Positions 1 to 64,000 of a stretch of 64,000 nucleotides of DNA are shown here, in pieces; the first letter of the stretch is position 1, and every line of letters begins with the position of its first letter. Source of the stretch: an uncultured Ectothiorhodospiraceae bacterium. Lineage in GTDB: Bacteria; Pseudomonadota; Gammaproteobacteria; UBA6429; Thiohalophilaceae. The translations under genes and the position numbers were made by a program. Location: NCBI GenBank assembly GCA_947258695.1, contig CAMYJG010000001.1:62001-126000 (forward strand), written 5' to 3'. Under the pieces are notes generated by a model. It did not search any database. It was not told where the DNA came from and worked only from the letters and a program-made list of their open reading frames with translations.

Positions 1-2
1 AT

Positions 3-1475
3 GAATTTATTCATGCAAATAAAAAGTTTTGCCAGTTTGTTAAGTTACCGTTAAATAAAATTATCGGCTATACAAGTTCTGATGTATTTGACCAGCAACT
101 ACATGACTCCTTTATCAAAGGAAACGATAAAGTTTTATCTAAAACGGATACTATTAATTATGAATGTGTAATAGAAATAAACAGGGCAAATGTAAACTTG
201 TCTGTTGATAAATTTCCATTATTTGATGAAGCAGGAAATGTCTATGCAATATGTGGTGTGGTTGAAGATGTTACCAGCCAGTATCAATTACAACGACAAT
301 TACAACAAACACAGAAGATGGAAGCTATAGGGCAATTGACCGGGGGCATTGCGCATGATTTTAATAATGTGCTGGCTTCTATAATGGGTTATACCGGTTT
401 AGCAAACAGAAGAGCAAAAAAATCTAATGATGATTTAATTGAAGGTTATTTATCGCAAATTCATCGTGCTGGAGAACGAGCAAGGGATCTTGTACAACAG
501 TTATTAGCATTTAGTCGTGGTGACGTAGGTGGGCTACAGATATTAGAGCCTGAGCCACTGGCAAATGAAGCGATCAAAATGTTGATATCTCTGATACCTA
601 GTAGTATTAGTTTAAATCTCAAAATTCGCAGTAACAACCTTAAACATTACATTGAAGTTGATCCGGTTCAGTTTAATCAAAGCATAATGAACCTTGTGAT
701 TAATGCCAAAGATGCAATTGTAGCTGATACAGGCGAAATTAATGTATCTATAGAATATCTTCCAAAGGTAAAGGGTATCTGTGATTCATGCCATAGCACA
801 TTTTCAGGAAAATTTATCAGGTTGTCAGTTAGTGATAATGGAATAGGTATACATAATGATATTTTAAGCAGGATTTTTGATCCCTTCTTTACCACCAAGG
901 AAGTAGGTAAAGGTTCTGGTATGGGTTTATCAATGTTGCATGGTATTGTTCATGGCAGTGGGGGGCATATCGTTGTTAAATCAAATAATCCTCATGCGAA
1001 AAAAGGCACTACCATACAAGTCTATTATCCTGAAGTGAAATCAAACTCTGTAGAAGAAAATAAACTTGAATATACTCCTGAAATTATTAAAAATAAGAAT
1101 ATTGGTAAAACTATACTGGTCATTGATGATGAACCATTAATAACACAATACTTAACAGATCTCTTAAGTAGCGAAGGTTATAAGGTTATTTCATTTAATG
1201 AATCTATCCAGGGTTTAGATTATTTTAAAGCACATAATAATCATATTGATATGATTATCACGGATCAAACCATGCCTGAATTAACAGGTTTAGAGTTAGC
1301 TAAAAATATCCAAACATCGGGTTATAAAATCCCGATAATTTTATGTACGGGCTACAGTGATTTTGCTGATGACATTATGGAGTCAGATCATGGAATTGAT
1401 GTTTTTTTTGATAAACCATTTGATGATTCACAACTGCTACTATCAATCACAAAACTCATTTCTGCTTATAAATAA
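3..1475 (+). CDS. PAS-containing hybrid sensor histidine kinase with C-terminal receiver domain (5' end outside window)
   Basis: The frame is open from base 3 (EFIHANKKFCQFVKLPLNKIIGYTSSDVFD...), upstream of the ORF-track start at 198. H-box 'GGIAHDFNNVL', ATPase motifs 'NLVINAKDAI' and 'GKGSGMGLSMLHGIV', and receiver 'ILVIDDEP...DMIITDQTMP'. Confidence 0.9.
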   Translation, partial: EFIHANKKFCQFVKLPLNKIIGYTSSDVFDQQLHDSFIKGNDKVLSKTDTINYECVIEINRANVNLSVDKFPLFDEAGNVYAICGVVEDVTSQYQLQRQLQQTQKMEAIGQLTGGIAHDFNNVLASIMGYTGLANRRAKKSNDDLIEGYLSQIHRAGERARDLVQQLLAFSRGDVGGLQILEPEPLANEAIKMLISLIPSSISLNLKIRSNNLKHYIEVDPVQFNQSIMNLVINAKDAIVADTGEINVSIEYLPKVKGICDSCHSTFSGKFIRLSVSDNGIGIHNDILSRIFDPFFTTKEVGKGSGMGLSMLHGIVHGSGGHIVVKSNNPHAKKGTTIQVYYPEVKSNSVEENKLEYTPEIIKNKNIGKTILVIDDEPLITQYLTDLLSSEGYKVISFNESIQGLDYFKAHNNHIDMIITDQTMPELTGLELAKNIQTSGYKIPIILCTGYSDFADDIMESDHGIDVFFDKPFDDSQLLLSITKLISAYK

Positions 1476-1587
1476 CTTATAAATAATATGCATTAATGGT
1501 TTCTCCTCTTAATATAATGAGAACTATTGACAATAATGCTGAATTTACATTAAATGACTCGTCGGTCAGTTATTTGGTGAAGAAGTT

Positions 1588-2238
1588 GTGCATGTTTCTG
1601 CAAACAGTTTAAGCGATTCAGTAAGATGGCGTCGTAGAAAGGACAATAGGCCCGCTGAGATTCTCTCTTCAGCTTTGAAAGTATTCTCATTGAAAGGCTA
1701 TGCCGCAACAAAGCTTGAAATAGTTGCGAAACAGGCTGGAGTTTCTAAAGCAACTCTTTATTTATATTTTGAGAGTAAAGAGGCCTTATTTAAAGCCGTT
1801 GTTACCGAATTTGTCCTGCCACAAATTAAAAGAGCGGAAGACCAGGCTCAAAATTACACCGGTTCGATAAAAATACTCATGCATGAGTTATTGGAACACT
1901 GGAGAATTAATGTTCTGGAAACAGACGTATCTGGGATTCCAAAAATAATGATTGCTGAAGCCTCCAATTTTCCTGAACTTGCAACATTTTACCTCGACAA
2001 TGTCATTAAGCGTGCACGTGAATTTGTTACGCATTTAATAAATCTTGGTATAGAGAAAGGTGAGTTTAGAGAATGTAATGCAAGCTATGCTGCTCGTTCT
2101 TTTATAAGCACAATCATTTTTACGGCTATATGGGAAAAATCACTTGCTGCTTATGATGAAGCTTATGATACACAAGCGTTTCTAAACTCACATTTAGATA
2201 TTTTTATACGTGGTATATCAAAGGATATACAGGAATGA
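1588..2238 (+). CDS. TetR/AcrR-family transcriptional regulator
   Basis: N-terminal HTH 'ILSSALKVFSLKGYAATKLEIVAKQAGVSKATLYLYFESKEALFKAVV'. GTG start; overlaps the next gene. Confidence 0.93.
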   Translation: MHVSANSLSDSVRWRRRKDNRPAEILSSALKVFSLKGYAATKLEIVAKQAGVSKATLYLYFESKEALFKAVVTEFVLPQIKRAEDQAQNYTGSIKILMHELLEHWRINVLETDVSGIPKIMIAEASNFPELATFYLDNVIKRAREFVTHLINLGIEKGEFRECNASYAARSFISTIIFTAIWEKSLAAYDEAYDTQAFLNSHLDIFIRGISKDIQE

Positions 2239-3692
2239 ATGTGAAAAATTATATCATTTTTGTTTGCATGATTATAACCATGCCTGTCATAGCACAAGAT
2301 AAATCAGAATTAACAATATACCAGGTTATGCAACGTGTACTTGATCGCTATCCATCATTAAAAATCTCTGAAATGGAAGTTGCACAATCACTAGAACAAC
2401 GTAAACAAGTTGAAAGTCAACTAGGGTGGATATTAAATAGTTCAGCGGGCATCAATCATGATTTAACAGGTTTTGGTACACCTTCGGATAGCTTAGATAT
2501 TAACGGTGAAATTACTCGGCAATTAAAGTCCGGTTCAAGCTTAAGTTTAAGTGGTGGTTACCGCTATGAGGATAACTCATTATCATTTAGCCCGTCGTTA
2601 CCTAACCCTGCTCATACAACAAGACTTGATTTAAGTTACCGTATACCACTATTGCAAGGTGAGAATAACCCGCTGTATTCACAGGGACTTATTGAGGCGG
2701 AACTAAGTCATGATTTGGCAAAAGCCAATCAACTGTTAACACATATTACATTAGCAGAGAAAGTCAAAGACCTATATTACGCAACTGCATTGACACAAGC
2801 ACGTTTAGATAATGCAAAAGAATCTGTGCAGCGTGCGCAAAAATTTAAAGCTTACATTAATAAAAACATTAAGATTGGTTTAGCCGAAGAAAAAGATCGT
2901 TTACAGGCTAATGCTCAATTAAATTCTAAATTATCAGATCTGAGTTCAATTAAATTAACCTGGGAAAAACAAAAATCGTCATTGAATCGGTTAATGCTCG
3001 AGGACTGGGATGCAGATATACAGCCTAAACTATTAAACTTTAAAAGTTTTGACCAGAATTTAAATACAATTATTGCTATTACTAAAAATTATCACCCTGC
3101 AATAAAAATTGCAGATGCAAACTTATCATTGGCTGAAAGTCAAATTAACACTGCAAGAGACACAATGAAGGATAATCTTGATTTTGTTGTGTCTGTTGGT
3201 ACCAGGACATCAGACGGTAACAATGCCTCAGGTAACTCAATCAGTGAAAAAGATTGGGCAGGCGCTGTTCGCTTTGAGTATCGTCATTTATTTGATGATC
3301 AGGGGGTTAATGCGAAACTTAAACAAGCACAATTACAAAAAAATATTGCATTAAATGAAGTGCAGAAAATTTCTGATGATATTAATTATACAGTGTCTGG
3401 TTTAATCTCAGAAATTCAAGCCGCTAAAGTCGCTGTCGCTTCAGCACTTGATAAGTTAAATAGTGAATCTTTAAAATTAAAAGAAGCTGTGCAACGATAT
3501 AGAAATGGTCGAGCTGATACAGATCAGGTTATCCAATTTCAAAATGACTATTCATTTTCAGTATTGGCTTATCAAAGCCAACGCATAGGTTTAAATCAGC
3601 GCATTATTGCATTAGATATATTTACCGGGCGATTTTGGTCCAGGTTATCTCTACCCCCGGCTGAAATGGGCGAAATGGAAGCAAAACAATGA
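2235..3692 (+). CDS. TolC-family outer membrane efflux protein
   Basis: Signal peptide, OEP-like coiled-coil pattern (LTIYQVMQRVLDRYPSLKISEMEV...), ATGA overlap with the RND gene. Confidence 0.87.
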   Translation: MNVKNYIIFVCMIITMPVIAQDKSELTIYQVMQRVLDRYPSLKISEMEVAQSLEQRKQVESQLGWILNSSAGINHDLTGFGTPSDSLDINGEITRQLKSGSSLSLSGGYRYEDNSLSFSPSLPNPAHTTRLDLSYRIPLLQGENNPLYSQGLIEAELSHDLAKANQLLTHITLAEKVKDLYYATALTQARLDNAKESVQRAQKFKAYINKNIKIGLAEEKDRLQANAQLNSKLSDLSSIKLTWEKQKSSLNRLMLEDWDADIQPKLLNFKSFDQNLNTIIAITKNYHPAIKIADANLSLAESQINTARDTMKDNLDFVVSVGTRTSDGNNASGNSISEKDWAGAVRFEYRHLFDDQGVNAKLKQAQLQKNIALNEVQKISDDINYTVSGLISEIQAAKVAVASALDKLNSESLKLKEAVQRYRNGRADTDQVIQFQNDYSFSVLAYQSQRIGLNQRIIALDIFTGRFWSRLSLPPAEMGEMEAKQ

Positions 3693-6600
3693 AGGCATTA
3701 TTCCGTTATTTTGTAGAGCGGGCCTTAATGGTCAATCTTATTTCAATCTTTCTGATGGCAGTGGGTATTTATGCGATATTTGATATTAACCGTGAAGCTT
3801 TTCCAAATGTAAACCTTGATAAAGTACGAATTGATATTCCATATCCTGGTGCATCACCGTCTGAGATTGAACGCCTGGTTATTACGCCAATTGAGCAGGA
3901 ATTAAAAGCATTATCGGGTATTGATGCTATGAACTCTATCGCTTTTAGTGGTTCAGGCATCATTAATCTTGATATTGATCCTGATGCAAGTAATCGCGAT
4001 CAAATTGTTAATGATGTGCAAATGGCTGTCGATCAGGCTGTGTTACCTGATGATTTACCAAACGAACCTTATGTTTTGGAAATTGATGGTTCTGTGTTTC
4101 CTGTTATTCAAATGGCTGTTTCTGCAAACGTATCTGATCTTGAGTTGAAGCGTTTAGGTGATCAAATTGAAGATGACTTGTTATCGATTGATGGTATTGC
4201 CCGGGTACAAATACAGGGTGATCGTAAAGCAGAAATAAGAATAACAGTTAATCCTGACAAATTATCATTGCACCGTATTTCTATAGGTGAAATCTCAGCT
4301 CTATTAAAAGCATGGAATATCAATTCACCTGGAGGGCAAATCGATACCAATCAAGGTCAAAAGATGGTGCGAATTGTTGGCCAATTTCAGAATGTTAAAG
4401 ATGTAGGAGAACTTGTATTACGCTCAAATGATCGTGGCGATAATATTAAGATTTCAGATATAGCAACCATTGAAGAATCACTGGTTATTCCAACTGTTTA
4501 CCTTGATGCAGGAGGCGAACCTGCATTAAATATTATTATATTAAAAAAATCTGATGCAGATATTATTAATGTTGTTGATAAAGTTAAAACATATATTGAA
4601 ACGATACCTGACCTGTATGGTTCAAACATTACCATATCAACCTCGCAGGATTTTTCACGCTTTGCTCGCCTGCGTTTAGGAGTATTAACCAATAATGGCA
4701 TAGTAGGTTTAATCCTGGTCTTTATATCCTTGATTGTGTTTTTGCGTTTTTCTGTCGCTATGACGACAACCTGGAGTTTACCGATTGTATTTCTGACAGG
4801 TTTATTTTTACTACACATGTCGGGTATTACATTAAACCTGATATCGATGCTTGGGTTTATTATGGTATTAGGTATGTTAGTTGATGATGCTATTATCGTC
4901 GGTGAAAACATTGCTTATCACATGGAGCAGGGCGACTCGCCAAATGATGCCGCTGTAAAGGGTGCACATGAGTTATTCGGACCTGTATCAACCACCATTT
5001 TAACTACTGTGGCTGCATTTTTACCCTTGATGTTTATGTCAGGGATGATAGGTAAATTTATTATCGCAATACCTGTAGTGGTTATATCATTACTATTTTT
5101 CTCATGGCTTGAAGCTTTTTTAATTTTACCGAGTCATGTAAGTCATATTACCAATCCTAAAAATAAAGCAAAAGAAAAACAATGGCTGGTTAATTTTGAA
5201 CACGCTTATGCAAAATTTTTAAGCTGGGTTTTGCATCATCGATGGATAGTCGTTTTTCTCTCGTTACTGGTTTTAATTGGAAGCGTGGTACTTGCAAAAC
5301 AATCAATGAAGTTTCAATTATTTCCTGCTGTTGCAGTTGATCAATACATTGTCAGGGTTACTGCTGATCCAGGAACAAGTTTAGATTCGATGCGTTTAAA
5401 TCTAAAAAAAGTTGAACAAAAAATTCGTGGCCAGATAAAACCTGAATATTTGGAAAGTACTATTATTTCTAGTGGTCAAATACAACGCGATACCGGTGAT
5501 CCATTGACTCAGCGTGGTAGTCGATTTGGTCAAATCAGAGTTTTATATTCTCCTGCGGTTTTACGGCCTGAACATAATGCCATTGATGATTTACGTTACT
5601 TTGAGAAATCATTACCAGCAGATTTCCCTGAACTAGAAATCGCATTTGAATTAGTCAAACCCGGTCCACCTACAGGTCGTGCCCTGGAAGTTGAAGTATC
5701 AAGTAATAATGGTCTAACAAATGAAAAAGTGGCTAGCAATCTTATTGCATTTTTACAGAACTCCAAAGGTGTCACTACAATAGAAAGTGGTTTGCAACCC
5801 GGTGATAAAGAGATCCATGTAGTCCTGGATAAAAACCTGGCAGCTTATGCAGGGGTTGATCTTGCCACTGCCGCAACACATATTCGTGCCGCTGTTGATG
5901 GCCTGCGTGTTTCTACAACACGCTACGGAACGGAAGAAGTGGATGTGACTATTCGTTATCCAGAAAATATTGAAGATATCGAGGCGTTACAAAAATTAAT
6001 TGTACCAAATAATCGAGGTGGATTAATTCCCTTAAGTACCGTAGCCAAGTTTGACGAAAAAATTGGTTACACCACCATTCGTCATAAGGATGGTGTACGA
6101 GTTCTCCGGGTCTTTGCCAATATTGATGAAACTCAAACAAGTAGTTTTAAACTAAATAAACATGTCGCCGACAACCAGGATGTCTGGCTAGCAGAATTTA
6201 AAAACAAGGTGAAAGTTAATTTTGGTGGTGAAGCTGAAAAAAATGATGAATCGTTTACTGATTTAAAATATTCATTCTTGTTTGCCCTAGTCGCGATATT
6301 CTTTTTGCTGGCTATCCAGTTTAATAATTTAGGTTACCCACTTATTGTTATGCTGGCGATTCCTTTTGGCGTTGTCGGTGTTATCCTGAGTTTTTACCTG
6401 CATGATATTTTCTGGAAACCGATGCCACTTTCTTTTTTCTCGACTATGGGGATGGTTGCCTTAACCGGTGTTGTCGTTAATAGCTCAATGATATTGCTGG
6501 TGTTTATTCAAAGAGCACGACAGCAAGGGATGCAAGCTCTCGAAGCTATAATCCTGGCAGGGCGACGCCGTTTACGCGCGGTGGTTCTCACTGCAGCAAC

Positions 6601-6811
6601 TACCGTTGTTGGATTATTGCCGACGGCTTATGGTTGGGGAGGTATGGATCCATTTGTTTCACCAATGGCACTGGCGCTTTCCTGGGGATTGGTATTTGCC
6701 ACGCTAATTACACTCATTGTTATTCCGGCTGCGTTAGCGGCAAGTATTGATACTGCTGAACATGTTAATAAATGGAGTAGTGATATCAAAAAGCGTATCA
6801 GAAAAAATTAA
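3689..6811 (+). CDS. RND-family efflux permease (AcrB/HAE1-like)
   Basis: 1040 aa with RND motifs 'YPGASPSEIERLVITPIEQELKALSGI', 'GMLVDDAIIVGENI' and 'VVNSSMILLVFI'. Confidence 0.93.
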   Translation: MKALFRYFVERALMVNLISIFLMAVGIYAIFDINREAFPNVNLDKVRIDIPYPGASPSEIERLVITPIEQELKALSGIDAMNSIAFSGSGIINLDIDPDASNRDQIVNDVQMAVDQAVLPDDLPNEPYVLEIDGSVFPVIQMAVSANVSDLELKRLGDQIEDDLLSIDGIARVQIQGDRKAEIRITVNPDKLSLHRISIGEISALLKAWNINSPGGQIDTNQGQKMVRIVGQFQNVKDVGELVLRSNDRGDNIKISDIATIEESLVIPTVYLDAGGEPALNIIILKKSDADIINVVDKVKTYIETIPDLYGSNITISTSQDFSRFARLRLGVLTNNGIVGLILVFISLIVFLRFSVAMTTTWSLPIVFLTGLFLLHMSGITLNLISMLGFIMVLGMLVDDAIIVGENIAYHMEQGDSPNDAAVKGAHELFGPVSTTILTTVAAFLPLMFMSGMIGKFIIAIPVVVISLLFFSWLEAFLILPSHVSHITNPKNKAKEKQWLVNFEHAYAKFLSWVLHHRWIVVFLSLLVLIGSVVLAKQSMKFQLFPAVAVDQYIVRVTADPGTSLDSMRLNLKKVEQKIRGQIKPEYLESTIISSGQIQRDTGDPLTQRGSRFGQIRVLYSPAVLRPEHNAIDDLRYFEKSLPADFPELEIAFELVKPGPPTGRALEVEVSSNNGLTNEKVASNLIAFLQNSKGVTTIESGLQPGDKEIHVVLDKNLAAYAGVDLATAATHIRAAVDGLRVSTTRYGTEEVDVTIRYPENIEDIEALQKLIVPNNRGGLIPLSTVAKFDEKIGYTTIRHKDGVRVLRVFANIDETQTSSFKLNKHVADNQDVWLAEFKNKVKVNFGGEAEKNDESFTDLKYSFLFALVAIFFLLAIQFNNLGYPLIVMLAIPFGVVGVILSFYLHDIFWKPMPLSFFSTMGMVALTGVVVNSSMILLVFIQRARQQGMQALEAIILAGRRRLRAVVLTAATTVVGLLPTAYGWGGMDPFVSPMALALSWGLVFATLITLIVIPAALAASIDTAEHVNKWSSDIKKRIRKN

Positions 6812-7296
6812 AGTACGCGTCCGGCACCAGTAAAACGTTTTCTCCAGTATCTTTCTTTCATCGAGCTAATTTTTACTCGTTTTCCGGAAGAGGGGGCGTG
6901 GATAAATTTATGATTTCCTAAATAGATTCCAACGTGAGACACGGCACGAGATACCGAGGTTTTAAAGAACACCAGGTCACCTGCCTTGAGGTATTTACGA
7001 GAAATACGTTTAGCCGCCTTGTATTGCTGTCCAGTGGTACGTGGTATGTTTATTCCAGCAGCACGATGGCTATATTGCACTAATCCACTACAGTCAAACC
7101 CCCTGCCTGGAGTAGTACCACCGTACCGATATTTCACGCCAAGCATTTTTTTAGCGGTTTTAACGACAGTTTGCTTATTAGCAGATGATTTTGCTGAGTA
7201 ATACTTTGGGCTGCCTCCACATGCTGAAATCAGCACAGAGAGGACAATAATAATAAAAAATCTATAATATACGTAGTGGCGGATTTGAGTGCTCAT
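6808..7296 (-). CDS. NlpC/P60-family lipoprotein peptidase
   Basis: 'VLISACGG' lipobox, 'FDCSGLVQYSHRAAGINIPRTTGQQY' and 'SHVGIYLGNHKFIHAPSSGKRVKI'. Confidence 0.93.
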   Translation of the reverse strand: MSTQIRHYVYYRFFIIIVLSVLISACGGSPKYYSAKSSANKQTVVKTAKKMLGVKYRYGGTTPGRGFDCSGLVQYSHRAAGINIPRTTGQQYKAAKRISRKYLKAGDLVFFKTSVSRAVSHVGIYLGNHKFIHAPSSGKRVKISSMKERYWRKRFTGAGRVL

Positions 7297-7432
7297 AAAT
7301 TATATTTTAGCTAAAATTAAGGATAATTCAATGAGATAGGCACATAAATTAACATTTAACTTTAATGTTAAATATCTAAAATTTGATAATAAGGACACAG
7401 AAAAAGTCAGTCACATCAACTAAAATATGCTT

Positions 7433-7813
7433 ATGGAAATTAGTTCAACCTCTAATACTTCGTTTAGCCGTACAGTTACCCCTGCAAACAGCAGTAGTGA
7501 CAGGCGAGCCAGTGATAAAGCAGAAACAGCGATTACTGAAAACAAGGCCCAGGAAAGGGCTCAACAACAACGTGCTGTAGAAGAAAGGTTGCAGCAGCGT
7601 AATGAGGAAACTCAACGCCGTCTGGATGGTCGTTTAATCAGCTTTGGTCAAGAGCAAGGTAGTGTTAGCAGTGAACAAAAGCATACATCATATAATCGTT
7701 CCCGGGTTAATGATGCTTACCAACCGGCAAGAGTAGAACTGTCACAACGACAAAATGAATCATCGCAACGTGCCCAGCAAAATAGAAACGAAGCTATCGA
7801 TATTGTTGTTTGA
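7433..7813 (+). CDS. Hypothetical Gln/Arg/Ser-rich protein
   Basis: Single ORF, low-complexity QRNE-rich, C-terminal 'RNEAIDIVV'. Likely start at 7433 (MEISSTSNTSF). Confidence 0.6.
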   Translation: MEISSTSNTSFSRTVTPANSSSDRRASDKAETAITENKAQERAQQQRAVEERLQQRNEETQRRLDGRLISFGQEQGSVSSEQKHTSYNRSRVNDAYQPARVELSQRQNESSQRAQQNRNEAIDIVV

Positions 7814-7937
7814 TTAATCCATTGTCATTTTCATGACATATTCATAAGCCTGTCTTTTCATTAAACTCGTAGTCCACGATTAATCCAAATGTGATTTTAT
7901 CCCTGTCGCAATGCGGTCTTTACTGTAGAATGTTTTT

Positions 7938-10232
7938 ATGAAGAAAAAATCTCCTTTACGTCGCAAGAAAAAAACAAGCATAAAAAAAACCAGTCGACGT
8001 CGCAAAAATAAAAATAATCACAGGCTTCCTTATCTACGAATTTTTATCGCTTCGCTAGTCGTTTTTCTTTTGTATGTTGTGTACCTGGATTTTGAAGTGC
8101 GTTCTCAATTCGATGGGCGAAAATGGTCTGTTCCTGCACGGGTATATGCACGGCCACTCGAGCTTTATATTGGTAAGCCACTCACTCACGAGCAATTAAA
8201 ATTTGAATTAAATATTTCTGATTATCGATTAACCAGTAACAACCTTAGTACTGGAAATTATAAAAAAAAGGGTGACAGTTATCGAATAGTTATTCGAGAA
8301 TTTGACTTTTGGGATGGTCATCAACCGCCGCGCTATATTCAAGTTAAAATAGAAGATGGTTTTGTCACAAACGTAACTGATTTCAGGGATAATAATGATA
8401 TAGCAGTAGTCCGGCTTGAGCCGTCGGTTATGGGGCGCATCTATCCTTCACATCGTGAAGATCGTTTACTCGTCAAACTGGATGATGTACCTGAATATTT
8501 ACTATCTGCTTTACTGACAGTTGAAGATCGCCAGTTTTATTCACATTACGGTATAAATCCAAAAGCTATATTGCGAGCAATGTTGGCAAATATAAAAGCA
8601 GGTTCAGTAGTTCAGGGCGGTAGTACATTAACACAGCAACTTGTTAAAAATTTCTTTTTAACGAAAAGGAAAAGTCTGATTCGTAAGTTTAACGAAGCAA
8701 TTATGTCTTTTTTGTTAGAGTTGCATTATGAAAAAGATGAAATATTGCAGGCATACTTAAACGAAATTTATCTGGGACAGGATAAAAACAGAGCAATACA
8801 TGGCTTTGGCCTGGCTAGTCGTTTTTACTTTGACAAACCTGTTTATAATTTAAACTTATCAGAAATAACAACGCTTGTGGCTATGGTAAAAGGACCTTCA
8901 TATTATGATCCCTGGCGAAATAAGAAGCGTTTACTATCACGTCGTGATACGGTCATTAATTTAATGCAAGAGCAAGGCAAGATCACTGAATACCAGGCAA
9001 ATCAAGCCAAATCCGAACCGTTGAATGTATTAAGTCGTAGAAAAAATATTCGCAGCTCACATCCAGCATATATGGATCTGCTTAGAAGACAATTACAACA
9101 GGACTATAATAAAGAAGATTTAACCTCTGAAGGTTTACAAATATTTTCTACTTTTGATCCATATATACAAAAAATAGTCGAGCAGGTTGTCATAAAAAAA
9201 TCTAAACAACTTGATAAGCAGCAACAACTTAATGGCAAATTACAAAGTTCAGTTATTGTAACAAATACCAATAATGCAGATGTCCTTGCCGTTATTGGAG
9301 GTAAGCAACCAGCTTATGCCGGTTTCAATCGTGCCTTAGATGCATTGAGACCGATCGGTTCATTAATTAAACCGGCAGTGTATTTAACTGCGATACAGAG
9401 AAAAAATGATTATTCTCTTGCTTCTATGATTGAAGATAAAAATATTACATTAAAAGCGCAGGATGGAAAATTATGGTCGCCACGAAATTATTCAGGTGAA
9501 TCACACGGAGAAATACCGTTATTTAAAGCACTCATCAGTTCTTATAACCAGGCCACTGTTCGTCTGGGTTTGTCACTGGGGTTTGAGTCAATTGTTGAGA
9601 CACTAAGAAATCTTGGCATCCAACGTGACATTCCACCATATCCTTCGATACTTTTAGGTGCTGTAACCATGTCACCGTTTGAAGTTGCGCAGATGTATCA
9701 AACATTGGTGGGTGAAGGCTTTATCACCCCACTTCGTAGTATAAGAAAGGTACTAACTGCAGAGGGTAAACCATTGAAACATTACCCGGTTAAAATTAAA
9801 AAGGCGATAGATGAAACCTCCGTAAGAATTATAAATAGTGCTTTACATGAAGTGACACGACAGGGTACGGCACGTTCAATAAGATGGCGATTACCTGAAG
9901 GGTTAAAAGTGGCAGGTAAAACAGGTACAACAAATGATACTCGTGATAGTTGGTTTGCTGGCTTCAGTGGCGAACATTTAATCGTCACCTGGTTAGGTAC
10001 AGATGATAATGAATCAACCGGTTTAACAGGTGCAGGCGGGGCGTTACCTATATGGGCTGATATAATGAAAAAAATCAGGACACGACCTTTTTCTTTTGCC
10101 TATGATGATAAGCTTGAATATCATTATGTCGAAAATACCAGGAGTTTGTTAGTTGAGGACCATTGTTCTACAGCAGCATATCTTGCATTCAGGAAAAATT
10201 CTGCTCCCTCCAACTATGGTACATGTAAATAA
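7938..10232 (+). CDS. mrcB: Penicillin-binding protein 1B (bifunctional transglycosylase/transpeptidase)
   Basis: Basic N-terminus then TM; transglycosylase 'TVEDRQFYSHYGINPKAILRAM..GGSTLTQQLVKNFFL'; transpeptidase 'GKTGTTNDTRDSWFAGF'. Confidence 0.93.
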   Translation: MKKKSPLRRKKKTSIKKTSRRRKNKNNHRLPYLRIFIASLVVFLLYVVYLDFEVRSQFDGRKWSVPARVYARPLELYIGKPLTHEQLKFELNISDYRLTSNNLSTGNYKKKGDSYRIVIREFDFWDGHQPPRYIQVKIEDGFVTNVTDFRDNNDIAVVRLEPSVMGRIYPSHREDRLLVKLDDVPEYLLSALLTVEDRQFYSHYGINPKAILRAMLANIKAGSVVQGGSTLTQQLVKNFFLTKRKSLIRKFNEAIMSFLLELHYEKDEILQAYLNEIYLGQDKNRAIHGFGLASRFYFDKPVYNLNLSEITTLVAMVKGPSYYDPWRNKKRLLSRRDTVINLMQEQGKITEYQANQAKSEPLNVLSRRKNIRSSHPAYMDLLRRQLQQDYNKEDLTSEGLQIFSTFDPYIQKIVEQVVIKKSKQLDKQQQLNGKLQSSVIVTNTNNADVLAVIGGKQPAYAGFNRALDALRPIGSLIKPAVYLTAIQRKNDYSLASMIEDKNITLKAQDGKLWSPRNYSGESHGEIPLFKALISSYNQATVRLGLSLGFESIVETLRNLGIQRDIPPYPSILLGAVTMSPFEVAQMYQTLVGEGFITPLRSIRKVLTAEGKPLKHYPVKIKKAIDETSVRIINSALHEVTRQGTARSIRWRLPEGLKVAGKTGTTNDTRDSWFAGFSGEHLIVTWLGTDDNESTGLTGAGGALPIWADIMKKIRTRPFSFAYDDKLEYHYVENTRSLLVEDHCSTAAYLAFRKNSAPSNYGTCK

Positions 10233-10253
10233 TAACAAGATTGAAATTACTTT

Positions 10254-10739
10254 ATGAAAAATATGAAACGATTAATGTTACGCTCATTTATTTTAATGCT
10301 GGTTATGACGCTTGTTGCATGTCAGGCACCAAAAGATAAAACAACCGGTTGGACTTCTGAGTCTGGAGAAGTACGGCCAGGTCCAAAAACCGGGAAAGCA
10401 GTTTTAGCCTTACTTGGAAAAGCCAGGCAAGCAAGCAAGAAAGGCTCATTAAGTACGGCTGAAAGCCATCTTGAAAGAGCATTACGTATCGAACCTGATA
10501 ACCCTACATTGTGGCTATACATGGCTAAACTACGACTATATGCAGCCAAATCTGTTGATGCGATTAATCTCGCTAATAAAGCCCTGACTTTATCATCTCG
10601 CAAAAAAAGCCTCAGCAAATCAAGTCGACGCAATCTACAAGCGGATTGTTGGCGTGTAATTGCACATGCTGAACAAATATTAGGAAATCCTGCGAAGGCA
10701 CATAAAGCTCAGGATAAGGCAAACTCACTAAGTGACTAA
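10254..10739 (+). CDS. TPR-containing lipoprotein
   Basis: 'LVMTLVACQ' lipobox followed by TPR-like 'AESHLERALRIEPDNPTLWLYMAKL'. Confidence 0.75.
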   Translation: MKNMKRLMLRSFILMLVMTLVACQAPKDKTTGWTSESGEVRPGPKTGKAVLALLGKARQASKKGSLSTAESHLERALRIEPDNPTLWLYMAKLRLYAAKSVDAINLANKALTLSSRKKSLSKSSRRNLQADCWRVIAHAEQILGNPAKAHKAQDKANSLSD

Positions 10740-10846
10740 TTATATTAGATATTTTACTATTAAGGGATTGTTATTACGGCCGCTAATTAGATAAACTATT
10801 CTTTATACTTAGATCTGGTCTTTATTTAGGCAAATGGAATGAGACA

Positions 10847-11356
10847 GTGTCACTATACTCAGTAGATAAATTAATCTCAGAAGCCCGGCGTATTGCTGCG
10901 GAATACCGTCGTACTACCGGAAAGCCACTGGGAATCAGTGCTGAAATAGCGCGTCATGATGCCTGCACATTGCTCGAGCTCGAACCGCACGAAGATGCGA
11001 CTGGTTATGATGCAATCGGTAAAAAGGGCGAAAGAGAGGGGATACGCTTTCAAATTAAAGGACGTGCTATATTTGATGAAAAAAAAGGCGGACAACGTCT
11101 GGGACAAATTAAAACTGAGCAGGATTGGGATAAGATCTTATTGGTTTTAATGGATGAAAATTTTGAAACTACCGAGATTTTCGAAGCTTCCCGAGAATCA
11201 ATACTAGAATCCATTGATGATGCAGCGAGTAGTAACAGACAAAAAAGAGGTATCATATCAGTCGCGAGATTCAGACGAATTGCTCACTTAGTTTGGAACA
11301 GTGATGAAGGTTTAATTGATGATGAAGTGTGGGATAATCAAGCCAGTCATCCTTAA
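10847..11356 (+). CDS. Conserved hypothetical protein
   Basis: GTG-start ORF of 169 aa with normal composition (SEARRIAAEYRRTTGKPLGISAEIARHDACTLLEL...). No family confidently recognised. Confidence 0.72.
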   Translation: MSLYSVDKLISEARRIAAEYRRTTGKPLGISAEIARHDACTLLELEPHEDATGYDAIGKKGEREGIRFQIKGRAIFDEKKGGQRLGQIKTEQDWDKILLVLMDENFETTEIFEASRESILESIDDAASSNRQKRGIISVARFRRIAHLVWNSDEGLIDDEVWDNQASHP

Positions 11357-11403
11357 TAACGACGAAATTCGTTATCTAATAAAATAATAAAAGAGTTTTT
11401 TCC

Positions 11404-13326
11404 TTGCAACAATCGGATATTTCCCATCTTCTCGGTGAAGACGGACCTTTTGCAAAATTGGTTCCGGGTTTTGCTGCGCGTGAACAACAGCAGGAAATGG
11501 CTGAACGTGTTGCAGAAGCAATTGAAAAAGGAAATCATTTAATTGCAGAAGCCGGAACAGGTACAGGTAAAACATTTGCTTATTTAGTGCCTGCTTTAAT
11601 GAGTCAGTCTAAAGTTTTAATATCTACTGGTACTAAAAATCTGCAAGATCAGCTTTTCCATAAAGATTTGCCAATAGTTAGTAAGGCGCTTGCTGTTCCA
11701 GCCACGGTTGCTTTGTTGAAAGGACGTGCAAATTATCTCTGTCTACATCGCCTCGATTTAGCTGAACATGAAGGCCGCTTCCGCACACCGGAAATGGCTA
11801 ACAATGTTATTAAGATCAGGGAATGGGCAGCACAAACCTCAAGCGGTGACATTGCTGAAATGTCTTCTATTTCGGAAGAAGACATGATCTGGTCAAGCGT
11901 GACTTCAACTTCTGATAATTGTCTGGGTTCAGATTGTGATTACTTTGAAAATTGTCATGTAATTGATGCGCGTAGACAAGCTCAAGCAGCTGATGTTGTC
12001 GTGATCAATCATCACTTATTATTTGCTGACATGATGTTACGTGAAGATGGATTTGCCGAGTTACTACCTCAGGCCGATGCCATTATTATTGATGAGGCTC
12101 ACCAGTTAGCTGAGGTTGCATCTTCATTCTTTGGAGAATCAATCAGTGGGAATCAGTTAATTGAGCTGGCTCGAGACAGTGAAGCTGAGTACCTGTCGGA
12201 GATAAATGAAGATCCTAATTTTATTCGTGTTGCATCCGTTCTTCAAACATTGACAAAAGATCTACGACTGTCATTTGGCATGGAACAACGACGTGCTGAC
12301 TGGCAAAGCATTTCAAGTGATAAAGAATTTAAAAAAGCGTTATTGGCAGTTTCTGAGCAATTAAAAGAATTAGAAAAACAATTATTACCATTAGCAGAGC
12401 GTAGTAAAAGTTTAGACAGCTGTTACGATCGCTGTGTTGAATTACGAGCACGCTTTACCCGTTTGTCGACGGATGTCCCGGAAGATCATGTCCACTGGTT
12501 TGAAACACATCGACGAAGTTTTACTTTTCATATAACACCATTTGATATTAGCGATATTTTCCATGCTCAAATGGAAACAATGAATGTTGTCTGGTTATTT
12601 ACTTCTGCAACATTAACAGTGGCAAATAATTTTGAACACTTTAAACAACGTTTAGGTATTGAAACTGATAATACTGCTATTTGGGACAGTCCATTTGATT
12701 ACAGTAAACAGGCAGTGATGTATGTTCCGGAGTCATTGCCTGATCCGACATCAGCTGATTACACCGAAGCCGTTGTTGACAAAGCATTACCTATTATTGA
12801 TGCATGCCAGGGTGGGGTATTTTTTCTATTTACCAGTCATAAAGCATTACAGCAAGCGGCAGACATATTAGAGGATGAACTCGAGGTACCGTTAATGGTA
12901 CAAGGTGATAAACCACGAGAGATATTGCTGAGTGAATTCCGATATCACGGCAATGCCGTGTTGCTTGGCACCAGTAGTTTTTGGGAAGGCGTGGATGTTC
13001 GGGGAGAAGCATTAACCTGCGTCATCATAGATAAATTGCCTTTTGCTTCGCCGGGCGATCCGGTGCTGAAAGCGAGAATAGACAATATGCGTAATAAAGG
13101 TGGAAACCCATTCATCGACTATCAATTACCCACAGCAGTGATCACTCTCAAGCAAGGGGCTGGTCGACTGATTCGTGATATTAATGATCGTGGAGTTTTG
13201 ATGATTTGCGATCCACGAATAATTACAAAATCCTATGGTAAGACGTTTATTGACAGTTTGCCGGCAATGATGAAAACGCGTAACGAAACAAAGGTACAAG
13301 GCTTTTTAAGATTAACCTCAGCTTAA
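11404..13326 (+). CDS. DinG/YoaA-family ATP-dependent DNA helicase
   Basis: Walker A 'AEAGTGTGKTFAYLVPAL', 'DEAH', Fe-S-like cysteines 'CLGSDCDYFENCHV', 'GTSSFWEGVDVRG', 'QGAGRLIRD'. TTG start. Confidence 0.93.
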   Translation: MQQSDISHLLGEDGPFAKLVPGFAAREQQQEMAERVAEAIEKGNHLIAEAGTGTGKTFAYLVPALMSQSKVLISTGTKNLQDQLFHKDLPIVSKALAVPATVALLKGRANYLCLHRLDLAEHEGRFRTPEMANNVIKIREWAAQTSSGDIAEMSSISEEDMIWSSVTSTSDNCLGSDCDYFENCHVIDARRQAQAADVVVINHHLLFADMMLREDGFAELLPQADAIIIDEAHQLAEVASSFFGESISGNQLIELARDSEAEYLSEINEDPNFIRVASVLQTLTKDLRLSFGMEQRRADWQSISSDKEFKKALLAVSEQLKELEKQLLPLAERSKSLDSCYDRCVELRARFTRLSTDVPEDHVHWFETHRRSFTFHITPFDISDIFHAQMETMNVVWLFTSATLTVANNFEHFKQRLGIETDNTAIWDSPFDYSKQAVMYVPESLPDPTSADYTEAVVDKALPIIDACQGGVFFLFTSHKALQQAADILEDELEVPLMVQGDKPREILLSEFRYHGNAVLLGTSSFWEGVDVRGEALTCVIIDKLPFASPGDPVLKARIDNMRNKGGNPFIDYQLPTAVITLKQGAGRLIRDINDRGVLMICDPRIITKSYGKTFIDSLPAMMKTRNETKVQGFLRLTSA

Positions 13327-13579
13327 ATAAGTCACTTCTTATAAAGCCAACAAAATGTCAACTTCATCACATTAATTGTTAAATCCTGTGACAATTTGTG
13401 ACATTTAGGCTATTCTTTAATGCACAGAAAATATAGCTACCCCCCATCTATATTTTTCAATAAAAATAATAAGTTGTTGAAATTATTGCGATTTTTGTGG
13501 AGTTTTACCACATACTAATTTGTTACCTTTAATGGTATCGACTGTTGTTAATTTCGTTTTTATTTTAAAAGGGATTCTC

Positions 13580-14092
13580 GTGGCTTATTTAACTCAATTT
13601 TCAAACAGCGTTCCAGTTATAAAATACCATATTGATCAGGTGCTTATGACAATAGGTCAGGATATTGATATGGATATCTGTGTTCCTGAAGAGGGCATTG
13701 CAGAAAATCACGCGCTAGTTGAAGCAATTAAACAGACTGATTCATACCGATTTATCATTAAGTCACGTGAAGATGAGACATTATTAGAGCTCAATGGTGA
13801 AACCGTTTCTCACGCCGAATTACAAGATGGCGATTGGCTGATTATTGGCGGAGTAGAATTTCAATTTACAGATGATGGTGTAAATACAATAGTAGAGGCG
13901 GATCTTGAAGATACAACAATTATAAACCTCGAAAAAGCAGAGACTAACGAAAACACCGGTTCAGAAGCATTACAATTAGTAAAAGAATTGAAGCAAGAAC
14001 TGGAGCATGGTTTAAAAGGCGAAGAAAAACCAATGAGCACTAAGGAATTTATCTCAAATAGTCGCCGTAGCCGCCCCAGACTGGTTTTTTAA
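13580..14092 (+). CDS. FHA-like domain protein
   Basis: 'IGQDIDMDICVPEEGIAENHALVEAI...LLELNGETVSHAELQDGDWLIIGGVEFQF' resembles an FHA fold. GTG at 13580 preferred over the ORF-track start at 13520. Confidence 0.6.
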   Translation: MAYLTQFSNSVPVIKYHIDQVLMTIGQDIDMDICVPEEGIAENHALVEAIKQTDSYRFIIKSREDETLLELNGETVSHAELQDGDWLIIGGVEFQFTDDGVNTIVEADLEDTTIINLEKAETNENTGSEALQLVKELKQELEHGLKGEEKPMSTKEFISNSRRSRPRLVF

Positions 14093-14190
14093 GCAATATA
14101 AATCCCCAAACGAATAAATCTTAGTTAATCTACTAGCAGTGCGAAGTTGCACTGTGTATGCTATGGTTTTTTTATAACATAGCGTCATTC

Positions 14191-14871
14191 ATGAAAATTC
14201 TGGCAATTGATACCGCAACTGAAGCCTGTTCCGCTGCTTTATTACTGAATAATAGCCATGAAGAAATCTTCGAGATAATACCCAGGCAGCATACCGATCG
14301 TATCTTGCCAATGATCGATCAATTACTCAATAAAGCAAATATTTCCTTGTCTCAACTCGATGCCGTTGCCTTTAACTGCGGTCCAGGTTCATTTACGGGC
14401 GTTCGTGTTGCTACCAGTGTCGCCCAGGGGCTGGCTTTTAGTTGTAATTTACCTGTAATCCCTGTTTCCAGTCTTGCGGCGCTTGCTCAATTAGCTTATA
14501 GGGAACAAAATAAAGAAAAAGTGCTGAGTGCAATTGATGCGCGGATGAATGAAGTGTACTGGGGTTGTTATCACTTAGAATCGGGCATTATGAAAATGGT
14601 AAGCGGAGAAAAAGTCACTCCAGTTTCAGGTGTTATTACAAAAGGTGACTGGCATTGCCTGGGTAGTGGTTGGGACACATATGAATCTGAACTTAAGCAA
14701 TCTAATCAGGTCAATATAACCAGCTCATCATTAAGCTGTTTTCCACATGCACTTGATATTGCTGTTCTTGCAGAAGACTTGTATGAAAATAAAAAAATGG
14801 TAAGTGCTGAAAACGCAATTCCGTCTTATATAAGAGATGAAGTCACCTGGAAAAAAATAAGTGAGCAATAA
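14191..14871 (+). CDS. tsaB: tRNA threonylcarbamoyladenosine biosynthesis protein TsaB
   Basis: 'MKILAIDTATEACSAALLL', 'FNCGPGSFTGVRVATSVAQGLAF'. Start refined to 14191. Confidence 0.93.
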   Translation: MKILAIDTATEACSAALLLNNSHEEIFEIIPRQHTDRILPMIDQLLNKANISLSQLDAVAFNCGPGSFTGVRVATSVAQGLAFSCNLPVIPVSSLAALAQLAYREQNKEKVLSAIDARMNEVYWGCYHLESGIMKMVSGEKVTPVSGVITKGDWHCLGSGWDTYESELKQSNQVNITSSSLSCFPHALDIAVLAEDLYENKKMVSAENAIPSYIRDEVTWKKISEQ

Positions 14872-14942
14872 AAATTTATTAGCTAAATTTTCGTTGTAAT
14901 TAATTTAGTTACAATAATAAAGGTAGCAGGTAGGAGAACAAC

Positions 14943-15446
14943 ATGTTTAAGTGGCTAGGTATATTATTTTTAATTCCTATTATTTCTGTTTCAGCAGAAA
15001 CTCAGAAAACTGAAAAAGATATTAAACCGCAAGTAGTCAATCCGTTTATCTATGACAGAACGGTTAAAGGTGATATGCGAGAAGTCTATAAAAGAATTTT
15101 CACTGCCCTGGAAAATAATGGTTATTTTGTTACCTTTGAACTTAATCTGGGTAAAAATTTATCTCATTTCGCAAAACGTTGGGGAAAAGATTACAATAAG
15201 AATAAATTAGAAAGTATACGCAGCATGATTTTCTGTAATGGATCATACGCAAACCAACTTAGCAATATTGATCCAAGTTTATTAGCTTTATGTCCACTAC
15301 GGATTACTCTCTATACTAAAAATAAAGAAACGCATATCTTATTTGTTCGTCCAGGAAAAGTGGCTGGTAGAAGTAAAGCGCAAAAACTGGCTAAAGAACT
15401 CGAAGATGATGTGATTCGCACCATAGAAGTGGCAATTACCAGCTAG
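14943..15446 (+). CDS. DUF302-like secreted protein
   Basis: Signal peptide; 'GDMREVYKRIFTALENNGYFVTFELNLGKNL' and 'LLALCPLRITLYTKNKETHILFVRP'. Confidence 0.6.
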   Translation: MFKWLGILFLIPIISVSAETQKTEKDIKPQVVNPFIYDRTVKGDMREVYKRIFTALENNGYFVTFELNLGKNLSHFAKRWGKDYNKNKLESIRSMIFCNGSYANQLSNIDPSLLALCPLRITLYTKNKETHILFVRPGKVAGRSKAQKLAKELEDDVIRTIEVAITS

Positions 15447-15475
15447 AATAAGTTAAACAGAGTTTAAACAGATTT

Positions 15476-16990
15476 CTACAGGTTAAATGACGGTAACTCA
15501 AAATTATAATATTTATTATTATAGCGCCTGTTTTTAATTACCCTAATAAGCTTGTTTGCTGTCACGCTTATATCTTCTAATACCGTTTTATCTTTAGCGT
15601 ATAAAATTTTAGAGATATTATGAAGCAGGGTAGTAAACTCTGAATCAGTATTATATTTTTCTGACCAAAATATTTTCCATTGCGTCAGGCTGATATTATC
15701 CGGCCAGCCTTCGGCTTTAGACAGCGAATTAATCGCCTGCCTGATTGTGTGTGTGTTTAACTCACCTTGTAGTATTTTAATCGCATTTTTTCTTTGTTGC
15801 CTGCAATAATTATCTTGCTGCCATAATTTATAAAGTTTATTTGATATTAAAACGACTAATAAAATTCCGATAATATAGAGTATCAGTTGTATAAATAAGT
15901 TGGCTGCGAATACATGTTGTTGGGCTAATTGAATTTTGATGATTTTCCCGGTTTCGGGTTCAAAATATTGTGTTTGTATTCCAGGCAGTGAGACATAGCC
16001 GCTACGTAATGTTTTAAGCGGAATTGAGTGTGTTACTGTGCTTATTAAATCTTCAGATGATATTATTTTTTCACGGTTAGAATTTATCGGGAATATCTTA
16101 ATGTCTTCATTTGATTTTACCTGTCTTAATACAGGTGGTAATCGGTAAGGGTTGCTTAGATTCCCAACAAGTTGTAATTGCCAGTAAATAACCGATCCGG
16201 TTCTAATTAATGTTTTTTTCGAAAGTTGGCTATGTATTGAAATTTTTCCTACGGGTATCGTTGGTGGTAAATAAGAAGGCAGATTTTTTATTCGAACTTG
16301 TTGTGCAGGTATATAGTATTTCTTTCGTAAAACGCCACTCACTGAGTATTCTATTGGCGGTAAGCTGATAGACTGGCTTTCTTTATTCAACGCAGAAAGC
16401 ACCCAGCCAGTTGTTAAGAGGTAGCGGCCATCATTCTGTTTTATTCGCTTAAATTTTAGCGCGTTACTTTCAAATCCAGCTATCTTCTCGCTCTCATTTA
16501 TAGTCAGTCGAGATGATGAATGCTTAGAGTAAAGTGAAAACTGAAGAATAAATTGTTGCCTGGTATATGGTGTTTTGTCTGAGATTAATACCTCAGGAAC
16601 TGTGGCTGATGTACCAGAATTTATTTTTAAAACATTCTCCTTGCTTATATATTTATTCAACTGCAATGCTGGAATCTTTAAGTTACCAGTTCGGCGAGGA
16701 TATATTTTTAAGTTAAGAACCTGGATTGACTGATTAGGCCAGCGCGTATCAGTAGTACCATCAGTTGAATACTCGGTTTCAACCCCAAAATCTTTATAAA
16801 GTGGGCTAAGGTTAATTTTGCTCAGTTTATGCTTTATATCAATCGCGTATACTTCTACACGAACAGGGCGACCAATTTCACTTTCTGTTTTATCTGTAAT
16901 TAATACTAATTGTGGTGAGGGAAAACAAAGACTACTGAATAGAGTAATAAATACTAATATGTAGCATTTATAATATATTAACTTTACCAT
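15476..16990 (-). CDS. BatD-like protein
   Basis: Last gene of a moxR-DUF58-batAB operon; N-terminal signal, beta-rich BatD-like region, C-terminal TM. Confidence 0.78.
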   Translation of the reverse strand: MVKLIYYKCYILVFITLFSSLCFPSPQLVLITDKTESEIGRPVRVEVYAIDIKHKLSKINLSPLYKDFGVETEYSTDGTTDTRWPNQSIQVLNLKIYPRRTGNLKIPALQLNKYISKENVLKINSGTSATVPEVLISDKTPYTRQQFILQFSLYSKHSSSRLTINESEKIAGFESNALKFKRIKQNDGRYLLTTGWVLSALNKESQSISLPPIEYSVSGVLRKKYYIPAQQVRIKNLPSYLPPTIPVGKISIHSQLSKKTLIRTGSVIYWQLQLVGNLSNPYRLPPVLRQVKSNEDIKIFPINSNREKIISSEDLISTVTHSIPLKTLRSGYVSLPGIQTQYFEPETGKIIKIQLAQQHVFAANLFIQLILYIIGILLVVLISNKLYKLWQQDNYCRQQRKNAIKILQGELNTHTIRQAINSLSKAEGWPDNISLTQWKIFWSEKYNTDSEFTTLLHNISKILYAKDKTVLEDISVTANKLIRVIKNRRYNNKYYNFELPSFNL

Positions 16991-18870
16991 GGGTTAACTC
17001 CTGGAATAGTATGGGGAGTTTCAACCGGGGCAGGGAAACCTTGTTCCATTTCAAACACCCGTTTCCATAATAAATGTTGAGAGTCTGACAATATATCGAT
17101 TTGCTGTGCTGCTTGTATCGCATCAGTACTATAATTATCTGATAAGGCTACAGAATCAGTTAGTTTACTGCTTTCGGCAAGCTTAATATTATTTAAGCCG
17201 GATCGAAGGAGTTTCTCTATTGTGGACTTAGAAAGATCAGGGAGTTCGGGCAACGGGATGGTTTGTTCGAGTTTGTTGGTACCTTCACCGATTGATATCG
17301 AGGTGTTTTCGCCGACTTCAGTTCCAGCCTCAACGTTAGCTGTTCTTGGTCCACTACCTTGCCTGAAAGCAGTTAATATATTTTCTTTTTCACGTTGTCG
17401 AAGTTCTATGTTTTTCTTCAACACTTGGCTAATATTTATATTATACAGGCTGGCAGCATGTTCTGGCTGATAAATTAAAACATCTTGATAGGTAGATATA
17501 GCAGCTGAGAAATCACCTGTTCGAAAATGTGAATTTGCCAGGTTATATAAGGCGCTAACTCGTTGATGATCTGTTTCTGCATTTAAGATAGCGCGGGTAT
17601 AAAACGACTTTGCTTTATCATAATCTCCTAACTTATAAAAACTCGTTGCCTGGCCAAAATAACCCGTATAGCCGCTAACATTTTTATAATATTTTGCAGC
17701 CTGTTTGAAGTTTTTCTTGTTATATGATGTATAGGCCCGATTTTCGTTATTGGTCAATAATTCTATTGCCATTACATCAGTAATAGGTGTGCCGACCAAA
17801 ACACATAATATGCCAATAGTTAGTATTGGTTTAGGTAGCCTGATTTTATACGGGGTTAAGGCTAGTGAGAATAAAATCATTGCCGGTAATAAGAAATAGA
17901 TAAAAAGTTCACGCCATAGAATGGATTGTTGGCCTGAAATATCGGTTACAGAATTATATCTGGCTATACCATTGCTATAGAGGGACTTCCACTCAGTATC
18001 ATCATCGTATACTGGGCTGTATTTGCCGTTATACTGCTTTGCAAGTTTTATCATGTTATCTTGTTGTAAGCGGCTGATTACAGGCTGGCTGTTCAAGGTT
18101 AACCATTTACTATTATCCAGCAGCATTGCGTCGCCTTCCTCTGTACCAACACCAAGAATATAAAGTGGAATATTATTTTGTGTTAAGCCGTCGAGTTGCG
18201 AGTAGTCCTGCTGCTTTACTGATGATGAGCTCTCGCCATCTGAAATCAGCACTATCGTAGATTGTCCTTTATACTGTAATAATTCTTTTTTAGCTAATAA
18301 AATCGCATCAACAGGGTTACTTCCCAGCGTTGGTAACGTTAATTGGTCCAGCATATCAATGTATTTTATTAATACCTTATGATCACTTGTTAACGGTACA
18401 TATAAATGAGCGCGCGCTGAAAAAACGGTAATACCAACCCGGTGATTTCTCGCTTTTTCCAACAGTTCATTGATTTCAATTTTTGCTCGCTGGATGCGGT
18501 CAGGGACAGTATCTGCTGTTTTCATGGAGCGAGATAAATCAACAACTAGCATAATATTAGCCCCAAGAATTTTCTCGTTATTAAAATTACTCACAGCAAT
18601 TCTTGGTCCAGCCAGTGCCACTGCTAAACATAACCAGGCTAATAGATAAGCAAAATTTTTGCTGAATATATAATGGACTATTGTCTTGCCTGTAATGGAA
18701 TATTGTATAGGATAGATAATCCAGCGATGTAAATTATTATCCGCGAAGGCAGACAAGCTTTTCTTATACATCAGGTTGCGAGCGACAAGAATAAAAACAG
18801 GCTGCAAGGCGATAAGTAACCATAAAGGTTCACGCCAGTGAATATTATTAAAATTTAACACTTCAATCAC
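16984..18870 (-). CDS. VWA-domain and TPR protein (BatB/BatC-like fusion)
   Basis: VWA MIDAS 'MLVVDLSRSMKT..', 'LISDGESSS'; TPR 'LYNLANSHFRTGDFSAAISTYQDVLIYQPEHAASLYNI'. Confidence 0.88.
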   Translation of the reverse strand: MIEVLNFNNIHWREPLWLLIALQPVFILVARNLMYKKSLSAFADNNLHRWIIYPIQYSITGKTIVHYIFSKNFAYLLAWLCLAVALAGPRIAVSNFNNEKILGANIMLVVDLSRSMKTADTVPDRIQRAKIEINELLEKARNHRVGITVFSARAHLYVPLTSDHKVLIKYIDMLDQLTLPTLGSNPVDAILLAKKELLQYKGQSTIVLISDGESSSSVKQQDYSQLDGLTQNNIPLYILGVGTEEGDAMLLDNSKWLTLNSQPVISRLQQDNMIKLAKQYNGKYSPVYDDDTEWKSLYSNGIARYNSVTDISGQQSILWRELFIYFLLPAMILFSLALTPYKIRLPKPILTIGILCVLVGTPITDVMAIELLTNNENRAYTSYNKKNFKQAAKYYKNVSGYTGYFGQATSFYKLGDYDKAKSFYTRAILNAETDHQRVSALYNLANSHFRTGDFSAAISTYQDVLIYQPEHAASLYNINISQVLKKNIELRQREKENILTAFRQGSGPRTANVEAGTEVGENTSISIGEGTNKLEQTIPLPELPDLSKSTIEKLLRSGLNNIKLAESSKLTDSVALSDNYSTDAIQAAQQIDILSDSQHLLWKRVFEMEQGFPAPVETPHTIPGVNPW

Positions 18871-19960
18871 TGGAATTACCTCGCTTATGCAAGGTTAACG
18901 GAATCAGGCTAACTAATTGAGAAAGAGTGAACAGGGTAAATGCTATAATAACAAACCAGTAATAAAGTGATTCTCGATAATAGATCGGTTTTATTATTCG
19001 TGTGTTAGTTTCATGACTATTGATGGCTTCGATAGCTTTTTCTAATGCGTCTGGACTGCCGGCCTGGTAGTTATTAGCACCTGTGATACTCGCTATTTGT
19101 GTTAGTAAATTGAGGTTAACAGGTGAATAAATTAAGCCACCCTGGCGTTTTTCATCTGCTGCAATATTACTTGCCCCAATGGCAATAGTATAAAGGGGCA
19201 AGCCTTGTTCTTTAGCAAGTTGGGCAGCAATAGCAGGATCAATTTTACCCGTTGGTTGGTCTGCATCAGTCAATAAAACAAGTATTCGCTTACGCTTATT
19301 ACTTTGGCTATTATTAAATTCCTGTTTTGCATGCTTGACGGCCAATGCAACTGCATCACCGATAGCATTAAATCGACCAGCCATAGTAGCCTCGACACGT
19401 GTTAGCATCTTTCGAAGTAAGTGTTGATCGGCAGTCATAGGCACTAAAGTATATGCAGTATCGCCAAACACAATAAGACTCATTCTTTCACCTTTTAACT
19501 GCTGAATAAATTTATCAAGTACCGTTTTCAGCAAGCTCATGCGGTCGATACGTTCTCCGTTAAGAATGTAATCACGTAATATCATTGATACCGAGGTATC
19601 GACTATAAAAGTAATGTCGCGTTCTTTTGGTGGATCAGGTAATCGTTTTCCAATTTTGACGGGCTGGGCTAACGCGATAGTGAGTAATATGAAAATAATA
19701 CTGTATAAGATATGAGGTCTTTTATTTTTTTTGATGGCGTGTATATTTGTACTTGATAACAAATGTACCAGTGGGTGATATAGTGTGAGTTTATTGCCTG
19801 ATGTTTTTGATAAATCAGCGCTCTTATCTTTAATTAACAGGGTGTTTTTAAGTAGTGGCAGTATAAATATCAACAATAGGTAAGCCGGGATTAGCCATAA
19901 CCATACCGCTTTAGTTAATTCATAATCAGACCAACTAATCACTTTAATTACCCTGGCCAA
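18863..19960 (-). CDS. VWA-domain protein (BatA-like)
   Basis: 'DITFIVDTSVSMILRDYI', 'ILVLLTDADQPTGKIDPAIAAQLAKEQGLPLYTIAIG'. Confidence 0.88.
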   Translation of the reverse strand: MARVIKVISWSDYELTKAVWLWLIPAYLLLIFILPLLKNTLLIKDKSADLSKTSGNKLTLYHPLVHLLSSTNIHAIKKNKRPHILYSIIFILLTIALAQPVKIGKRLPDPPKERDITFIVDTSVSMILRDYILNGERIDRMSLLKTVLDKFIQQLKGERMSLIVFGDTAYTLVPMTADQHLLRKMLTRVEATMAGRFNAIGDAVALAVKHAKQEFNNSQSNKRKRILVLLTDADQPTGKIDPAIAAQLAKEQGLPLYTIAIGASNIAADEKRQGGLIYSPVNLNLLTQIASITGANNYQAGSPDALEKAIEAINSHETNTRIIKPIYYRESLYYWFVIIAFTLFTLSQLVSLIPLTLHKRGNSSD

Positions 19961-20412
19961 CTTTTTAGCCAGTACAAGGCTTCATCTAAAATCGGCTTTA
20001 TTTCACAATCAGTATGTTTTTTATAACGTATATCCGAGAGCTGATTTGTGAATAACTTCCATCGTTGTATGTTTTTTGGATTGTGTGTCAGAGCTACTGG
20101 CAACTGAGTATTGTTATCTATCTGTTTGAGGTTTAGAGCTTGTTTTAAATAACCAGTAAACCGGTAAATTGTATTTCGAGTATGTTCTTCATTATTACCA
20201 AGAGATTTTCGTAGCCGCTTAATATTTCGTATATTCCTGCTTTTCACAGAATAAAACGTTTTCCAGTAAAAATAAAAAAATAGGGCGGATAATAATATTA
20301 CGGAAATAATAATCAAACTAAATTCAATCGTAGACAAACCAGGAGCGGGTGGAGGCTGGATATCATATATGCCATCTATTTTTTCAGGTAATGTAAAAAT
20401 ATTTTCACTCAT
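19948..20412 (-). CDS. DUF4381-like membrane protein
   Basis: Single-TM protein with 'DIQPPPAPG..' N-terminus, between the DUF58 and batA genes. Confidence 0.75.
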   Translation of the reverse strand: MSENIFTLPEKIDGIYDIQPPPAPGLSTIEFSLIIISVILLSALFFYFYWKTFYSVKSRNIRNIKRLRKSLGNNEEHTRNTIYRFTGYLKQALNLKQIDNNTQLPVALTHNPKNIQRWKLFTNQLSDIRYKKHTDCEIKPILDEALYWLKSWPG

Positions 20413-20414
20413 AG

Positions 20415-21410
20415 TTAGAATAAAATTTCATTATCAAGATTTTTGCTGGATGTTAGAATCTCCTGGTAGGAAATAGCAAGGTTGTCAAACAATTCTTTTA
20501 AGGATGAAAAATGGTTATCTACAGCTGATTGGTAGAAATCTTGTTCGGTTTTCGAATGAGAATCAAACGAAATACTGTTATTCGTGTTTGCTTGCTTAAA
20601 ATTAACAGTTCCAATGTCCGGTATTCTAATTTCAGCCATATCAGTGATCTGGATAGCATGAACCTGATGGGTACTGGCAAGTTCTAATAATACAGGTCGA
20701 CTATCATCAGTCAGGTCACTAAAATCACTAATCAAGTAGATATATGAACCTATTTTATTTGTTAATACTTCTTTAATTGTTTTAATAATATCAGCAAAAT
20801 TATATTCAGTAGCCATTGGCATCTCATGTGCTGGCTTGGCTGGCAGAGATGCTTTTTTTATAAAATTAAAAATAGCATGTTTGTTTTGCGATTCAGCAAA
20901 CCAGTTTAATTCAGTATCAAGAATTAGACCGCCTACTGACAGGTTATTTTGTTGAGCTTTAAACGCGGTAGTTGCTGCAGCTCGTACGGCCTGCGTTACT
21001 TTTAAATGTTGTTGTGTTCCAAAACGCATTGATAATCTGCGATCGATGACAATAAATACACTAGGTTGACGTTCTTCCCTGAAGACTTTCATATAATGCT
21101 TGCCGGTACGTGCGGTAAGCTGCCAGTTCATATAACGCGGATCATCTCCTTCTATATAATGACGACTCTCTTCATAATCTAAACCATAACCACGATATAT
21201 AGAACGCGTATCACCGATACGGCGATGTGAAATATCATACTTATGTGAATATATTTGTTTTATATTTTGTACTCGGAAAAACAAATCCATTATTTCATCA
21301 TCTGATAATAACGGACGCTTGCTTGGTTGCTTTGATATTTTATTCAGTAAATATTTAAGCGGTAATATTTTTGCTATAACAGGAGATAGTTTTTGTAAAA
21401 ATATATCCAT
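20415..21410 (-). CDS. DUF58 domain protein
   Basis: 'GLDYEESRHYIEGDDPRYMNWQLTARTGKHYMKVFREERQPSVFIVIDRRLSM'. Confidence 0.9.
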   Translation of the reverse strand: MDIFLQKLSPVIAKILPLKYLLNKISKQPSKRPLLSDDEIMDLFFRVQNIKQIYSHKYDISHRRIGDTRSIYRGYGLDYEESRHYIEGDDPRYMNWQLTARTGKHYMKVFREERQPSVFIVIDRRLSMRFGTQQHLKVTQAVRAAATTAFKAQQNNLSVGGLILDTELNWFAESQNKHAIFNFIKKASLPAKPAHEMPMATEYNFADIIKTIKEVLTNKIGSYIYLISDFSDLTDDSRPVLLELASTHQVHAIQITDMAEIRIPDIGTVNFKQANTNNSISFDSHSKTEQDFYQSAVDNHFSSLKELFDNLAISYQEILTSSKNLDNEILF

Positions 21411-21454
21411 AATGACATTTAGCCGTTATTTTAATTATCTAGAATTATAATTAT

Positions 21455-22417
21455 CTAGGGGACAGGTATTTCAGAAAGTAAAAATTCAATAATATTATCC
21501 GCAGTAATATTTGCAGCCAGTCCTGCATAATCCATAACCAACCTATGGCGTAATATATCAGGTGCTATTTCTAAAATATCTTCGGGAATAACATGGTCAC
21601 GTCCATTGATATAAGCAATGGCACTGGCTGCACGCAGTAAAGCAATTGAAGCACGGGGTGATGCGCCTGCCAGTAAATACTCAGACCATTCTGCCTTCCA
21701 TTCTCCGAGGTTTCTTGTTGCGGTGACGATGGCGACAATGTACTTTTCTAACATTTCATCAACGTATATATCGGCTACTTCACGACGAGCAGCAAGAACA
21801 GTCTCAGGTGTTAATGCGGATTCAATATCTTTTTTATCTTCACCGTAGTGCAACTTACGATCCAGTTTTAGAATTTCCAGTTCTTCATCAGGGCTTGGGT
21901 ATTCAAGTACAATATGTAATAGAAAACGATCAAGTTGGGCTTCAGGCAGGGGGTATGTACCTGATTGTTCTAATGGATTTTGTGTCGCCATTACTACGAA
22001 TAAATCAGGTAATTGACGCGTAACACCACCAACGGTGATCTGATGTTCTGCCATGGCTTCGAGTAATGCGGACTGTACTTTTGGCGGTGCGCGGTTAATC
22101 TCATCGGCCAAGACAATTTCATGAAACAATGGGCCTTCAACAAATTTAAATTGATGAGCTTCCGGATCAAATATGTCTGTTCCTGTGACATCACCCGGCA
22201 TTAGATCGGGAGTGAACTGAATTCGTTGAAATCCTGCATGAACTCCACTAGCCAGGGCATTCACAGCCGTAGTTTTAGCTAAGCCTGGCGCACCTTCGAG
22301 TAAGATATGCCCACCAGTCAACAAACTGATTAATAAACGATCAAGTAACTGCTTTTGACCAATGATAAGTTGTTCAAGGTGGGTCCTTAGTTTTAAGAAT
22401 TCAGTTTGAGTTTGCAT
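21455..22417 (-). CDS. MoxR-family AAA+ ATPase
   Basis: 'GGHILLEGAPGLAKTTAVNALA', 'FVEGPLFHEIVLADEINRAPPKVQSALLEAMAEHQITVGG'. Confidence 0.95.
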   Translation of the reverse strand: MQTQTEFLKLRTHLEQLIIGQKQLLDRLLISLLTGGHILLEGAPGLAKTTAVNALASGVHAGFQRIQFTPDLMPGDVTGTDIFDPEAHQFKFVEGPLFHEIVLADEINRAPPKVQSALLEAMAEHQITVGGVTRQLPDLFVVMATQNPLEQSGTYPLPEAQLDRFLLHIVLEYPSPDEELEILKLDRKLHYGEDKKDIESALTPETVLAARREVADIYVDEMLEKYIVAIVTATRNLGEWKAEWSEYLLAGASPRASIALLRAASAIAYINGRDHVIPEDILEIAPDILRHRLVMDYAGLAANITADNIIEFLLSEIPVP

Positions 22418-22428
22418 AATCGATTTTA

Positions 22429-23568
<1,140 letters not shown>

Positions 23569-23845
23569 TTAATGTTGAAAAACAGTATCTTACATCATTA
23601 TTTGATTATTTACTGGTAAAAATATAGCTTCTAAACCATTAAGTTCTATCTGCCAGAAGTGAATTAAAAGTTATAAAAGTTGTTCGCTGAAATATTGAAG
23701 TAGTTTATATTTGAATAATTATTATACGAAATGTAAGCTCAAAAACTTAAACAACTTGGAACACAAGATAAAATCATTTTTCGAACTTTTTCATCACGAC
23801 TGATAATATCAAAACAAAATTTAGATTAGTTTAAAGAGATAGTTT

Positions 23846-24334
23846 ATGCCAAATAAAAACGTATCAATCCTCTTTGTTTGTATGGGCAATATCTGTCGTT
23901 CGCCGACAGCGGAAGGCGTATTTCGACATATCGTTCAAGAGGAAGGGCATGGTGACTGGATAACAACAGACTCAGCGGGTACACATGCATACCACGTCGG
24001 CGAACAACCAGATCCTCGTGCACAACAAACTGCGCGTAAACGAGGTATTGAATTGAGTGATTTACGTGCACGTAAAGCCATAAAGAATGATTTTTACGAG
24101 TTTGATTATATCCTGGCCATGGATAATGAAAATTATTCGTTGCTTGAACAGATATGTCCTGCCGGACATGAAGAAAAATTGAGCTTGTTTCTGGATTTCA
24201 GCGATGAGTATTCGGAAACACAAGTTCCAGATCCCTATTATGGTGGTGATCAGGGATTTGAACATGTGTTTGACCTGGTGGAATCTGCCAGTCGTGGATT
24301 ATTGGCCGATATTAAAAAGCGCTATAAAGATTGA
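23846..24334 (+). CDS. Low-molecular-weight protein tyrosine phosphatase
   Basis: 'ILFVCMGNICRSPTAEGVFRH' (CX5R) and 'VPDPYYGGDQGFEHVFDLVE'. Confidence 0.95.
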   Translation: MPNKNVSILFVCMGNICRSPTAEGVFRHIVQEEGHGDWITTDSAGTHAYHVGEQPDPRAQQTARKRGIELSDLRARKAIKNDFYEFDYILAMDNENYSLLEQICPAGHEEKLSLFLDFSDEYSETQVPDPYYGGDQGFEHVFDLVESASRGLLADIKKRYKD

Positions 24335-24398
24335 CCGCATAAACATCAGCCTTCATAATCACGCCCGCTTTTACCCAGTATTTCTGGGTAATATCAAT

Positions 24399-24513
24399 GG
24401 TGGCCTGGATGGGTCCCCTCGCAATGACAAACCGTGAACCTGGTCAGGCCTGGAAGGGAGCAGCCACAGCGGTAGACTCGTGTGCCGGGGTGTGGCTTGT
24501 TCAGGTCGCCGCC
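24399..24513 (+). ncRNA. ffs: 4.5S / bacterial small SRP RNA
   Basis: SRP core 'cctggtcaggcctggaagggagcagccac..gtgtgccgggg' flanked by complementary ggtggcctg / caggtcgccgcc ends; directly upstream of dnaX-ybaB-recR. Confidence 0.9.
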
Positions 24514-24635
24514 TTTAAATTCGCTTAATCTGTCTTAATATTTTTCACTTTTCTTGCCATTTCCAGCACCGAAATCACGCTGTTTTGAGTTACAATAGTT
24601 GCTCGTATGATACTGGGTTGAATTTAAGGAATTTC

Positions 24636-26306
24636 ATGAGTTATCAGGTACTTGCTCGCAAATGGCGTCCCCGCGGATTTGCTGAAATGGTCGGACAAGA
24701 GCATGTTTTGCGTGCTTTGAGCAACGCACTGGACAGTGGTCGGTTGCACCATGCCTTTTTATTTACTGGCACACGCGGTGTTGGTAAAACTACGATTGCT
24801 CGAATTCTCGCCAAATCGGTTAACTGTGAGCAGGGAGTCAGTGCCAGCCCATGCGGGCAATGTCCGACTTGCCAGGAAATTGATGAAGGGCGTTTTGTCG
24901 ATTTAATTGAAGTCGATGCTGCCTCGCGAACCAAGGTCGAAGATACGCGTGAGCTTTTGGATAATGTCCAATATGCACCAACACGTGGCCGCTTTAAAGT
25001 TTACTTGATCGATGAAGTTCATATGCTCTCCGGCCATAGTTTTAATGCGTTGTTAAAAACACTTGAAGAGCCCCCACCTCACGTAAAATTTTTGCTGGCG
25101 ACAACCGATCCACAAAAGTTACCCGTTACTATTTTATCCCGTTGCTTGCAGTTTAACCTGAGGCGATTGTCGATTGAGCGGATCCAGGAGCACCTGCAAC
25201 TGATCCTACAAAAAGAGGGGCTCAGTTATGAAGATACAGCTTTACTTCATCTGGCTCGTGCAGCTGATGGTAGTATGCGTGATGCCCTGAGTTTACTGGA
25301 TCAATCGATTGCCTTCGGTAACGGCGCAGTTAACGATAATGATGTACGTTTAATGCTGGGAACAATAGAACAACATCATGTCTATGATTTGTTAGATGCT
25401 TTAGCAACCGGCGATGGCAGCGTTCTGATTAAACGCGTTCAGGAATTAGCACAACAATCACCCGACTTTTCTTCCGTATTGGCTGAAATCATAACGTGCT
25501 TACATTACCTGGCATTACTCAAGCAAGTACCCGATGCCTATGATTTTAATATGGGTGACAAAGATCGTTATTTCAAATTACTAGAATCATTAAGTGCGGA
25601 AGACATACAATTGTATTATCAAATCGCATTACATGGGAGACGTGATTTACCTTTAGCACCAGATCAGAGAAATGGCCTGGAAATGGTGTTGTTACGGATG
25701 TTGGCATTCCGTCCTGATACAGGTGAAGTACAAAAAGATCGTGCACCAGCACAATCACAGACCACACAAGAATCACCATCACCCACTTATAATGAACAAA
25801 GTAAAGCAACGATTGCCAGCACACAAGTTGAAGAACAAGCTGTTGTTAAACAACAGAAAGATAAAGTTATCTCTGCGCCAACACAAACAACTGCAAAAAT
25901 AAATTTAACCGATATTTCTGTGAATAACTGGCATGAAATAGTATCGGCTTTAAATACAGCTGGTATTTTAAAGCAGTTAGTCGAACATAGTGCTTTTGTA
26001 AGCGTAGAAAATAATACTATCAAGCTGGCGGTTGCACCTTCGCATGCAGCTATGATTACCGCTGAACGTGAAAAACAGCTACTTGAAAAACTATGTGCCT
26101 ATTTTGATCAGCAACTAAAATTAAATATTGAAAAAGCACAAATAGAAACAGAAACTCCGGCTGCACGCAGTGGTCGACATCAACAAGAGCGACAAGCTGC
26201 AGCTGAAGATTCGATTATCAATGATGATAATGTGAAAAATATTATGGATGCATTTAATGCAAATGTGAATGTTGAGTCTGTACAACCGGTGGATTCAACG
26301 GATTAA
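24636..26306 (+). CDS. dnaX: DNA polymerase III subunit gamma/tau
   Basis: 'MSYQVLARKWRPRGFAEMVGQEHVLRAL', 'FTGTRGVGKTTIARILAKSVNC'. Start refined to 24636. Confidence 0.97.
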   Translation: MSYQVLARKWRPRGFAEMVGQEHVLRALSNALDSGRLHHAFLFTGTRGVGKTTIARILAKSVNCEQGVSASPCGQCPTCQEIDEGRFVDLIEVDAASRTKVEDTRELLDNVQYAPTRGRFKVYLIDEVHMLSGHSFNALLKTLEEPPPHVKFLLATTDPQKLPVTILSRCLQFNLRRLSIERIQEHLQLILQKEGLSYEDTALLHLARAADGSMRDALSLLDQSIAFGNGAVNDNDVRLMLGTIEQHHVYDLLDALATGDGSVLIKRVQELAQQSPDFSSVLAEIITCLHYLALLKQVPDAYDFNMGDKDRYFKLLESLSAEDIQLYYQIALHGRRDLPLAPDQRNGLEMVLLRMLAFRPDTGEVQKDRAPAQSQTTQESPSPTYNEQSKATIASTQVEEQAVVKQQKDKVISAPTQTTAKINLTDISVNNWHEIVSALNTAGILKQLVEHSAFVSVENNTIKLAVAPSHAAMITAEREKQLLEKLCAYFDQQLKLNIEKAQIETETPAARSGRHQQERQAAAEDSIINDDNVKNIMDAFNANVNVESVQPVDSTD

Positions 26307-26347
26307 TGAATACGTACAACCAAACAACAAAATAAAGAGGTAAGACT

Positions 26348-26671
26348 ATGAAAGGCGGAATCGGGAACCTGATGAAGCAGGCGCAAAAGATGCAGGAAGA
26401 TATGCAAAAGGCGCAGGAAGAAATGGCTAATATCGAAGTGACAGGAAAATCTGGTGGCGGTATGGTTTCAGTTGTTATGACATGCCGACATGATGTTAAA
26501 CGTGTCTCAATTGATGACAGTTTACTTGGTGATGACAAGGATATGCTGGAAGATTTAATTGCAGCCGCTGTCAATGATGCTGTACGTCAGGTTGAAAAAA
26601 CATCTTCTGATAAAATGGCAGGTATGACACAGGGATTAAACTTACCTGGCGGCATGAAACTTCCATTTTAA
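26348..26671 (+). CDS. ybaB: YbaB/EbfC nucleoid-associated protein
   Basis: '[40 protein letters not shown]'. Confidence 0.96.
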
Positions 26672-26674
26672 TAT

Positions 26675-27271
26675 ATGTCAGGCAGCTTGCTTCTAAACCA
26701 GTTAATTGATGCTTTACGCTGTTTACCCGGTGTAGGGCCAAAGTCTGCTCAGCGCATGGCATATCATTTACTGGAACGCGATCGAAACGGTGCTGAAAAC
26801 TTAAGTGCCGTTTTGGCTAAGGCAGTAAAAGAAATTGGTAACTGTAGTTCCTGCAGAAGCTTAAGTGAACAAACCGTTTGCGAGATATGTTCAAGTACAA
26901 CGCGTGATCACTCAAAATTATGTATCGTTGAATCACCGGCCGATGTACAGGTAATAGAACAATCAACAGACTACAAAGGGTTGTTTTTTGTTCTGATGGG
27001 ACATTTATCACCACTGGATGGAATTGGCCCGGAAGAAATTGGATTGGATCTTCTGGCTAAGCGACTTGATCAAGGTGATGTAAAAGAAGTTGTTTTAGCC
27101 ACTAACTTTACAGTCGAAGGTGAGGCGACAGCCCACTATATCAGTGAAATGGTCAACTCACGTGAGATTACTGCCAGCCGTATAGCGCATGGTGTTCCTG
27201 TGGGTGGTGAGCTTGAATATGTCAACAGTACTACGCTTTCGCGTGCCTTCTCTGGCAGACAAAATTTTTAA
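26675..27271 (+). CDS. recR: Recombination protein RecR
   Basis: '[17 protein letters not shown]', zinc finger '[16 protein letters not shown]', Toprim. Confidence 0.97.
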
Positions 27272-27281
27272 TTTCTTTTAC

Positions 27282-28727
27282 TCAGGTTAATTGCTCTAAG
27301 ACTTTAGTTGCATGAGTGCATAAAGTTTTAAAGTAGTTATAACTCCGGTCTTCTATTTGGCAAGTTGCTGTATGCCTGTCACCGTAAAATACACCATAGG
27401 GTTTGTTTTTTATAAATATTGACATAGCCACAAATGAATTTGTATTCACCAGTTTTTGAAAATCTGCGGTAACAAGTGGCCAAAATTTAGCACGTGTTGC
27501 TTCGTTTAATACGACAGCTTGAGGTTTAGAAATAAGGTGGGTGAACAGACTTGTCTCCGATAAATTCACCTTGAAGCGGTTAAACACAGGATCATTTTCC
27601 GCACCTTTTAACACCTGTCCCTGCAACTCTTTATTTTCTTCACTATATAAACAAAATACGACACGATTCAAGCCAATACCATCATGCATTGCAGTAACGA
27701 CATGTTGAATAAACTCATTTATTTTAATATCTTTAGGTGAGAGTTTAGTTATTAACTGAACAGCATCACGTAAAACAGATAACTGCGGTATTAAACAAAT
27801 TGAAACTTCATCTGAATCATTTTTTATAGTTTTTCGAGTATCTTTTGTCTCAGGTATCTCTCTGATAAGAGCTAACGAGAGTGCAGCAGGTGGCGTATCA
27901 TACTGAGGAATTTCTCTGGCAATTTCAGCTGCGATAACATGGCTTCTGACAATGACTTCATCTACAGTAATGTCCATCCAGTCAGCAATTTGTTCCTGTA
28001 TTTCAAAAGTATTGTCACTATACCAACCTTCGTAGGTGACATTTCTCGCCAACTGTACTCCTAGCATAATGCCATAAGCACGGGGGAATTTTGCATTTTC
28101 AGATGATAAAGCTTCAGAGACAAGCGCTGGAAATTGTAATTTCTCTGCAATACGTTGAGTAAGCTCATTTAAGGTGAAACCCAGAACTAAATACTGCGCC
28201 TCTTCTGATGCCATATGATCATCAACGCGTAATTTCGCAATTTTGTCGAGTAACTCCGGTGCGTGTATGGCTAATATCATTTCACCTAAGAAATGAAGTT
28301 GAGCAGCGGCAAATACTTCATCGGGAGTCATATCTCGACGAAGTGCAGCCCAGTCTGTTGCAAATCGAGCGGCATGATAAGCGCGACTAAATGTAGCAAA
28401 TAATCTTACTTTTGATTTTTCATTTAATACATCTTTTGCGGCAGGGAGTGCCTCAGGAAGTTTAGTTAATTGATCGGTCCCCATAAGTCGGAATGCCTGG
28501 TTGACGTGAGTTATTTCACTCGACAAACGGCCTTTGGGCATGTTGTTAGAGGTTTTTAATATATGAACAACTAAACCAGGATCTCGTTCAACCAGATGAG
28601 TGATTTCTTTTAATGGTATTTCTTCTTTACGGCATAAATGACGTAATTCCTTAATAGTATGCATCAGCACCGGTATGGGATGGCTCTCTGCCACTTCTAC
28701 CCACGAGTTTATTGACTTTTTATCCAT
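27282..28727 (-). CDS. HDOD-domain signalling protein with C-terminal GAF-like region
   Basis: N-terminal HDOD pattern (PIPVLMHTIKELRHLCRKEEIPLKEITHLVERDPGLVVHILKTSN); GAF-like C-terminus. Confidence 0.82.
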   Translation of the reverse strand: MDKKSINSWVEVAESHPIPVLMHTIKELRHLCRKEEIPLKEITHLVERDPGLVVHILKTSNNMPKGRLSSEITHVNQAFRLMGTDQLTKLPEALPAAKDVLNEKSKVRLFATFSRAYHAARFATDWAALRRDMTPDEVFAAAQLHFLGEMILAIHAPELLDKIAKLRVDDHMASEEAQYLVLGFTLNELTQRIAEKLQFPALVSEALSSENAKFPRAYGIMLGVQLARNVTYEGWYSDNTFEIQEQIADWMDITVDEVIVRSHVIAAEIAREIPQYDTPPAALSLALIREIPETKDTRKTIKNDSDEVSICLIPQLSVLRDAVQLITKLSPKDIKINEFIQHVVTAMHDGIGLNRVVFCLYSEENKELQGQVLKGAENDPVFNRFKVNLSETSLFTHLISKPQAVVLNEATRAKFWPLVTADFQKLVNTNSFVAMSIFIKNKPYGVFYGDRHTATCQIEDRSYNYFKTLCTHATKVLEQLT

Positions 28728-28876
28728 TAAATACTCAAAATTTACTCAGAATTAGTTAAACAAGTAGTAATTACCCGTTATTTTTTTGTGCTAATTTAAA
28801 CTAACTATATATTTTGTATCAAAAATTACTCAACTTGTACAAGTTCAAATAATATATCGTCAGGTAATTAAATTTC

Positions 28877-28904
28877 TAAAGTATATATAAAGACTGGTCG
28901 ATAT
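28877..28904 (+). promoter_or_regulatory. Candidate sigma-28 (FliA) promoter upstream of motA
   Basis: TAAAGTAT...GTCGATAT, 16 nt between TAAA and the -10-like box (consensus TAAA-N15-GCCGATAA). Imperfect. Confidence 0.35.
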
Positions 28905-28978
28905 GAATTGTAATGATTACCAAGATAAAGTATAAAAATATTAATTTTTACTCAGCTATTTAGGATCTGTTAAGAAAA

Positions 28979-29833
28979 ATGAAATTTATTATTGGGCTTA
29001 TTATGGTTTGTGGCTGTGTTGTGTCAGGCTATGTGCTTGCTGGCGGCTATCTTGCGGCACTTTGGCAACCATTTGAGATTATAATCATATTAGGGGGCGC
29101 CACTGGCGCATTCATTATTGCTTTTCCAAAAAAAGTTATTGTCGGCACTCTGAAGGGGCTAATTGGTCTACTTAAGGGACAAAAATATAAGAAAGAAACC
29201 TATATGGAATTATTAGGTTTAATGTTCAAGCTTTTCTCTAAGGCACGTAAAGAAGGATTAATGGCACTTGAGGCTGACATTGAAGAACCCCATGAGAGTG
29301 AAATATTTAAAGAAGTCCCCAAACTTTTAGCTAACCATCACTTGATTGATTTTATTTGTGATTATTTACGCCTAATGGTCGGCGGTAACATGAATGCATT
29401 TGAGTTAGAAAGCTTAATGGATATTGAACTGGAAACCCATCATCATGAAGCTGAAGCACCCAGTCATGCATTACAAAACATGGCAGATGGGTTGCCCGCA
29501 TTTGGTATCGTAGCTGCTGTAATGGGCGTGGTAATTACCATGGGGTATATAAGTGAACCCCCCGAAGTTCTCGGCCATCATGTAGGTGCGGCTTTAGTCG
29601 GAACCTTCCTCGGTATTTTAATGGGCTACGGCTTTGCTGGTCCGATGGCAGCATCGATGGGTGAACAAGCAAAAGAAGAAGGTTTGATCTTTGGTTGTGC
29701 CAAAACATGTATTATTGCGACTCTCAATGGTTATACCCCGCAAATTGCTGTTGAATTTGGACGAAAAGCCCTAACCAGTGATTTAAAACCAAGCTTTATG
29801 GAACTTGAAGAATATGTCAAGGGACAAAAATAG
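28979..29833 (+). CDS. motA: Flagellar stator protein MotA
   Basis: 'MKFIIGLIMVCGCVVSGYVLAGG', 'GIVAAVMGVVITMG'; followed by motB. Confidence 0.94.
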   Translation: MKFIIGLIMVCGCVVSGYVLAGGYLAALWQPFEIIIILGGATGAFIIAFPKKVIVGTLKGLIGLLKGQKYKKETYMELLGLMFKLFSKARKEGLMALEADIEEPHESEIFKEVPKLLANHHLIDFICDYLRLMVGGNMNAFELESLMDIELETHHHEAEAPSHALQNMADGLPAFGIVAAVMGVVITMGYISEPPEVLGHHVGAALVGTFLGILMGYGFAGPMAASMGEQAKEEGLIFGCAKTCIIATLNGYTPQIAVEFGRKALTSDLKPSFMELEEYVKGQK

Positions 29834-29868
29834 TTTTATTGTATAATCCTACCTATATAGACAATTAA

Positions 29869-30801
29869 GTGGCAGATGATAAAAAACAACCGATAGTCAT
29901 CAAGAAGATCGTCAAAGGTGGCGGTCATCATGGCGGTGCATGGAAAGTTGCTTATGCAGATTTCGTAACCGCAATGATGGCATTCTTTCTCTTGCTTTGG
30001 CTTCTTGGCATAAGTGATGAAGCCATGCGTGGTGGTATATCTGACATGTTTCGAAATCCTTCTCCCTTAATCGGCCCCGGTGGAGCCAGTACCAGCATGA
30101 TTAAACTTGGTGGTACTAAAGAAATCCCACATGGTGAAGGTGAAAAACTTAGCAAGCAATCTGAAATTGAAAAGAAAGAGGACGTTATTTCAGATGATGC
30201 TGAAAATAAAGATGAGACTGAAAAAGAAAAAATTGTATTAGACCAACTACTGATTAAATTAAAAGAAACCATCGAGCGGAGCGAGATGCTTAGTGACTTC
30301 AAGGATCAAATGCTGTTAGAAGTCACGCCTGAAGGACTGCGGATTCAAATTATTGATAAAGATAAACGCCCAATGTTTGCTTCTGGTAGTGAAAAACTTA
30401 AACCTTATACCCGCGTTATTCTACAAGAAGTAGCAAAAACAATTGCCAAGCACACTAAAAATAAAATAAGTATTACTGGTCATACCGATGTATCAGGCTT
30501 TGGTAAAGGTATTATTGAGTATGAAACTGTTGATGGAGAAGTTTTGCGCAAACAGTATAGTAACTGGGAGTTATCCAGTGATCGGGCTAACGCTGCTCGC
30601 AGGGCACTGGTTAAAGGCGGACTACCGGAAAATCAGATAGGCAGAGTAGTCGGACTGGCATCTACCGTTCTATTTGATAAAAAGAATTCTTATAATTCAG
30701 TTAACAGACGAATAAGTATAATCGTCATGAATAACGATACCGTTAAAAAAATCGCCGATTACGAAGGTAAAATAATACCCGGGGTAAATAAAAAAAGGTA
30801 G
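29869..30801 (+). CDS. motB: Flagellar stator protein MotB
   Basis: 'HHGGAWKVAYADFVTAMMAFFLLLWLL', OmpA-like 'ITGHTDVSGF'. GTG start. Confidence 0.94.
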   Translation: MADDKKQPIVIKKIVKGGGHHGGAWKVAYADFVTAMMAFFLLLWLLGISDEAMRGGISDMFRNPSPLIGPGGASTSMIKLGGTKEIPHGEGEKLSKQSEIEKKEDVISDDAENKDETEKEKIVLDQLLIKLKETIERSEMLSDFKDQMLLEVTPEGLRIQIIDKDKRPMFASGSEKLKPYTRVILQEVAKTIAKHTKNKISITGHTDVSGFGKGIIEYETVDGEVLRKQYSNWELSSDRANAARRALVKGGLPENQIGRVVGLASTVLFDKKNSYNSVNRRISIIVMNNDTVKKIADYEGKIIPGVNKKR

Positions 30802-30819
30802 CTTACTAATTATTTATAA

Positions 30820-31722
30820 TTACCTGGTTTCGGTCAGCGATGCAATAATGCGCTGATAACTATCCCAGCGTTTTTTACTTATTTTATTTTCATCCACTGC
30901 ATTTAGAAGTACACAGCCCGGTTCATTCTTGTGAGCACAATTTCTGAATTTGCAATAACCTAAATATGGTTTGAACTCGATAAAACCATTTGCAATCTCA
31001 GGTTCTGATAATTTTACTAAGCCAAACTCACGCACACCGGGTGAATCAATGATTTGTCCTTTATCGTTATCTAAGAAATAAAGGTAAGCTGTTGTTGTGG
31101 TGTGTTTGCCTTTACCTGTTGCCTGTGAAATTTCTCCGACGCGGGCATCAGACTTGAGCAGTGAATTAATTAATGATGATTTTCCCACACCTGATTGCCC
31201 GACAAATATATTATTATTATTTTTTAAGTGGTTTTTAAGTGAATCCAGACCATGTTCTTGCTTAGCGCTGGTATAAATAACTGTGTAACCAATATCCTGG
31301 TAAAGTTTTAACCTTTTTTTTAGTTCAGTAATCTCCTGTTGAGAGCATAAATCTGTTTTGTTTAAAACAATAATAGGAGTTAGATGGCTGTTTTCGGCAG
31401 CGACCAGGTAACGATCAATTAAACCTTCATTAAGGGCGGGTTTGTTGGCAACAACAATAAATACCTGGTCTATATTGGAAGCAATAATACGTAGCTTATT
31501 ATTTATATCCGGTCGTTGTAATATAGAACGACGTTCTTCAATTGCCGTAATTACACCCGAATTTTCACTCTCAGCTTGCCATATAACATTGTCGCCACAA
31601 ACTAACTGACCGACTGACTTACGTTGTTGGCATTGGATAAATTGATCAGTGTTATCTTTGACTAAGGTGTATCGACGGTAGGCAGCAATAACGATACCTT
31701 GCTGTGCTTTAATATCATTCAT
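30820..31722 (-). CDS. rsgA: Ribosome small subunit-dependent GTPase A
   Basis: 'VGQSGVGKSSLINSLL', 'IIDSPGVREFGL', zinc ligands 'CKFRNCAHKNEPGC'. Confidence 0.96.
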   Translation of the reverse strand: MNDIKAQQGIVIAAYRRYTLVKDNTDQFIQCQQRKSVGQLVCGDNVIWQAESENSGVITAIEERRSILQRPDINNKLRIIASNIDQVFIVVANKPALNEGLIDRYLVAAENSHLTPIIVLNKTDLCSQQEITELKKRLKLYQDIGYTVIYTSAKQEHGLDSLKNHLKNNNNIFVGQSGVGKSSLINSLLKSDARVGEISQATGKGKHTTTTAYLYFLDNDKGQIIDSPGVREFGLVKLSEPEIANGFIEFKPYLGYCKFRNCAHKNEPGCVLLNAVDENKISKKRWDSYQRIIASLTETR

Positions 31723-31732
31723 TAATTGATGT

Positions 31733-32071
31733 TTACTGTGAAATTATTTTCTCGATATGTGCTGCACATATAAAATCATAAATTGTAATACCACCTGCAG
31801 AGTGTGTTAGAAATGCAATATCACACTTATTATACCCAAAACAGATGTCAGGATGATGATCTTCTGCCTGAATTATATTTGCAATGGTATTGATAAATTC
31901 CAGTGTTTGCTCGTAGTTTTTGAACTTTACTGAGCGCGTCAGGTATTTATTATTGTTTTCTTTTAGGAGAATTTTCCAACCAGGTATTTCTGTCAGATAT
32001 TGTTCTATCTGGATATCACTGAGAAGTGTTGCTGGTATTTCTTGCTGACAGTGTTGTTCACATAAGTCCAT
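31733..32071 (-). CDS. phhB: 4a-hydroxytetrahydrobiopterin dehydratase
   Basis: PCD family: 'RSVKFKNYEQTLEFINTIANIIQAEDHHPDICFGYNKCDIAFLTHSAGGIT'. Confidence 0.92.
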   Translation of the reverse strand: MDLCEQHCQQEIPATLLSDIQIEQYLTEIPGWKILLKENNNKYLTRSVKFKNYEQTLEFINTIANIIQAEDHHPDICFGYNKCDIAFLTHSAGGITIYDFICAAHIEKIISQ

Positions 32072-32077
32072 GAACAG

Positions 32078-32380
32078 TTATTTTGTATATTTATAATAAT
32101 TGGTATTTAAGTATTGGACTACATCATTAACATGATCGGCAGGCCAGGGGACACCGAGGCTGTCTCGACAACGGTTAACTTGCTTGACTAAGCCCTGGTA
32201 GCTATCAATTCGTCTATTCTCACGAGTGTATATACCTGAACCATCACCACCCTGCATATTAACATGACAGCTAGTGCAGTTACTGTCATGTAATTCTTTG
32301 CCATTTACAATATCTGCTTTTACGGATACAGACACAAGCAAACTACAAATCAGAGTCAAGATGGCGAACACATGCTTCAT
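32078..32380 (-). CDS. Small periplasmic monoheme cytochrome c
   Basis: Signal peptide and one CxxCH ('CTSCH'). Confidence 0.88.
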   Translation of the reverse strand: MKHVFAILTLICSLLVSVSVKADIVNGKELHDSNCTSCHVNMQGGDGSGIYTRENRRIDSYQGLVKQVNRCRDSLGVPWPADHVNDVVQYLNTNYYKYTK

Positions 32381-32410
32381 AATATTTATAAACCTTCTGG
32401 TTATTATCTT

Positions 32411-33477
32411 TTAGCTAATTTTAGCTGATAAATGTGCAACACGCACGGGAGCAGGAGGATGTGAATCATGAAAAGCGGAATATAGCGGATCTGGTGTTAA
32501 AGTATTCGCATTATCACGATACAGTTTAACCAAAGCTTTAATTAACGTTTGTGGCTGACTTTGTTCCGCGGCAAAATCATCCGCCTCAAACTCATGTTTT
32601 CTGCTTAAAAATGACATTACTGGTTGCAGGTAAATACTGAATAAAGGCATGACCATACTAAATAACACAAGTGCCATGTAATTTGAGGCATGACTTACCC
32701 CCAGTGCCTGGTAAAATGCATCCTGTTTTATTAGCCAGGCAAGAATACCGAGTCCTACCAGGGTAATCACGGCATTTAATATGAGCCCCTTGCGCACATG
32801 ATGGTGTCAAAAAAGACAATACGTTTATTTTTTCCAAGGCCGGTAAAGTAAGCATTACCATGACTTGAACGTTTAGAACCATCCATTACAAAAATACCGT
32901 TGCTAGCAAAGCCGCAGCGATCCATTAATGTGGTGATTCTTTCTTTGAGTTCTTTATTTTCCAACGGCATGAACTTATTAAATAATGGTGCGATAAATGT
33001 TGGGAAAATCCACGAGATCAACAGGCCAAAGCCAAGTAAAACGGCCCATACATAGACCCACCATAGTGGCGAAGCATCTTGCATTAACCATAATATGCCC
33101 GTAACCAGTGGTACAGCTAAAACAATCGTCAATGCTGTTTGTATTATGGTATCTTTAATAAATTGTAGTGCAGTCATTCTGTTGAAACCAAAGCGTTGCT
33201 CAATCTTGAATGTTCGGAAAAGATTAAAAGGCAAATCAATAATGGCAGAAATAAACATCACGCTGAAGATAACGGCTAAGCCGGTCACTATTTCACTGTA
33301 TTCTAATGAACGCATGAAATGATCAACCCATTCCAAACCGCCACCTAAAGTCCATACAAGTAGTAAGATACCGCCGTAGAGTAACTCAACTTTATTAATA
33401 GCCAGTTTTGCACTGTTATAATCCGCCGCTTTTTGGTGCTGTTCTAATGTAATTTGTTGGGAAAAAGCATCAGGCAC
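32411..33477 (-). pseudogene. M48 (Ste24-type) metallopeptidase with internal deletion and frameshift; HExxH missing
   Basis: N-terminal ORF ends '..GSKRSSHGNAYFTGLGKNKRIVFFDTI-MCARGSY*'; the remainder resumes in another frame as 'HHVRKGLILNAVITLVGLG...KHEFEADDFAAEQS'. The intervening 'LL....AVLAHELGHF' segment is absent. Confidence 0.88.
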
Positions 33478-33693
33478 GGAAGAGCGGTGTGCCGGGATTG
33501 CGTTTGATTTCCCGTTGAGTAGCCGGAGTTGGCCAATCAGTTAAAAAAGCAGGGCTAAAACAAATAAAATACTATACGTTTCCATAATTACCATTATATA
33601 TTTAAATTAAGATCGGCAGGCAGATTAGCGTTTGCTAGAATGTTTAGCAAGTCAAAAAAACATGAATTCGACAAAAATAAAAAAGGGTATTTT

Positions 33694-34236
33694 ATGAGCC
33701 AAAATGCGAGTAATTTAATCTGGATTGACCTGGAAATGACAGGCCTTGATACTCAAAACGATTATATTATTGAAATTGCAACAATAGTAACGGATAGCGA
33801 GCTGAATGAAATCGCTGAAGGGCCCATGTTGGCGATCCATCAAAGCGATGAAATTATGCAAGCGATGGATGAATGGAATACAAATCAGCATGGTAAATCT
33901 GGTTTAACTGAACGTGTAAAAAATAGTACGTTATCCGTCGCTGATGCCGAAAGAGAAACGTTACAATTTCTAAGTAAATATGTACCGAAAGGGGCTTCAC
34001 CGATGTGTGGCAATAGCATTTGCCAGGATAGACGTTTTATGGCTCGACTTATGCCCGAACTCGAAGACTACTTTCTGTATCGAAACCTGGATGTAAGCTC
34101 AATTAAAGAGCTGGCTAAACGCTGGTCACCTGAGATAGCTAAAGGTGTTGTTAAATCAGGCGCTCATCTTGCACTCGATGATACCCGTGATTCTATCAAT
34201 GAATTACGTTATTACCGCGAAAAATTCTTCAAATAA
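33694..34236 (+). CDS. orn: Oligoribonuclease
   Basis: '[31 protein letters not shown]', '[14 protein letters not shown]'. Start refined to 33694. Confidence 0.96.
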
Positions 34237-34306
34237 CTTCCTAACAGTTCAAGCTAGTCTATATATTAAGATAATGATTAACATTTGATTGTTATCGACA
34301 CATAAA

Positions 34307-34338
34307 TATAACGATAGGGTCATGAATTTGTCGTTATA
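34307..34338. promoter_or_regulatory. Inverted repeat TATAACGA-N16-TCGTTATA upstream of the fliL operon
   Basis: Perfect 8 bp arms, about 110 bp upstream of a sigma-54-like box; possible enhancer-binding site. Confidence 0.4.
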
Positions 34339-34429
34339 GATTGGATTTCTTACGTCAATGCTTTGGCGTTACTGAAATTTGCCTCTGTAACTAATTGTTT
34401 TAATTGGTTTTATTGCTTTTGTTGATTGC

Positions 34430-34446
34430 TGGTATATGTTTTGCAT
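34430..34446 (+). promoter_or_regulatory. Candidate sigma-54 (RpoN) promoter for fliL operon
   Basis: TGGTATATGTTTTGCAT: GG-N10-GC spacing with a TTGCA -12 element; about 47 bp upstream of the fliL ATG. Confidence 0.6.
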
Positions 34447-34492
34447 TAGAGTCAATAGAGAATAAAACCCTGCACTACGGGAATAAGTGAGA

Positions 34493-35053
34493 ATGGCAGA
34501 AGAAGAACTAGAACTCGATGTAACACAGAAGAAAGGCAGCAAGACAACCGTTATCTTGCTAGTCGTCTTGATTCTACTGGTATTAATCTTTGGTGGAGTA
34601 GCCGCCTGGTTATTGCTAGGTAATGATGACAGCAGTTCATCCAGTGATGATGCTGATAAACCATTATTACCATTATCGTACTTAACATTAGTGCCGGAAT
34701 TTATTATTAATTTTGGTCCGGCTTCTAAAGTGCGTTACTTACAGGTTGATTTACAGATAGCCAGTCGCGATGAAGATGCTTTAAAAACAGTGAACACCTA
34801 TCGACCCGTTTTACGTAATGACATCCTGGTGTTATTAAGCGGCCAGACATTCAATGACCTCAAAGATCGCCCTGGCAAAGAAGCATTACAAAAGAAACTA
34901 CTAAACACTATCAATAAAGTAGTGCTTTCTGCTGGTAAGACTTCAGAACCAGCAGAAGACAGTGACAAACAGAATACGACAGAGGACGCCGGTGCCGAAG
35001 CTAAACAGGGTCCTATTGAAAACGTTTATTTTACCAGCTTTATTATGCAGTAA
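34493..35053 (+). CDS. fliL: Flagellar basal body-associated protein FliL
   Basis: Single-TM protein, 'YLTLVPEFIINFGPASKVRYLQVDLQIASRDEDAL', directly before fliM. Confidence 0.93.
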   Translation: MAEEELELDVTQKKGSKTTVILLVVLILLVLIFGGVAAWLLLGNDDSSSSSDDADKPLLPLSYLTLVPEFIINFGPASKVRYLQVDLQIASRDEDALKTVNTYRPVLRNDILVLLSGQTFNDLKDRPGKEALQKKLLNTINKVVLSAGKTSEPAEDSDKQNTTEDAGAEAKQGPIENVYFTSFIMQ

Positions 35054-35062
35054 GGAATCAAG

Positions 35063-36100
35063 ATGTCTGTTAATGAACTTTTATCACAAGACGAAATTGA
35101 TGCACTGTTACATGGTGTCGATGATGGTGAAGTAGAAACAGAAAACGACCTTGAGCTGCAAGATGGCGTTGCCCGTGAATTCGATTTTGCCGCACACGAT
35201 CGCATTGTGCGCGGTCGCTTGCCAACACTGGAAATGATTAACGAACGGTTTGCGCGCAGTTTTCGTATAAGCCTGTTTAACATGTTACGTCGCTCTGCTG
35301 AAATATCAGTAAGCGGTGTACAAATGGTTAAATTTTCAGAATATATTCATAGTATGTTCGTCCCAACCAGCCTGAATATAGTAAAAATTCATCCTTTACG
35401 AGGATCAGCTTTATGCGTCTTCGATCCAAAATTAGTTTTTATACTTGTGGATAATTATTATGGTGGCGTTGGTCGTCATGCAAAAATTGAAGGCCGTGAG
35501 TTTTCTGCTACTGAACAACGGGTTATTAGTCTGGTGTTAAAAGATGCATTTAAAGACCTGGAGAATGCGTGGAAGCCAGTCATGCATGTAGATTTTGAAT
35601 TTTCTAGCATGGAGGTAAATCCTCAATTTGCCAACATAGTCAGCCCTACCGAAGTTGTGGTGGTTTCTACTTTTCATGTTGAGTTAGATGGCGGTGGTGG
35701 TGACTTTATGGTGACCATACCTTACTCAATGGTAGAACCTATCCGGGATTTACTTGATGCAGGTATTGCCAGTGATGTAGCAGATAAAGACGAACGCTGG
35801 GTTATTTCACTTCGTGAAGAAATAAAACTCGCAGAGGTCGACATATCATGCAGTTTAACTGAAGTTGAATTACCTCTTGAAAAAGTTCTGAATTTAAAAG
35901 AAGGAGACATTTTACCTATATCTATGCCTGACACGGTGACACTACGAGCAGAAGATATACCGGTATTAAGGGGAAAAGTTGGCGAATCTAGAGGAAGCAA
36001 GGCTGTAAAAATAATAGAAGCAGTTGATCATAAGATAGATAAAGAGTTGGCTGGTTTAAGTGTAACGAAAATAGAAAATAAAGGTGAGCATCATGAGTGA
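35063..36100 (+). CDS. fliM: Flagellar motor switch protein FliM
   Basis: 'LLSQDEIDALLHGVDDG', 'YDRIV'-like region 'AAHDRIVRGRLPTLEMINERFAR'. Confidence 0.97.
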   Translation: MSVNELLSQDEIDALLHGVDDGEVETENDLELQDGVAREFDFAAHDRIVRGRLPTLEMINERFARSFRISLFNMLRRSAEISVSGVQMVKFSEYIHSMFVPTSLNIVKIHPLRGSALCVFDPKLVFILVDNYYGGVGRHAKIEGREFSATEQRVISLVLKDAFKDLENAWKPVMHVDFEFSSMEVNPQFANIVSPTEVVVVSTFHVELDGGGGDFMVTIPYSMVEPIRDLLDAGIASDVADKDERWVISLREEIKLAEVDISCSLTEVELPLEKVLNLKEGDILPISMPDTVTLRAEDIPVLRGKVGESRGSKAVKIIEAVDHKIDKELAGLSVTKIENKGEHHE

Positions 36101-36509
36101 TGGTGACGACGATACTATGGATGATTGGGCTGCTGCAATGGAAGAAGCAGGTACGCCAATGGAAGAAAGTGATTCAACATCTGTATTAGGTGCGGAAAGT
36201 GTTTCTCTGGACAAGTTACAAGCTAGTGAAAGTTCAGGTACCGCCGAAGATCTTAATCTCGATGTAATTTTAGATATACCGGTGACCATCTCAATGGAAA
36301 TCGGCAGTACTAAAATTAACATTCGTAATTTATTACAACTAAATCAGGGCTCGGTAGTAGAACTTGATCGAATGGCTGGTGAGCCTCTGGATGTTGTAGT
36401 AAATGGTACTTTAATAGCACATGGAGAAGTCGTTGTTGTTAATGAAAAGTTTGGCATACGGTTAACCGATATTATTAGCCCTGCTGAACGAGTTAAAAAG
36501 CTTAAGTAG
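36093..36509 (+). CDS. fliN: Flagellar motor switch protein FliN
   Basis: 'DIPVTISMEIGSTKINIRNLLQLNQGSVVELDRMAGEPLDVVVNGTLIAHGEVVVVNEKFGIRLTDI'. Confidence 0.97.
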   Translation: MSDGDDDTMDDWAAAMEEAGTPMEESDSTSVLGAESVSLDKLQASESSGTAEDLNLDVILDIPVTISMEIGSTKINIRNLLQLNQGSVVELDRMAGEPLDVVVNGTLIAHGEVVVVNEKFGIRLTDIISPAERVKKLK

Positions 36510-36516
36510 TCGGTGC

Positions 36517-36972
36517 TTGAAAATGCGTTTTATTACATCTTTCTTTTTATTGACTTATGTACAGCTTTGCAATGCGGCAGTAGAAGCCAATACGACTAGA
36601 AACAATAACATTCCTTCGTTAACGAATGAACCTGTTGGCCTTGGTAATTATCTGCAAATGTTCTTTGGTTTATTTATCATTGTTGCACTAATAATTGGTA
36701 TGGCCTGGTTTATGCGCCGTATGGGCAGTATGAGTGGCGTTACAACCGGAAACTTGAAAGTTCTTGGCGGTATCTCGGTAGGACAACGGGAACGGGTAGT
36801 GTTAGTACAAGCAGGTGATACTCAGCTATTAGTTGGTGTTGCACCGGGAGAAGTGCGTACCTTACACGTAATGGATGAAAAAATTGTAAACACCGAATCA
36901 AGCCATACAGGTAACGTTTCTGGTTTTGCTGATAAATTACAAGCAGCAATAAAAAAACGGAGTACCTCATGA
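36517..36972 (+). CDS. fliO: Flagellar biosynthetic protein FliO
   Basis: '[38 protein letters not shown]'; position between fliN and fliP. Confidence 0.94.
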
Positions 36973-37736
36973 GAATAAAGCAAAATAGCTTTATCTCATT
37001 AATGACAGGCATAGTCATTTTTCTTGCATTAATACCGCTACAATCAGTTTCTGCAGAGTCAGGTTTGCAAGCAGTTACCGTCACAACTACGGCAAGTGGT
37101 GAGCAATCATATTCTGTCAGTATTCAAATATTAATGTTAATGACGGTCTTAACATTTTTGCCCGCCGCATTAATGATGATGACGTCTTTTACCCGAATAA
37201 TTATAGTTTTGTCTATTTTACGCCAGGCACTAGGATTAATGCAGGCGCCCTCATCACAAACACTGATTGGATTATCCTTGTTTTTAACTTTTTTTATAAT
37301 GGCTCCCGTTTTTGATCGCATTAATACCGAAGCATTACAGCCATACTTAAATGAAAAAATCACTATACAAGATGCAGCAAATGCAGCAGGCAAACCGTTG
37401 CGACACTTTATGTTTGGTCAAACCCGGGAAGCAGACATAATGACTTTTTCACAGATTGCTGGCCATGATAAATTTAATTCACATGCAGAAGTACCTTTTT
37501 CTATATTGGTACCTGCCTTTGTTACCAGCGAATTAAAAACGGCTTTTCAAATTGGTTTTTTATTATTCATACCTTTTCTGATTATTGATTTAGTCGTAGC
37601 CAGTGTATTGATGTCTATGGGTATGATGATGTTGTCGCCTATGGTTATCTCTTTACCATTTAAAATTATGCTGTTTGTATTAGTGGATGGGTGGAACCTA
37701 ATAATCGGCACATTAGCTTCCAGCTTTTACGTTTAA
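36969..37736 (+). CDS. fliP: Flagellar export protein FliP
   Basis: '[45 protein letters not shown]'. Confidence 0.97.
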
Positions 37737-37747
37737 GAGGATATATT

Positions 37748-38017
37748 ATGAGTCCTGAAGATGTACTAACGATATTTCAATACGCATTACAGGTTTTATT
37801 AATGTTAATACTCGTGATACTTATTCCTGCATTACTCGTCGGCTTGTTAGTCAGCATGTTTCAGGCAGCAACACAAATCAATGAGATGACATTAAGTTTT
37901 ATTCCTAAACTAATTATTACTGTTATCACGTTAATGATTGCTGGGCCATGGATGCTACGCTTAATTATTGAATATAGTCAGCAACTAATACGTGATATCC
38001 CATACCTGGTTGGTTAA
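37748..38017 (+). CDS. fliQ: Flagellar export protein FliQ
   Basis: 89 aa, 'LLVGLLVSMFQAATQINEMTLSFIPKL'. Start refined to 37748. Confidence 0.96.
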   Translation: MSPEDVLTIFQYALQVLLMLILVILIPALLVGLLVSMFQAATQINEMTLSFIPKLIITVITLMIAGPWMLRLIIEYSQQLIRDIPYLVG

Positions 38018-38019
38018 TT

Positions 38020-38793
38020 GTGATTATTCCTGCTGCAGAAATAACCGCTTTAATTGGCGCTTACTTATGGCCATTATTCCGGGTTTCAGCCATGGTCGCA
38101 GCAGCACCTGTTTTCGGTACACGCAGCGTACCAGCAAAAGTTAAAATCATGATTGCTTTAGCAATCACGTCCATCCTTGTACCTATCTTGCCAGTACCAG
38201 AGGTCAATGTATTCAGCCCGCTAGCAATTATAATTATTGCTCAGCAAATATTAATTGGATTGATTATCGGCTTTAGTGTGCAACTTGTTTTTAGTGCCGT
38301 CATTACCGGCGGACAAATTGTTGCAATGCAAATGGGTTTAGGTTTTTCATTGATGGTTGACCCGCAAAATGGTGCACAATCTCCTGTATTAAGCCAGTTT
38401 TATATAGTCTTGGTTATGCTGGTTTACCTGGCAATCAATGGGCACCTTGTTTTAGTTGAAGTACTGGCCGAAAGCTTCAGAACAATGCCAATCTCCGCAC
38501 AAGGTTTGGTTGCTGATGACTTTATGCAAGTTGTACGTTGGGGTACTAATATTTTTGCAGGTGGTATGGCCATCGCATTACCTGCTATTGCCTCTTTACT
38601 AGTGGTAAATATTGCTTTTGGTGTTATGACACGTTCAGCGCCACAACTTAATATCTTTGCTATTGGTTTTCCAATTACTATGTTATTAGGTTTTGCACTG
38701 GTAATGGTGACATTACCTAATGTTGGTCCAAAATCAATTACCTTGTTCAGTGATGTCTATCACTTGATACAATCGATTCTAGGTATTAAGTAA
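38020..38793 (+). CDS. fliR: Flagellar export protein FliR
   Basis: 'FRVSAMVAAAPVFGTRSVPAKVKIMIALAIT'. Likely GTG start. Confidence 0.96.
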   Translation: MIIPAAEITALIGAYLWPLFRVSAMVAAAPVFGTRSVPAKVKIMIALAITSILVPILPVPEVNVFSPLAIIIIAQQILIGLIIGFSVQLVFSAVITGGQIVAMQMGLGFSLMVDPQNGAQSPVLSQFYIVLVMLVYLAINGHLVLVEVLAESFRTMPISAQGLVADDFMQVVRWGTNIFAGGMAIALPAIASLLVVNIAFGVMTRSAPQLNIFAIGFPITMLLGFALVMVTLPNVGPKSITLFSDVYHLIQSILGIK

Positions 38794-39929
38794 TGGCTGA
38801 AGATACTGGTCAGGAACGTACCGAACAGCCCACCCCGCGACGAATTCAGCAAGCGCGGGAAAAGGGCCAGGTCCCCACATCACGTGAATTAAATACTATG
38901 TTGATGATGTTAATTGCCGGAACCAGCATTATGTTTATTGGCCCAGGCATCGTTACAGACTTTCAGGATATGTTTCATCGCTACTTGAATATAAGCCGCG
39001 AAAATATTTTCGATATCACTTCTATGCCTGTGATGCTTGAAACTGCAATTATTGATGCACTAATAACATTATCACCTTTTTTTGCATTAATGGTTATATC
39101 CGCTGTAGCCGGACCATTAATGATGGGAGGAGTGACCTTCAGCACCCAGGCAATGTCATTTAAATGGGAAAAATTAAATCCTGTTACCGGGCTTGGACGC
39201 GTTTTTTCTAAGAAAGGTTTGGTAGAACTGGTTAAAGCATTAGTGAAATTTATTATTATTGCTACAACCGCCATATTATTTTTATATACACAGATTGATG
39301 TTTATCTTGGCCTGGGTAGTGAACCATTAGTTCAAGCATTACCACATATGGCCAACTTATTGATCTGGTCTTTTCTAGCTATTGCTTCTGTACTCGTTTT
39401 CATCGCTTTAATTGATGTGCCATTCCAGATTTACGATTACACACAACAATTAAAAATGACATTCCAGGAAATACGGGATGAGAACAAAGATACAGAAGGT
39501 AATCCAGATGTGCGTGGTCGTGTTAAAACTGTACAACGTGAAATGGCTCAGCGCCGTATGATGGCAGAAGTACCTAAAGCGGATGTTATTATAACCAACC
39601 CGGAGCATTATTCTGTTGCTATTAAGTACGATCAAGACTCAATGACTGCACCAGTCGTAGTTGCAAAGGGTGTAGATATTATCGCAATGCAAATCAGAAC
39701 GATTGCACGTGAACACGAAGTGCCGATATTACAGGCGCCACCATTAGCACGTGCTTTACATCATACCACCGAAATCGATGAAGAAATTCCGGCTGCCTTA
39801 TATTTAGCTGTTGCTCAGGTATTAGCCTACATCTTTAAATTACGCACTGATTCTCGTTGGCATAAAAAGAAAAAAGAACACAAGTTAAGCAACCTTCCCA
39901 TCCCGGAAGACATGCAATTTGATAAATAA
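38793..39929 (+). CDS. flhB: Flagellar export protein FlhB
   Basis: '[27 protein letters not shown]' and autocleavage motif '[15 protein letters not shown]' (NPxH). Confidence 0.97.
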
Positions 39930-39952
39930 ACTTAATAGTTAAAGGTATAAAA

Positions 39953-41925
39953 GTGGCAGAGCAAACTGTTTTAGTTGATAACATGAAAAGTATGACCCGC
40001 AACGGTTTAGGTGCACCGCTATTATTATTGGTTATGATGGCCATGATAGTCGTGCCCCTGGCACCATTTATGCTGGATGTTTTTTTTAGCTTTAATATTT
40101 CACTTGCCCTGGTTGTTCTATTAGTGACTGTATATAGCCTGCGACCTTTAGACTTTTCATTATTTCCAACCATCTTGCTGGTGACAACATTATTAAGGCT
40201 TGCTTTAAATGTTGCCTCAACACGTATAGTTTTACTCGAAGGTCATACCGGTGGTGATGCCGCTGGTCAGGTAATAAAAGCATTTGGTGAATTTGTAATT
40301 GGTGGTAATTATGCAGTTGGTATTATCGTATTCGCCATCTTGGTAATCATTAACTTTGTAGTTATTACTAAAGGTGCAACACGTATATCTGAAGTAAGCG
40401 CGCGTTTTACTTTAGATGCCATGCCCGGTAAACAAATGGCTATCGATGCTGACTTAAATGCTGGCCTGATAGATTCTGATGACGCACGTCGATTAATATA
40501 CTCGGTGGTTTAGTGATTGGCATGCTACAACATGATCTGAGCTTTGCTGTAGCGGCTAAAAATTATGTTTTATTAACTGTCGGTGATGGTCTGGTTGCTC
40601 AAATTCCAGCCCTGTTACTTTCCACAGCGGCAGGTATTATCGTTACACGTGTATCCAGCACCCAGGATATGGGTGAACAGGTATTAAGTCAGTTGTTTAA
40701 AAAGCCAAAAGCTCTGGCTGTTACTGCATCTATTCTTGGTGTTATGGGTATTATTCCAGGAATGCCACATTTTGCTTTTTTAACCTTAGCTATTGCCAGT
40801 GGACTTGCGGCGTACTTCTTATATCAGAAACAAGCACAACCTGTTGTTGAAGAGCCGACTGTTGAGAAGGTGGAACAACCTCCAGAAAGTCGTGAATTAA
40901 GTTGGGATGATGTCACACCCGTCGACACTATCGGGCTCGAAGTTGGCTACCGCCTGATTCCTATGGTCGACAAAGATCAAGGTGGCCAGTTAATGGCAAG
41001 AATTAAAGGTGTACGAAAAAAACTATCTCAGGAGCTGGGCTTTCTTATTCCGGCAGTGCATATTCGGGATAACCTGGAATTACCACCAAATGGATACCGT
41101 ATTACATTAATGGGTGTCAGCGTTGGTGAAGCGGATATACAGCCGGAAAAAGATATGGCGATTAATCCGGGCCAGGTATATGGCACGATATCCGGAGTAG
41201 AAACAAAAGATCCTGCTTTTGGTTTGGATGCTTTGTGGATTGAAGGCGCACAACGTGATCATGCACAGACATTAGGATATACCGTCGTTGACTCTAATAC
41301 CGTGATAGCGACTCATTTAAGCCAGTTATTACAAACACATGCCAATGAATTACTCGGCCATGAAGAAGTACAACACTTATTGGATAAACTCGCTGAATCA
41401 GCACCTAAGCTGGTAGAGAACCTGGTACCCGATACCTTGAACTTAGGCATTATTGTTAAAGTACTTCAAAGCTTGCTAGCTGAAGGCATTCCGGTCCGTG
41501 ATATACGGACGATCGCCGAAACATTGGCAGAACATGCCAGTCGAAGTCAGGATCCTGACGAACTCACAACAGCAGTTCGTACCTCACTAGGACGTATGAT
41601 CGTCCAACAAATCAATGGCATGGCGGCTGAGCTCTCTGTTATCACCCTGGATCCAAATCTGGAACAGTTGTTGCATCAAGCAGTACAGGCAGACGGAGTA
41701 GGTGGCGTCGAACCAGGTTTAGCTGAGCGCTTATTTACGGCTTTACAAGAAAGCGTTCAGAAACAAGAAGCAATGGGACAACCTGCAGTACTTCTTGTTT
41801 CAGGCCTGATTAGAACGATGTTAGCCAGGTTTGTAAAACATACCATTCCTAACTTACATGTTCTGTCATATAACGAGATTCCTAGTGACAAACAGATTCG
41901 AATTGTTGCAACCGTTGGACAATAA
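39953..41925 (+). pseudogene. flhA: Flagellar export protein FlhA with internal deletion and frameshift
   Basis: ORF 39953-40513 ends '...[30 protein letters not shown]'. FlhA resumes in another frame at about 40492 as '[19 protein letters not shown]...'. The conserved '[29 protein letters not shown]' block is absent. Confidence 0.93.
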
Positions 41926-42015
41926 GACTCAGATGAGCATTGAAGCTCACCAGGGATCAGTAAATACGATATAGCCTTGGACTGTAAACAGTCTGATTAA
42001 CTGGGGCAGAGAAAG

Positions 42016-43353
42016 ATGAATATAAAACGATTTGTAGCCGATGATATGCGAACCGCATTGCGTAAAGTGAGTGAAACACTGGGTCCTGATGCCGTGATTT
42101 TATCAAACAATCGAATAGATGAAGGAATCGAGATTGTTGCTGCCATTGATTATGATGAATCATTAATTGGTGAACCTGAAACAAGTTCAGAAATTAAACA
42201 AAATCCTTTTATTCATAATGATGCAGAAGTTACGTCCTCTCATATTGAAAAAAGAAATCGTGATGCCGCGTATGATGATCTGCGTTACGGCAGAAACATC
42301 CCTGTAACTGATGACAAGCCTTTAACAAAACCATATCAACCGACTAACTTTTCCGCTCAGCCCGAGTTACAACAGCATGCACAAGTGAATGAACATTTAT
42401 GGACTGAAGAACCTGCTTTTATGGAAATGCAGTCGGAACTAAAATCATTAAGAGGTTTACTGGTAAATCAATTATCCGGTCTAAGCTGGGGCAATGAAGT
42501 TCAATACCATCCATTACGTGCACGACTATTACAACGCCTAATGTCATTAGGCCTGAGTCCAAAACTTGCAAAAGACATCGCTGCAAATGTTAACGAAGAA
42601 AAAGATTTTGAACACAACTGGCGTCTGGCTTTAGGAGAGCTCGCTCATCGTCTGCCAGTTGGAGAAAATGAAATTATTGAAAAAGGCGGTGTCGTTGCAC
42701 TTGTTGGTGCTACTGGTGTTGGTAAAACAACAACCATTGCCAAGCTTGCAGCCCGTTATACTTTAAAACATGGCCCACATCGTGTGGCTTTAATTACTAC
42801 GGATAATTACCGTGTCGCAGCACAGGAGCAACTACGCAGCTATGCACGTATCATGGGTATCCCCATGCGTATTACAGGTGATGCAGATAGTTTGCGTGAA
42901 GCCCTTGATAGCCTGCGAGACAAGGAGTTAATTTTAATTGATACCGCCGGTATGAGTCAGCGCGATATGATGTTAAATAAACAGTTTGCTATGTTGCAAG
43001 CAGAGGGTTTACCCCTGATAAAAATATACCTGACATTAGCAACTAATTGTCAACGCGGGGTGCTCAATGAAACAGGTGATAAATTTAAAGAAATGAATTT
43101 ATCTGGCTGCATATTAACTAAAGTTGATGAAACAACCAGCATGGGTGGCGCTTTAACAGTTGCCATCGAAAACGACCTGGAAATTTCATATTTTTGTGAT
43201 GGCCAGCAAGTACCTGAAGATATTCATTTAGCCCGGGCTCACAATATTGTAAGTCGAAGTGTCTCTGTTATGCAGCATATGGCAACGACGAATAGTTACG
43301 ATGAGACGACATCACTCACAGTAGGTGGTATGGTAGCAAATGGAAATGGTTGA
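42016..43353 (+). CDS. flhF: Flagellar biosynthesis GTPase FlhF
   Basis: SRP-type GTPase 'VALVGATGVGKTTTIAKLAARYTLKHG', 'LIDTAGMSQRD', 'LTKVDET'. Confidence 0.96.
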   Translation: MNIKRFVADDMRTALRKVSETLGPDAVILSNNRIDEGIEIVAAIDYDESLIGEPETSSEIKQNPFIHNDAEVTSSHIEKRNRDAAYDDLRYGRNIPVTDDKPLTKPYQPTNFSAQPELQQHAQVNEHLWTEEPAFMEMQSELKSLRGLLVNQLSGLSWGNEVQYHPLRARLLQRLMSLGLSPKLAKDIAANVNEEKDFEHNWRLALGELAHRLPVGENEIIEKGGVVALVGATGVGKTTTIAKLAARYTLKHGPHRVALITTDNYRVAAQEQLRSYARIMGIPMRITGDADSLREALDSLRDKELILIDTAGMSQRDMMLNKQFAMLQAEGLPLIKIYLTLATNCQRGVLNETGDKFKEMNLSGCILTKVDETTSMGGALTVAIENDLEISYFCDGQQVPEDIHLARAHNIVSRSVSVMQHMATTNSYDETTSLTVGGMVANGNG

Positions 43354-44236
43354 TATTGTAGATTTTCCCGATAAACTCGATCAAGCCGCAGGATTAAGAC
43401 GAATGGCAAAACCAAAGCCCGTTAGAGTTATAACAATTGCAAGTGGTAAAGGGGGTGTTGGAAAAACCAACGTTTCAGTTAACCTCGCTGTAGCACTTGC
43501 TTCTCAAAATAAAAATGTCACTATACTGGATGCTGATTTAGGCCTGGCAAATATTGATGTCATGCTAGGTCTCCATTCAGACAAAAACTTGTCGCATGTT
43601 ATGAAAGGCGAATGCGAACTTGAAGAAATATTACTTGATGGCCCTAATGGCATAAAAGTTATACCTGCATCTTCTGGTATTAAAAATATGGCAGAGATGT
43701 CTCCTGCAGAACATGCCGGTCTGGTAAGCGCTTTTAGCGAACTTAGTCATGATATAGATGTATTATTAGTTGATTCAGCAGCAGGCATTTCAGAAAGTGT
43801 AGTGAGCTTTTCACGTGCAGCACAGGAAGTCATTATAGTTGTATGTGATGAACCTGCTTCTATTACTGATGCCTATGCTTTAATAAAACTTCTCAGTAGT
43901 GAACAAGATATATTTAAATTTCATGTTTTAGCTAACATGGTGTCTGGTCCACAGCAAGGCAGGGAAGTGTATGACAAGTTAGCGAAAGTATCGAATCGTT
44001 TTCTTGATGTTGCGTTAGATTATATCGGTCATATACCTTACGATGAGCACTTACAGAAGGCTGTTAAGCGTCAAAAATCCGTCGTTGAAGTCTTTCCACG
44101 CAGCAGAGCAGCGCAATCATTTCAAACATTGTCAAAAAAGGTAAACAATTGGCCTATACCCACTGCATCAGGTGGACACCTTGAGTTTTTTGTGGAAAGG
44201 TTAGTGTCGGGATCAACATTGGAGGTTCTGCCATGA
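43340..44236 (+). CDS. flhG: Flagellar number regulator FlhG/FleN (MinD-like ATPase)
   Basis: 'ASGKGGVGKTNVSVNLAVALA', 'DADLGLANIDVMLGL'; between flhF and fliA. Confidence 0.95.
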   Translation: MEMVDIVDFPDKLDQAAGLRRMAKPKPVRVITIASGKGGVGKTNVSVNLAVALASQNKNVTILDADLGLANIDVMLGLHSDKNLSHVMKGECELEEILLDGPNGIKVIPASSGIKNMAEMSPAEHAGLVSAFSELSHDIDVLLVDSAAGISESVVSFSRAAQEVIIVVCDEPASITDAYALIKLLSSEQDIFKFHVLANMVSGPQQGREVYDKLAKVSNRFLDVALDYIGHIPYDEHLQKAVKRQKSVVEVFPRSRAAQSFQTLSKKVNNWPIPTASGGHLEFFVERLVSGSTLEVLP

Positions 44237-44961
44237 ATGGCATAGCAGCATATTCAGAACAACAACCTAACTATACCGATGATATGGTAGAGCGTCATGC
44301 ACCTCTCGTTAAGAGAATTGCATGTCATTTAATTAACCGTTTACCTGCTTGCGTACAACTTGAAGACATGGTTCAGGCTGGCATGATTGGTTTGTTAGAA
44401 GCTACCGGAAAGTATGACGAATCACAAGGCGCCAGTTTCGAAACATATGCTGGCATTCGTATTCGTGGTTCAATGTTAGATGAAATTCGTAAGAACGATT
44501 GGGCGCCTCGCTCAGTTCATCGTAAAGCCCGGCAAGTAGCCGAAGCAGTCCGCGAAATTGAAAACGAACATGGCAGAGATGCACGAGATATAGAAATTGC
44601 CGAAACTCTCGACATGAGTTTAGGTGAATATTACAAAATTCTGCAGGATAATAGTTACCATAAAGTACTTAGTGTCGATGATACTAGTGTCACAACTGGT
44701 GAGACTATGCTTGATAGCATGTCTGATAATGCGCCAGGCATTCTTGATGGTATGCATAAAGATGATATGCAAAAACTGTTATCAGAAGCGATCGCAGGAT
44801 TACCTGAACGCGAACGTTTAGTCATGGCGCTTTATTACGATGAAGAACTTAATTTGCGCGAAATAGGCGCTGTTATGGGTGTCAGCGAATCACGTGTTAG
44901 CCAGATTCATAGTCAGGCTATTATTCGCTTACAATCACGTATGTCTGTTCGTCCTGAATGA
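44233..44961 (+). CDS. fliA: RNA polymerase sigma factor FliA (sigma-28)
   Basis: 'LVKRIACHLINRLPACVQLEDMVQAGMIGLLEA', 'FETYAGIRIRGSMLDEIR', 'ALYYDEELNLREIGAVMGVSESRVSQIHSQA'. Confidence 0.97.
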   Translation: MNGIAAYSEQQPNYTDDMVERHAPLVKRIACHLINRLPACVQLEDMVQAGMIGLLEATGKYDESQGASFETYAGIRIRGSMLDEIRKNDWAPRSVHRKARQVAEAVREIENEHGRDARDIEIAETLDMSLGEYYKILQDNSYHKVLSVDDTSVTTGETMLDSMSDNAPGILDGMHKDDMQKLLSEAIAGLPERERLVMALYYDEELNLREIGAVMGVSESRVSQIHSQAIIRLQSRMSVRPE

Positions 44962-45094
44962 GAGTAACGCTAAATTATCCATACTTTTATTCACGTTACT
45001 TTCACTTTTTACCCACTTTTTGACCAAAACCCTCTCTAAAATAATTATTTAAAAAGATTTCAACACTTTTTAAACATTGTTTTCTTCTTTTCCT

Positions 45095-45121
45095 TAAGAA
45101 ATCTCGCTAACTGGCCGATAA
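45095..45121 (+). promoter_or_regulatory. Sigma-28 (FliA) promoter upstream of cheY
   Basis: TAAGAAAT-N11-GCCGATAA; the -10 matches the consensus exactly, and it lies between fliA and cheY. Confidence 0.72.
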
Positions 45122-45212
45122 CTTTCATAACTATAGTGATAATTCTTGCTTTAATACGCCTTTATTATAGTCAGGAATAATCGGTTTAAATGTGTACTGC
45201 GGAGGATAACTT

Positions 45213-45596
45213 GTGGACACGGATATGAAAATTCTTGTTGTAGATGATTTTTCTACAATGCGTCGAATAATTAAAAATTTACTACGAGACTTGGGCTTCA
45301 ATAATACCAGTGAAGCTGATGATGGGTTAACTGCATTACCAATGCTAAAGAGTGGTGACTTTGATTTATTAGTCACTGACTGGAATATGCCTGGTATGCA
45401 AGGGATTGATTTGCTCAAGGCCGTAAGAGCAGACGAAAACCTACAAAATATACCTGTCTTAATGGTAACAGCTGAACAGAAAAAAGAACAAATTGTTGAA
45501 GCTGCTCAGGCTGGTGTTAATGGCTATATTGTAAAACCCTTTACTGCTTTAATCCTAAAAGAAAAGCTAGAAAAGATTTTTGCACGCATTAATTAA
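45213..45596 (+). CDS. cheY: Chemotaxis response regulator CheY
   Basis: 'MKILVVDDFSTMRRIIKNLLRDLGFNN...LLVTDWNMPGMQGIDLLKAVR'. Confidence 0.97.
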   Translation: MDTDMKILVVDDFSTMRRIIKNLLRDLGFNNTSEADDGLTALPMLKSGDFDLLVTDWNMPGMQGIDLLKAVRADENLQNIPVLMVTAEQKKEQIVEAAQAGVNGYIVKPFTALILKEKLEKIFARIN

Positions 45597-45616
45597 TGTA
45601 GTTAGGGATTTAAATC

Positions 45617-46354
45617 ATGATAGAAGACGAAGAACTTATTACTGACGACAATATTGCCAGGGTAAAAGATCTGTTAGTTTGCATGGAAAAAGGTCATGAA
45701 GAAGAGGCAATTGAAATCATTGATGAGTTAACGACAATTCGTGAGACTGAACTTTACCAGGATATGGGTAAGCTGACTCGAGAATTACATGATGCAATTT
45801 CAAATTTTGGTGTTGATGATTCAATAAGTATCATGGCAGAAAAAAGTATTCCCGATGCCCGGGAAAGATTGAATTATGTTATTTCTAAAACAGATGAAGC
45901 TGCAAATAGCACTTTAGAAGCGATTGAAGAATCAATTCCGATATGTGACAACTTAAATGATCAGGCATCAGAATTGCATACATCATGGCAGAAGTTTACT
46001 AATCGAGAGTTATCGGCTGATGAGTTTCGTGCTTTAAGTAAAAATATTGAGGCGTTTTTCACAAAAACTCAAGATATGGGAACAGTAAAAGACCATTTAA
46101 CGGCTATATTGCTTGCACAAGAATACCAGGATTTAACCGGACAAATAATCAAGAAAGTGATTAACCTGGTAGGTGAAGTAGAAGATAAATTAATAGGATT
46201 AATACAAATAACCGGCGCTCCACAGGTTGATGAAAGTAAAGCAAAAGATGATGCCGCAGAACTGGATGGCCCACCTGTTCCAGGCCTTGCACACAAAGAT
46301 ACAGTATCAGGCCAGGATGAAGTAGATGATTTACTTTCTAGCCTGGGATTTTAA
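45617..46354 (+). CDS. cheZ: Chemotaxis phosphatase CheZ
   Basis: 'AQEYQDLTGQIIKKVINLV' and C-terminal CheY-binding peptide 'QDEVDDLLSSLGF'. Confidence 0.96.
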   Translation: MIEDEELITDDNIARVKDLLVCMEKGHEEEAIEIIDELTTIRETELYQDMGKLTRELHDAISNFGVDDSISIMAEKSIPDARERLNYVISKTDEAANSTLEAIEESIPICDNLNDQASELHTSWQKFTNRELSADEFRALSKNIEAFFTKTQDMGTVKDHLTAILLAQEYQDLTGQIIKKVINLVGEVEDKLIGLIQITGAPQVDESKAKDDAAELDGPPVPGLAHKDTVSGQDEVDDLLSSLGF

Positions 46355-46378
46355 TAATGAAGTTGGAAATTTAGTACT

Positions 46379-48553
46379 ATGGATGATGAATTACTAGAGG
46401 ATTTTTTAATTGAAGCAGGCGAAATTCTTGAGCAACTGAATGAACAGTTGGTTGAACTCGAGAATAGTCCTGAAGATTCAGATCTATTAAATGCCGTTTT
46501 TCGTGGATTCCATACGATTAAAGGCGGTGCAGGTTTCCTAGCAATAGATGTGATGGTTGCAATTTGTCATCGTACTGAAGATATTTTTAATATGCTTCGT
46601 AATGATGAAATTAAAATTGATAACCATCTGATGGATACAGTTTTACCGGTACTGGATGTATTAAACGCTCAGTTTGATGCATTACGCAGTGGTGAAGATC
46701 CCGAGGCGGCAGAGCCAGAATTATTAAGTGGACTAGAAGCTATAATCTCAGGTGACAGTGCAGCAACAGAAAGTCCTGACGAAGTACCTCCAGAACCAGC
46801 TGCAGAACAAAGTGAATCTGAAGATATTACTGATGATGAGTTTGAAGCCATGCTTGATGAGGCTGCTGCTAAAAAAGCTGAATCAGATACAGGTTCTTCA
46901 TCAGATGAAATAACAGATGAAGAATTTGAATCGCTACTTGATGACTTGCATGGTAAAGGTAAGTTCTCTGAAGAACCAATTTCTACTCCTGAAACAACAA
47001 GCACAGCAACAAATAGTGATGAAATAAATGAAGATGAATTTGAATCACTGTTAGATGATATACATGGCAAAGGGTCTTTCTCAGCTGATAGTGCTTCAGC
47101 TAAAGCCAATGCCACAGATAAAAATGAAAAGAGCTTCGAAGAAAGTAAAAAAGATGATGAAATCTCAGAAGATGAATTTGAAGCACTTTTAGATGATATA
47201 CATGGTAAAGGTTCATTTTCAGCCGGTTCAGAAGAAGCAGCTGAAGATAAGCCTAAAGTTGAAGCCACACCTCCAGCTAAGACGAAGCCACCAGCTAAAA
47301 AAGAAAAGCCGATAGCAGAGACAAAAGCGACAACGCCTGATAAAGAAGCTAAACCAAAAGCAGTTAAAGACGCTAAGCCTGCTGCTGAAACATCAGTGCG
47401 TGTTGATACAAGTCGACTCGATGAAATTATGAATATGGTTGGTGAGTTAGTATTAGTAAGAAATCGTATATCACGTTTAGGTTCAGATGGTGGCGATTCT
47501 TCAAGCGAAGAAATGTCAAAAGCCATTGCTAATCTTGATTTAGTTACTGCTGATTTACAATTATCAGTTATGAAAACAAGAATGCAACCTATCAAAAAAG
47601 TCTTTGGTCGTTTCCCCCGGGTTGTTCGTGACTTGGCACGCAGTCTTAAAAAAGACATTAAGCTTGATATGGTTGGGGAAGATACCGATCTTGATAAAAA
47701 TTTAGTGGAAGCGTTGGCTGATCCTTTAGTCCATCTGGTCAGAAACTCAGTTGATCATGGTGTAGAAATGCCAGACGAACGTGAAAAAGCAGGAAAACCA
47801 CGTCAGGGTAATGTTGTGCTCTCTGCCTCACAAGAAGGTGATCATATTTTATTATCAATTACTGATGATGGCGGTGGAATGGATGCCGATAAGCTTAGAA
47901 ACATCGCAATCAACAAAGGCATACATGATAAAGAATCCGCCTCACGCTTAACTGATGTTGAATGTTATAACCTGATCTTTGCTCCTGGTTTTTCTACTAA
48001 GGAAGAAATTTCAGATATATCAGGTCGCGGTGTCGGTATGGACGTGGTCAAAACAAGCATCACATCTTTAAATGGATCAATAGAAATTGATTCCGAGTTA
48101 GGAAAAGGTACCATTATCAACATTAAGGTACCACTGACACTGGCGATTATGTCTACCTTAATGGTCAGGTTAAAAGAGCAGCTTTTCTCATTACCATTAG
48201 TGAATGTGAATGAAATATTCCACCTGGATTTAACCAAGACTAATGTCATGGATGGTAAACGTGTCGTACTTGTCAGGGGTAAAACCTTGCCTCTTTATTA
48301 TCTCAACAACTGGTTAGTAAATGGTGAAAGTAATGCACCTTTACCAAAAGAAGGGCATGTAGTTGTTGTACATATTGGAACGCAAAAAGTTGGCTTTATT
48401 GTTGATGAATTAATTGGTCAGGAAGAAGTTGTTATAAAACCACTCGGTGCAATGTTACATGGTATTTCAGGTTTGGCAGGAGCGACGATAACCGGTGATG
48501 GAGGAATTGCGCTTATCCTTGATATTCCGGGTTTAATGAAAATGTATGCGTAA
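46379..48553 (+). CDS. cheA: Chemotaxis histidine kinase CheA
   Basis: Hpt 'FRGFHTIKGGAGF', 'GELVLVRNRISRL', 'HLVRNSVDHGVEMPDERE', C-terminal CheW-like domain. Confidence 0.97.
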   Translation: MDDELLEDFLIEAGEILEQLNEQLVELENSPEDSDLLNAVFRGFHTIKGGAGFLAIDVMVAICHRTEDIFNMLRNDEIKIDNHLMDTVLPVLDVLNAQFDALRSGEDPEAAEPELLSGLEAIISGDSAATESPDEVPPEPAAEQSESEDITDDEFEAMLDEAAAKKAESDTGSSSDEITDEEFESLLDDLHGKGKFSEEPISTPETTSTATNSDEINEDEFESLLDDIHGKGSFSADSASAKANATDKNEKSFEESKKDDEISEDEFEALLDDIHGKGSFSAGSEEAAEDKPKVEATPPAKTKPPAKKEKPIAETKATTPDKEAKPKAVKDAKPAAETSVRVDTSRLDEIMNMVGELVLVRNRISRLGSDGGDSSSEEMSKAIANLDLVTADLQLSVMKTRMQPIKKVFGRFPRVVRDLARSLKKDIKLDMVGEDTDLDKNLVEALADPLVHLVRNSVDHGVEMPDEREKAGKPRQGNVVLSASQEGDHILLSITDDGGGMDADKLRNIAINKGIHDKESASRLTDVECYNLIFAPGFSTKEEISDISGRGVGMDVVKTSITSLNGSIEIDSELGKGTIINIKVPLTLAIMSTLMVRLKEQLFSLPLVNVNEIFHLDLTKTNVMDGKRVVLVRGKTLPLYYLNNWLVNGESNAPLPKEGHVVVVHIGTQKVGFIVDELIGQEEVVIKPLGAMLHGISGLAGATITGDGGIALILDIPGLMKMYA
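46823..47228 (+). repeat. Peptide repeat in CheA linker (about 4 copies, first degenerate)
   Basis: ITDDEFEAMLDE / DEITDEEFESLLDDLHGKGKFS / DEINEDEFESLLDDIHGKGSFS / DEISEDEFEALLDDIHGKGSFS. Confidence 0.92.
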
Positions 48554-48601
48554 ATTATATTATCTTAGTGATATGAATAAATACGTAGTGAGGAAAGGTG
48601 A

Positions 48602-49687
48602 ATGCCAACCCGTGTTTTAATTGTAGATGACTCCGGATTTTTTCGGCGTCGGGTAAAAGAAATACTTGAAGAAGATCCAATGATAACGGTAATTGGTGAT
48701 GCGGCTAATGGTCAGGAAGCAATTGATAAGTCGGCAGAGTTAAAACCGGATGTCATAACCATGGATATTGAAATGCCGGTGCTGGATGGGATTAAAGCTA
48801 CAAAAAAAATCATGGAAGTAAATCCAACGCCTATCGTTATGTTTTCTTCATTAACCACTGAAGGTGCTAAAGCCACATTAGAAGCGCTTGAAGCAGGTGC
48901 GTTAGATTTTTTACCTAAGCGTTTTGAAGATATTTCACAAGATCGAGATGAAGCTAAAAAATTACTCTGTCAACGAGTACGTGCAATTGCACAGCAAAAA
49001 CACAGCTTAAAGAAAATAGCGCCTAAAGTTAAGGTAGATAAGACCGAGCCTGTTAAGTCCAAACCCACAACGGTAACAGCAGCGACAAATAAAGCTCCTG
49101 TTAGAATAGGTAAAAGCGGTGGAGTTGATTTGGTTGCGATTGGCACTTCAACAGGAGGGCCACTAGCATTACAAACGGTTCTTGTCGATTTACCCGCTAA
49201 CTTTTCAAAACCCATTATCATTGTTCAACACATGCCTGCAACATTCACTCCTGCCTTTGCTAAGCGTTTAGATCAGTTATGTAAAATCACTGTTAAAGAA
49301 GCAGTTGATGGTGACAAATTACAACCCGGAGTCGCCTTGTTAGCACCGGGTGGAAAACAAATGTTAATTGAAGGACGAGCAGGTAGTGCCACAGTAAAAA
49401 TTATTGATAGTGAACCAAGTTTAACCTACAAACCCTCTGTCGATATTACTTTCAGATCAGTTAACAAAGTATTTCCAGCAAAAACCCTGGCAATTGTATT
49501 AACGGGTATGGGTGCAGATGGAAGAGAAGGAGCACGTAGTTTAAAAACTCAAGGTTCAGAAATATGGGCGCAAGATGAAGAAAGTAGTGTGGTTTATGGT
49601 ATGCCAGCCGCCGTTGTTGATGCCGGTTTGGCGGATAACATTCTAAGCCTGGACGATGTCTCTAAAGCAATTATTAAACGAATATGA
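48602..49687 (+). CDS. cheB: Chemotaxis methylesterase CheB
   Basis: Receiver 'VLIVDDSGFFRRRVKEILEED', methylesterase 'AIGTSTGGPLALQTVL' and 'GMGADGREGARSLK'. Confidence 0.97.
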   Translation: MPTRVLIVDDSGFFRRRVKEILEEDPMITVIGDAANGQEAIDKSAELKPDVITMDIEMPVLDGIKATKKIMEVNPTPIVMFSSLTTEGAKATLEALEAGALDFLPKRFEDISQDRDEAKKLLCQRVRAIAQQKHSLKKIAPKVKVDKTEPVKSKPTTVTAATNKAPVRIGKSGGVDLVAIGTSTGGPLALQTVLVDLPANFSKPIIIVQHMPATFTPAFAKRLDQLCKITVKEAVDGDKLQPGVALLAPGGKQMLIEGRAGSATVKIIDSEPSLTYKPSVDITFRSVNKVFPAKTLAIVLTGMGADGREGARSLKTQGSEIWAQDEESSVVYGMPAAVVDAGLADNILSLDDVSKAIIKRI

Positions 49688-50430
49688 AAATTGATTTTTT
49701 AACAATTTCAGGTTTATTAATAGGTGTTGCAGCCATTCTGGTTGGACAACACCTTGAAGGTGGTGCGATATCTACTTTAATTAATGGCCCTGCAGCATTA
49801 ATTGTAATTGGCGGTACCCTGGGTGCAGTTATGTTGCAATCACCTATATTAATTTTTGTGCGTGCGATAAAAATGTTGTGGTGGACGATTAATACACCTC
49901 AGTTTGATACTGAAGCAGTGATACAAAAAATATTAAGCTGGAGTAACATTGCTCGCCGTGAAGGATTGCTCGGGCTAGAAAATCTTGAAGATGCGGAAAC
50001 TGATCGTTTTTCAAAAAAAGGGTTACAACTATTGATAGATGGTAGCGAGCCTGAAGCAATACGTACGATACTAGAAGTTGATATTCATACCCGGGAGAAT
50101 TTTGATTTACAGGCAGCACGGGTTTACGAAAGTATGGGAGGGTATAGTCCTACCATTGGTATTATTGGTGCAGTATTAGGATTGATACAGGTGATGGGTA
50201 ATCTTTCTGATCCGGGTAAACTAGGTGGAGGGATTGCAGTTGCCTTTGTTGCAACAATATATGGTGTTGCATTGGCTAACCTTGTTTTTCTCCCTGTTGC
50301 AAATAAACTCAAAAGCATTGTAACGACTGACGCTCATTTCAGCGAAATGATTATTGAAGGCCTAGTATCAATCGCTGAAGGTGAGAATCCTCGTAACATT
50401 GAGACTAAATTGTTAGGTTTCTTGCGCTAA
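49684..50430 (+). CDS. motC: MotC-type flagellar stator protein (second MotA paralogue)
   Basis: 'MKIDFLTISGLLIGVAAILVGQHLEGGAISTLINGPAALIVIGGTLGAVMLQSP', 'GIIGAVLGLIQVMGNL'. Confidence 0.94.
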   Translation: MKIDFLTISGLLIGVAAILVGQHLEGGAISTLINGPAALIVIGGTLGAVMLQSPILIFVRAIKMLWWTINTPQFDTEAVIQKILSWSNIARREGLLGLENLEDAETDRFSKKGLQLLIDGSEPEAIRTILEVDIHTRENFDLQAARVYESMGGYSPTIGIIGAVLGLIQVMGNLSDPGKLGGGIAVAFVATIYGVALANLVFLPVANKLKSIVTTDAHFSEMIIEGLVSIAEGENPRNIETKLLGFLR

Positions 50431-50449
50431 ATGTTAGCAGGAATCAATT

Positions 50450-51298
50450 ATGGCAAGAAAAAAACCCATATCTCATGAATCTGATAATACTGATCGTTGG
50501 ATGGTATCCTATGCTGACTTCGTAACATTATTATTTGCCTTTTTTGTTGTGATGTATGCAATATCATCAGTTAATGAAGGAAAATACCGGGTTTTAGCAG
50601 ACACCATGACGGATGCTTTTAAGGTAGCTCCTAAATCACCCGATCCTATTCAAATAGGTAAAGAATCAAAAGCTGTTAGTAGTACCTCTCAAAATGAAAT
50701 TATAAAAACTATTAAAGTTCTGCCAAAACCCGAACGTACTTATGAACGTGAAATGAAGCAGATAGCAGAAACTGTCAGTCAGTCTGTTCAACCACTTATC
50801 GATAAAAAATTGATTAAAGTTACCCAGCATAAACTCTGGGTAGAAATTGAGATGAACAGTAAAATTCTGTTTTCTAGTGCGGATTCTGAATTAGAAGATG
50901 AAGCTTTACCTGCTTTAAAATCTTTAGCACAAGTACTAAAAGCTCTGCCAAATGCGATTGATGTTGAAGGTCATACTGATAATATCCCTATCAATAACGA
51001 ATTATTTCCATCTAACTGGGAATTATCAGCTTCTCGAGCTGCCAGTGTTGTACATTTATTTACAAAATATGGGGTAAATCCTAGCCGCTTGTCTTCGATC
51101 GGTTACGCTGAATACAGACCAATAGCAAGTAATAGTACAGCAGATGGCCGTTTACGTAACCGTAGAGTAAAAGTCGTTATTCTGGCGGATAAAAATGCGC
51201 GCCGAATAGTAGAAATTGATCGCGATATAGGCCAAGCTGAAAGAAGTAATAGTACGTCAACAAACGGCAAAAATGCAGGCGCGGAAGGTGGATCGTGA
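50450..51298 (+). CDS. motD: MotD-type flagellar stator protein (second MotB paralogue)
   Basis: 'DRWMVSYADFVTLLFAFFVVMYAISSVNEGKYRVLADTM', OmpA-like 'VEGHTDNIPI'. Confidence 0.94.
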   Translation: MARKKPISHESDNTDRWMVSYADFVTLLFAFFVVMYAISSVNEGKYRVLADTMTDAFKVAPKSPDPIQIGKESKAVSSTSQNEIIKTIKVLPKPERTYEREMKQIAETVSQSVQPLIDKKLIKVTQHKLWVEIEMNSKILFSSADSELEDEALPALKSLAQVLKALPNAIDVEGHTDNIPINNELFPSNWELSASRAASVVHLFTKYGVNPSRLSSIGYAEYRPIASNSTADGRLRNRRVKVVILADKNARRIVEIDRDIGQAERSNSTSTNGKNAGAEGGS

Positions 51299-52092
51299 AA
51301 ATCTGGGCAGTAGCCAATCAGAAAGGCGGGGTGGGTAAAACTACAACCGCGGTATCACTTGCAGGTCACCTGGCGACTCAAGGTTCACGCGTATTACTTG
51401 TCGATATGGATCCGCAAGGTTCAATGACGTCTTACTTTGGTTATGATCCAGATGACATGCCCCGAAGCATATATAACTTGTTTCAACTGGATGATTTTTC
51501 TTATCAAAATATTTCACCACTACTCACTGATACCAAGGTAGATTATTTAAAACTTTTACCCGCATCTACAGCATTAGCGACACTGGATCGGCAGCTCGGT
51601 ACTAAAGAGGGTAAAGGACTGGTACTTAAGAAAACATTGTCCTCGTTAGATCAACACTTTGATTATGTACTAATTGACTGTTTACCCATGTTAGGCATTC
51701 TTATGGTTAATGCTTTAGCTGCGTGTGATACATTATTATTACCTGTGCAAACCGAATTTTTAGCACTTAAAGGTTTAGATAGAATGATGCATACACTGGA
51801 TATGATTACTAAATCCAGGAAAATACCACTTCCTTCAACAATTGTTCCTACTATGTTCGACAGACGTACACGCGCATCGACTGAAAGCTTAAGGGCATTA
51901 AGAGAAAAGTACCAGGATAAAGTCTGGGATTCAGTGATTCCGGTTGATACACAGTTCAGAGAGGCTAGTCGTCGTGGTTTACCAATTTCTTTAATGAATA
52001 AATCTTCTCGTGGTTCTAAAGCTTATGCGGCATTATTACATGCTTTATTGCATCCTAAACAAGAACCACATTTAAAACTGGTTAGCTCTTAA
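51295..52092 (+). CDS. ParA-family ATPase of the chemotaxis cluster (ParC/Soj-like)
   Basis: 'VANQKGGVGKTTTAVSLAGHLATQGSRVLLVDMDPQGSMTSYFGY'. Confidence 0.93.
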   Translation: MKIWAVANQKGGVGKTTTAVSLAGHLATQGSRVLLVDMDPQGSMTSYFGYDPDDMPRSIYNLFQLDDFSYQNISPLLTDTKVDYLKLLPASTALATLDRQLGTKEGKGLVLKKTLSSLDQHFDYVLIDCLPMLGILMVNALAACDTLLLPVQTEFLALKGLDRMMHTLDMITKSRKIPLPSTIVPTMFDRRTRASTESLRALREKYQDKVWDSVIPVDTQFREASRRGLPISLMNKSSRGSKAYAALLHALLHPKQEPHLKLVSS

Positions 52093-52093
52093 C

Positions 52094-52855
52094 ATGGCTA
52101 AAAATAACTCAAATACCCTGGTAGATGAGAAGCTTGCTGTCTCATTATTTCTTGACTCACTGTTACGTGAGCCCGAGGTTGAAACAGTAGAAACGACACC
52201 TGAAATTAAACCTGTTATTGAAGTTCAGCAACCTGAGGTTAAACTTACACCAGATATTGAGTTAAAAGAAACAATTCCAGAGCCTGTTGTTGAAGTTAAA
52301 CCTGATGTATCTGTTCAAGTTGAAGACAAGATAGATACTAAACATGAGACAACGACGGATGCAAAACCCGCTTCAATTATTCCGGAATGGGCTAACGAAC
52401 CTTTTCAAATTTTACTTTTTGAAGTAGCAGGACTAAAACTAGCCGTTCCCCTTATAGAGTTATGTGGTGTCATAGAGTGGAAAGATGAAGTTACTGAAAT
52501 GCCAGGACATGCCGATTTTTACATGGGAATTCTGCGACATTTAAATTATAAAATTGCCGTCATTGATACTGCACGAATGGTATTACCCTCAAATAAGCTT
52601 GCACAATTGGCAGGTGATAATCCACGTGAGCGCGTCAATCATATCGTTTTGATTGATGACTACCGCTGGGGACTGGCCTGCGACAATATTGGCGAAGTGA
52701 TTACAATTCAGCCTGACGAAGTCCGTTGGAAAACGTCAAAAAATAGCCGCAACTGGTTAGCCGGCACCGTTATTGAACATATGTGTGCTTTATTAAATAG
52801 CGAGGGCTTTGCAGTTATGTTAGAAAATGGTCAGGAACCCCATGAACGGCCATAA
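52094..52855 (+). CDS. CheW-domain protein with Pro/Glu/Val-rich N-terminal extension
   Basis: C-terminal CheW fold 'PFQILLFEVAGLKLAVPLIELCGVIEW...FYMGILRHLNYKIAVIDTARMV'. Confidence 0.88.
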   Translation: MAKNNSNTLVDEKLAVSLFLDSLLREPEVETVETTPEIKPVIEVQQPEVKLTPDIELKETIPEPVVEVKPDVSVQVEDKIDTKHETTTDAKPASIIPEWANEPFQILLFEVAGLKLAVPLIELCGVIEWKDEVTEMPGHADFYMGILRHLNYKIAVIDTARMVLPSNKLAQLAGDNPRERVNHIVLIDDYRWGLACDNIGEVITIQPDEVRWKTSKNSRNWLAGTVIEHMCALLNSEGFAVMLENGQEPHERP

Positions 52856-52898
52856 ACCATACAAAAAACATAGCAATAGGGCAATTCAATACTAAAAT

Positions 52899-52963
52899 TG
52901 GCATAGTAAATGCAGATTATATTTATAGTCGGTCATGTGCCAGAATATTGGCACGTATTAGGC
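52899..52963 (+). promoter_or_regulatory. Two overlapping-class sigma-54-like boxes plus an inverted repeat upstream of cheW
   Basis: TGGCATAGTAAATGCA (52899) and TGGCACGTATTAGGCC (52949), both GG-N10-GC; inverted repeat GTGCCA-gaatat-TGGCAC at about 52937-52954. Confidence 0.4.
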
Positions 52964-52989
52964 CAGCTAAAGAAACAGGAGAATAATAA

Positions 52990-53466
52990 ATGAATGATGT
53001 TGTAGACGAAAATGATGATTCGATTGTCCAATGGGTAACGTTTCATCTTGAAAATGAAAAATACGGCATCAAGGTTATGCAGGTTCAAGAAGTTTTGCGT
53101 ATGACAGAAATTGCTCCTGTACCAGGTGCACCACATTATGTACTCGGCATTATTAATTTACGTGGTAATGTTGTTACAGTTATTGATACTCGTCGACGTT
53201 TTGGTCTTCCTGATGTCGAAAATGATGACGAAACGCGTATTGTGATTGTTGAAGCAAACAACAATGTTGTCGGAATCCTGGTAGATAGTGTTGCTGAAGT
53301 AGTTGACTTAAGTATGGCAGAGGTAGAAACAGCACCTAATGTTGGTAACGATGAAAGTTCAAAATATATTCAGGGTGTTTCAAGCCGTGAAGATGAGTTG
53401 CTAATACTGGTGGACGTGAATAAATTACTGTCCGATGAGGAATGGCAAGAGGTTGCTTCTTTGTAA
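52990..53466 (+). CDS. cheW: Chemotaxis coupling protein CheW
   Basis: 'QWVTFHLENEKYGIKVMQVQEVLRMTEIAPVPGAPHYVLGIINLRGNVVTVIDTRRRFGL'. Confidence 0.97.
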   Translation: MNDVVDENDDSIVQWVTFHLENEKYGIKVMQVQEVLRMTEIAPVPGAPHYVLGIINLRGNVVTVIDTRRRFGLPDVENDDETRIVIVEANNNVVGILVDSVAEVVDLSMAEVETAPNVGNDESSKYIQGVSSREDELLILVDVNKLLSDEEWQEVASL

Positions 53467-53496
53467 CTGAAGTAACTCGTCAGTCATTATGGTGAT

Positions 53497-53679
53497 ATGG
53501 TAGATATAGGAACATCTGATAAAATCACAAATTTATGGCCAACCCCTCCAAGTCGACCAGCGGATAAATCTGGTCTCAAAGATAAGTCATCTAAAGATAA
53601 TCAGCGCAATAAAAAACATAAACGTAATAGTGAAGTTAAAGAGGATGGACCCGGAAAAAACATTGATGAATACGTATAA
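53497..53679 (+). CDS. Small basic hypothetical protein between cheW and the DUF2802 gene
   Basis: 60 aa, collinear with the operon, fills the intergenic gap, C-terminus 'NIDEYV'. Confidence 0.5.
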   Translation: MVDIGTSDKITNLWPTPPSRPADKSGLKDKSSKDNQRNKKHKRNSEVKEDGPGKNIDEYV

Positions 53680-53721
53680 CGTTTCATTAATTTAATATCA
53701 CTAAGCATAGCGAGAATACCA

Positions 53722-54186
53722 ATGGATGCACTTACTCAATACTTAAATATTTTTTCTGTAACTGAATGGTTGATGTCAGCAGTTGTTGTTGTCTTAATTA
53801 TTAGTTTGATTTCCATAAAACGACAACGAAAATTACAGCTTGAACAAAATCTATCAATGCAATCATTACAACGAGATTTACGCGCACTGGCTAATGCGGC
53901 TGTTGGTGTTGGTGGAAGGGTATTAGAAATTGAACGTCATCAACGTAAACGACCAACGGTTGTTGCAACAGACAAAGTTACTCATCAATCTCAACCTCAA
54001 CAAAGTGTCCCAATTAACCATGCTGCCCCTGTTGATTTTTATACAAACTCGAATCAACCATATGAACAGGCGATTCGAATGGCACAAACAGGTGCAAGTA
54101 CAGATGATATTATAAATGTCTGCGGATTGAGTAAGTCTGAGGCCGAACTGGTGGCCATGATGCATCGTTTAGATCAAGCATCATAA
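53722..54186 (+). CDS. DUF2802-like protein
   Basis: N-terminal TM; C-terminal 'YEQAIRMAQTGASTDDIINVCGLSKSEAELVAMMHRLDQAS'; last gene of the chemotaxis cluster. Confidence 0.85.
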   Translation: MDALTQYLNIFSVTEWLMSAVVVVLIISLISIKRQRKLQLEQNLSMQSLQRDLRALANAAVGVGGRVLEIERHQRKRPTVVATDKVTHQSQPQQSVPINHAAPVDFYTNSNQPYEQAIRMAQTGASTDDIINVCGLSKSEAELVAMMHRLDQAS

Positions 54187-54194
54187 ATAAAAAA

Positions 54195-54220
54195 AGCCCT
54201 GTAGAATGATTTACAGGGCT
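54195..54220. terminator. Bidirectional intrinsic-terminator-like hairpin between DUF2802 gene and rne
   Basis: AGCCCTGTA-gaatgatt-TACAGGGCT, with an A-rich left flank (aaaaaaa) and 'tgtt' on the right; genes converge here. Confidence 0.85.
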
Positions 54221-54266
54221 TGTTCATTTAAAAATCCATTTACTAGCTTACATAACAAAAGAATCT

Positions 54267-56588
54267 TTAATCATCTGATTTAGTAAAGACTTGTTGTAAC
54301 TCTGCTTTATTCGCTTGCGGAGCAGGAGCTGGTGCAGTGGCTTCCTTCTTAGCTGATTCAACAACTTTAGGTTTAGTATCCTGAGGTTTTGCATCAGCAA
54401 CCTTGCTTATAGTCTCAACAACATTAGTCGGCGCTTTTGTTTCAACTTGAGTCATAGCGGGTTTTTCAGTCTTTACCTTTTCTACCTGGGGTTTAGGTGT
54501 TTCATGAAAAACGGGGGCATCAGGCTTCGTTTCACCGGGTTTCGTTGCTGGTGCTGACTGCTTTGCCGCGCTCTGTTGTGCAACAGCTGCAGGCTTGTTT
54601 TCAGTTTTAGCTTTATTAGCCTCCTGCTGATTAGGTGCCGCCGCTTTATTTTCAGCAGAACTTACCTGTTGGTTTGCACTTTCATTTTGATTACGCCCAC
54701 CACGGCGACGGCCGCCACGCTTACCACGACGATTTTGAGATTGTGACTGATTAGCATCTTGTTTATTGCCTTTAGTCTCTTTTTTATCACGTGGCTCATG
54801 TGTTTTTTTAGACTGCTGTTGCTTTTGCTTATTATCAGCTGCTTTACGTTGTTGCGTGTTTCCTGGACGGCGATTTTGTTGTCCGCTGCGTCGACTTTGA
54901 TTACGACCATTGTTGCGACGACGCTGTCCGTTATTAGCCGGTTTGGTTTTTTTATTTTCGTTTTCGCCAAAGAAAAAACGCCATATACGCGTTAAAATAT
55001 TCGGTTGTGTTTGTTTGGCAGCTGGTCGAGGTGAAGCCGGACTAACCGATTTAACCACAGGTTCTTCTTTTGTAACTTTACGCGTTTCAGGGGTAACTAG
55101 ATTTTCTAAACCCGGTTCTGCTGAAGTATCAATTAAGTTATAACTGCTTTGAGATGCATCTTCAGAGGACTGTTCGGTATCATCCTCCTCCCAATTTTTC
55201 ATAAACAAGGCTTCTACTTGATAGCCCGCTTGTTTTAACAAGAATGCAGCAACATCGACCGGTACCTGGGCAACAATACGTGCAGTTTTTTCTTTCATCG
55301 ATTCTTCTTCGACTATGCGAAGAATCGATAATGCACTCGACTCAATTCCTCGAATCGTACCTTGACCACTACAACGTGGACACACTAACTGACTGGATTC
55401 GCCTAAAGATGAACGTAAACGCTGACGAGACATTTCAAGTAAGCCAAACCTGGAAATACGGCCAACCTGAACACGTGCTCGATCAAGTTTTAATGCGTCA
55501 CGCATTCTATTTTCAACTTCACGTTGATTTTTAGCCGGTGTCATATCAATGAAATCAATAACAACCAGCCCACCTAAGTCACGTAATCTTAACTGACGCG
55601 CAATTTCATCTGCTGCTTCAAGATTTGTATTTAGTGCAGTTTCCTCAATATCTCCGCCTTTTGTTGCACGTGCAGAGTTAATATCAATAGAGATTAAGGC
55701 TTCGGTATGATCAATAACTAACGAGCCACCTGATGGTAACCGAACTTCACGTTGAAAAGCCGACTCTATTTGGGTCTCTATCTGGTAACGGGTAAATAAG
55801 GGAACCGGATCATCATAGAGTTTAATTTTATGCAGATTATTTGGCATAACCTGCTCCATAAACTGACGTGCCTGCTCATAGATAGAGGGCTCATCAATGA
55901 TGACTTCATTTATATCGCTGCGGAAGTAGTCACGAATGGTTCTGGTGATTAAACTGCTTTCCTGGTAAATCAAGAAAGGAGCTGGGCGATCTTTCGATGC
56001 ACTATCAATTGAACCCCACAGGTTCATCAAGTAATCTAAATCCCACTGAAGTTCTTCAACACTTTTGCCAATACCCGCAGTACGAATAATTAATCCCATA
56101 TCAGATGGAATATCCAGTGCTGCCAGTGCATCACGTGCTTCACTACGCGCTTCACCTTCAATTCGTCGTGATACCCCACCGGCTCGAGGGTTATTTGGCA
56201 TTAAAACGGAGTAACGACCAGCAAGGCTGATAAATGTCGTTAGCGCGGCACCTTTATTGCCACGTTCTTCCTTGGCCACCTGTATAACGATTTCCTGACC
56301 TTCACGAACCACTTCTTTGATATTGACGCGCCCCGATATATCGACGCCTTCTTTGAAATAGATACGGGAAATTTCTTTGAGGGGCAAAAACCCATGGCGC
56401 TCAGATCCATAATCAACAAACGCGGCTTCTAAGCTGGGTTCGACTCGGGTGATTTTGCCTTTGTAGATATTGGACTTCTTGGTTTCGCGGATTGCGGTTT
56501 CGATGTCCAGGTCATATAAACGTTGGCCATCAACCAACGCCACACGCAACTCTTCTGACTGAGTTGCATTAAATAGCATTCTCTTCAT
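54267..56588 (-). CDS. rne: Ribonuclease E
   Basis: '[30 protein letters not shown]', S1 domain, 'LVVIDFIDM', Zn-link '[11 protein letters not shown]', Arg/Gln/Pro-rich C-terminus. Confidence 0.97.
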
Positions 56589-56880
56589 TTTTAAACCTTT
56601 ATCTGGCGCTCAACCACCGGGGGATTCGGCATAGCCGATCAGTTGGACTGTCTGTTAATTAAAACCCGCTGGTAAAAACTAATTACCTGAAAAATATCTC
56701 CAGAAGGAGTCGCCAGATTTTAATAAACTATCAGTCTCCACCGGCCTGTTTCGATTCTGGCCGTGGGAGCGCAGTTAATATTTTTTACGTACCTCCTGCA
56801 AACAGAATTAATGTGATGCAGGAGCTCTTTCTTCTATCAACATCCGATTACATCGAATGTTGCTAAACTCTCTATTCGGT
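56589..56880 (-). promoter_or_regulatory. Structured 5' leader of rne (candidate rne5-type autoregulatory UTR)
   Basis: Hairpins in the rne-rluC divergent gap: about 56736-56769 (CTCCaCCGGCC..GGCCGtGGGAG), 56793-56824 (CTCCTGCA..TGCAGGAG), 56838-56862 (CAACATcCGAT-tac-ATCGaATGTTG), and one near 56622-56640 (GATCGGC-tat-GCCGAATC on minus). Confidence 0.6.
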
Positions 56881-57045
56881 GTTTATAAAATTTGCTGCTA
56901 TCACAACCTCAGAAAAACAGATCAAGTGATATGCAAACCGGAATAATTTTGCGTGTAATTCCAAACACTTGTATTCAATATACCAGTGTTAGCTTGAAGC
57001 ATCAACGCTTGATTTAACTGGCTTTAATCCTGATACAATAGATAA

Positions 57046-58032
57046 ATGACAGCAAACCATCAAAAATCTCCCGCTAGCGCAACGCCAAAAGTCCAATTTG
57101 TCGAGATTAGCGCCGATCATGCAGGGCAGCGTATCGATAATTACCTATTATGCAAATTAAAGGGCGTTCCTAAGAGCATGGTATATCGAATATTGCGTAA
57201 AGGAGAGGTCAGGGTCAATAAAGGGCGTATTAAGCCAGAGTATCGCCTGAAACAGGGAGATTTGGTTAGAATTCCACCAGTTCGCCAATCTGAGAAAAAA
57301 ACAGGTGGTAAAGCGTCTGATGCGGTACTACGGGATATTGAGTCCCGAATTCTATATGAAGATAAGCGAATACTTGTTATTAATAAGCCTTCTGGGCTCG
57401 CGGTCCATGGTGGTAGTGGCCTCAGTTACGGTCTAATTGAGACATTACGAGAACTTCGACCAAATGATAAACAACTTGAACTGGTTCATCGCTTGGACAG
57501 GGATACCTCGGGCTGCCTGATTGTGGCTAAAAAGCGTAGTGCATTAAGACGACTACATGAACAATTACGCGAAGGTTCGATGGACAAACGTTATCTGGCC
57601 TTACTAAAAGGTAAATGGGAGGGCACCAGTAAATGGGTAGATGCACCTTTATTGAAAAATGTCATTCGCTCTGGTGAGCGTTTAGTTTTTGTCGATGAAA
57701 AAGGTAAAGATGCGCGTACCCAATTTATTCCATTTTCGGTTGCTAAAGAAGCCAGCTTGATGGAAGTAAAACTTGATACTGGACGTACACACCAAATCAG
57801 GGTGCATGCTCAACACTTGGGATACCCTATTGCCGGTGATAGTAAATATGGTGACGATGAATTTAATCGAGAATTAAAAAAAATAGGACTCAAGCGGTTG
57901 TTCTTACATGCCTTTTCTCTGAGATTCCACTTACCTGACGTAGAAACCGGAGAAAATGTCCCCATTAAGGTAGAAGCACCACTCGATGATAAATTGTTAA
58001 AAGTATTAAAAAAACTTGAAATTGAAGTATGA
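57046..58032 (+). CDS. rluC: 23S rRNA pseudouridine synthase RluC
   Basis: S4 domain 'GQRIDNYLLCKLKGVPKSMVYRILRKGEVRVNKGR', catalytic 'VHRLDRDTSGCLIVAK'. Confidence 0.96.
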   Translation: MTANHQKSPASATPKVQFVEISADHAGQRIDNYLLCKLKGVPKSMVYRILRKGEVRVNKGRIKPEYRLKQGDLVRIPPVRQSEKKTGGKASDAVLRDIESRILYEDKRILVINKPSGLAVHGGSGLSYGLIETLRELRPNDKQLELVHRLDRDTSGCLIVAKKRSALRRLHEQLREGSMDKRYLALLKGKWEGTSKWVDAPLLKNVIRSGERLVFVDEKGKDARTQFIPFSVAKEASLMEVKLDTGRTHQIRVHAQHLGYPIAGDSKYGDDEFNRELKKIGLKRLFLHAFSLRFHLPDVETGENVPIKVEAPLDDKLLKVLKKLEIEV

Positions 58033-58045
58033 AGGCTGAATTACT

Positions 58046-58699
58046 GTGAATCACAATGCTAAACTGATTGTATTTGACTGGGATGGAACTCTGATGGACT
58101 CAGCTGCTCATATTGTCTCATGTTTAAATAATGCAATAACAGAACTTGATTTAGCACCGAAGACCACCGATGAACTTAAAAACATTATTGGTTTAGGATT
58201 ACGCGAAGCTTTATTTGCTCTCTATCCAAATGCCAGTGACAATGAACTGACAGAGCTTGTGGCACGTTACCGTGAACATTTTTTCGATCAAAAAGCCGAT
58301 CCTTGTGAGTTATTTGCCGGTGCACGTGAATTAGTGGAAGAATTAAATACAAACGAATACTTTTTAGCTGTTGCCACAGGAAAAGGGCGCAATGGGCTAG
58401 ATAAGGTCTTAAATGAAACCGGTATGGCTGAGTTTTTTCCTGTAACCCGGTGTGCCGACGAATCACACTCAAAACCGCACCCTCAAATGCTACTGGAAAT
58501 CATTGATTATTACGGTGTTAATCCGAAAGACACCATAATGGTTGGTGACTCTGAATATGATTTACTCATGGCCAATAACGCACAAACTCATTCAGTTGCA
58601 GTCAGTTACGGCGTGCATGAAAAACAACGTTTGCTTGATTGCCAACCATTAACTTGTTTGGATAACATGCAAGAGCTACATCAATGGCTGTTAAACTAA
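58046..58699 (+). CDS. HAD-family phosphatase (phosphoglycolate phosphatase-like)
   Basis: 'LIVFDWDGTLMDSAAHIV', 'MVGDSEYDLLMANNA'. GTG start likely. Confidence 0.93.
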   Translation: MNHNAKLIVFDWDGTLMDSAAHIVSCLNNAITELDLAPKTTDELKNIIGLGLREALFALYPNASDNELTELVARYREHFFDQKADPCELFAGARELVEELNTNEYFLAVATGKGRNGLDKVLNETGMAEFFPVTRCADESHSKPHPQMLLEIIDYYGVNPKDTIMVGDSEYDLLMANNAQTHSVAVSYGVHEKQRLLDCQPLTCLDNMQELHQWLLN

Positions 58700-58727
58700 A
58701 ACCTAAAGATACTTGTAATTAAATAAC

Positions 58728-59717
58728 ATGAAAACATTTTTTAAAAAATTAAAGGATAAACTCAGCATGACTGATGAGCTAAAAAATTCAAGTAAAGAAG
58801 AATGGCAATCTGAGGTTATCAGTAAACTGGCTTTTGCCGCTGTCAATGAGCAACGACGTGCACGACGTTGGGGTATCTTTTTTAAAGCTCTGTTCTTTAT
58901 CTATTTACTAGTTTTGTTAATTACCGCCATGTCTGGCCCTGATGGTAGTAGTAATTTAAGTAAAGCCAGTGTTCATACTGCACTAATAGAAGTACAGGGT
59001 GTAATAGCTGATGGTGCAGAAGCGAGTGCAGATAATATTATCCAGGGACTACGGGCAGCCTTTAAAGAGCCTAAAGCCAAAGCAATAATATTACGTATAA
59101 ACAGTCCTGGAGGTAGCCCGGTACAAGCCGGCTATGTTTACGATGAAGTTAAACGCCTACGTAAAAAACATACCAACAAAAAAGTCTATGCCGTGGTAAC
59201 CGATATGTGTGCATCGGGTGGCTATTATATCGCAGTTGCTGCCGATGAAATTTATGCCGACAAAGCCAGTATCGTTGGCTCAATCGGTGTTTTAATGAAT
59301 GGCTTTGGATTTACTAAAGCAATGGAAAAAATGGGTGTGGAGCGCCGCTTATATACTGCAGGTGAAAGCAAAGGGTTTCTTGATCCTTTTTCAGAAGTTA
59401 AGCAATCAGATAAACAACACATACAATCCTTACTAGGTACAATTCATAAACAATTTATTGATACGGTAAAAGAAGGCCGTGGTAAAAAGCTGGTTACAGA
59501 TGAAAATCTATTTTCTGGTTTAATCTGGACAGGAGAAGAGAGTGTGGCGCTAGGTTTAACAGATGGCCTGGGTAGTAGTAGTTTTGTTGCCCGTGAAATC
59601 ATTGAAGCTGAAAAAATTATTGATTACACGCCAAGACCAAATTACCTGGATCGTTTTGCAGATCGTTTAGGTGTTGCCATGGCGGGAATATTTGAACGTC
59701 AGTTTAATTTGAAGTAA
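58728..59717 (+). CDS. sppA: Signal peptide peptidase SppA (S49 family)
   Basis: 'ILRINSPGGSPVQAGYVYDEVKRL', 'CASGGYYIAVAADEIYADKASIVGSIGVLM'. Confidence 0.95.
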   Translation: MKTFFKKLKDKLSMTDELKNSSKEEWQSEVISKLAFAAVNEQRRARRWGIFFKALFFIYLLVLLITAMSGPDGSSNLSKASVHTALIEVQGVIADGAEASADNIIQGLRAAFKEPKAKAIILRINSPGGSPVQAGYVYDEVKRLRKKHTNKKVYAVVTDMCASGGYYIAVAADEIYADKASIVGSIGVLMNGFGFTKAMEKMGVERRLYTAGESKGFLDPFSEVKQSDKQHIQSLLGTIHKQFIDTVKEGRGKKLVTDENLFSGLIWTGEESVALGLTDGLGSSSFVAREIIEAEKIIDYTPRPNYLDRFADRLGVAMAGIFERQFNLK

Positions 59718-59727
59718 TTAAATTTAT

Positions 59728-59756
59728 AGAGATAGATCTAGAATAGATCTATCTCT
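59728..59756. repeat. Perfect 12 bp inverted repeat / hairpin downstream of sppA
   Basis: AGAGATAGATCT-agaat-AGATCTATCTCT. Confidence 0.9.
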
Positions 59757-59923
59757 CCACTCGCTGCTTCATCGGTACTTTCAAAACGTCTTTTCTCATC
59801 AACTAATTTACTTAGCAAATCTAATAAAGATAAACTGGAAGCTTCAGCATGCTGCATATTAAGTAATAGTTGCTCTTGAATTTCACTATTGGTTTTCCAG
59901 TTTCCTCCAAGCATATTAATCAA
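59738..59923 (-). CDS. Small hypothetical protein (61 aa)
   Basis: Isolated ORF 'MINMLGGNWKTNSEIQEQLLLNMQHAEASSLSLLDLLSKLVDEKRRFESTDEAASGEIDLF'; helical, acidic; no competing frame in the gap. Confidence 0.45.
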   Translation of the reverse strand: MINMLGGNWKTNSEIQEQLLLNMQHAEASSLSLLDLLSKLVDEKRRFESTDEAASGEIDLF

Positions 59924-60047
59924 TACATAAATATAAAGATGAGAAAATAAAGTTGATTTTTAACGACTTTCTGTCAACCATTCTTAGCTAGCTGCGTTTT
60001 ATTTATATTAATAAGAATTTAATAAATTGTTTTTCGGGAGATTTTTC

Positions 60048-60875
60048 GTGCTAAAGAAGTTCATTTTAATCATAATCCCTTGTTTTTTAATAATTTTTAC
60101 AACTTCAGCAAATGAGCGTAATACAACGCTTAGTTTAGAGGTGGGAAAAGATGAACAAGGCAACACCAATTCTATGCTCAGCGCTGATCTCACGCTCAAC
60201 AAGAAAATGCATGTATTTTTTGGTGTCGGAAACAGCAAAACTCCGTCGGGTAATGACGTTATTGATAATAACCTGGCGTTTGTAGGTTTATCGAACAGGT
60301 TTACTCAAGATTGGAAATTAACGGGAATGATTGAGTACTCTGGATTAAAAGATGCATTTACCATGGTCTCAACAAGTGCTGCAATGCGATATAGTCATCC
60401 AAATGTATTTGTTGAATTAGTGCCTGCTTTTAGACGTATTCGGCTAACGACACTCGGCAACAGGCAATTAATTGTCAACAGTACGGCGCTTGGTGTTAAA
60501 TCGGGTGTTTATTTAGGTGATCATTTTCGCTTAAGTGGTAGTGCATATTCATACAATTATTCCAGTGATGTGAGCAAACTTGCATCTTTTAATAGCATTC
60601 GTTTTTTTGATTTTAAAACTTTATTTCTCTCTTCAGGCTTACTTAAAGAATCATATAATATTGAAACCGGTTTAGATTTTAATAGTTTTTCCATATCGGC
60701 TGGAAAAAACCACAGCGTTTCCGCAATCGATTTTACGGATAGCGATTATGGCTATTTAGTACTGGATTACTTTTTTTCAGATGCCTGGAGTATGAGTGTG
60801 TTGGCTGGAAAATATGAGGACATACCAGAAGATGAAAATAATTTTTCGTCTTTAAGGGTAAATTATTCCTTTTAG
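60048..60875 (+). CDS. Outer-membrane beta-barrel-like protein
   Basis: Signal peptide, repeated amphipathic strands, terminal aromatic '...SSLRVNYSF'. GTG at 60048 preferred. Confidence 0.65.
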   Translation: MLKKFILIIIPCFLIIFTTSANERNTTLSLEVGKDEQGNTNSMLSADLTLNKKMHVFFGVGNSKTPSGNDVIDNNLAFVGLSNRFTQDWKLTGMIEYSGLKDAFTMVSTSAAMRYSHPNVFVELVPAFRRIRLTTLGNRQLIVNSTALGVKSGVYLGDHFRLSGSAYSYNYSSDVSKLASFNSIRFFDFKTLFLSSGLLKESYNIETGLDFNSFSISAGKNHSVSAIDFTDSDYGYLVLDYFFSDAWSMSVLAGKYEDIPEDENNFSSLRVNYSF

Positions 60876-60881
60876 ATTTTG

Positions 60882-60912
60882 AACTGCTCTTTCTGTTTCA
60901 GCGAGAGCAGTT
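60882..60912. terminator. Hairpin between the convergent OMP and maf genes
   Basis: AACTGCTCT-N13-AGAGCAGTT, perfect 9 bp arms, between converging gene ends; no clean T-run. Confidence 0.5.
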
Positions 60913-61486
60913 ATAAAATAAAAAAGCTTTCATTTTCTAACATTCTGACTAATCGAATCAAAGGTAACCCCATTAAAGTATTCGGGTCGTCACCTTCGAG
61001 CTTATCAAATAAAACAATGCCTAATGCTTCTGACTTAAAACTGCCTGCGCAATTATAAGGCTGTTCTTTTTGTAAGTAGCTTTCAATGAGTTGTTCATCG
61101 AGTTCGCGAAAGACAACACTAAAAGGAACAACTTCAGATTGATATTGTTTTGTTGCTGAGTTGTACAAACAAAGCCCGGTATAAAATATCACTGTTTTAC
61201 CCGATGCTTTTTTTAATTGCTTAACTGCATTTTCATGTGTGTGTGGTTTACCCATTATTTCATTCTTGATAACTGAAACCTGATCAGAACCAATCACCAG
61301 GGCATCATCAACCTTATCGGCTATCGCTTTTGCTTTTTCAATAGATAAACGTTCAACCAGTTGTTGCGGTGTTTCATTATCACATGCAGCTTCATCTATT
61401 TCTGGTGAAGCTGTATCAAAATCAATACCCAGTTTATCCAGGATAGCTTTTCGAAAAGGGGAGGTTGATGCAAGAATAAGTTTCAT
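60911..61486 (-). CDS. maf: Maf-family nucleotide pyrophosphatase
   Basis: 'MKLILASTSPFRKAILDKLGIDFDTASPEIDE', 'ALVIGSDQV'. Start refined to 61486; the upstream ORF extension lies in the repeat. Confidence 0.94.
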   Translation of the reverse strand: MKLILASTSPFRKAILDKLGIDFDTASPEIDEAACDNETPQQLVERLSIEKAKAIADKVDDALVIGSDQVSVIKNEIMGKPHTHENAVKQLKKASGKTVIFYTGLCLYNSATKQYQSEVVPFSVVFRELDEQLIESYLQKEQPYNCAGSFKSEALGIVLFDKLEGDDPNTLMGLPLIRLVRMLENESFFIL

Positions 61487-61502
61487 ATCGGGATTATAAA
61501 GA

Positions 61503-61720
61503 ATTGCCACGAAGGACACAAAGAACACCAAGAAAACATATAAAAAACCACGGGGAACACGGGGAGGGCACGGGGACATAAATTTCAAATTAAAAATTAT
61601 CTATTGCCTTCCCAGTGTACTCCGTGTGGCCCAGGCCAGTCTCTCAACTATAAGCCTCACCATTTCCCAAGTGGTTCAAGCTTTTCTTTTCTTCGTGTTC
61701 TTTGTGTCCTTCGTGGCAAT
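61503..61720. repeat. Palindromic intergenic element with 34 bp near-identical inverted termini
   Basis: Left attgccacgaaggacacaaagaacacCaagaaaa (61503-61536); reverse complement of right arm (61687-61720) attgccacgaaggacacaaagaacacGaagaaaa; inner arms ccacggggaacacggggaggg.. / ccttcccagtgtactccgtgtgg also pair imperfectly. Confidence 0.93.
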
Positions 61721-61722
61721 CT

Positions 61723-63534
61723 TTAGCCAATTTCAATTAGGGTTTCATCCGGTGTGACACTATCACCCTTGGCAACATGGATTGCTGCAACAACACCTGA
61801 TATTGATGCCTGGATTTCGGTTTCCATTTTCATTGCTTCTGTAATTAATACTGGATCGCCGGCTTTTATCTCATCGCCAATATTGACCAGCACCTCTATT
61901 ATAACCCCCGGCATAGATGTCGTTATATGACCCGCTTCTGTTGCCCGAGGCCGTTTACCACTTGCCGATGATTTACGTGACTGGTTATCATCTAGCTCTA
62001 ATTCACTTAAGGTTTCAACCATGATTTCTTCAGGTACGCCATCAATACTTAAATAATACGGACGCATGTCCTGTGTTCGATGACCTGCACCGGTTAATCC
62101 AATGTGATAAGTTTCACCGTGTATAGTGACATTAAATTCTGTCGCAGCACTATGCCCATTACCATCAACGTTTGCTGGTTCAAGTGCTTCTGGAACAAGT
62201 TTACCTTTGTCACGTTCTTCTAAAAACGTACGACCTATATCAGGGAACATCGCATAGGTTAATACATCATCTTCGTTATGCGCCAGGTTACCGATTTCTT
62301 TTCTTAGTTTATCCATTTCATCAGCCAGTAAATCTGCAGGTCGACAATCAATGACATCTTCATTGCCAATTGCCATCTGTCTGACTTGCGGACTTACTTT
62401 TCCCGGCGCTTTACCATAGCGGCCTTGTAAATATAGTTTTACTTCATTGGTAATGGTCTTATAACGCTCACCGCTTAAGACATTGAGAACCGCCTGGGTA
62501 CCGACTATTTGTGAAGTCGGTGTGACTAATGGCGGATAACCGAGTTCTTTTCTAACCAACGGAATTTCGCTAAGCACATCATTCATACGAGTAAGTGCAT
62601 CCTGCTCTTTTAACTGGTTAGACAAATTAGAAATCATACCTCCCGGCACCTGGTTTACCTGAACCCGGGTATCTAGTCCTGTAAATTCACTTTCAAATTG
62701 ATGGTATTTTTTTCTTACCTCGTAAAAGTAAAAACCAATTTCCTGTAACGCAACAAGATCAAGTTCACTGTCAAACTCAGTATTTTTAAAAGCGGCGACC
62801 ATACTTTCTGTTGGAGGGTGACTGGTTCCATCAGCAAAAGAAGATATCGCCGTATCAATACCAAAAGCGCCATTTTCAACAGCCTTATATTGACAAATAC
62901 TTGATAAGCCGGAAGTAGCATGCGAATGTAAATGAACCGGGATACTCACCTGATCAACTAATGCCTTTACTAAATCAGCTGTGACCACAGGTGTTAGTAA
63001 ACCTGCCATGTCTTTAATTACAATACTGTCGCAACCCATTTTTTCCAACTCACGACCAAGACTGATAAAATACTGTAAATTGTGATCAGGGCTGGTGGTA
63101 TAACAAATTGCACCCTGAGCATGTTTATTAACTTGTTTCACCGTATCAATCGATGTTTTGATGTTACGCAAATCATTCATAGCATCGAAAATACGAAAAA
63201 CATCAATTCCATTTTCAGCAGCTTGTTTTACAAAGGCGCGAACAACATCATCAGCATAATGACGATAGCCTAATAAGTTTTGACCACGCAATAGCATTTG
63301 AAGACGGGTATTGGGTAAAGCCTGTCGAAGTAAACGTAAACGTTGCCATGGGTCTTCTTTTAAATAACGGACACATGCATCAAACGTTGCACCACCCCAA
63401 ACCTCAAGGGACCAGTAACCTATTTTATCCAGTCGATCACAGATGGGTAACATGTCTTCAGTACGCATTCGTGTTGCAATCAGTGACTGATGAGCATCAC
63501 GTAAAATAGTGTCTGTAATATTTACTTTCGACAT
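61723..63534 (-). CDS. oadA: Pyruvate carboxylase subunit B / oxaloacetate decarboxylase alpha subunit (biotin carrier at C-terminus)
   Basis: 'ITDTILRDAHQSLIATRMRTEDMLPICDRLDKIGYWSLEVWGGATFDACVRYLKEDPWQRLR', biotinyl motif 'ITEAMKMETEI'. Confidence 0.94.
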   Translation of the reverse strand: MSKVNITDTILRDAHQSLIATRMRTEDMLPICDRLDKIGYWSLEVWGGATFDACVRYLKEDPWQRLRLLRQALPNTRLQMLLRGQNLLGYRHYADDVVRAFVKQAAENGIDVFRIFDAMNDLRNIKTSIDTVKQVNKHAQGAICYTTSPDHNLQYFISLGRELEKMGCDSIVIKDMAGLLTPVVTADLVKALVDQVSIPVHLHSHATSGLSSICQYKAVENGAFGIDTAISSFADGTSHPPTESMVAAFKNTEFDSELDLVALQEIGFYFYEVRKKYHQFESEFTGLDTRVQVNQVPGGMISNLSNQLKEQDALTRMNDVLSEIPLVRKELGYPPLVTPTSQIVGTQAVLNVLSGERYKTITNEVKLYLQGRYGKAPGKVSPQVRQMAIGNEDVIDCRPADLLADEMDKLRKEIGNLAHNEDDVLTYAMFPDIGRTFLEERDKGKLVPEALEPANVDGNGHSAATEFNVTIHGETYHIGLTGAGHRTQDMRPYYLSIDGVPEEIMVETLSELELDDNQSRKSSASGKRPRATEAGHITTSMPGVIIEVLVNIGDEIKAGDPVLITEAMKMETEIQASISGVVAAIHVAKGDSVTPDETLIEIG

Positions 63535-63552
63535 TAACTAATTTCCTTAAGC

Positions 63553-64000
63553 TTAAATACCGGCATTTGCTGCTAATGCTGCGGCAACTGCTGCTGCAAC
63601 TTCGCGTGTAGAACGTTTAACCGAATAGTTGGTTAATTCCGGATGCTTATCAACAAACCCGGTATTAAATTCCCCTGTTTGAAAGTCAGCCGAAGCAAGA
63701 ATTTCAATATAATAAGGGATAGTTGTTTTAACACCATGCAGAGTAATATCTCTTAATGCGCGACGGGAGCGATCAATTAATGAATCCCAATCCATCGCCC
63801 AAACAACAAGTTTGGCACACATCGAGTCATAGTATGGGGGAATAACATAACCACTATAAATTGCACCATCAGTACGAACACCTGGACCGCCTGCAGCAAA
63901 ATAACGATTAATCTTGCCAAAGCTGGGAAGAAAATCATTTTGTGGATCTTCAGCATTAATTCTAAATTCCATGGCAAAACCACGCCGAGTAATATCCGAT
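63553..64000 (-). CDS. Biotin carboxylase subunit (AccC/PycA-like), C-terminal part; continues past the right edge
   Basis: Frame stays open to the window end: 'SDITRRGFAMEFRINAEDPQNDFLPSFGKINRY..PPYYDSMCAKLVVW'. Adjacent to the pycB/oadA gene. Confidence 0.93.
   Translation of the reverse strand, partial: SDITRRGFAMEFRINAEDPQNDFLPSFGKINRYFAAGGPGVRTDGAIYSGYVIPPYYDSMCAKLVVWAMDWDSLIDRSRRALRDITLHGVKTTIPYYIEILASADFQTGEFNTGFVDKHPELTNYSVKRSTREVAAAVAAALAANAGI

Follow-up and report, generated by a model that had tools for sequence, protein, structure and literature searches.

A 218-bp palindromic element in the genome of an uncultured Ectothiorhodospiraceae bacterium (G000, a 3.2 Mb draft) belongs to a multicopy intergenic repeat family that very probably also comprises units carrying a GxxExxY gene between the same kind of inverted arms. 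The element lies in the 64,000-nucleotide stretch of DNA analysed here, hereafter the window, and we consider it at most fairly likely that it is a non-autonomous derivative of a GxxExxY element, mobilised by a candidate PD-(D/E)XK nuclease in the manner of REP sequences and their RAYT proteins. The association between gene and arms is strong; from the results below we infer that the nuclease mobilises the repeats.

The element consists of two nested pairs of arms between two minus-strand genes, with the following features.

61503..61720, no strand: whole palindromic element of composite A(B) type, 218 bp, defined by arm pairing, fold and 41 paired copies in the genome
61503..61536, plus strand: left outer arm, type A (CCACGAAGGACACAAAGAACACCAAG), three 9-bp CACNAAG units; a 22-mer is shared with an arm of the C30 GxxExxY unit
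61687..61720, minus strand: right outer arm, inverted type A copy with one mismatch, from arm pairing
61548..61568, plus strand: left inner arm, type B (CCACGGGGAACACGGGGAGGG); the GxxExxY genes of L113 and L114 lie between CCACGGGG arms
61607..61629, minus strand: right inner arm, diverged inverted type B copy, which the minimum-energy fold pairs with the left inner arm
61484..61486, minus strand: maf start codon, probably the true one (ORF proper 60911-61486); maf identified by reading the protein sequence
61723..61725, minus strand: oadA/pycB stop codon, at a distance of 2 bp from the element (ORF 61723-63534); gene name from reading the protein sequence

The outer arms, each 34 nt long and separated by 150 nt, are 97% complementary (33 of 34 positions paired), in agreement with the first-pass annotation, which had described 34-bp inverted termini with a single difference, and the second, diverged pair of arms that it had reported inside them was located at 61548-61568 and 61607-61629. 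This nesting is one of two separate arm types, A outside and B inside, a distinction that the first-pass annotation had not drawn, just as it had not noticed the connection to GxxExxY described below. The prediction that the whole unit folds as a long hairpin was borne out by its minimum-energy fold (-99.3 kcal/mol versus -49.1 +/- 4.5 for shuffles, z = -11.2), and the 22-nt arm core occurs twice in the window versus 0 times expected by chance. The position between oadA and maf, 2 bp from the oadA/pycB stop, also held (ORF end at 61723); both genes lie on the minus strand and are co-directional neighbours of the element, the end of which is 16 bp from the maf start codon. A 225-aa minus-strand ORF begins within the element at 61588. 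Because the open frame runs through the element, the N-terminal extension of the maf ORF is a mechanical artefact, as had been suspected, and the plausible true start is at 61484-61486.

Searching G000 with an IUPAC form of the arm and up to 2 mismatches recovered 91 half-sites, versus 1 for the pattern read backwards, and at least 41 elements of 57-457 bp could be paired, including one gene-bearing unit and one with an expanded arm; the element is thus not the single-copy sequence without homologues that the first-pass annotation had allowed for. Dozens of paired elements were also found in two congeners. None of the 41 elements in G000 falls within a long ORF, and all 127 elements of the three genomes are intergenic, mostly between co-directional genes. 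The termini in G000 are regular, with TTRG followed by CCACNAAG. Each arm contains a C(A/G)CNNAG-based unit repeated head to tail two or three times at a spacing of 8-10 bp, the window type starting with TTRG and then CCAC. Across the G000 elements the CAC and AAG positions hardly vary, unlike the N positions. Within a single element the arms agree with each other at N positions 4, 13, and 17 at a frequency of 0.51-0.61, versus 0.30-0.38 by chance. Inner CCACNGGG arms are present in 21 of the 41 copies, the window copy among them.

Several individual copies merit description. The closest relative of the window element (G000:C1:130134-130311; L002, L009; 85% over the first 124 bp) is located 6.4 kb away on the same contig. 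At G000:C16:27035-27459 (L067:12037-12459) one arm has grown to ~20 tandem 9-bp CACGAAGAA units, with an assembly N-run inside, and looks as though the 9-bp unit can slip. At G000:C30:2839-2967 and 3043-3153 (L065) lie two unrelated interspersed repeats, ~125 and ~90 bp long, the second reading CCCTCCCC...GGGAGGGTTAGGGAGGG, both with many copies in every member of the genus. A further short repeat, GACTGCATGGACGCAGGAGGTAGAGCAACGCAGGAGCAGTTGCCGAG, is inserted into several of the palindromes and intergenic sites (L213 in G001, L212 in G007, L203 in G006, and L317 in G003).

A profile search of G000 detected three GxxExxY loci (NCBIfam TIGR04256, Pfam PDDEXK_3), one of them a broken copy, and all three are flanked by inverted periodic arms. 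The left arm of the C30 unit holds the 22-mer of the window element; the arms at the C40 and C5 loci are CCACGGAGGTCACTGAGG-like and ACCGCAAAGACGCAGAG-like, respectively. The gene between the arms is a member of PDDEXK_3/TIGR04256 by the curated cut-off. In the genus this gene-bearing form, in which a GxxExxY gene is enclosed by inverted arms, measures ~460-600 bp. GxxExxY units are present at 1-5 copies per genome. An inverted arm pair was found near the gene in 25 of the 29 GxxExxY loci of G000 and its relatives, with an arm sequence that varies between loci and matches within each locus; at L102, one of the four loci lacking an inverted pair, two direct ACGCAAAG-type units adjoin the gene. 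Two further loci, L113 and L114 (the latter from Sulfuricellaceae), encode GxxExxY proteins 58-59% identical to the C30 protein of G000 and have flanking CCACGGGG arms, of the same type as the inner pair in the window. The gene-bearing unit of G004 also includes a non-coding A(B) palindrome beside the GxxExxY gene, and L114 has a non-coding palindrome in this position as well; gene-bearing units thus offer parallels to the nested anatomy of the window element. The L113 and L114 units occupy an equivalent location in different genomes, just upstream of a pilC-like gene (identified by eye; ~3800-4450 in L114), which may reflect either common descent or a preferred site.

The same arrangement extends well beyond the genus. 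A scan of one genome per species provided 80 GxxExxY loci in Bacteroidota, Chloroflexota, Planctomycetota, Verrucomicrobiota, Cyanobacteria, several proteobacterial classes, and a Dojkabacteria genome. Flanking arms were testable at 76 loci, one of them on a viral contig, against 348 control ORFs from the same contigs; 46 of the 76 exceeded the 99th percentile of controls and 41 reached the control maximum, while 30 did not pass. The CRCNNAG motif, which was picked after the arms had been inspected, has a density of 6.8 per 300 bp of GxxExxY flank versus 1.0 in the background, and its orientation is mostly forward on the upstream side of the gene and reverse on the downstream side; at least five occurrences were found at 55 of 70 loci versus 36 of 1257 background windows. 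GxxExxY genes are co-directional with both neighbours in 71 of 88 cases, versus ~61-64% in the background, which would fit read-through expression. No relative turned up in a phage collection, and one viral contig was found.

Arm type goes with protein type: elements with more similar proteins also have more similar arms (25 elements; Mantel rho 0.305, a value reached in 0 of 5000 permutations). For three arm types in eight genomes of the genus, we also scored half-site counts against the presence of a GxxExxY gene of the matching type. Type A half-sites number 90, 116, and 75 in genomes with the gene and 0-12 in those without it, the 12 being in G001, where no GxxExxY gene of that type was found. 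Type D (ACGCAAAG) half-sites number 72, 26, 17, 11, and 3 with the gene, which is a broken copy in the genome with 3, and 0-2 without it. Type C (CCACRGAGG) half-sites number 81 and 4 with the gene; a further 57 in G006 and 22 in G002 occur where no GxxExxY gene was found in drafts that are 93% and 88% complete. Permuting the gene labels within arm types gave p = 3.5e-4, a value to be read with the relatedness of the genomes and with our assignment of genes to types from their flanks. In the wide scan, a Flavobacterium arm pattern was found 40 times in one Flavobacterium genome and 20 times in another, versus 0 for the control.

The structure model of the GxxExxY protein (pLDDT 96.5) has its best Foldseek match in the Cas4 protein SSO0001 (PDB 4ic1; E = 6e-4), followed by AddAB and lambda exonuclease. 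Because the TM-scores are ~0.5, the likeness to Cas4 is a fold-class assignment only. Pfam likewise returned PDDEXK_3 together with a weak Cas4 match. All 29 GxxExxY proteins compared retain residues D69, E79, and K81 as well as the QxxxY motif without change, and three orthologues have dN/dS of 0.09-0.15. At the level of fold, then, the protein is predicted to be nearest to Cas4, a putative Cas4/RecB-like PD-(D/E)XK nuclease with its active-site residues kept.

Comparison of orthologous sites revealed both occupied and empty states. The C30 gene-bearing unit occupies the corresponding site in G003 and G004 and is common to three species by descent; it is absent from G001, G002, and G006, where the neighbouring genes almost abut. 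At the window site, G002 has no palindrome, and G006 and G007 have another arm type (CCACAGAGG) at or near the same spot. Presence or absence and changes of arm type were seen at four further C30 sites, and site E5 has four arm types across six species and none in G001 and G005; such differences would fit either repeated insertion or replacement of a resident element. At sites common to G000 and G003/G004 the interiors are strongly diverged, to a degree at which descent and replacement are indistinguishable. The first-pass annotation had proposed looking for empty sites and for flanking target duplications. The former exist, in sister species for the C30 unit and in G002 for the window site, but no target duplication was detectable in the 127 elements of three genomes (direct-repeat length 4.65 versus 4.53 when permuted, sd 0.09, maximum 4.78). 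A 10-bp TAATTTTTTC direct repeat beside the C30 unit, considered as a target duplication, had no match at other sites. The earlier suggestion of a MITE-like non-autonomous element is strengthened by the copy number, the empty sites in relatives, and the candidate autonomous partner, and the link drawn at that time to scattered intergenic repeats of environmental bacteria stands, given that the element is multicopy and has such a partner.

The interiors of the elements also change orientation. G003 and G004 share 24 sites whose flanks, enclosing one or more elements, can be aligned on both sides in a single orientation, and we retained the 17 at which the interior score exceeded the 99th percentile of unrelated pairs (94). 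The interiors are inverted at 8 of these sites and direct at 9. In the inverted pairs the flanks are fixed, the outer arm matches equally well in both orientations, and the arm's inner portion moves with the flipped interior, which places the exchange point within the arms. At the window site the inner loop is inverted between the two genomes (GAAAAGCAATATTTTC versus GAAAATATTGCTTTTC, same frame, by eye). Flipping is frequent on the scale of synonymous divergence, since the GxxExxY gene has a dS of 0.13 between G003 and G004. Both genomes are drafts, but usual read lengths exceed the ~30 bp arms, which makes misassembly an improbable explanation for all of the inversions.

These observations must be weighed against other explanations, the main one being that the palindromes are host-driven, with replication template switching and hairpin recombination spreading and flipping the repeats and GxxExxY either being carried along by the arms or acting as a nuclease to hold hairpins in check. 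Recombination between inverted repeats can by itself flip interiors through arm exchange, and some genomes have many arms and no gene found. Nonetheless, such host processes leave unexplained why a single gene family lies between arms across phyla when the 348 control ORFs are not so placed, and why arm type tracks protein type and gene presence, and we consider this account unlikely. An ordinary MITE, that is, a deletion derivative of an insertion sequence with a DDE or HUH transposase not seen here, would share the terminal inverted repeats, lack of coding capacity, multiple copies of 57-457 bp, intergenic location, and empty sites. The missing target-site duplication in 127 copies argues against a DDE enzyme, however, and the gene found so far between matching ends is GxxExxY, making this the least probable of the explanations.

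It is also highly improbable that the hairpins act in the mRNA between genes, as functional RNA or as a transcription or processing signal, and are kept for that role. The intergenic position of all 127 copies, mostly between co-directional genes, and the partly conserved pairing at variable arm positions would be compatible with such a role. The structured RNA suggested by the first-pass annotation nevertheless found no Rfam match up to E = 1 and no excess of G-U over A-C mismatches (135 versus 130 on the transcribed strand of co-directional copies in three genomes); an excess in G000 only (52 versus 34) vanished after the three genomes were pooled. Sister species commonly have empty sites, and the letters CAC and AAG are conserved, not pairing alone. 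Because these letters are nearly fixed while the N positions often mismatch, we rejected a pure hairpin constraint. Co-directional placement of the non-coding copies (80%) equals the background (83%), for which reason operon targeting was also dropped; a weak shift of these copies from divergent to convergent sites was observed (p = 0.044). A transcription terminator, likewise proposed earlier, found no support at the outer hairpin, which is not followed by a T-run; the only terminator-like match within the element lies in the inner arm, where a 5-pair stem on the minus strand carries a T tail, compared with 0.5 +/- 0.9 such sites in shuffles.

Among known systems, the closest parallel is that of REP/BIME/REPIN sequences with RAYT (TnpA-REP), or REPtron, which likewise combine high-copy intergenic palindromes with a low-copy gene flanked by its palindromes, a repeat type that tracks enzyme type, and no target duplication (PMC2817692, PMC3116915, PMC8266576). 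RAYT, however, is an HUH tyrosine transposase, whereas the protein here is a predicted PD-(D/E)XK Cas4-like one, known as the GxxExxY family (TIGR04256/PF13366 PDDEXK_3) by motif only. REPs are GTAG- or CGTC-tagged hairpins of 20-40 bp (PMC3733652), in contrast to the two or three periodic CRCNNAG units described here; the element termini have TTRG and CCACNAAG in place of a GTAG or CGTC tag. The bacterial MITEs RUP, NEMIS/Correia, ERIC, and YPAL resemble the element in size, terminal inverted repeats, intergenic location, and presence or absence at orthologous sites, but the element differs from them in its periodic arms, in having no target duplication found and no 5'TA3' ends, and in having no transposase relative seen so far (PMC2229807). 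The TAACTGA repeats of Beggiatoaceae are also short, periodic, intergenic, scattered over unrelated phyla, and of unexplained origin, and a protein binding them was speculated to be itself a mobile element; they are heptamer direct repeats for which no inverted arms or nuclease gene were described (PMC4679880).

Genes of the 23S rRNA intervening-sequence/four-helix-bundle family (PF05635) are similar in being small single genes of the same genomes, many with periodic inverted arms, but they differ in protein fold and in arm sequences, which are not CRCNNAG. We considered them as cargo of CRCNNAG arms and found none there; many have arms of other sequences. PF05635 loci of related genomes between periodic inverted arms (L235, L237, L240, L241, L248, L249, L251, L252, L253, and L254) have CTAG-, TTGAAT-, GGCAGT-, and CAGT-type arm alphabets, and GxxExxY is also present in 11 of the 14 genomes with these genes. 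These genes with their arms may be a second, parallel family.

If the window element derives from a GxxExxY element, the arms would extrude as a hairpin or cruciform, and the GxxExxY protein would recognise the CRCNNAG units of its own arm type and cut there; repair of the cut could then leave the interior flipped and could also give rise to new copies, at other intergenic positions, of elements whose arms match. Several points count against this reading. The C30 unit is inherited in three species and GxxExxY units number only 1-5 per genome; host recombination alone could produce the inversions; type C (G006, G002) and type A (G001) half-sites occur in genomes in which no gene was found; and 30 of 76 cross-phylum loci remain below the arm-test threshold. 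A broader version, in which GxxExxY units are autonomous elements moved by a lone Cas4-like nuclease that drives flipping, arm types are specificity groups, and these units are the source of all scattered CACGGAG/CACGAAG/CGCAAAG palindromes across phyla, is possible, and we propose it tentatively.

A search of the open-access literature returned no report linking GxxExxY to flanking repeats and none of six arm oligos; the GxxExxY domain is named there in passing and PF13366 is also mentioned, and a REP survey has no mention of CACGAAG or CACGGAG words. As far as this literature shows, the link between GxxExxY and the repeats is provisionally new. Periodic palindromes are abundant in environmental genomes, with no partner known so far in the same literature, and GxxExxY genes are annotated in many genomes by motif name only; the link gives both gene and repeat a directly testable explanation, and connects a candidate enzyme with bacterial intergenic repeats of a widespread but so far unexplained class. 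The rule that arm type follows protein type offers a simple aid for annotating many intergenic repeats. If the nuclease does move the repeats, this would be a route of transposition without DDE, HUH, or serine/tyrosine recombinase chemistry.
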